Source: Desulfuromonas sp. SDB (GTDB lineage: Bacteria; SDB-A). From it: a DNA stretch of 23,269 bases. The translations under genes were made by a program, and so were the position numbers. Below are positions 1 to 23,269 of this stretch, piece after piece (the stretch's first letter is position 1; each line of letters starts with the position of its first letter). A model generated the notes under the pieces. That model did not search any database and was not told the origin of the DNA. It worked only from the letters and a program-made list of their open reading frames with translations. The stretch covers positions 1-23,269 of the forward strand of contig LKUE01000268.1 in assembly GCA_001412365.1 (NCBI GenBank), given 5' to 3'.

Positions 1-1
1 A

Positions 2-2170
2 GCTGAAAAAAGCAGCGGGAATCCATTTTATTTAGAACAATATGTTTATTTTTTATTGGAAAATAATTTACTTAAATCAAATAAACTGGTAACTTCCTTA
101 AATTCCGAAAATCTCAGTATCCCTCCCACTATCAGGGAAATTTTAATTGCCAGAATTGATAGATTATCAGATCACTTAAAGGAGCTTATTAAAAATGCTT
201 CGGTTTTAGGATTGGAATTTGATATCAATATTTTATCCGGTATGCTCGAAAAAAAATTAACCGAGGAGATTTTAAAGGAAGGGGAGCAGGAAAAAGTTAT
301 CCAGTCACTCACTGAATTAATTTATATTTTTCAACATGCAATGATTAGAGAGACCATATACACCATGCAGTTAAAAAGTCAGCTGGAAAAGCTTCATTCT
401 AAAGCAGCCAAGTGTATTGCAAATGTTTATCCGGATGAAGGGGAAAATTATTATAATATTGCCTATCATTATCAAAAGGCAAATATTCCTGAATTAGCTA
501 ATAACTACTACCGGCTAGCTGCCCAATATGCAGCTCAGAATTACCAAAATCAACAGTCTATAAATTGTTATGAAAATATCTTGAAATCAACCACAAAAAA
601 AATAAATCAAATAGAATTAAAGCTAAAAATTGCCGATATTTACCATCAGATGGGAAATTGGGATAAATCAAAAGCTTACTACCATGAATGCTTGAATTTA
701 GCTGAAAATATTAAAAATAAACAATATCAATTATCGAGCTACTTTGGATTGGGCTGGGTTTATTTCAGAATTAATTACAATAAAAGTCTTGAATATTTCG
801 AAAAATCTGTTGAATTAGCTGAAAACATTGAAGTGGACAATTTTTTTTATCTGAGGTTACTGGGATCTTATGGCTTGGCTTTGCTAAAAATAGGCAAAAT
901 TGAACAAGGCAAGCAATACTATCAGAAACAGCTTAATCTGGCAGAAAAACTCCAGGACCAAAAAAATATTGCTAAGGCTATTGAGGGCTTGGGCTCAATC
1001 TCCTGGAGGGAAGGAAATCTACAGCAGGCTAAAAAATATTTCAATGAATCCATGATTATATTTGAACAGCTAAATGATATTCTAGATGTCCAGGCAATTT
1101 ATGGAAATTTAGGGAGTATATATTTTTCTGATGGTGATTACCACAAAGCAATGGTCTACTACAATAAACTTCTGAAAACAGCTTTTAAAATTGGAAACAA
1201 AAACGGAATTGCAGTAGCTTATAACAATATTGGAAACATTCATGCCCTCAACAATAATTACCAAAAAGCCCTTGTTTACTATCATAAAAGATTGGAAATA
1301 AGCAGGGAAATTGCCGATTTAAAAGGGATATCTCTAACTCAGGGGAATATCGGCAGTATTTTATATCATCTTGGACAATACCAGGAAGCATTAAAAGCAT
1401 ATCAGGAAATGAAATCATCCTGTCAAAAAATTGGAGATTTAAGATTAGTTGGTTTAGCTTCAGCTAATATTGCCAGAGTTCTCACCAATTTCGGAAAATA
1501 TATTGAAGCCAGAAAACTTATCGCCAGGAAATTTATTATTGATAAGCAGCTGAATTACAAACAGGGTCTCGCTAAATCATTTGGGGAAGCGGGATTGATT
1601 AATTATTATCTGGGAAATTATAAAAAGGCAATAATTTGTAACCTGAGGAGATTAGATTTATTAAAGGAAATTAATAATAAACTGGAGATTTCTCAGTGTC
1701 ACTGCGATCTTGCCAATGTGTACATCGAAACAGAAAATACTGAAAAAGCATCAATGCATCTTGACGCTGCTGAAGAAATATTGTTTGATAAAAAAATTAA
1801 GTTGAATTTAGCTGAATTTTATTATGTCAAGGCAGCATTTTATTACAAGAAAAAAAATTATTCTGATGCCCTGGATAATCTAAAAAAATCTTCCCGCCTA
1901 CTGGATCAGATAAAGTTGTTTCATCATAAAATAAAAAATTATCTCCTGGAGTTGACCATTTATGATGAATGGGATAAATCAAAAATCTCAAAATTATTGA
2001 GGGAGATAGAAAAAAAATACAAACTTAAATTAGTTGATAAAATCCAGTTGGAGTATATCAAATATAAGCAAACCGGAGATAAAAATACATTGACCCAGTT
2101 AACCGTCTATGCGGAAAAACAAAATGTAATGATTCCCCATAATCTGAAAAAAACAATAAATCAGATCTAA
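2..2170 (+). CDS. STAND/AAA ATPase-TPR regulatory protein, 3' part (5' end outside window)
   Basis: The frame is open from base 2 and has no stop upstream, so the gene starts left of the window. The TTG at 56 is not a likely start because good family sequence lies before it: residues 7-19 read GNPFYLEQYVYFL, the end of the ATPase module in STAND/AAA_16 regulators (usually GNPFFLEEL). A winged-helix-like segment follows (IPPTIREILIARIDRL, then VLGLEFD). Next is the family's 'FQHAMIRETIY...LH' helical bridge near residues 110-135. The rest, to residue 722, is about a dozen TPR helical pairs (for example NNIGNIHALNNNYQKALVYY). In related proteins an N-terminal kinase domain precedes the ATPase, and TPRs act as a sensing or scaffold platform. 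There is no GGDEF, cyclase or HTH at the C-terminus. The composition is Lys/Asn/Ile-rich like the gene at 17411-21847, with which it may share ancestry. Family assignment is fairly sure; ligand and output are unknown. Confidence 0.85.
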   Translation, partial: AEKSSGNPFYLEQYVYFLLENNLLKSNKLVTSLNSENLSIPPTIREILIARIDRLSDHLKELIKNASVLGLEFDINILSGMLEKKLTEEILKEGEQEKVIQSLTELIYIFQHAMIRETIYTMQLKSQLEKLHSKAAKCIANVYPDEGENYYNIAYHYQKANIPELANNYYRLAAQYAAQNYQNQQSINCYENILKSTTKKINQIELKLKIADIYHQMGNWDKSKAYYHECLNLAENIKNKQYQLSSYFGLGWVYFRINYNKSLEYFEKSVELAENIEVDNFFYLRLLGSYGLALLKIGKIEQGKQYYQKQLNLAEKLQDQKNIAKAIEGLGSISWREGNLQQAKKYFNESMIIFEQLNDILDVQAIYGNLGSIYFSDGDYHKAMVYYNKLLKTAFKIGNKNGIAVAYNNIGNIHALNNNYQKALVYYHKRLEISREIADLKGISLTQGNIGSILYHLGQYQEALKAYQEMKSSCQKIGDLRLVGLASANIARVLTNFGKYIEARKLIARKFIIDKQLNYKQGLAKSFGEAGLINYYLGNYKKAIICNLRRLDLLKEINNKLEISQCHCDLANVYIETENTEKASMHLDAAEEILFDKKIKLNLAEFYYVKAAFYYKKKNYSDALDNLKKSSRLLDQIKLFHHKIKNYLLELTIYDEWDKSKISKLLREIEKKYKLKLVDKIQLEYIKYKQTGDKNTLTQLTVYAEKQNVMIPHNLKKTINQI

Positions 2171-2175
2171 GTATT

Positions 2176-3201
2176 TCAAATATTAAACATAAATTCAATA
2201 ACATCGCCTTCACTGATGGGGTAGTTCTTCCCTTCCATTCTAAATAAATTCTGGTGCTTAGCTTCGGCAATAGAACCAGCTTGATCTAACTGTTTAAAGC
2301 CAATAACTTTGGCTTTAATAAAACCGCGTTGAATATCAGAATGAATTTTTCCTGCTGCCTGCAGTGCAGTAGATCCTTTAGCCAGGGGCCAAGCTCTGGC
2401 TTCTTTTTCTCCGCCAGTTAAAAAGGTAATTAAACATAACTCATCGTATAATGCCAAAATAAGTTTATCAATCGCCCGTTGTTTCAGACCGAACTGTTCA
2501 CAGAAATTTTCCTGTTCTTCCGGAGGAAGTTCAGAAATTTCAGACTGAAGTTCCGCATTCAGGGGAAATGCTTTAATTCCCCATTGATCGCATAGCTTTT
2601 GGTCAATTAAATTGTGGAAGTGATCATCTTCATTAACTGCGGCAACTGCAGGAAGTTGAGAAACTAATCCTATGCGCAGGGCAATTTTAATTGATTCATC
2701 ATCTAATTGATTTCTTAAGGGTTTACTTGATTCCAGTATGGGCATGATTTTTTCGCCAATTATATTAACTTCATTTCTTTCCTGCTGGGAATGTTTTATT
2801 CTGCGGTCATTTAATTTTTCCAGCCTTTTTTCAGTTGTATGTAAATCAGACATTACCAGGTAAGTTTCCAGCAGCTGCAGTTCTTCAGTGGGATCGGGAG
2901 GATCAGTAGCTAGTTGACTGGTAAAAGATCTCAAACAGTATAAAATAGTATCTTTGCCCTTAAGGGCGGGAACAATCTGTTTTTCAATGAATAATTCATC
3001 ATTTTGATTAGCCCGGGGTGGGGGGGAGTCATTTAAAATGATTTGAGCCGGGGTAATCTTTTTTGATGAGTATATTTCAGCTAGTCTGTTTAATCTTTTA
3101 TCGGGCACTTTGGCTACGGCTTTAGCCCCGGATTGTCCGGTCAATGCTTTAAATAATGTAGATTTGCCGCCAAACCTACTACCCACTATCTGAATTTCCA
3201 A
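2176..3201 (-). CDS. Divergent YchF-like P-loop NTPase with TGS-type C-terminus
   Basis: The 341-residue product matches YchF/OLA1 along its length (usual length about 363). There is a P-loop G7-SRFG-GKS-T15, a coiled-coil helical insert containing TTEKRLEKL (122-130), and a C-terminal TGS/DUF933-like end. In that end ARAWPLAKGS, QAAGKIHSD, RGFIKAKVI and EGDVIEFMFN are close to YchF consensus. YchF proteins are ribosome-associated ATPases. Here the switch II/G3 region, normally DIAGLV, is replaced by NDSPPPRAN (57-65), lacking the DxxG glycine. The nucleotide-specificity motif, normally NxxE, reads N190-E-D-D. ATP hydrolysis may therefore be altered or lost. The start is TTG with GGGGAG six bases upstream; no ATG fits better. 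It is the last gene of the envelope operon, 3 nt after the preceding stop. A 7-base C run (3020-3026) encodes the odd SPPPR stretch. A genome may carry this next to a canonical ychF elsewhere; I cannot check that. Confidence 0.85.
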   Translation of the reverse strand: MEIQIVGSRFGGKSTLFKALTGQSGAKAVAKVPDKRLNRLAEIYSSKKITPAQIILNDSPPPRANQNDELFIEKQIVPALKGKDTILYCLRSFTSQLATDPPDPTEELQLLETYLVMSDLHTTEKRLEKLNDRRIKHSQQERNEVNIIGEKIMPILESSKPLRNQLDDESIKIALRIGLVSQLPAVAAVNEDDHFHNLIDQKLCDQWGIKAFPLNAELQSEISELPPEEQENFCEQFGLKQRAIDKLILALYDELCLITFLTGGEKEARAWPLAKGSTALQAAGKIHSDIQRGFIKAKVIGFKQLDQAGSIAEAKHQNLFRMEGKNYPISEGDVIEFMFNI

Positions 3202-3204
3202 ATA

Positions 3205-4089
3205 CTACTCCCCGGTTATCTCCAATAAATCCGGGTGGGGGGGATATTCTTCGGTAAACAATGTTTTTTCAGTGAATTTATAGGAGATAATGTCTCCGTG
3301 TGAATTTGTCTGCAGTTCCAGCAATCCTACAGAAGAAAGATCAGTATGAATTCTGCAAACAACTGTATGATTTTCAGAACTTTCCCAAACTCCTGCAAAA
3401 CCGTCAAAACCGCTGAAAATTATATCAATGCCTTCCACAGAATTTGCCAGCAAAGTATCATGTCTGAAACTAGCTTGGTTTAAACCAATTATTATATCTG
3501 CCTGATTCTGTCTGAGTTGATCAACCGCAAATTGGGCGGCTTGGTTTTCACTTATAACTTCACATGAATCAAGCGCCCAGGTAGGAACAAACCAATCAGC
3601 ATGGCTGGATAAAATGCTGAATACTCCGATTTTCAGATTGTCTATCTCCAAAATCCGGTAAGGGATGAATACCGGAGTGCTGTCAGGATAAACTAGAGAT
3701 GAGGATATAAATTCTTGATTGGTCTTTTCCATAAATTGTTTAAAAGCGCTTACCCCTCCAAATAAATCCTCGATACCTAAGCCCATAGCATCATAGGGGA
3801 GATAGTTAATTATTTTCACAGCCAGGGAAACCTGACGGAAGTCCCCCTTAGGTCCAATCCCTAAAAAATTGCCTACATCAAAAAGAAGATCAGGATTTTC
3901 ACGCTTAACCAAAGTGTACAGAGAAGCGACTCCTCCCAGGGGAGGAGGAAAATCATGATTCATCCAGGTGGCATAACTTCGCTGAAAACTTCCTTGAACA
4001 TCGGAAGTAAATGCAATTTTCAGAGTATTTGCAGGAAGAGTAGTAATAATTACAACAATAAGTATTGGAATTAATATACCGGTTTTCAT
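3205..4089 (-). CDS. Secreted 5'-nucleotidase/UshA-like metallophosphoesterase fold, probably catalytically dead
   Basis: A signal peptide (MKTGILIPILIVVIITTLPA) precedes a domain following the N-terminal domain of UshA/YfkN-type 5'-nucleotidases: IAFTSDVQGSF (25-35, usually ILHTNDxHGHF), LLFDVGNFLG (68-77, usually DAGDxxxG), AMGLGIEDL (101-109, usually AxxxGNHEFD), GLNQASF (202-208, usually LSHxG) and GIDIIFSGFDG (220-230, usually GVDxIIxGHTH). The fold is recognisable, but most metal ligands are replaced: DxH to DVQ, GD to GN, GNHE to GIED, and GHTH to GFDG. At 294 residues it lacks the C-terminal nucleotidase domain. I chose the ATG at 4089 because GAGGA sits five bases before it and the signal peptide begins there; the ATG at 4101 has no good Shine-Dalgarno. 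It lies 1 nt after the HKD nuclease gene, so the two are probably co-translated. Likely a periplasmic or surface binding protein rather than an enzyme. Confidence 0.8.
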   Translation of the reverse strand: MKTGILIPILIVVIITTLPANTLKIAFTSDVQGSFQRSYATWMNHDFPPPLGGVASLYTLVKRENPDLLFDVGNFLGIGPKGDFRQVSLAVKIINYLPYDAMGLGIEDLFGGVSAFKQFMEKTNQEFISSSLVYPDSTPVFIPYRILEIDNLKIGVFSILSSHADWFVPTWALDSCEVISENQAAQFAVDQLRQNQADIIIGLNQASFRHDTLLANSVEGIDIIFSGFDGFAGVWESSENHTVVCRIHTDLSSVGLLELQTNSHGDIISYKFTEKTLFTEEYPPHPDLLEITGE

Positions 4090-4090
4090 A

Positions 4091-4675
4091 TTATTCCTCA
4101 TCTAAAATAAGTTCATAGGTGGAATGCTGCTTTATCGAATTGTAGTATTCCCTTACTTCCTGGTATAATTGAGGTGATTTTACCATAACTGAAATTTCAT
4201 TATTTCTAGCCAAGGCATAGTAAGACCAGTTAGTTGATCCGATTACTACAATATCATCATCGATTAACAACATTTTATTATGACTGGTGACATCAGGGGG
4301 ATCCCACAGCACATTAACTCCTCCTTCTCTGAGCAGATTAGCTAATTGAAGATTTTGGAAGGTGCTGCCCATGTTCCAGGAAGAGGCATCCAGAATTATT
4401 TCCACATAAACCCCTCGATCCACCGCATTAAATAAATCTTGATAGAGTTGTTCGTTAACTCCTTCGGGGTGCTCAGGATAAGTGCGTGCCTGGTACATAA
4501 TGATAAGTATCTCTGATTCCGCTTTTTCAATAAGCTGGTGGATAATAGGGTAATAATTGCGGTTAGCCAGCATCATAACCTGTTCTGCCGGATGGGCGAG
4601 AGGGTTAATTTCCTGGGAGATTAAACAATTACTCCATAAAATTATTATTACTAGTATTGCTGATAAATATTTCAT
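4091..4675 (-). CDS. Secreted phospholipase D-family (single HKD) nuclease-like protein
   Basis: The 194-residue product starts with a signal peptide (residues 1 to about 20, MKYLSAILVIIILWS). It carries one perfect HKD motif: H132-N-K134-x4-D139-x6-G-S-T-N. One HKD per chain and this length are typical of the Nuc/BfiI-like branch, where two chains pair to build one active site that cleaves phosphodiester bonds, often in DNA without sequence preference. The strand and helix pattern before the motif (SEILIIMYQAR, YVEIILDASS) also fits Nuc. The catalytic residues look intact, unlike its neighbour. An upstream in-frame ATG at 4705 would add ten residues, but the ATG at 4675 is chosen: GAGGA lies five bases before it and the signal peptide starts there. 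The ribosome site overlaps the stop of the preceding barrel gene (7 nt gap). Other members of this superfamily are lipases, so lipid substrates cannot be excluded. Confidence 0.87.
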   Translation of the reverse strand: MKYLSAILVIIILWSNCLISQEINPLAHPAEQVMMLANRNYYPIIHQLIEKAESEILIIMYQARTYPEHPEGVNEQLYQDLFNAVDRGVYVEIILDASSWNMGSTFQNLQLANLLREGGVNVLWDPPDVTSHNKMLLIDDDIVVIGSTNWSYYALARNNEISVMVKSPQLYQEVREYYNSIKQHSTYELILDEE

Positions 4676-4682
4676 AATTTCC

Positions 4683-5765
4683 TCACAGATTGTAACCAAG
4701 TCCAACCATAAAATTCATTGAATTGTCATGAATAGTAATATCATTCATCTGCTTGGGGTACTGCTTCTGGCGGTAGTCCATAGAAGTTTGAATGATCAGA
4801 TTATGCTGATGAAATTCAAATCCTCCCGAAAAATAAGCTGCATCTGCTTCTGAATTGAAACAATTTTCCTCATAACCTCCGCCCAATAAAATCTTCACAT
4901 GCCGGGAGAATTGATTTTCAATGCCAAAACAGTAAATTTTAGTATCTTGGAGATTTTCATCTAACTGATTATAAAATTTATAATAAAAATCAAAGTAAAC
5001 TCTTGCCGGAATAATTGCCCTGGCAAAATAATTTAATCCAATTCCAACTTCCAAGGGTTGCTGAATATCCTGATTTTTTGATTGCAGGATTAAAGCTGCG
5101 TCAACCTGAGGGAGTACATGGACAACAGAACCAAACCGGTAAAGCAATCCGGTTTGATCAAAGCTGGATTCAACAACTGTATCTTCAGCAATGGGCTGGT
5201 AGAAAATATGTTGATATTTCTTCTGCTGGTTTAAATTAATGTAATTAACTGCTACTCCAAAAGAAACAACCGGGAACTGGTAATTCATAGATATCCCTGC
5301 AGCAATGCCCTGGCCAGAACCGGTTTGTTTAATGATTCCGGTGGTCTGATAGAAATCATCTCTCTGAATTATTTCATGATGGTAGAAATAATCCCTGACC
5401 ATACCAGCGTAAAACATACCTCCCAATTTATCATACTGAATTGCTCCATAAGCTCCGTAAGGAGCAACATGAACCGATCTACTCTGGGAGATGGTCAAAT
5501 TGCCTATGCGGTTATTGTAATTATCATAGACGGATTGAGTTTCCGATTCGGTTTGATAATCAGCGCCCACCATCATGTAAACAGAATAGCCCATCTCCCC
5601 TGGATTGGCTGGATTTAACAGAGGATCAGTAGTGAGGCCAGCTCCTCCTCTGCTGGCAGAATTTACTGAAGAAAAATTTAAAACCTCACCGTATCCGGTA
5701 TAGTCAATATATCCGCTAAATAACCATGCCGGTAAGATGAGTAAAATAAATAAAAACCTGGACAT
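4683..5765 (-). CDS. Outer-membrane beta-barrel protein, PorV/FadL-like
   Basis: The 360-residue product begins with a signal peptide (MSRFLFILLILPAWLFSG). Near the mature N-terminus is a segment resembling the PorV/FadL/UPF0164 signature: SASRGGAGLTTDP then LLNPANPGEM, where the family has a GGA...NPA pattern. The rest is alternating hydrophobic and polar strands rich in Tyr, Gly and Phe (AAGISMNYQF, VSFGVAVNYINL, VKILLGGGYEE) and ends MNFMVGLGYNL, a plausible last barrel strand. It probably sits in the outer membrane; its substrate is unknown. AAGGAG lies seven bases before the ATG. A 43-nt gap, the largest in the operon, separates it from the HhH-barrel gene upstream. No terminator or convincing promoter is visible in that gap. 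The assignment to barrel is firm; the exact family is less so. Confidence 0.75.
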   Translation of the reverse strand: MSRFLFILLILPAWLFSGYIDYTGYGEVLNFSSVNSASRGGAGLTTDPLLNPANPGEMGYSVYMMVGADYQTESETQSVYDNYNNRIGNLTISQSRSVHVAPYGAYGAIQYDKLGGMFYAGMVRDYFYHHEIIQRDDFYQTTGIIKQTGSGQGIAAGISMNYQFPVVSFGVAVNYINLNQQKKYQHIFYQPIAEDTVVESSFDQTGLLYRFGSVVHVLPQVDAALILQSKNQDIQQPLEVGIGLNYFARAIIPARVYFDFYYKFYNQLDENLQDTKIYCFGIENQFSRHVKILLGGGYEENCFNSEADAAYFSGGFEFHQHNLIIQTSMDYRQKQYPKQMNDITIHDNSMNFMVGLGYNL

Positions 5766-5808
5766 TAAAATTCTCCTTTTTTATATATAAAAACAATATT
5801 AAACATGG

Positions 5809-8196
5809 TTAAAAACGGTAATCTATCAACAAGCCCATCTGCAGGCTGTTATTGATGTCTTTAAAGCCCGGTGAAACTACTGGCTGTTGATTTATGTCGT
5901 ATAATTCTTCAAAACCATAATAGGGATGATAATAATTTACATATTTAGCCTTAAACCTGACAAAGAGATTGTCGTTTAATCTTTGTTTAAGCACCAGGTA
6001 TGATTTCATCCCGTAACCGTATAAGAAATCCAGTCCCATATCTTCAAATTCCCATTGACTCATTTCCTCACCGTTCCAGGCATCAATTCCTCCTAACATG
6101 GAAAAACCTGGATTGAATTGATGTTCATACCTTCCGGAAAGGTAGTAGCCGGCTATAATTTCTGAACTGGAACCAACTACTTTACTAAGCTGGACCTGAG
6201 AACGGGTTACTGCTGCAGAGATCATGTCTTCTCCGATGAAATATCTGAAGTAAAGTTCAGTTTCATTAGTTATAGAGGTACTGTAGTTGGAGGTTTTGGG
6301 AAGATTTTTCTTCTGCCATTTCTGTCTTAAGCGGACCATAAACGGATAAACAATATGGTACTCCAGTTTAATTTCCGCCCGGTAATTTTTTAATCCGCTG
6401 GCAATATTTTCCCATATATCAATATAGGCTTTGGAAATGGTTAATTGCCGGGTAATTTGATAACGGGTGCCGATATATATTCCCTGTTCAGCTTTAGGTT
6501 GAGGATCATCCTGGAGATAAGCGTATAATGGATTGATCAAGCGGTAAGGTTTTTCCAATTCAGTATCTTCAAATCTTTGCTGTTCGGAAAAAGCCCGGTT
6601 GAAAGGATTGTCGAAGCCAACATCATAATGTCTCCAAATCACATCAATATGAAAGAAGTTATACTGTATACGGGAATTTAAAATATAAGCATAGTTATCC
6701 TCGTTTTGCCTGGCTGCTTCCAAAGAAAGGGACACATTGCCGAAAATTACACTTCGGGCAGCTAAAGCGTAAACTTCTCGAATATCCCCTCTGAACTGAT
6801 TGGTGAAATTTCCGTCAGTTAACTGGTCAACATCTCCGGGCAAGTCAATATAAGCTGGTTCGGGCTTAAAATATTTATCATATTCACTGCGGTAATAATA
6901 ACCTTCAATGGCAGTACCCGGCATTAGCTTGTCCAAACGGATGGAAATTCCTCCTCCATAGGTTAATTCATCCACCTCATCGGTACTTACTTTCCAAGGA
7001 AGGTTGTACAATACTACCACTGTATCATCTTCACCGGATATTACCTGGCGGGTTGTTTTGCTGAGAAAAACCAGGGGATAGAAGTAATCCATCAATCTTA
7101 GCTGAATTAATCCCCCCCTTAAGCCGTACTGGCTGTTTTCAGTGAGATCTCCGTAAACTCCCCTTACCTTTTCAGTTTGGCGGGGTCGGAATTCGTTACC
7201 GTTATCCATAAATAATCCTTCTCCAATGGTTATACGGTAATCTCCTAATATTAGAGCATCAATAATTTTATAGCGTCGAACCGAACCATATCCCCTGAAC
7301 TGATCATGGATAATATTCCCCTGGTGAAATCTCAATCCCACTCTAAAATTATTGGAGTATCCTGCTTTTAAAGTATACTGCTGGTAATTGTAATTATTGC
7401 CGGGCAGGATTATCTGATTTCTCACTGAAGTTAAATTGTCAATATACCTGGTGATAGAATCTGCTGACCATCCTGAATTCAACAATCTTTGATAAATGGT
7501 AGATTCATTATCTTCTAATTCATGAATTCGATTGTCAATTTCATCTTGGTAGTACTGAAGGCTGTATTCTTTTGCTTCCGATGGCTGTTCAAGATCAAAT
7601 TTTATTCGGACGATACCATAAAAATTCTGTTCAGGTTCTTCATCGGGCTCTCTGAGATAATTTCTCATATTCCGGTAACCGTATGCAGACAGATTTTCAA
7701 CATCAGTCAGCTGTCCAATGTAACGGTAATCTTCCCACTGGTACTTGTGGTGAAGCACTGCTGCTGCATCAATTAAGGAGACATTCCACAAACCATCCAA
7801 ATCATATACAGTGGCTTGGTTTAAATCATAAGGATAAAGCAGTAAATTTTCCCACAATTCATTAGCTCCGGTTCCCGGGTTGTCCTCAGAAGCCAGACGG
7901 TCCCTTAAATCGTCAATTCTCACCGTCCTCCAATCCTGACTTTGATCAAATCTTACCGATATAAGAGGCAAAATCTTTTGATAGTTTTGTGCATTCATCC
8001 CCTGGATATTCCACAGTTCGGTATAAGATCGTAAACCATTATGACTCCAGATGTACTGATATATATTTAAAGCTAAACTGCTGTCCACGGGCAGAGTGTA
8101 GATCTGCTCCAGAGAAGCATGGTTTATATCCAGTTTTGCCGAAGGAAATATCAATAGGGGAATTAACAGAATAATGAAAAAGTTTATAATTTTCAT
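5809..8196 (-). CDS. Helix-hairpin-helix domain protein fused to a large outer-membrane beta-barrel
   Basis: The 795-residue product has a signal peptide (MKIINFFIILLIPLLIFPSA) and two ComEA-like (HhH)2 units at about residues 22-80 (LDINHASLEQIYTLP) and 124-182 (YDLNQATVYDLDGL). The remainder is a long series of amphipathic strands with many Tyr/Arg residues ending in MGLLIDYRF, a typical last strand ending in Phe. HhH plus barrel proteins of this kind occur in FCB-group genomes, often annotated only as helix-hairpin-helix proteins. ComEA HhH domains bind DNA in competence. Here the hairpin glycines (normally LPGIG) are missing: LPVDSSLA and LWNVSLIDA. The ATG at 8196 is preferred because the signal peptide begins there and it overlaps the preceding stop (ATGA), implying translational coupling; an upstream frame reaching 8232 is unlikely. 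A 7-base G/C run (7112-7118) lies mid-gene. The role may be envelope nucleic-acid transport, but this is inference. Confidence 0.82.
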   Translation of the reverse strand: MKIINFFIILLIPLLIFPSAKLDINHASLEQIYTLPVDSSLALNIYQYIWSHNGLRSYTELWNIQGMNAQNYQKILPLISVRFDQSQDWRTVRIDDLRDRLASEDNPGTGANELWENLLLYPYDLNQATVYDLDGLWNVSLIDAAAVLHHKYQWEDYRYIGQLTDVENLSAYGYRNMRNYLREPDEEPEQNFYGIVRIKFDLEQPSEAKEYSLQYYQDEIDNRIHELEDNESTIYQRLLNSGWSADSITRYIDNLTSVRNQIILPGNNYNYQQYTLKAGYSNNFRVGLRFHQGNIIHDQFRGYGSVRRYKIIDALILGDYRITIGEGLFMDNGNEFRPRQTEKVRGVYGDLTENSQYGLRGGLIQLRLMDYFYPLVFLSKTTRQVISGEDDTVVVLYNLPWKVSTDEVDELTYGGGISIRLDKLMPGTAIEGYYYRSEYDKYFKPEPAYIDLPGDVDQLTDGNFTNQFRGDIREVYALAARSVIFGNVSLSLEAARQNEDNYAYILNSRIQYNFFHIDVIWRHYDVGFDNPFNRAFSEQQRFEDTELEKPYRLINPLYAYLQDDPQPKAEQGIYIGTRYQITRQLTISKAYIDIWENIASGLKNYRAEIKLEYHIVYPFMVRLRQKWQKKNLPKTSNYSTSITNETELYFRYFIGEDMISAAVTRSQVQLSKVVGSSSEIIAGYYLSGRYEHQFNPGFSMLGGIDAWNGEEMSQWEFEDMGLDFLYGYGMKSYLVLKQRLNDNLFVRFKAKYVNYYHPYYGFEELYDINQQPVVSPGFKDINNSLQMGLLIDYRF

Positions 8197-9056
8197 CTGA
8201 GTATATACCCCACTGATATCTGATGAGTCCAAGGCAGAACTGCATGCTGCACTACTGCGTAGTTTAATATAAACGGGTTAAAGTTGATGCTTAGCCCCGC
8301 AGAGAATCTAACTGGTTCGGTTTGGACACCGGTGCGGAATGTAAGATATCTGGAAACAGTAAATTCATGACCGGTAGAAAATCTCAGGGGAAAGCCGACC
8401 TCATGTCGAATTTCAAATGATGAATTAATTGAAGAAGTGGGAGAAAAAGCAAATCCTGCTCTAAGTACCCGGGGAAGTTCTTCAGGATTTTCTTTGCCCA
8501 AGCTGGGACTATTGATATTGTGCAGGGATATTCCCACTTTCCAGTAATCATAGAGAGTTCCTGCAACCCCAAGATCAAAACCTAAGGCATAAGTGGATCC
8601 GAATCTAGCCTGCTTTAAATTATAGACATGTACAGTGGAGCCGATAGAAAAATTGTCCTGAAGGGCAACCCCATGGGACAGGGAAACAGTTGCTTCCCGG
8701 TGCAGTTCAGCGTCTGCTTCAATTAAAATGCTATCTCCATTCCGATAATCTCCTTGAACTGAAAACCATCTTAAATTGAGTGCAGATACACCTATTTTTG
8801 AAGGAATGGCAAAACCTGCCCCTGCACTTTGAAACAGACCATAAGGTTTTCGATAGTAGGATACAACTTCAATATTATCAATATTAGTTAATCCTCCCGG
8901 ATTATAGATTGCTTCCAGGGGATTGCTAACAATAGCAGTTACCGATTCGGACATTCCCTCCGCTCGGGGGGAGCTTTCGGTTTCCTCAAAAGCAGCATAT
9001 CCTATCTGTCCGAATAATATTAGCAAGGCTAAAGAGATAATTATATTTTTTCGCAT
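8193..9056 (-). CDS. PorV/PorQ-like (UPF0164-type) outer-membrane protein
   Basis: The 287-residue product has a signal peptide (MRKNIIISLALLILFGQIGYA). It then has the classic motif of the PorV/PorQ/UPF0164 barrel family: PRAEGMSESVTAIVSNPLEA followed by IYNPGGL, matching 'R-x-x-GMG-A-TA...NPA-GL'. Barrel strands follow (VSALNLRWFSV, VGISLHNIN, FSAGLSINF, ending HQISVGYIL). In type IX secretion PorV shuttles cargo carrying a C-terminal domain to the sortase at the surface. The gene directly upstream encodes a secreted protein with such a C-terminal domain, so a cargo/partner relationship is plausible, although no other type IX component is in this window. GGAG lies five bases before the ATG and overlaps the end of the upstream gene (2 nt gap). 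The stop overlaps the next start by 4 bp. Confidence 0.83.
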   Translation of the reverse strand: MRKNIIISLALLILFGQIGYAAFEETESSPRAEGMSESVTAIVSNPLEAIYNPGGLTNIDNIEVVSYYRKPYGLFQSAGAGFAIPSKIGVSALNLRWFSVQGDYRNGDSILIEADAELHREATVSLSHGVALQDNFSIGSTVHVYNLKQARFGSTYALGFDLGVAGTLYDYWKVGISLHNINSPSLGKENPEELPRVLRAGFAFSPTSSINSSFEIRHEVGFPLRFSTGHEFTVSRYLTFRTGVQTEPVRFSAGLSINFNPFILNYAVVQHAVLPWTHQISVGYILR

Positions 9057-9058
9057 AT

Positions 9059-12037
9059 CTACTCCAATGTGGTTCCCACAACTAATGGTTTATTTATAAT
9101 CTCTTCATCGCCGTTGTTGTGTTTATATTTCAAATGAACTATGTAAACTCCAATCCGGGCATTAAATCCATAATTGGTCAAACCATCCCAGGTAATGTAC
9201 TGGGGACCGCTGGCGGTATTTTCAAGTAAGCTGGCAACTTCCCTGCCTTCCATGTCAAAAATTTTCAAAGTTAATGTCCCCTCCAGAGGTGAATTAACAA
9301 ATATATGAATAATCTCTCCGGCGGTTATGGAAACAGGATTAGGATAAATAGTTAATTGGGGATCTTGGGTCGGATTAGCCAGATGAATTTCCATAAGATC
9401 TGAATTAAATCTTGGCAACAGTTGATAACCGGAAGCGGGGGGGGTGTCATAACTGTATTGACCGGCTATTCCGATAACATCCAGGATATTGCCCACGGTT
9501 ATGTGGTCAGTGTTAAGATTAGCGTCGTCAGTTAAACGGACTGCAATAATAGTTCGCCCGTTTCTTATCTCGAAGTCTTTTCCGGATCCGCTTTGAACAG
9601 GAAGGGAGGTGACTATTGCATTTTTAACCATAACTAATCTTCCTTCAATTAATTCGTAAATACCCTGATTTTCTTGAAGTAGAAGAGTATCGGGCAAAGG
9701 TCTCTGCAATCCTACAATGGTTGCTGAATCCGGATGTGCATATACAATTTCGGTTATTCCGTTATATTCAGTGACTACTCCCCTTACAATTACCTCTGCC
9801 CCTAAAACAAAACTTTGATTACCGTCATCTTCCGAGGAGAATATATTTACTCCGGAGGTGGAATCTTCCATCCAGAAAGAAGTTTTGGTGGTTCCTCCAT
9901 TGAATATGGATGAAGGTCCGGTAACCACACCTGCCACCACCACTGAATGACCAAGTAAAATCGGATTATATCCCCCTGAATCCGGTTGCTGAGCTTCGCT
10001 CATTGAATTCACTGACCATATCCGGGGGGAATTATATATTTCAGTTAAATTGGGAAAACCCTGTACTCCTGTTTTAGTTAATAATTCAAAACTTCCTGTA
10101 GAATCAGGAGCAGTTACATTGGTAATGGCTATAAAACAACTGCTGTCCGGTTCTAAGGAAAGATTGCTTATATATATTATATATTCCTGATCCTGTCCAT
10201 TTCCTGCAACTGAATCTACAGTAGCCCCTGAGGGCACTTGGATATCGTTGATTGAACCGCCCCAGTGCCAAGAAGTATCGGTGATCTCAAAGCTAATCTG
10301 GTCAATAGTGTCAATTTCTGCGGTAATGTATAAATTTATATCACCGGTGCTTCCATGGATAATGGAGGAAAGATAGGATTCCACAAAACCGCTGCCTGAT
10401 CCTCCTTTTCGAATATCATCGAGACTCCTGGGCATTATTTGATAACCAGAAGTATATGGTGAGCTGGGGCAGTACTGGGAAATAATACCCGTAACTGAAA
10501 ATCCATCAGGAGGAACTGGTTTTCCCGCAATTTCCTGGACTAAAACCCTTAACTCAAAATCTCCGGTGCCGTCAGAAATAGGCATATTCTGCTCTACCTG
10601 GGGGAAAACGGGTACGGTTTGGAGAAGATTGTCAATTCGGACCAATCTGCCTTCATAATTTTCAATGCCTCCGGTGCCTTCCAACTCCAGGATTGAACAG
10701 GTTACTACTTCCGGAATCAGGGGTTGGGCTGGAAAGGGTCCGGATATCAGATCGGAAGGAGAAAGTTCAGTGAGTCCGTTCCAATGATCTACTGTTCCTT
10801 GAAATACTCCGCTGTCTCCTATGGATAATCCTCCCCCCGGATTGTAAACACAAACTCCTCCGGTTCCATCTTCCAGAAAATACTGCCCGCCAAGCTCTCC
10901 TGCTGCGGTCATAATTCCGGTAACCACTACATTCTCTCCAAGCAGCAGGGGCACTCCCTGGGAAGTATTTGCCCTGACCAGAGAAATCGGAATTGAGCCA
11001 TCAGCTCGAGTAATTTGAATAATGGGAAAGGTTGATATTGGAGAAAGAGTATCCCCGGAACTTGCGGTGTACACATACAAAGTCTCAATCCCTGGATTTT
11101 GAGCGGTAACTGAAGTTAACTGGCAAGTTCCCGATTTAACTGATGAAACTTCAGCTCCGTTGATTAAAATTGTATCTCCGGATACTGAATATACGGCATT
11201 TAAAAATCCTGACCCCGAAAAAGTTAAATTGCCTGAAAAATCAAAACTTTTCGGAAGAATTATTTCAATTTCATTTATCTCCCCGAATGCAGTTGAAAAG
11301 TTGAAGTTCAGATTCACCGGATCATTCTGAATAATTTGGTTTGGGGAAACATTCACTTCGCCTGCTCCGGAAAAGGTATAGTAAATATCCTGATTTCCCC
11401 GGGGTTGCAGTTTAAAATTATCAAATGAATAATCCACAATTCCCACCAGAGCAGCTAAAGTGTCGCCTAAAAAGGGTGGTGTATAGGGACCGGCATCATC
11501 AACCCTGGCTGGTCCGGAGCCATCATCTATTTCCCATTCTCCATATCCTAAGCTTGTATCGGTGACCACTGGCTGAAGAATTCCCACCAAAACTCCTTCG
11601 AACATCTCCGCCGTATCCGGATTGGAGGTGGCGATTTCGCTGGTAGTAATTAAGGTGGGGGGAGGGACCTGGCAGCCTGAGGCTAGAACCGTAACTGAAC
11701 TGGGAAAAGAAATTTCAGTTTTTCCATAATATTCTTCCACCGGTCCGGTAACTCTCACTGAATCACCCAGATCTACATTGTAAAAAGTGGTATAAACTAA
11801 AACTCCGCTGTATGCTCCTACCGAATCCTGAATGTAAAATCCGGGATCAATTACTCCCGATGGGGCAGTGACTATTCCAACTACAGTTACCTCCTGACCT
11901 GTATACTGACCTGAGGTATCGGATTGAATATCTTGAATTCTCAGCACTGTTTGCCCCCCCAGGGGAGAGCTTAAAGCAGACATGATGAGAACAACAAAAA
12001 TGTTTACCATAAGTGCATGGCTTAAAATGTTTCTCAC
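9059..12037 (-). CDS. Large secreted multi-OB-fold protein with FlgD/T9SS-like C-terminal domain
   Basis: The 992-residue product has an N-terminal signal segment (to about residue 29). Three copies follow of a two-part module resembling the YhcR/NucH-type OB folds that accompany extracellular nucleases: about 45-215 (VTVVGIVTAPSG, FYIQD, LGDSVRVTGPVEEY), 350-545 (NVVVTGIMTAAGE, YFLEDGTGG) and 690-890 (SVVVAGVVTGPSS, FWMEDSTSG, LGAEVIVRGVVTEY). The second half of each module ends with a similar phrase (LQPRGNQDI, IMPRSLDDI, LLPRFNSDL). Ig-like spacers fill 220-345 and 550-680. The C-terminus (about 905-992) is a sorting-like domain with YPNP, LKIFDMEGREV, YITWDG and GVYIVHLKY. No endonuclease catalytic domain is visible, so it may bind rather than cut. 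The start is GTG with GGGAGG six bases upstream. It is first in the operon and likely sets the cargo. Function is inferred from the folds only. Confidence 0.83.
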   Translation of the reverse strand: MRNILSHALMVNIFVVLIMSALSSPLGGQTVLRIQDIQSDTSGQYTGQEVTVVGIVTAPSGVIDPGFYIQDSVGAYSGVLVYTTFYNVDLGDSVRVTGPVEEYYGKTEISFPSSVTVLASGCQVPPPTLITTSEIATSNPDTAEMFEGVLVGILQPVVTDTSLGYGEWEIDDGSGPARVDDAGPYTPPFLGDTLAALVGIVDYSFDNFKLQPRGNQDIYYTFSGAGEVNVSPNQIIQNDPVNLNFNFSTAFGEINEIEIILPKSFDFSGNLTFSGSGFLNAVYSVSGDTILINGAEVSSVKSGTCQLTSVTAQNPGIETLYVYTASSGDTLSPISTFPIIQITRADGSIPISLVRANTSQGVPLLLGENVVVTGIMTAAGELGGQYFLEDGTGGVCVYNPGGGLSIGDSGVFQGTVDHWNGLTELSPSDLISGPFPAQPLIPEVVTCSILELEGTGGIENYEGRLVRIDNLLQTVPVFPQVEQNMPISDGTGDFELRVLVQEIAGKPVPPDGFSVTGIISQYCPSSPYTSGYQIMPRSLDDIRKGGSGSGFVESYLSSIIHGSTGDINLYITAEIDTIDQISFEITDTSWHWGGSINDIQVPSGATVDSVAGNGQDQEYIIYISNLSLEPDSSCFIAITNVTAPDSTGSFELLTKTGVQGFPNLTEIYNSPRIWSVNSMSEAQQPDSGGYNPILLGHSVVVAGVVTGPSSIFNGGTTKTSFWMEDSTSGVNIFSSEDDGNQSFVLGAEVIVRGVVTEYNGITEIVYAHPDSATIVGLQRPLPDTLLLQENQGIYELIEGRLVMVKNAIVTSLPVQSGSGKDFEIRNGRTIIAVRLTDDANLNTDHITVGNILDVIGIAGQYSYDTPPASGYQLLPRFNSDLMEIHLANPTQDPQLTIYPNPVSITAGEIIHIFVNSPLEGTLTLKIFDMEGREVASLLENTASGPQYITWDGLTNYGFNARIGVYIVHLKYKHNNGDEEIINKPLVVGTTLE
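9437..9444. repeat. Homopolymer of 8 G (C on the coding strand) inside the OB-fold gene
   Basis: Eight consecutive G on the plus strand encode part of the DTPPAS stretch at about residues 863-868, just upstream of the C-terminal sorting-like domain. Slippage by one base would remove that domain by frameshift. This is the longest G/C homopolymer I saw in the window. Confidence 0.85.
11954..11960. repeat. Homopolymer of 7 C (G on the coding strand) at the signal peptide end of the OB-fold gene
   Basis: Seven consecutive C on the plus strand encode the glycines of PLGGQ near residues 25-29, about 80 bases from the start codon. This is a typical position for an on/off contingency tract, although seven bases is short for one. 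Confidence 0.8.
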
Positions 12038-12147
12038 AAAATTCCTCCCAGGAATAAGTTAAATATTTGGATAATAAATAAACATAAAACATTCCGGACC
12101 AATAGATAGTCCAAAAATTTATCAAAATTGGCTTGTGACCATTAACA

Positions 12148-12176
12148 ATATTAAATCACTAAGTTGTTTAATTCAA
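12148..12176 (-). promoter_or_regulatory. Weak candidate sigma-70 promoter for the envelope operon
   Basis: On the minus strand TTGAAT (12176-12171) and TAATAT (12153-12148) are separated by 17 bases. Transcription would begin about 100 bases before the GTG at 12037. Both boxes match consensus at only 4 of 6 positions in an AT-rich stretch, so this could be chance. The operon might also be read through from the sugar genes, since no terminator is visible in 12038-12196. Confidence 0.3.
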
Positions 12177-12196
12177 AATAATTTTATAAAAAACAT

Positions 12197-12796
12197 TTAG
12201 TTTATCTGTTTAACTACTAAACCTTCCCGGACAAAAATTCTCGAACATTTTTCACAAGTGGTTTGCTCATTGTTATCTGAATCAATACCCAAGGGCAATT
12301 TAATCCCGCATTCACAAACCCAGCCAATTTGATAAGCAGGAACGCCTACCATCAGGGCATAATCGGGGACATCTTTGGAAATTACCGCACCTGCGCCAAT
12401 CATTGCCCACTCTCCGATAACATGACCGCAGACCACGGTACAATTTGCCCCCAGGGTTGCTCCTTTTTTAACCAGGGTGGAAATCCATTTTCCTCCTTTG
12501 GGATAAGGAGCCCGGGGATTGATATCATTGGTGAAAACCATGGAGGGACCAGCAAAAACCCCATCTTCAAGGGTGACCATGGCATAAACGGAAACATTGT
12601 TCTGAAGTTTTACTCCATTCCCTAAAACTGCCCGGTCATCTACATAACAATTTTGGGAAATAGAACAATTTTCACCTATTTTAGCTCCTGAACGGACATG
12701 GGAAAAATGCCAAATTTTGGTTCCTTTTCCGATTTGTGCACCCTCATCTACGATTGCGGACGAGTGGACAAAATAATTTTGATTTTCAGAACTCAT
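12197..12796 (-). CDS. wbpD: WbpD-like UDP-amino-sugar N-acetyltransferase (left-handed beta-helix)
   Basis: The 199-residue product is a hexapeptide-repeat acetyltransferase with many [LIV]-G-x4 rungs (AQIGKGTKIWHF, AKIGENCSI, AVLGNGVKL, ATLGANCTV, AMIGAGAVI). It is close to WbpD/WlbB, which use acetyl-CoA to acetylate UDP-2-acetamido-3-amino-2,3-dideoxy-glucuronate on the way to diacetamido-uronic acids of O-antigen. The family hallmark FTNDINPRAPYP is present. A C-terminal extension carries paired cysteines (CECGIK and CEKC), a zinc-ribbon-like tail often seen in this family. The ATG at 12796 is chosen because GAGG lies seven bases upstream; the GTG at 12802 is only about one base from it. 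It follows the dehydrogenase gene by 22 nt. The exact sugar could differ, since the aminotransferase (WbpE) and the 6-dehydrogenase (WbpA) are not in the window. Confidence 0.85.
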   Translation of the reverse strand: MSSENQNYFVHSSAIVDEGAQIGKGTKIWHFSHVRSGAKIGENCSISQNCYVDDRAVLGNGVKLQNNVSVYAMVTLEDGVFAGPSMVFTNDINPRAPYPKGGKWISTLVKKGATLGANCTVVCGHVIGEWAMIGAGAVISKDVPDYALMVGVPAYQIGWVCECGIKLPLGIDSDNNEQTTCEKCSRIFVREGLVVKQIN

Positions 12797-12818
12797 TAAC
12801 ACACCTCACTGAAGAATA

Positions 12819-13832
12819 TTAAATGTTTATTGGTTTTCCATGATCACGCAGAGACTGAGTGGCTGCCTGCAGTATTTTCACAACATTGAGACCATTGATC
12901 CCGTCTGACTTGGGATTCTTACGGTTTTGAACACAATCCAGAAAATGCAGGCATTCATTTTTTAAAGGTTCACCCGCAGGAATTTTGGGAATATAAATAT
13001 CTCCGATTCGTAAGGTCAATGAACCCTGATAATCAGCCATTCCTGGTTGATAATCCACCCCTTTATCGTATATCCTTAAATTTTCTCCGGGGGCGGCATC
13101 GTCGAAAACAGCCATTTTTTTGGAACCTACTACTGTTGTTTTTCTGATTTTATGAGGGTCTAACCAGCTTACGTGGACATGTGCGGTTTTTCCGGATTTA
13201 AATTTTAATGAAGTAAATACAACGTCTTCCACTCCCGGATTTAAGAAAGCTGCCCCCGTGGAAACTACCTCGGTGGGGGTCTCATCAAGTAAATATAAGA
13301 TTATGCTCAGATCGTGAGGGGCAAAACTCCACAGTGCATTTTCCTGATCTCTTACTTTGCCTAAATTTACCCGGGTGGTGTAAATATAATATATATCTCC
13401 AAGTTCACCTTTTTCTATGATTTGTTTTAGGTAGATAACTCCGGGATGATACATTAAAAGATGACCCACCATTATTATTAAATTTTTATCTGAAGCCAAC
13501 TTATTAAGTTTTTCCGCTTGGTATGATTTCAAGGTCAGCGGTTTTTCAACATAAAGATCTTTACCCGAAGACAGTACCTGCAGAGCAAGGTCATAATGAG
13601 AGGGGGCAGAGGTCGCTATGGCTACTGCTTGGAGTTTGGGATCATCAAGTATTTCAGAAAGCTGAGATTTAATTTCAATTTGGGGGTATTGGGAGGATAT
13701 TTTTTTCCGGGCTTTTTCATCTGAATCTACAAGGTAATCTATTTGACAACTTTTTAAATTATAAAAATTCCGTATTAAATTAGGACCCCATGAACCCGCT
13801 CCCACTACAGCAAGATGAACTTTTTTATCCAT
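12819..13832 (-). CDS. Gfo/Idh/MocA family NAD-dependent sugar-nucleotide dehydrogenase (WbpB/WlbA-like)
   Basis: The 337-residue product has an N-terminal Rossmann fold (LAVVGAGSWGPNLIRNF, a G-x-G-x2-G pattern). The EKP motif of the Gfo/Idh/MocA family follows (DLYVEKPLTL), then a catalytic-domain region with FAPHDLSIILYLL, where the His is the usual acid/base position. Next to a WbpD-type acetyltransferase, the likely role is oxidation of C3 of a UDP-N-acetyl-glucuronate-type sugar before transamination (WbpB/WlbA role). The family has many substrates, so specificity is inferred from context. GGAG lies six bases before the ATG and overlaps the epimerase stop region (9 nt gap), so it is in the same operon. 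Length is normal and no defect is visible. Confidence 0.85.
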   Translation of the reverse strand: MDKKVHLAVVGAGSWGPNLIRNFYNLKSCQIDYLVDSDEKARKKISSQYPQIEIKSQLSEILDDPKLQAVAIATSAPSHYDLALQVLSSGKDLYVEKPLTLKSYQAEKLNKLASDKNLIIMVGHLLMYHPGVIYLKQIIEKGELGDIYYIYTTRVNLGKVRDQENALWSFAPHDLSIILYLLDETPTEVVSTGAAFLNPGVEDVVFTSLKFKSGKTAHVHVSWLDPHKIRKTTVVGSKKMAVFDDAAPGENLRIYDKGVDYQPGMADYQGSLTLRIGDIYIPKIPAGEPLKNECLHFLDCVQNRKNPKSDGINGLNVVKILQAATQSLRDHGKPINI

Positions 13833-13841
13833 AACTCACTC

Positions 13842-14762
13842 CTATTTTTTTAAATTTTTGAAGTATTCAATTGTGCTGGTTAACCCCTGGTTTAAATCAA
13901 CTAGAGGAGCCCACCCCAAGATATTTTTTGCTTTGTGATAATTTACAATACTGCGGTCTAATTCTCCCGGACGGGCAGGTAAAAACAGGGGATCAGGTAT
14001 ATCAGTGAAATTTGAACGCATTTTTTCAAATAATTCTTTTACGGTGGTGGGTTCTGATGTTGATATATTGAATATTTCTCCATTGCCTTTATCCAGGCAT
14101 TTAACTACTGCGTTAATTACATCTTTGACATAAACATAATCTCTAATTAATTCACCGAATCCGAATAATATTGATTGTTTCCGGTTTATCATTTGATTGG
14201 CAAAAATCGCCACCACTCCCGCTTCACCCAGGGGATCTTGCCGGGGACCGTAAACATTGGCCAATCTTAAGATAGTGTAGTTTAGATTATGGTTATGGTG
14301 ATAAGAGGCGAGGTAATGTTCTCCCGATAATTTGCTGACTCCATACGGTGAAACTGGAGCAGGAGGAGTTAATTCATCAGCTGGTTCATCAGTGTTCCCA
14401 TACATTACTCCTGCCGAAGATATAAATACAAATTTCTTAATACTGGAGTTAACTGTGGATTGAAGAATATTCAACAAACCCTCAATATTGATGTGGGCAT
14501 CGAAGATAGGATTTTCCACTGATTTTCTTACATCTATCTGCGCGGCAAAATGAATGATGTAGTCGAATTGCTTTTTCTGGAACAGTGAGGAAAAATTATA
14601 ATCAGTAATGTCAGCTTCAATGAAATTTACCGACGAAGGCAGGTTTTCTTTTTTTCCTGAACAAAGATTATCTATTACCGTAACATCGTATCCTTTGTTG
14701 ATAAATTCTTCTGCTGCATGTGATCCAATAAAACCAGCCCCTCCGGTAATCAACATATTCAT
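13842..14762 (-). CDS. NAD-dependent sugar-nucleotide epimerase/dehydratase, GalE-like
   Basis: The 306-residue product is an extended short-chain dehydrogenase: nucleotide-binding TGGAGFIGSH at residues 6-15, then DNLCSGKKENLP, the HFAAQIDVRKSVENP region, and the catalytic S-S-A-G followed by YGVSK (Tyr-x3-Lys). LRLANVYGPRQDP and RDYVYVKDV complete the UDP-hexose 4-epimerase pattern. Such enzymes interconvert C4 epimers of UDP-glucose, UDP-GlcNAc or their uronates; the sequence alone does not decide which. GGAG lies eight bases before the ATG. It is the first gene of the three-gene sugar operon and is preceded by a good promoter candidate. Length fits the shorter bacterial/archaeal GalE-like group. 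Confidence 0.87.
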   Translation of the reverse strand: MNMLITGGAGFIGSHAAEEFINKGYDVTVIDNLCSGKKENLPSSVNFIEADITDYNFSSLFQKKQFDYIIHFAAQIDVRKSVENPIFDAHINIEGLLNILQSTVNSSIKKFVFISSAGVMYGNTDEPADELTPPAPVSPYGVSKLSGEHYLASYHHNHNLNYTILRLANVYGPRQDPLGEAGVVAIFANQMINRKQSILFGFGELIRDYVYVKDVINAVVKCLDKGNGEIFNISTSEPTTVKELFEKMRSNFTDIPDPLFLPARPGELDRSIVNYHKAKNILGWAPLVDLNQGLTSTIEYFKNLKK

Positions 14763-14808
14763 TTTATCTACTCCTCATGTTTGAATTTATTGGAATAATT
14801 AGAATAGA

Positions 14809-14837
14809 ACTGTATTTTTTATCGAAATAATTGTCAA
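14809..14837 (-). promoter_or_regulatory. Sigma-70-type promoter for the sugar-nucleotide operon
   Basis: On the minus strand a perfect -35 box TTGACA (14837-14832) is followed after 17 bases by TACAGT (14814-14809), 4 of 6 matches to the -10 consensus. The predicted start, near 14802, gives a leader of about 40 bases before the epimerase ATG at 14762. Position and spacing support it. Confidence 0.55.
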
Positions 14838-14867
14838 GAATTATGGAAATAATTTTAATTACTTAAA

Positions 14868-14885
14868 TTCCTAGAAACCTGGGAA
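14868..14885. repeat. Short hairpin between copA and the sugar operon
   Basis: TTCCTAG and CTGGGAA flank a 4-base AAAC loop, with one G-U pair if read on the plus strand and one mismatch on the minus strand. No T-run follows on either side, so it is not a standard terminator. It lies 50-67 bases past the copA stop, and may be a weak transcript-end structure or chance. Confidence 0.4.
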
Positions 14886-14901
14886 CAGAACAAAATAATC
14901 C

Positions 14902-14917
14902 TGAAATTTAAATTTCA
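14902..14917. repeat. Perfect 16-bp palindrome TGAAATTTAAATTTCA
   Basis: This fully symmetric 16-bp sequence lies between the copA stop and the sugar promoter, about 65 bases upstream of the -35 box. It could be an operator for a dimeric regulator or a hairpin past copA. It is AT-rich, which raises the chance of coincidence. No T-run follows it. Confidence 0.5.
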
Positions 14918-14934
14918 ACATTTTCAATTTATTC

Positions 14935-17361
14935 TTATAAGTCTATTTCAATTTTTTTTCTTTTAAGACTAAGTGAATTCAGCACTACCGATATGGAACT
15001 GAAAGCCATAGCTGCCGCAGCAAATACCGGATTTAACCATCCCCCTGCAGCCAGGGGGACACCAAAAGAATTATAGATAAACGCCCAAAATAAATTTTGT
15101 TTAATTTTGTTAACAGTTATCCGGGATATTTCAATAGCGGTGATTATTTTAGCTAGATCATCACTGATGATGGTCAAATCAGAAGATTCTATGGCGATAT
15201 CTGTGCCCGAAGCAAAGGCAATTCCGATATCGGCAAGGGTTAAAGCGGGGGCATCATTGACTCCGTCTCCAACCATACCCACTAAGTTATACTGTTTTTT
15301 TAAATTTTCAATGTGAGTAAGTTTATCCGCAGGTAAAACCTGGGGGTAGATGTTTTCAATACCCAATTGCTGACCGATATTATAAGCTACATCTTTATGG
15401 TCCCCGGTTAACATGTAGGGAGTTATATTTTTAGATTTTAGCCATTTGATTAATTTTTCAGCGTTGGGTTTAATTATGTCAGCAATGGCAAAAACAGCTA
15501 TAGCTTTATCATCTATAGCCGCCACCGCTGAAGAATACCCTCTTTTCCGGTAATACTGAATTCTCCGATCAATTTCCGAATCAACTTCTACCGATGATTC
15601 CTGTACAAAACTATAACTTCCAATTACTACATTGTACTGATTAGTTCTAGCGCTGATACCTTTACCCGGGGTATAGGAAAATTCAACAATTTCATTATTT
15701 TCCTGTGAATTTAAATTCATGGTATCAATAAATTCAACAATAGCCTGCCCGACAGGATGTTCTGATCTTTTTTCAATTTCCAGAATAACAGAATAAAATT
15801 TTTGATGAGAAGGGGTATTAATAAAATGATCAATTACTTTCGGCTGTCCTTCAGTTAGAGTCCCAGTTTTGTCGAACACCAGGGCATCAATTTTTTTTAG
15901 ATTTTCAATGGTCTCTCCATTTTTAAACAACAATCCCAGATTTGCACTTTTTCCGGAAGCAACCATGATTGCGGTAGGAGTGGCTAGTCCCAGAGCGCAG
16001 GGGCAGGCAATTACAGTTACTGCTACTGCATTTACCAGCCCCAGGGAAAAATTTCCACTCCACCACCACCACAATACCAATACGGCCAGGGCAATTAACA
16101 AAATAATTTGCACAAAATAACCGGCTACTTTATCTGCAATCCGCTGGAGGGGAGCTTTAGATGCCTGGGCTTTTTCAACAATGGAAATAATTTGGGCAAG
16201 AACGGTATCCTTTCCAATTCGGTCAATCTTAACTGTGATTGATCCAAATCTGTTTACAGTTGCTCCAATAACCCTGTCTCCTGTTTTTTTCTGAACCAGT
16301 TTGCTCTCTCCGGTGATAATGCTTTCATCTATTGATGTCGCTCCCGATTCAACAATTCCATCAGCAGGAATCTTTTCTCCGGGCTTCACTTCAACTAAAT
16401 CATTGATTTTTAACTGTTCCAGGGGAACCTTAGTTATAGTGGATTTACCTTGGGGGGAATCAGTGGTTATTAAATTTGCATATCGGGGCTTAAGGTTGAT
16501 TAATTTAGTAATTGCCTGGGAGGTTTGATGTTTTGCCTTTGCCTCCAGGTATCTTCCCAGTAACACCAGAGTTATTATCATTGCTGAAGCTTCGAAGTAA
16601 AACTTAGCTGCCTGGGGATTGAAAATCAAACTGTACAAGCTGTAGATAAATGCTGAAGAGGTCCCGGTGACAATAAGTAAATCCATCCCCGGATACCGGT
16701 GAATAAGCCCCAAAAAAGCTCTGCGGTAAAATCTGAAACCAATTCCCAGTTGAATAGGGAGAGCTAAAAAAAATTGTATCAGGGGCTTACCGATAATGGG
16801 AATATTAATTTTAAACAAGGATAAAATCATATGCAAAAATATTGGAGTTGATAATATCAGGGCAATTATTAGCAGCCATTTTAGCTTATACTGCTCTTTT
16901 TTTTCTGTGCTGAGTAAGTTGAGATCGGATTTGGATTTAGCTTGATAACCAATTTTACTGATCTCTGTTAAGATATGGTCTGATCTGATCTGCCGGGGAT
17001 CGAATAATACTTCAGCCTGATGCAGGGGGAAATTAACTGTAGAATTTTTTACTCCTGAAAGAGAATTCAGCATTTTTTCAATGTTAACTGCGCAGGAAGC
17101 ACAGCTCATTCCGGATATATCTAAGTTGAGTTGACTAAGATTATCCGGAATTTCTAATTCCGCGGTGTAACCGGTTTTATTTACCGCATTAATTAAATCG
17201 GCTGGTTGTATTTCAGCTGGATCGTACTGGATATAAGCCAGATTGTTGCTGAAATTAATATTAACTGAAATAACCCCATCCAGAGTTTCTAGATTTTTTT
17301 CAATAGAACGGACACAGTTTACACAACTCATCCCTTGAATATTTAATGTCAGCTCCTGCAT
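14935..17361 (-). CDS. copA: Copper-exporting P1B-type ATPase (CopA family)
   Basis: The 808-residue inner-membrane pump has two N-terminal heavy-metal domains with GMSCVNC (Cys13, Cys16) and GMSCASC (Cys87, Cys90). The catalytic modules are TGES (350-353), the membrane Cys-Pro-Cys (453-455 in ACPCALGLATPT), DKTGTLTEG with phosphorylated Asp497, SEHPVGQAI, TGDHK and GDGVNDAP. The late membrane helices carry YN (AFIYNSFG) and MxxSS (MAFSSISVVLNS). CPC plus YN plus MxxSS is the P1B-1 signature for Cu(I) (or Ag(I)) efflux. The frame extends upstream to 17595, but that part reads against the divergent gene and has no domain. The ATG at 17361 begins directly before the first metal domain, giving normal CopA length. 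No Shine-Dalgarno is evident before it. No copper-responsive regulator gene is adjacent. All catalytic residues look intact. Confidence 0.95.
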   Translation of the reverse strand: MQELTLNIQGMSCVNCVRSIEKNLETLDGVISVNINFSNNLAYIQYDPAEIQPADLINAVNKTGYTAELEIPDNLSQLNLDISGMSCASCAVNIEKMLNSLSGVKNSTVNFPLHQAEVLFDPRQIRSDHILTEISKIGYQAKSKSDLNLLSTEKKEQYKLKWLLIIALILSTPIFLHMILSLFKINIPIIGKPLIQFFLALPIQLGIGFRFYRRAFLGLIHRYPGMDLLIVTGTSSAFIYSLYSLIFNPQAAKFYFEASAMIITLVLLGRYLEAKAKHQTSQAITKLINLKPRYANLITTDSPQGKSTITKVPLEQLKINDLVEVKPGEKIPADGIVESGATSIDESIITGESKLVQKKTGDRVIGATVNRFGSITVKIDRIGKDTVLAQIISIVEKAQASKAPLQRIADKVAGYFVQIILLIALAVLVLWWWWSGNFSLGLVNAVAVTVIACPCALGLATPTAIMVASGKSANLGLLFKNGETIENLKKIDALVFDKTGTLTEGQPKVIDHFINTPSHQKFYSVILEIEKRSEHPVGQAIVEFIDTMNLNSQENNEIVEFSYTPGKGISARTNQYNVVIGSYSFVQESSVEVDSEIDRRIQYYRKRGYSSAVAAIDDKAIAVFAIADIIKPNAEKLIKWLKSKNITPYMLTGDHKDVAYNIGQQLGIENIYPQVLPADKLTHIENLKKQYNLVGMVGDGVNDAPALTLADIGIAFASGTDIAIESSDLTIISDDLAKIITAIEISRITVNKIKQNLFWAFIYNSFGVPLAAGGWLNPVFAAAAMAFSSISVVLNSLSLKRKKIEIDL

Positions 17362-17364
17362 ATA

Positions 17365-17394
17365 TTTAGATTTAATATTTTTTCCAATTATAAT
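17365..17394 (+). promoter_or_regulatory. Candidate promoter for the pseudokinase-GGDEF gene
   Basis: TTTAGA (17365-17370) and a perfect -10 TATAAT (17389-17394) are 18 bases apart. The predicted transcription start near 17401 would leave a leader of only about 10 bases before the ATG at 17411, which also has no Shine-Dalgarno, so the message may be nearly leaderless. Confidence 0.4.
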
Positions 17395-17400
17395 ATAATT
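17386..17400. promoter_or_regulatory. Inverted repeat AATTATA-A-TATAATT carrying overlapping divergent -10 boxes
   Basis: Two perfect 7-base arms around one base lie in the 49-bp divergent space between copA and the GGDEF gene. TATAAT can be read on the plus strand (17389-17394) and on the minus strand (17392-17387, 25 bases before the copA ATG). The -35 partner on the copA side is poor. It may be a shared operator or simply AT-rich promoter DNA. Confidence 0.4.
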
Positions 17401-17410
17401 AATGATGTAA

Positions 17411-20400
17411 ATGAAGATAATCAATCGAAGATATGAAATTATTGAAGAAGCGGGGAAGGGGAGGTTTGGGATTGTGTATAAAGTTAAAGATTTATTAACT
17501 CCCAGTTTTCCAATTAAAAGTTTAAAAATATATAATTCGGATAGATCAGGAAAAGAAAATTTAAAGCTGTTCATTAACGATTTTCTGTACACCAAAAGTA
17601 TTTATCTTCCCAATGTTATTAAAGTATACGATTTTGATAAGATTTACGATATAGATAAAACATCATTTTCTGGAAATTACTTCTTCTACACCATGGAATA
17701 TATTACCGGGTACCCCCTTAGTAGATATTCATTTAAGAGTAAAAAAGAAAACAAGAATATTCTTTCCAAAGTAATATTCAATTTAAACTGGCTTCATCAA
17801 AATGGTTTTAGTCATGGTGAACTAAATTTAGACAATGTGATAATAGAGAATAATGATGTCAGATTTATAAATTTAAATCATGAAGGTAATATTCATTTAG
17901 AAAAACAAAAATTTCTAAATAGCCTGCAGCAAATTTTCAATCTAAGTAAAACTTTTATTGACAATAATTATATAAAAGAGATTTCAGAATCATACATTAA
18001 AAAAATTTATCAACAAAGATATCAATACACCATTGAATTAATCTCCTTTTTAAAAACTGATATTGAACAAAATATAAAAAATGCCAGGGAAAATTTAAAT
18101 CAGTCCTATGCTTTTAATTATTTAAATTTTAAAGGTACCTACTTTGAAATTCTAAAACAATTTTTTTGCGATATGTTTAAAACCAATGGATATCGGGTAA
18201 TAAATATATCTGAATCTAAAAACAAGTATTCCATACTTTATTTTTTAACTTACTTTATCGATAAAAATTTGCATTACCAGAATATCATCGAAAATTTGAA
18301 TACTAAATACATTGGACTTTTGGAAGACATTAATCAGGGAAAACCAGTTGAAAATTACCAGAAAGCTTTTCTAGGAGATTTTCTCTGTTCCATAGTGGAA
18401 AAATTATCATATTTCAGCAAAATGCTGATAATAATTGATAATATTCAAAATATTGACAGGGAGAGCAGGGATCTGGTGGGGTATTTGTTCGACAACTACC
18501 GTGGTAATCATGTCATTGTTTTAGTTAATGATTCCAAACAGTACACTGATAATTATTCCATAAAAGTATTTAATGACTACACTTACCCCTCTGATCAAAA
18601 ATATAAATTAGAGATTATTAAAATTATTGAAAAGAATTTAAGCATTTTTAATTTAGTAAATCTGGAATTTTATCTGGACCAGCTTAACAATATAGATTTG
18701 ATAAGTACTCTTGATTATATAATAACCAACATTGACAGTTTCAGCAGTCAACAGAAAACTGAAAGTGAATTTAGAAGACCTGAAAAATTTGTTGATCAAA
18801 TTGTTTTTCAAAATCAGCGAATAATTGAATATCTCCACAAACCAATCTACATGAAAACTCTTTCCTTCTTGTACTATCTGCACCGCCCTGCACCTGTAGA
18901 AATTTTAAAGCAGCTGGTGGGTAAAAGATATGCTGATTTTACTGAAAACCTTTTTAAAGATTCCTTAATTGTCAATATAAAAGGGAATAGAATTGATTTT
19001 CACGATTATCAGGTTATCCGCATCGTGGAAAATTTTCTTGAAAACAAAGATGAAAAATTCATCAGTAAAGTGCTTGAAAAAGTAATTTCTATATATGAGT
19101 CAAATAAAGGCATTCTCAATGACAATGATGTCGTCGGATGGCTGCAATCTCTGGCATTGTTAAAAAAATATTCAAAAATGTCAAGTGTACTTTACCATAA
19201 ATACCTCACTGCAGATATTTCTTTTTATACCCTTAAAGAAAATATCGGCAAATTTTTAAATTATTTTCAAAAAGATACCGATAATTTTAGTGCAATTAAA
19301 AATAATGAAAACAAGTTTATATTTAAACTAAGCTACGCTTTAATTGTCAAAAAAGAACATTACCACCAGAAATATAAATTACTTAAAATTCTAGAGTCTG
19401 AATACTGTAGTAATGAAAAATTTCAGCTGTTGCTAAATTTAAATCTCATTGATTATTACTTTTGGGCGGTTGATTATGAAAAAGTCGAAGAGTATTTAGA
19501 TAAGCTAACTAAATCGAAAAATAAGTTAAACCAATTTCACCGCTATTATATCGAATACCTCCATATTAAGTACCTTATAGAAAAATCAAAATTTGATGAT
19601 GCTTTAGAAAAAATAAGAAAATTATTTAAACAGCTTAAACATTTAAACAACTATAAAAAATATCCCAATTTGTATTTGAAATGTCTAAACTATCTGGGAT
19701 TGTTATATGAAAAACAAAACTTGGGAAAACGATTATTAAATTCACTAAAATTATATTTAGAAAAAGCTGAAATATTAAATTCAAACCAGCATCTGTTCAT
19801 CGCTCATACCGGTTTAGGAGTTTATCTTTATTATCACGGATTTTCTGATGATTCCAAAGAACATTTCGAGAAATCGTTAGTTTATGCCCAAAAAACAGAT
19901 ATTTACGAAGATATGATTCTTGCCTACAATAATTTGATCGCTCTAGAAGAAAGAGTAGACAAACAAAAAAATTATTTGTATAAAGCGCTTAATTACACTT
20001 CATTAATAGATGATAAGAGAAATATTTTCATTGTCTTAAGCAATCTTTTATCTCTTATTGACGATCCCAGAGAAGCGGTGAAATTAATAAATAAATACAA
20101 CAATATCTTAAAAAAAGATGAAATATTGTCCAACGGCAATATGATTAGCAAATTATCCATGCTGTTAGAAGTACTCAGGGTATTTGTTTACCAGGATGAA
20201 ATGAAAAATATCAAAAATTACCACTCTATAGTAAAAAATTTCAATATTAAAAATTATTCAGATGAAGTTGCCAGTTTATACAATTTAGTCATAATTACAT
20301 ATGAATTCGTAATTTACGGATATTCAGCAAATTACTTCAAACAAATAATTGAAATATTGAGAAATATTAATGACGACATTAAGTTCAGTTTGTATGAAGC

Positions 20401-21847
20401 AGTATTTTACTGGTATTTTTCATATTTTAAACTAAATGAGATAAAAATATTCTATCAAGATATCATCAAATTCTACACCAAGCGGAATGAATTGAATTCA
20501 GTTAAAAATATAATAATAATTAACCGGACAGAACAGGAAAACCTTGTAAAAAATCCAAAATTGCTGTTTCGCTATATCAACAGATTTTCAAATAATTATC
20601 ACATCATAAAATACTTAAAATACTTAGCTGCAATTTATTATGCTTTCTGTTTAAAAAAACTTCAAAAACAAAATTATAAAAACTACATTTCTTTAATCAT
20701 GAATAACTACGAAAAACAGAAAAACAAATTTGTAAATGAAAATTTAATTGAAATAACTTTTTGGAGAAAGATAATCAATTTATTAGGGGAGATGTTTCCT
20801 GATGATGTCAGAGAATATTACTCTCACCGAGGTAAATTGAGAATAATTCAATCTGATGAAAAAAAATTATTAGAAGTTATTGACAGGTTCAATCCCCGTG
20901 ATTATGAAAATTTCATTGAAAATATTTTAAATGAGATGATCAAGATGTTAAATTATGAGAGAGCCGCTTTTTTTGAAACTGACAAATTATATAAACCGGA
21001 ATTAGTAGTTTACCTGGATAAATTTATGTACTCCCGAAATGAAAGATTTTATTTTAATTTCCAGAATTTCAATCCTAAAAATCAAATACTTGTGGAAAAT
21101 TTACCTGAAAATTCTGATCAGATCAACTCTTACATCTTAATACCGTTTATAGATGACAAACTGCAAAACAGAATGGAAATTCAGTATAACAAAAGCAATT
21201 TATCCACTGAATACTCCTACCTGGAATATATAAAAGCATTTATATATTTAGATAAAAAGCACAGTGTCGAAAGTTCCATCAATAAAAACTTTCTGGAATT
21301 ATTCAAACATTTTATTTCCAGTTTATGGATAAATCAGCAGAATGAAATAAAATTCATGAAAGATAAATTAACCGGCTTGTATTTCAAAGATGTGTTCAAA
21401 AGTAAATTATCTGATTATATATACAATATTAAAAATCCGGACAAAAAAATTGCATTGATTATGGTAGATATTGACTATTTCAAAAAAGTAAATGATAATT
21501 TTGGGCATCAAAGAGGAGATGAGGTACTTCATCAAATTGCTCAGATTTTAGAAAAATCAATTCGAACATCTGATTTGATAGGACGGTATGGCGGAGAAGA
21601 ATTTATTATCGCCCTGTTAAATACAAATCCTGAAAATGCGATTATTGTCGCTGAAAAGCTCAGAAATAAAATTGAAAAAGCAAAATTGCTGGGAAATATT
21701 GATGAGTTAACTATATCCGCAGGAATATCTTTTTATCCAAACGATTCTGTTTGGATTGATGAATTGATAGAGAAAGCGGATCAAGCGATGTATCTATCTA
21801 AACAGAAGGGGAGAAATAAAGTCTTCTCAACGCTATCTTTAAAGTAA
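17411..21847 (+). CDS. Pseudokinase - degenerate STAND - TPR - GAF-like - GGDEF diguanylate cyclase
   Basis: This 1478-residue signalling protein starts with a Ser/Thr kinase-like fold: G15-K-G-R-F-G20 loop and a possible Lys39. The catalytic loop is H135-G-E-L-N-L-D-N142 (usually HRDLKPxN) and DFG is replaced by N154-L-N, so it is probably a pseudokinase. A STAND-like region (about 230-600) has a Walker B-like strand MLIIIDN (338-344), but no GxxxxGKS is found before it. Helical TPR-type repeats span about 640-1150 (for example LGVYLYYHGFSDDSKEHFEK). A weak GAF-like region follows (about 1158-1290). The end is a full GGDEF domain: DKLTGLY, MVDIDYFKKVND, FGHQRGDEVL, GGEEF (1394-1398) and an inhibitory I-site R1385-TSD1388 five residues before it. 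It should make cyclic di-GMP in the cytoplasm; no membrane segment is seen. The ATG at 17411 starts the kinase fold and has no Shine-Dalgarno. The DNA is visibly more AT-rich than the operon genes. The input signal is unknown. Confidence 0.88.
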   Translation: MKIINRRYEIIEEAGKGRFGIVYKVKDLLTPSFPIKSLKIYNSDRSGKENLKLFINDFLYTKSIYLPNVIKVYDFDKIYDIDKTSFSGNYFFYTMEYITGYPLSRYSFKSKKENKNILSKVIFNLNWLHQNGFSHGELNLDNVIIENNDVRFINLNHEGNIHLEKQKFLNSLQQIFNLSKTFIDNNYIKEISESYIKKIYQQRYQYTIELISFLKTDIEQNIKNARENLNQSYAFNYLNFKGTYFEILKQFFCDMFKTNGYRVINISESKNKYSILYFLTYFIDKNLHYQNIIENLNTKYIGLLEDINQGKPVENYQKAFLGDFLCSIVEKLSYFSKMLIIIDNIQNIDRESRDLVGYLFDNYRGNHVIVLVNDSKQYTDNYSIKVFNDYTYPSDQKYKLEIIKIIEKNLSIFNLVNLEFYLDQLNNIDLISTLDYIITNIDSFSSQQKTESEFRRPEKFVDQIVFQNQRIIEYLHKPIYMKTLSFLYYLHRPAPVEILKQLVGKRYADFTENLFKDSLIVNIKGNRIDFHDYQVIRIVENFLENKDEKFISKVLEKVISIYESNKGILNDNDVVGWLQSLALLKKYSKMSSVLYHKYLTADISFYTLKENIGKFLNYFQKDTDNFSAIKNNENKFIFKLSYALIVKKEHYHQKYKLLKILESEYCSNEKFQLLLNLNLIDYYFWAVDYEKVEEYLDKLTKSKNKLNQFHRYYIEYLHIKYLIEKSKFDDALEKIRKLFKQLKHLNNYKKYPNLYLKCLNYLGLLYEKQNLGKRLLNSLKLYLEKAEILNSNQHLFIAHTGLGVYLYYHGFSDDSKEHFEKSLVYAQKTDIYEDMILAYNNLIALEERVDKQKNYLYKALNYTSLIDDKRNIFIVLSNLLSLIDDPREAVKLINKYNNILKKDEILSNGNMISKLSMLLEVLRVFVYQDEMKNIKNYHSIVKNFNIKNYSDEVASLYNLVIITYEFVIYGYSANYFKQIIEILRNINDDIKFSLYEAVFYWYFSYFKLNEIKIFYQDIIKFYTKRNELNSVKNIIIINRTEQENLVKNPKLLFRYINRFSNNYHIIKYLKYLAAIYYAFCLKKLQKQNYKNYISLIMNNYEKQKNKFVNENLIEITFWRKIINLLGEMFPDDVREYYSHRGKLRIIQSDEKKLLEVIDRFNPRDYENFIENILNEMIKMLNYERAAFFETDKLYKPELVVYLDKFMYSRNERFYFNFQNFNPKNQILVENLPENSDQINSYILIPFIDDKLQNRMEIQYNKSNLSTEYSYLEYIKAFIYLDKKHSVESSINKNFLELFKHFISSLWINQQNEIKFMKDKLTGLYFKDVFKSKLSDYIYNIKNPDKKIALIMVDIDYFKKVNDNFGHQRGDEVLHQIAQILEKSIRTSDLIGRYGGEEFIIALLNTNPENAIIVAEKLRNKIEKAKLLGNIDELTISAGISFYPNDSVWIDELIEKADQAMYLSKQKGRNKVFSTLSLK

Positions 21848-21911
21848 ATTACCTGAAATTATTGATTTAAAGAGAAAAAAAATAAAAAAAGATAATATAA
21901 ATAATGCGCCG

Positions 21912-21925
21912 ATAATGTACATTAT
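21912..21925. repeat. Perfect 14-bp palindrome ATAATGTACATTAT between convergent genes
   Basis: The palindrome lies in the 92-bp space after the GGDEF gene stop and before the stop of the convergent zinc-finger gene. An ATAATG direct copy precedes it at 21901-21906. A-runs upstream (about 21875-21890) would be T-runs on the minus transcript, but no GC stem is next to them. It is a weak candidate for a bidirectional transcript end. Confidence 0.4.
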
Positions 21926-21939
21926 GTTAAATTACTTAT

Positions 21940-22428
21940 TTATCCGCCTGAACCAAGGGCGGCGCAAATACTCATGCTTCCTAACCCGCCAATCATGGAA
22001 AAATATCCGCAGAATATACTCAGCCATAATAAACTGATCACTATACCCATAATCATACCGGCTAGGGCAAATTCATCGCCTTTTTGAACTCCTTTGCTTT
22101 CCTTGATCTGCTGTCTGGCAATTATCCCAAATATTACCGCAGGAATTGATGCCAGTAGGTTTAAAAACAAGCTCATTATACCCAATACAAAACTGATGAT
22201 GGAAAAGGGATTGTAATCATCTTTGGGCTTAGTACTGACAACATTTTTTTGAGGAAGTTTTGTCTTAGCAGGTTCAGCTTGAATTGTCTGAGGGGGATTT
22301 AATTTTTCATAACAGTCCCTGCAAAATATTTTTCCCTTATCTTCCACCACACAGAGATGGCATATCTCTTTTTTGCACTTAGAACACTTTGCACAGGCAA
22401 TTATGTCCGGATGATTTTCACATCTCAA
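21940..22428 (-). CDS. B-box-like zinc finger and DUF4190-type two-helix membrane protein
   Basis: The 162-residue product has an N-terminal cysteine/histidine cluster (C3-x2-H6, C12-x2-C15, C18, C23-H24-x-C26, C36-x2-C39) resembling the B-box-type zinc finger found at the start of many bacterial membrane proteins. A polar linker (about 44-70) is followed by a DUF4190-like part: hydrophobic segments at about 75-106 (FSIISFVLGIMSLFLNLLAS) and 119-150, separated by ARQQIKESKGVQKGDEFALA, a typical small loop of the family. The function of DUF4190 proteins is not known. The start is TTG with GGAG six bases upstream; the nearest ATG (22423) is out of frame. It stands alone, divergent from the next gene. 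Confidence 0.8.
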   Translation of the reverse strand: MRCENHPDIIACAKCSKCKKEICHLCVVEDKGKIFCRDCYEKLNPPQTIQAEPAKTKLPQKNVVSTKPKDDYNPFSIISFVLGIMSLFLNLLASIPAVIFGIIARQQIKESKGVQKGDEFALAGMIMGIVISLLWLSIFCGYFSMIGGLGSMSICAALGSGG

Positions 22429-22544
22429 CTTTTACTCCTTTTTCAATTTAATAAATATTTATACCTAATATCTCTTAATGAAAACAAAAAATTAATTTCT
22501 TGACTTTAATCATCTATTCTTTTAACTTGTTTCTATACTGTCGT

Positions 22545-22552
22545 AAAGGAGG
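22545..22552 (+). promoter_or_regulatory. Very strong Shine-Dalgarno site
   Basis: AAAGGAGG lies five bases before the ATG at 22558. It is the best anti-Shine-Dalgarno match among the starts in this window and fixes the start of the membrane protein gene. Confidence 0.85.
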
Positions 22553-22557
22553 TTTCA

Positions 22558-23205
22558 ATGGCAGATGAATTCAATTTTCAGCGTGCTTTTGATAAATGTA
22601 AGAGTGCATGGGAAATATTCCAAAAGGACATGGTTAACTTCGGTTTAACCATTCTGTTGGGATCACTGGCAATGGGGGTGACTCTTGGAGTTCTTACAGG
22701 ACCAGTGATGATCGGAATTTTAAAATCAGTAAGAAAATTACAGAAAGACGAGAAAGTTGAATTCAATGACGCTTTCTCCGCAATGTCATATTTTCTACCT
22801 TCTTTCCTTCTCTGTTTAATCATTGGTGCGGGAATAGGTATAATCATGGCAATTTTCTGGATATTGACCATTTTAATTGGAGCGGTGACCAGGGGCTGCG
22901 GTTTCTGTTTCATGTATCCGCTGGTGGTCATTGTCTGGATTCTCTGCTCAGCTTTGGGACAGATTATAATACTATTGGGCTTATTGTTAATATCCGAAGA
23001 AAATGCAGATTTTCAGGGAGCATTGAAAAAAGCATTTTCCTGGATTACTGCTAACAAGAAAAAGGCTATGGAATTTTTTGTCACTGTGTTTATATGCAGC
23101 CTGGCTACTATAGTACCAGTGGTTGGTGGAATTGTAGCAGTTGGATTGATTGCTATTGCCGCCACTTTATATTACGACGAAGAAAAACAAGCAGGAACTA
23201 TTTAA
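22558..23205 (+). CDS. Multi-pass membrane protein of unknown function
   Basis: The 215-residue product has no signal peptide but has an amphipathic N-terminus (FNFQRAFDKCKSAWEIFQKD). Several hydrophobic spans follow: about 27-55, 80-108, 116-146 and 176-206. The pattern 'FDxxxxAW..F..' followed by Gly-rich helices with a cytoplasmic 'NDAFSAMSYFLPSF' loop resembles small integral membrane families such as DUF975 or glycerophosphodiester-phosphodiesterase membrane-domain proteins. I do not recognise it with confidence and assign no function. It has its own strong ribosome site and ends 29 bases before a terminator, so it is a single-gene unit. The divergent zinc-finger/DUF4190 gene starts 129 bp away. 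Confidence 0.75.
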   Translation: MADEFNFQRAFDKCKSAWEIFQKDMVNFGLTILLGSLAMGVTLGVLTGPVMIGILKSVRKLQKDEKVEFNDAFSAMSYFLPSFLLCLIIGAGIGIIMAIFWILTILIGAVTRGCGFCFMYPLVVIVWILCSALGQIIILLGLLLISEENADFQGALKKAFSWITANKKKAMEFFVTVFICSLATIVPVVGGIVAVGLIAIAATLYYDEEKQAGTI

Positions 23206-23234
23206 ACTTATTTAATTTCCGGGTAAAATAAATT

Positions 23235-23267
23235 AAAAAGCTCTGGTTTGCATCCAGAGCTTTTTTT
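23235..23267 (+). terminator. Rho-independent terminator after the membrane protein gene
   Basis: AAAAAGCTCTGG pairs perfectly with CCAGAGCTTTTT around a 7-base loop and runs into seven T. The GC-containing part of the stem is GCTCTGG/CCAGAGC. The A-run on the left side could make it work for a gene arriving from the right as well. Confidence 0.93.
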
Positions 23268-23269
23268 AA

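Follow-up and report, generated by a model that had tools for sequence, protein, structure and literature searches.

A conserved outer-membrane gene cluster encoding a type IX-like OB-fold protein, with a possible role in nucleic acid or nucleotide processing at the cell surface

Closest described systems

None of the three proteins RA0C_RS04920/04915/02645 is dispensable for DNA uptake in Riemerella anatipestifer; one contains DUF5689, another is a barrel of the outer membrane and the third has HhH (PMC8459023). The cluster analyzed here, which lies in a 23,269-nucleotide stretch of DNA referred to as the window, likewise combines a DUF5689 surface protein with an outer-membrane barrel and an HhH protein, although in Riemerella the HhH protein and the barrel are encoded by separate genes and no 5'-nucleotidase is named, the likeness being one of shared domains (PMC8459023). 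The DNA-degradation loci of Ca. Izemoplasmatales resemble the cluster in the co-location of nucleic-acid-binding, lamin-tail, nuclease, phosphohydrolase and transporter genes; they are without outer-membrane barrels or type IX secretion, whereas the module described here has membrane barrels as its core and seldom includes a nuclease (PMC8289736). The HKD protein of the window can be compared with Helicobacter pylori NucT, since both are exported single-HKD proteins with an identical active-site signature, but NucT depends on a positively charged groove whereas the HKD protein of the window is acidic (PMC5714352).

Extracellular nucleases of the ExeM/NucH type form a further point of comparison. 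The nuclease activity of ExeM requires its OB-type region, and the OB protein of the window has such a region (NF033681, 3e-21) but is without a nuclease domain. A sorting-like C-terminal domain, a PorV-like partner and SprA in the window genome recall type IX cargo and its PorV shuttle, with the difference that the PorV-like protein here has 287 residues and falls mostly into an operon-linked group of its own. To our knowledge, the HhH-barrel and FadL-like barrel belong to no described type IX system. A first-pass annotation of this DNA knew of no described system with such a gene set, and the literature searched for the cluster also yielded none; the cluster is undescribed and unnamed in the literature and family libraries searched.

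Layout and conservation of the cluster

All seven minus-strand open reading frames of the first-pass annotation were seen (Table 1), and the domains it had named (OB, PorV-like, HhH, HKD, 5'-nucleotidase fold and YchF) were matched by family searches. Its intergenic gaps of 2, -4, 43, 7, 1 and 3 nt were recovered using downstream ATG starts for the HhH-barrel (8196), HKD (4675) and nucleotidase-like (4089) genes; the most-upstream starts give other raw gaps, and start choice is the sole cause. The -4 gap is an ATGA shared by the PorV-like gene and the HhH-barrel gene. Promoter and terminator scans gave no more than the shuffled level. Two flanking plus-strand genes encode proteins of strongly positive predicted charge, a TPR protein (2-2170) and a large kinase-like protein with a GGDEF domain at its end (17411-21847).

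Table 1. Features of the gene cluster, with positions in the window.
Feature	Position	Strand	Basis
Whole seven-gene cluster	2176-12037	minus	ORFs and family searches
OB-fold protein, secreted, 992 aa, OB-type unit in three repeats, C-terminal sorting-like domain	9059..12037	(-)	PF18942, PF01336, NF033681
C-terminal sorting-like domain of OB protein, residues 897-973	9119..9349	(-)	Por_Secre_tail / TIGR04183 1.8e-5 / FlgD_ig
PorV-like outer-membrane protein, 287 aa	8193..9056	(-)	NF033709 1.2e-13
HhH-barrel, ComEA-like HhH region and large beta-barrel	5809..8196	(-)	PF12836 6.7e-10; AF2 model
First HHH_3 domain of HhH-barrel, residues 32-90 (807-aa frame), hairpins without GxG	7963..8139	(-)	
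Second HhH-like repeat of HhH-barrel, degenerate, approx. residues 117-195	7648..7884	(-)	Alignment; HHH_3 matches there in relatives
FadL/BamG-fold outer-membrane barrel, 360 aa	4683..5765	(-)	AF2 model, fold and profile matches
Single-HKD protein, Nuc/NucT type, predicted exported	4091..4675	(-)	PLDc_2 3.3e-24, NucT 2.1e-15
HKD motif HNKMLLIDDDIVVIGSTN	4229..4282	(-)	Fits NucT signature HxK(x)4D(x)6GSxN
5'-nucleotidase-fold protein, truncated, ligand-less	3205..4089	(-)	NF041198 9.2e-21
YchF-like P-loop protein	2176..3201	(-)	TIGR00092 1.8e-53, under cut-off

The seven genes occur in the same order in all four genomes analyzed from the window's phylum (G000, the window genome, to G003), with 32-76% identity in the other three, and given this order in three further genomes the cluster is confirmed to be more than a chance arrangement. 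Absence of the neighbourhood from relatives had been set beforehand as a refuting outcome; the neighbourhood proved to be strongly kept in them. A contig scan with the HhH-barrel found a relative in a candidate division WOR-3 MAG (JAFGIG010000086.1). For the survey beyond the phylum, neighbourhoods were collected with an HhH-barrel profile and their genes labelled by one profile per gene, giving a sample of 43 loci from 27 families which all carry the HhH-barrel protein. Genes for the OB protein, PorV-like protein, HhH-barrel and FadL-like barrel were contiguous on one strand at 27 of the 43 loci (17 of the 27 families), and at 19 loci in 14 families a 5'-nucleotidase-fold gene followed this four-gene run within three genes. 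Locus L052 carries the first four genes too and was left out of the count owing to an over-long start. The HhH-barrel was found without the rest of the module at L045, L057 and L062, and L046 starts at a contig end, where the upstream side cannot be judged. A search of the phylum of genome G139 was positive in 4 of 4 genomes.

The widely conserved core is therefore these five genes, and the "seven-gene system" of the first-pass annotation was too broad. The HKD and YchF-like genes are lineage-specific additions: a stand-alone HKD gene within the operon was found in the window's family only, and a YchF-like gene near the module in the window's family and family f106 only. We rejected YchF as a part of the system on this ground and treated it as lineage-specific. 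None of the four phylum genomes yielded a YchF homologue besides the YchF-like gene, whose product matched the YchF C-terminal domain (5.5e-30) while reaching 182 bits against a cut-off of 279.2 for TIGR00092. In f106 (L051, L068, L072) Amidohydro_3 and other genes lie between the FadL-like barrel and the YchF-like gene, and the YchF linkage is thus present in two lineages.

Component proteins and alternative readings

The OB protein, which is 60% identical in relatives, matched OB (PF01336) and, above cut-off, DUF5689 (PF18942, 7.4e-9). Its sorting-like tail scored 24.6 bits with TIGR04183 (cut-off 23), and 19.8 and 23.7 bits with Por_Secre_tail and FlgD_ig respectively (both cut-offs 27); a profile of this domain matched the C-terminal domain of PorU at 1.3e-5. 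SprA was found in the window genome above the curated cut-off (G000:C6, 207 bits) and was present in 24 of 24 genomes with a long HhH-barrel as opposed to 51 of 169 others (Fisher p ~1e-11, not corrected for ancestry). Lamin-tail domains are frequent among the OB proteins of relatives. Few of the scanned loci have a recognisable nuclease; at L055 an Endonuclease I domain (2.4e-56) lies inside a downstream OB-containing protein beside the module. Metallo-beta-lactamase-fold proteins were also seen near the module, at L055:3110-5392 (with GYF domains) and L052:4776-5876.

Directly upstream of the OB gene and in the same direction (window 12197-14762, minus strand) lie genes for a hexapeptide acetyltransferase, a Gfo/Idh oxidoreductase closest to UDP-GlcNAc 3-dehydrogenase, and a sugar epimerase. 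The acetyltransferase and epimerase, as nucleotide-sugar genes, are retained in G001-G003. Such genes could supply type IX cargo with a sugar, as a linker or at the surface.

The PorV-like protein reached 51.4 bits against a cut-off of 90 for NF033709, and the profile of its family matched solved PorV (6h3i_F, 1e-10). A tree built from PorV-like proteins placed most operon copies in one group; the operon copies of L055, L078 and L079 fell outside this group, and two presumed paralogues, from genomes G106 and G107 which carry the HhH-barrel elsewhere, fell inside it. The 360-residue FadL-like protein had no Pfam match. Its AF2 model (pLDDT 86.5) aligned with BamG (9hiv_F) at Z 33.0 and with FadL (3pgs_A) at Z 32.0 (315 residues, 3.3 A), so that in the model the nearest fold is close to a tie, and the profile of the family (A9) matched TodX at 1.1e-13. 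By profile and predicted model, the protein is a FadL-superfamily barrel. Since FadL-fold barrels include BamG and PorV, the fold is no pointer to nucleosides.

These likenesses to PorV and BamG, together with the type IX-like tail of the OB protein, are what the main rival reading draws on, namely that the PorV-like protein, the FadL/BamG-like barrel and the HhH-barrel form an outer-membrane complex for the export, folding or anchoring of the OB protein, with the enzymes as passengers. The barrels and the PorV-like protein would suit this reading just as well as the preferred one. It would also accommodate a shorter HhH-barrel subfamily (approx. 600-700 aa) which adjoins a PorV paralogue without the remaining module and with no enzymes (L082, L087, L088, L089, L091). 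We consider this reading rather unlikely, as it leaves the endonuclease domain of L055 unexplained, and the nucleotidase bears on it from both sides (see below).

The HhH-barrel matched HHH_3 (PF12836) with 39.4 bits against a cut-off of 27, and its HhH region is homologous to ComEA (8dss_A, 1.3e-11). In every long homologue aligned the first hairpin is without GxG and has a one-residue deletion relative to ComEA, and in the window protein every hairpin is without GxG. The HhH domain was rejected as proof of DNA binding because of these degenerate hairpins. The AF2 model (pLDDT 83) has approx. 24 strands, and its best solved matches were pilus ushers (Z 15.7, 373 residues at 5.3 A); we take this as a generic large-barrel resemblance and therefore read no function from the fold. 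A DNA-uptake machine for natural transformation would be suggested by the homology to ComEA, by the Riemerella precedent and by the presence of ComEC in the window genome. ComEC is present in 178 of 193 genomes, however, and so carries little information, while G108 has the module and no ComEC match. The window genome moreover encodes another HhH protein, of ComEA size, and a transformation machine would not be expected to include a 5'-nucleotidase; with GxG lost from the hairpins as well we judge this reading improbable.

The first-pass annotation had called the HKD protein intact and nuclease-like, and its motif HNKMLLIDDDIVVIGSTN fits the NucT signature exactly. It reached 57.2 bits against the NCBIfam NucT cut-off of 211, and it also matched cardiolipin synthase and MitoPLD. 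HKD proteins act on lipids too, and with the FadL/TodX fold of the barrel, the acidic HKD domain and the phosphatase fold one could picture a system for scavenging lipids or phosphoesters by means of the barrel and an HKD phosphodiesterase. We think this very improbable, because the protein is a predicted exported single-HKD form with the exact NucT motif and because OB domains, lamin-tail domains and one endonuclease domain occur elsewhere in the family.

The 5'-nucleotidase-fold protein of the window is of the UshA/SoxB type. As the first-pass annotation had proposed, the metal ligands are absent, both from this protein and from its three relatives (approx. 300 aa), which have lost the UshA-type metal-ligand motifs and the C-terminal domain. 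The nucleotidases of other lineages have approx. 510-585 residues with Metallophos and 5_nucleotid_C domains, and most copies retain the motifs read from the alignment (NDxHG, GD, GNH[DE], H, GHxH and C-terminal NxGG), among them L043, L048, L049, L050, L054 and L064 and, with small changes, L070, L074 and L078. Two motif histidines are gone from the nucleotidase of L080. At L073 (5512-7116, minus strand) several motifs are gone and the C-terminal domain is retained, apparently a second, independent loss. The module nucleotidase is the only 5_nucleotid_C match of the genome in G104, G132, G137, G071 and G139; in the window genome no 5_nucleotid_C domain was found anywhere, and G001-G003 have one elsewhere in the genome.

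On at least two occasions, then, the nucleotidase has lost catalysis and yet been retained, so that it may have a structural or binding role too; with the ligands gone from the copies of the window's phylum and of L073, and some of them from that of L080, catalysis is not always needed. Retention of the protein even without catalysis would fit the export and assembly reading, which nevertheless gives no reason for the recurrence, in most lineages, of a 5'-nucleotidase with its catalytic motifs intact.

Proposed function of the module

The reading we prefer, with a probability of roughly 0.45, is that the cluster encodes a type IX-linked outer-membrane module for surface processing of nucleic acids or nucleotides. 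The gene order, the intact nucleotidases of relatives, the Endonuclease I of L055, the NucT-type HKD protein and the co-occurrence with SprA all argue for it, as do the resemblance of the lamin-tail and OB domains to extracellular nucleases, a 1443-residue protein with two PLD stretches that precedes the OB gene in L072, and the DNA-uptake precedent of Riemerella. Against it stand the absence of GxG, the acidity of the OB, HhH and HKD parts, the nucleotidases without ligands and the scarcity of recognisable nucleases. The OB protein would be exported by type IX secretion and retained by a dedicated PorV-like partner, as its sorting-like domain and the SprA of the genome suggest, and would act together with two outer-membrane proteins, the HhH-barrel and the FadL-type barrel, which may let products through. 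The 5'-nucleotidase, judged by the intact motifs of most other lineages, would strip phosphate for nucleoside uptake. In the window's phylum the nucleotidase has decayed and lost catalysis, and the exported HKD phosphodiesterase is an addition, probably as the cutting enzyme.

Binding, cutting and import of DNA or nucleotides had been the original proposal for the cluster. The processing part gains from the nucleotidases of relatives, Endonuclease I and the NucT motif, while DNA-binding surfaces on the OB and HhH domains, which had been set as a test, came out partly against it, with GxG absent and both parts acidic. Predicted pI values were 4.1 for the OB protein, 4.5 for the HhH region and 4.7 for the HKD domain, with 5.8 to 9.1 for proteins neighbouring the operon. 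Acidic surface proteins may bind DNA via calcium, and the acidity therefore makes DNA binding less likely rather than impossible. DNA binding, cutting and import by the module is something that we infer. More tentatively, and with some doubt, we suggest an outer-membrane machine in which the ComEA-derived HhH region could have given up DNA binding and become the periplasmic portion of a large barrel; this barrel, jointly with PorV-type and FadL-type barrels and a cargo of type IX secretion, would take in the breakdown products of nucleic acids.

The cluster retains its gene order in at least 17 families, whose members are mostly uncultured bacteria, and likely matters to its carriers. If the surface-processing reading is true, it would explain by what means many candidate phyla could use extracellular nucleic acids as food, and would give PorV-type and FadL-type proteins and a ComEA-derived domain a new role; the conserved order and motifs yield clear, testable predictions. 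ABC-transporter genes (two permeases and SBP_bac_8) were observed just upstream of the OB gene at L043, L044, L048, L049, L053 and L070, the assignment at L070 being based on the solute-binding protein alone.
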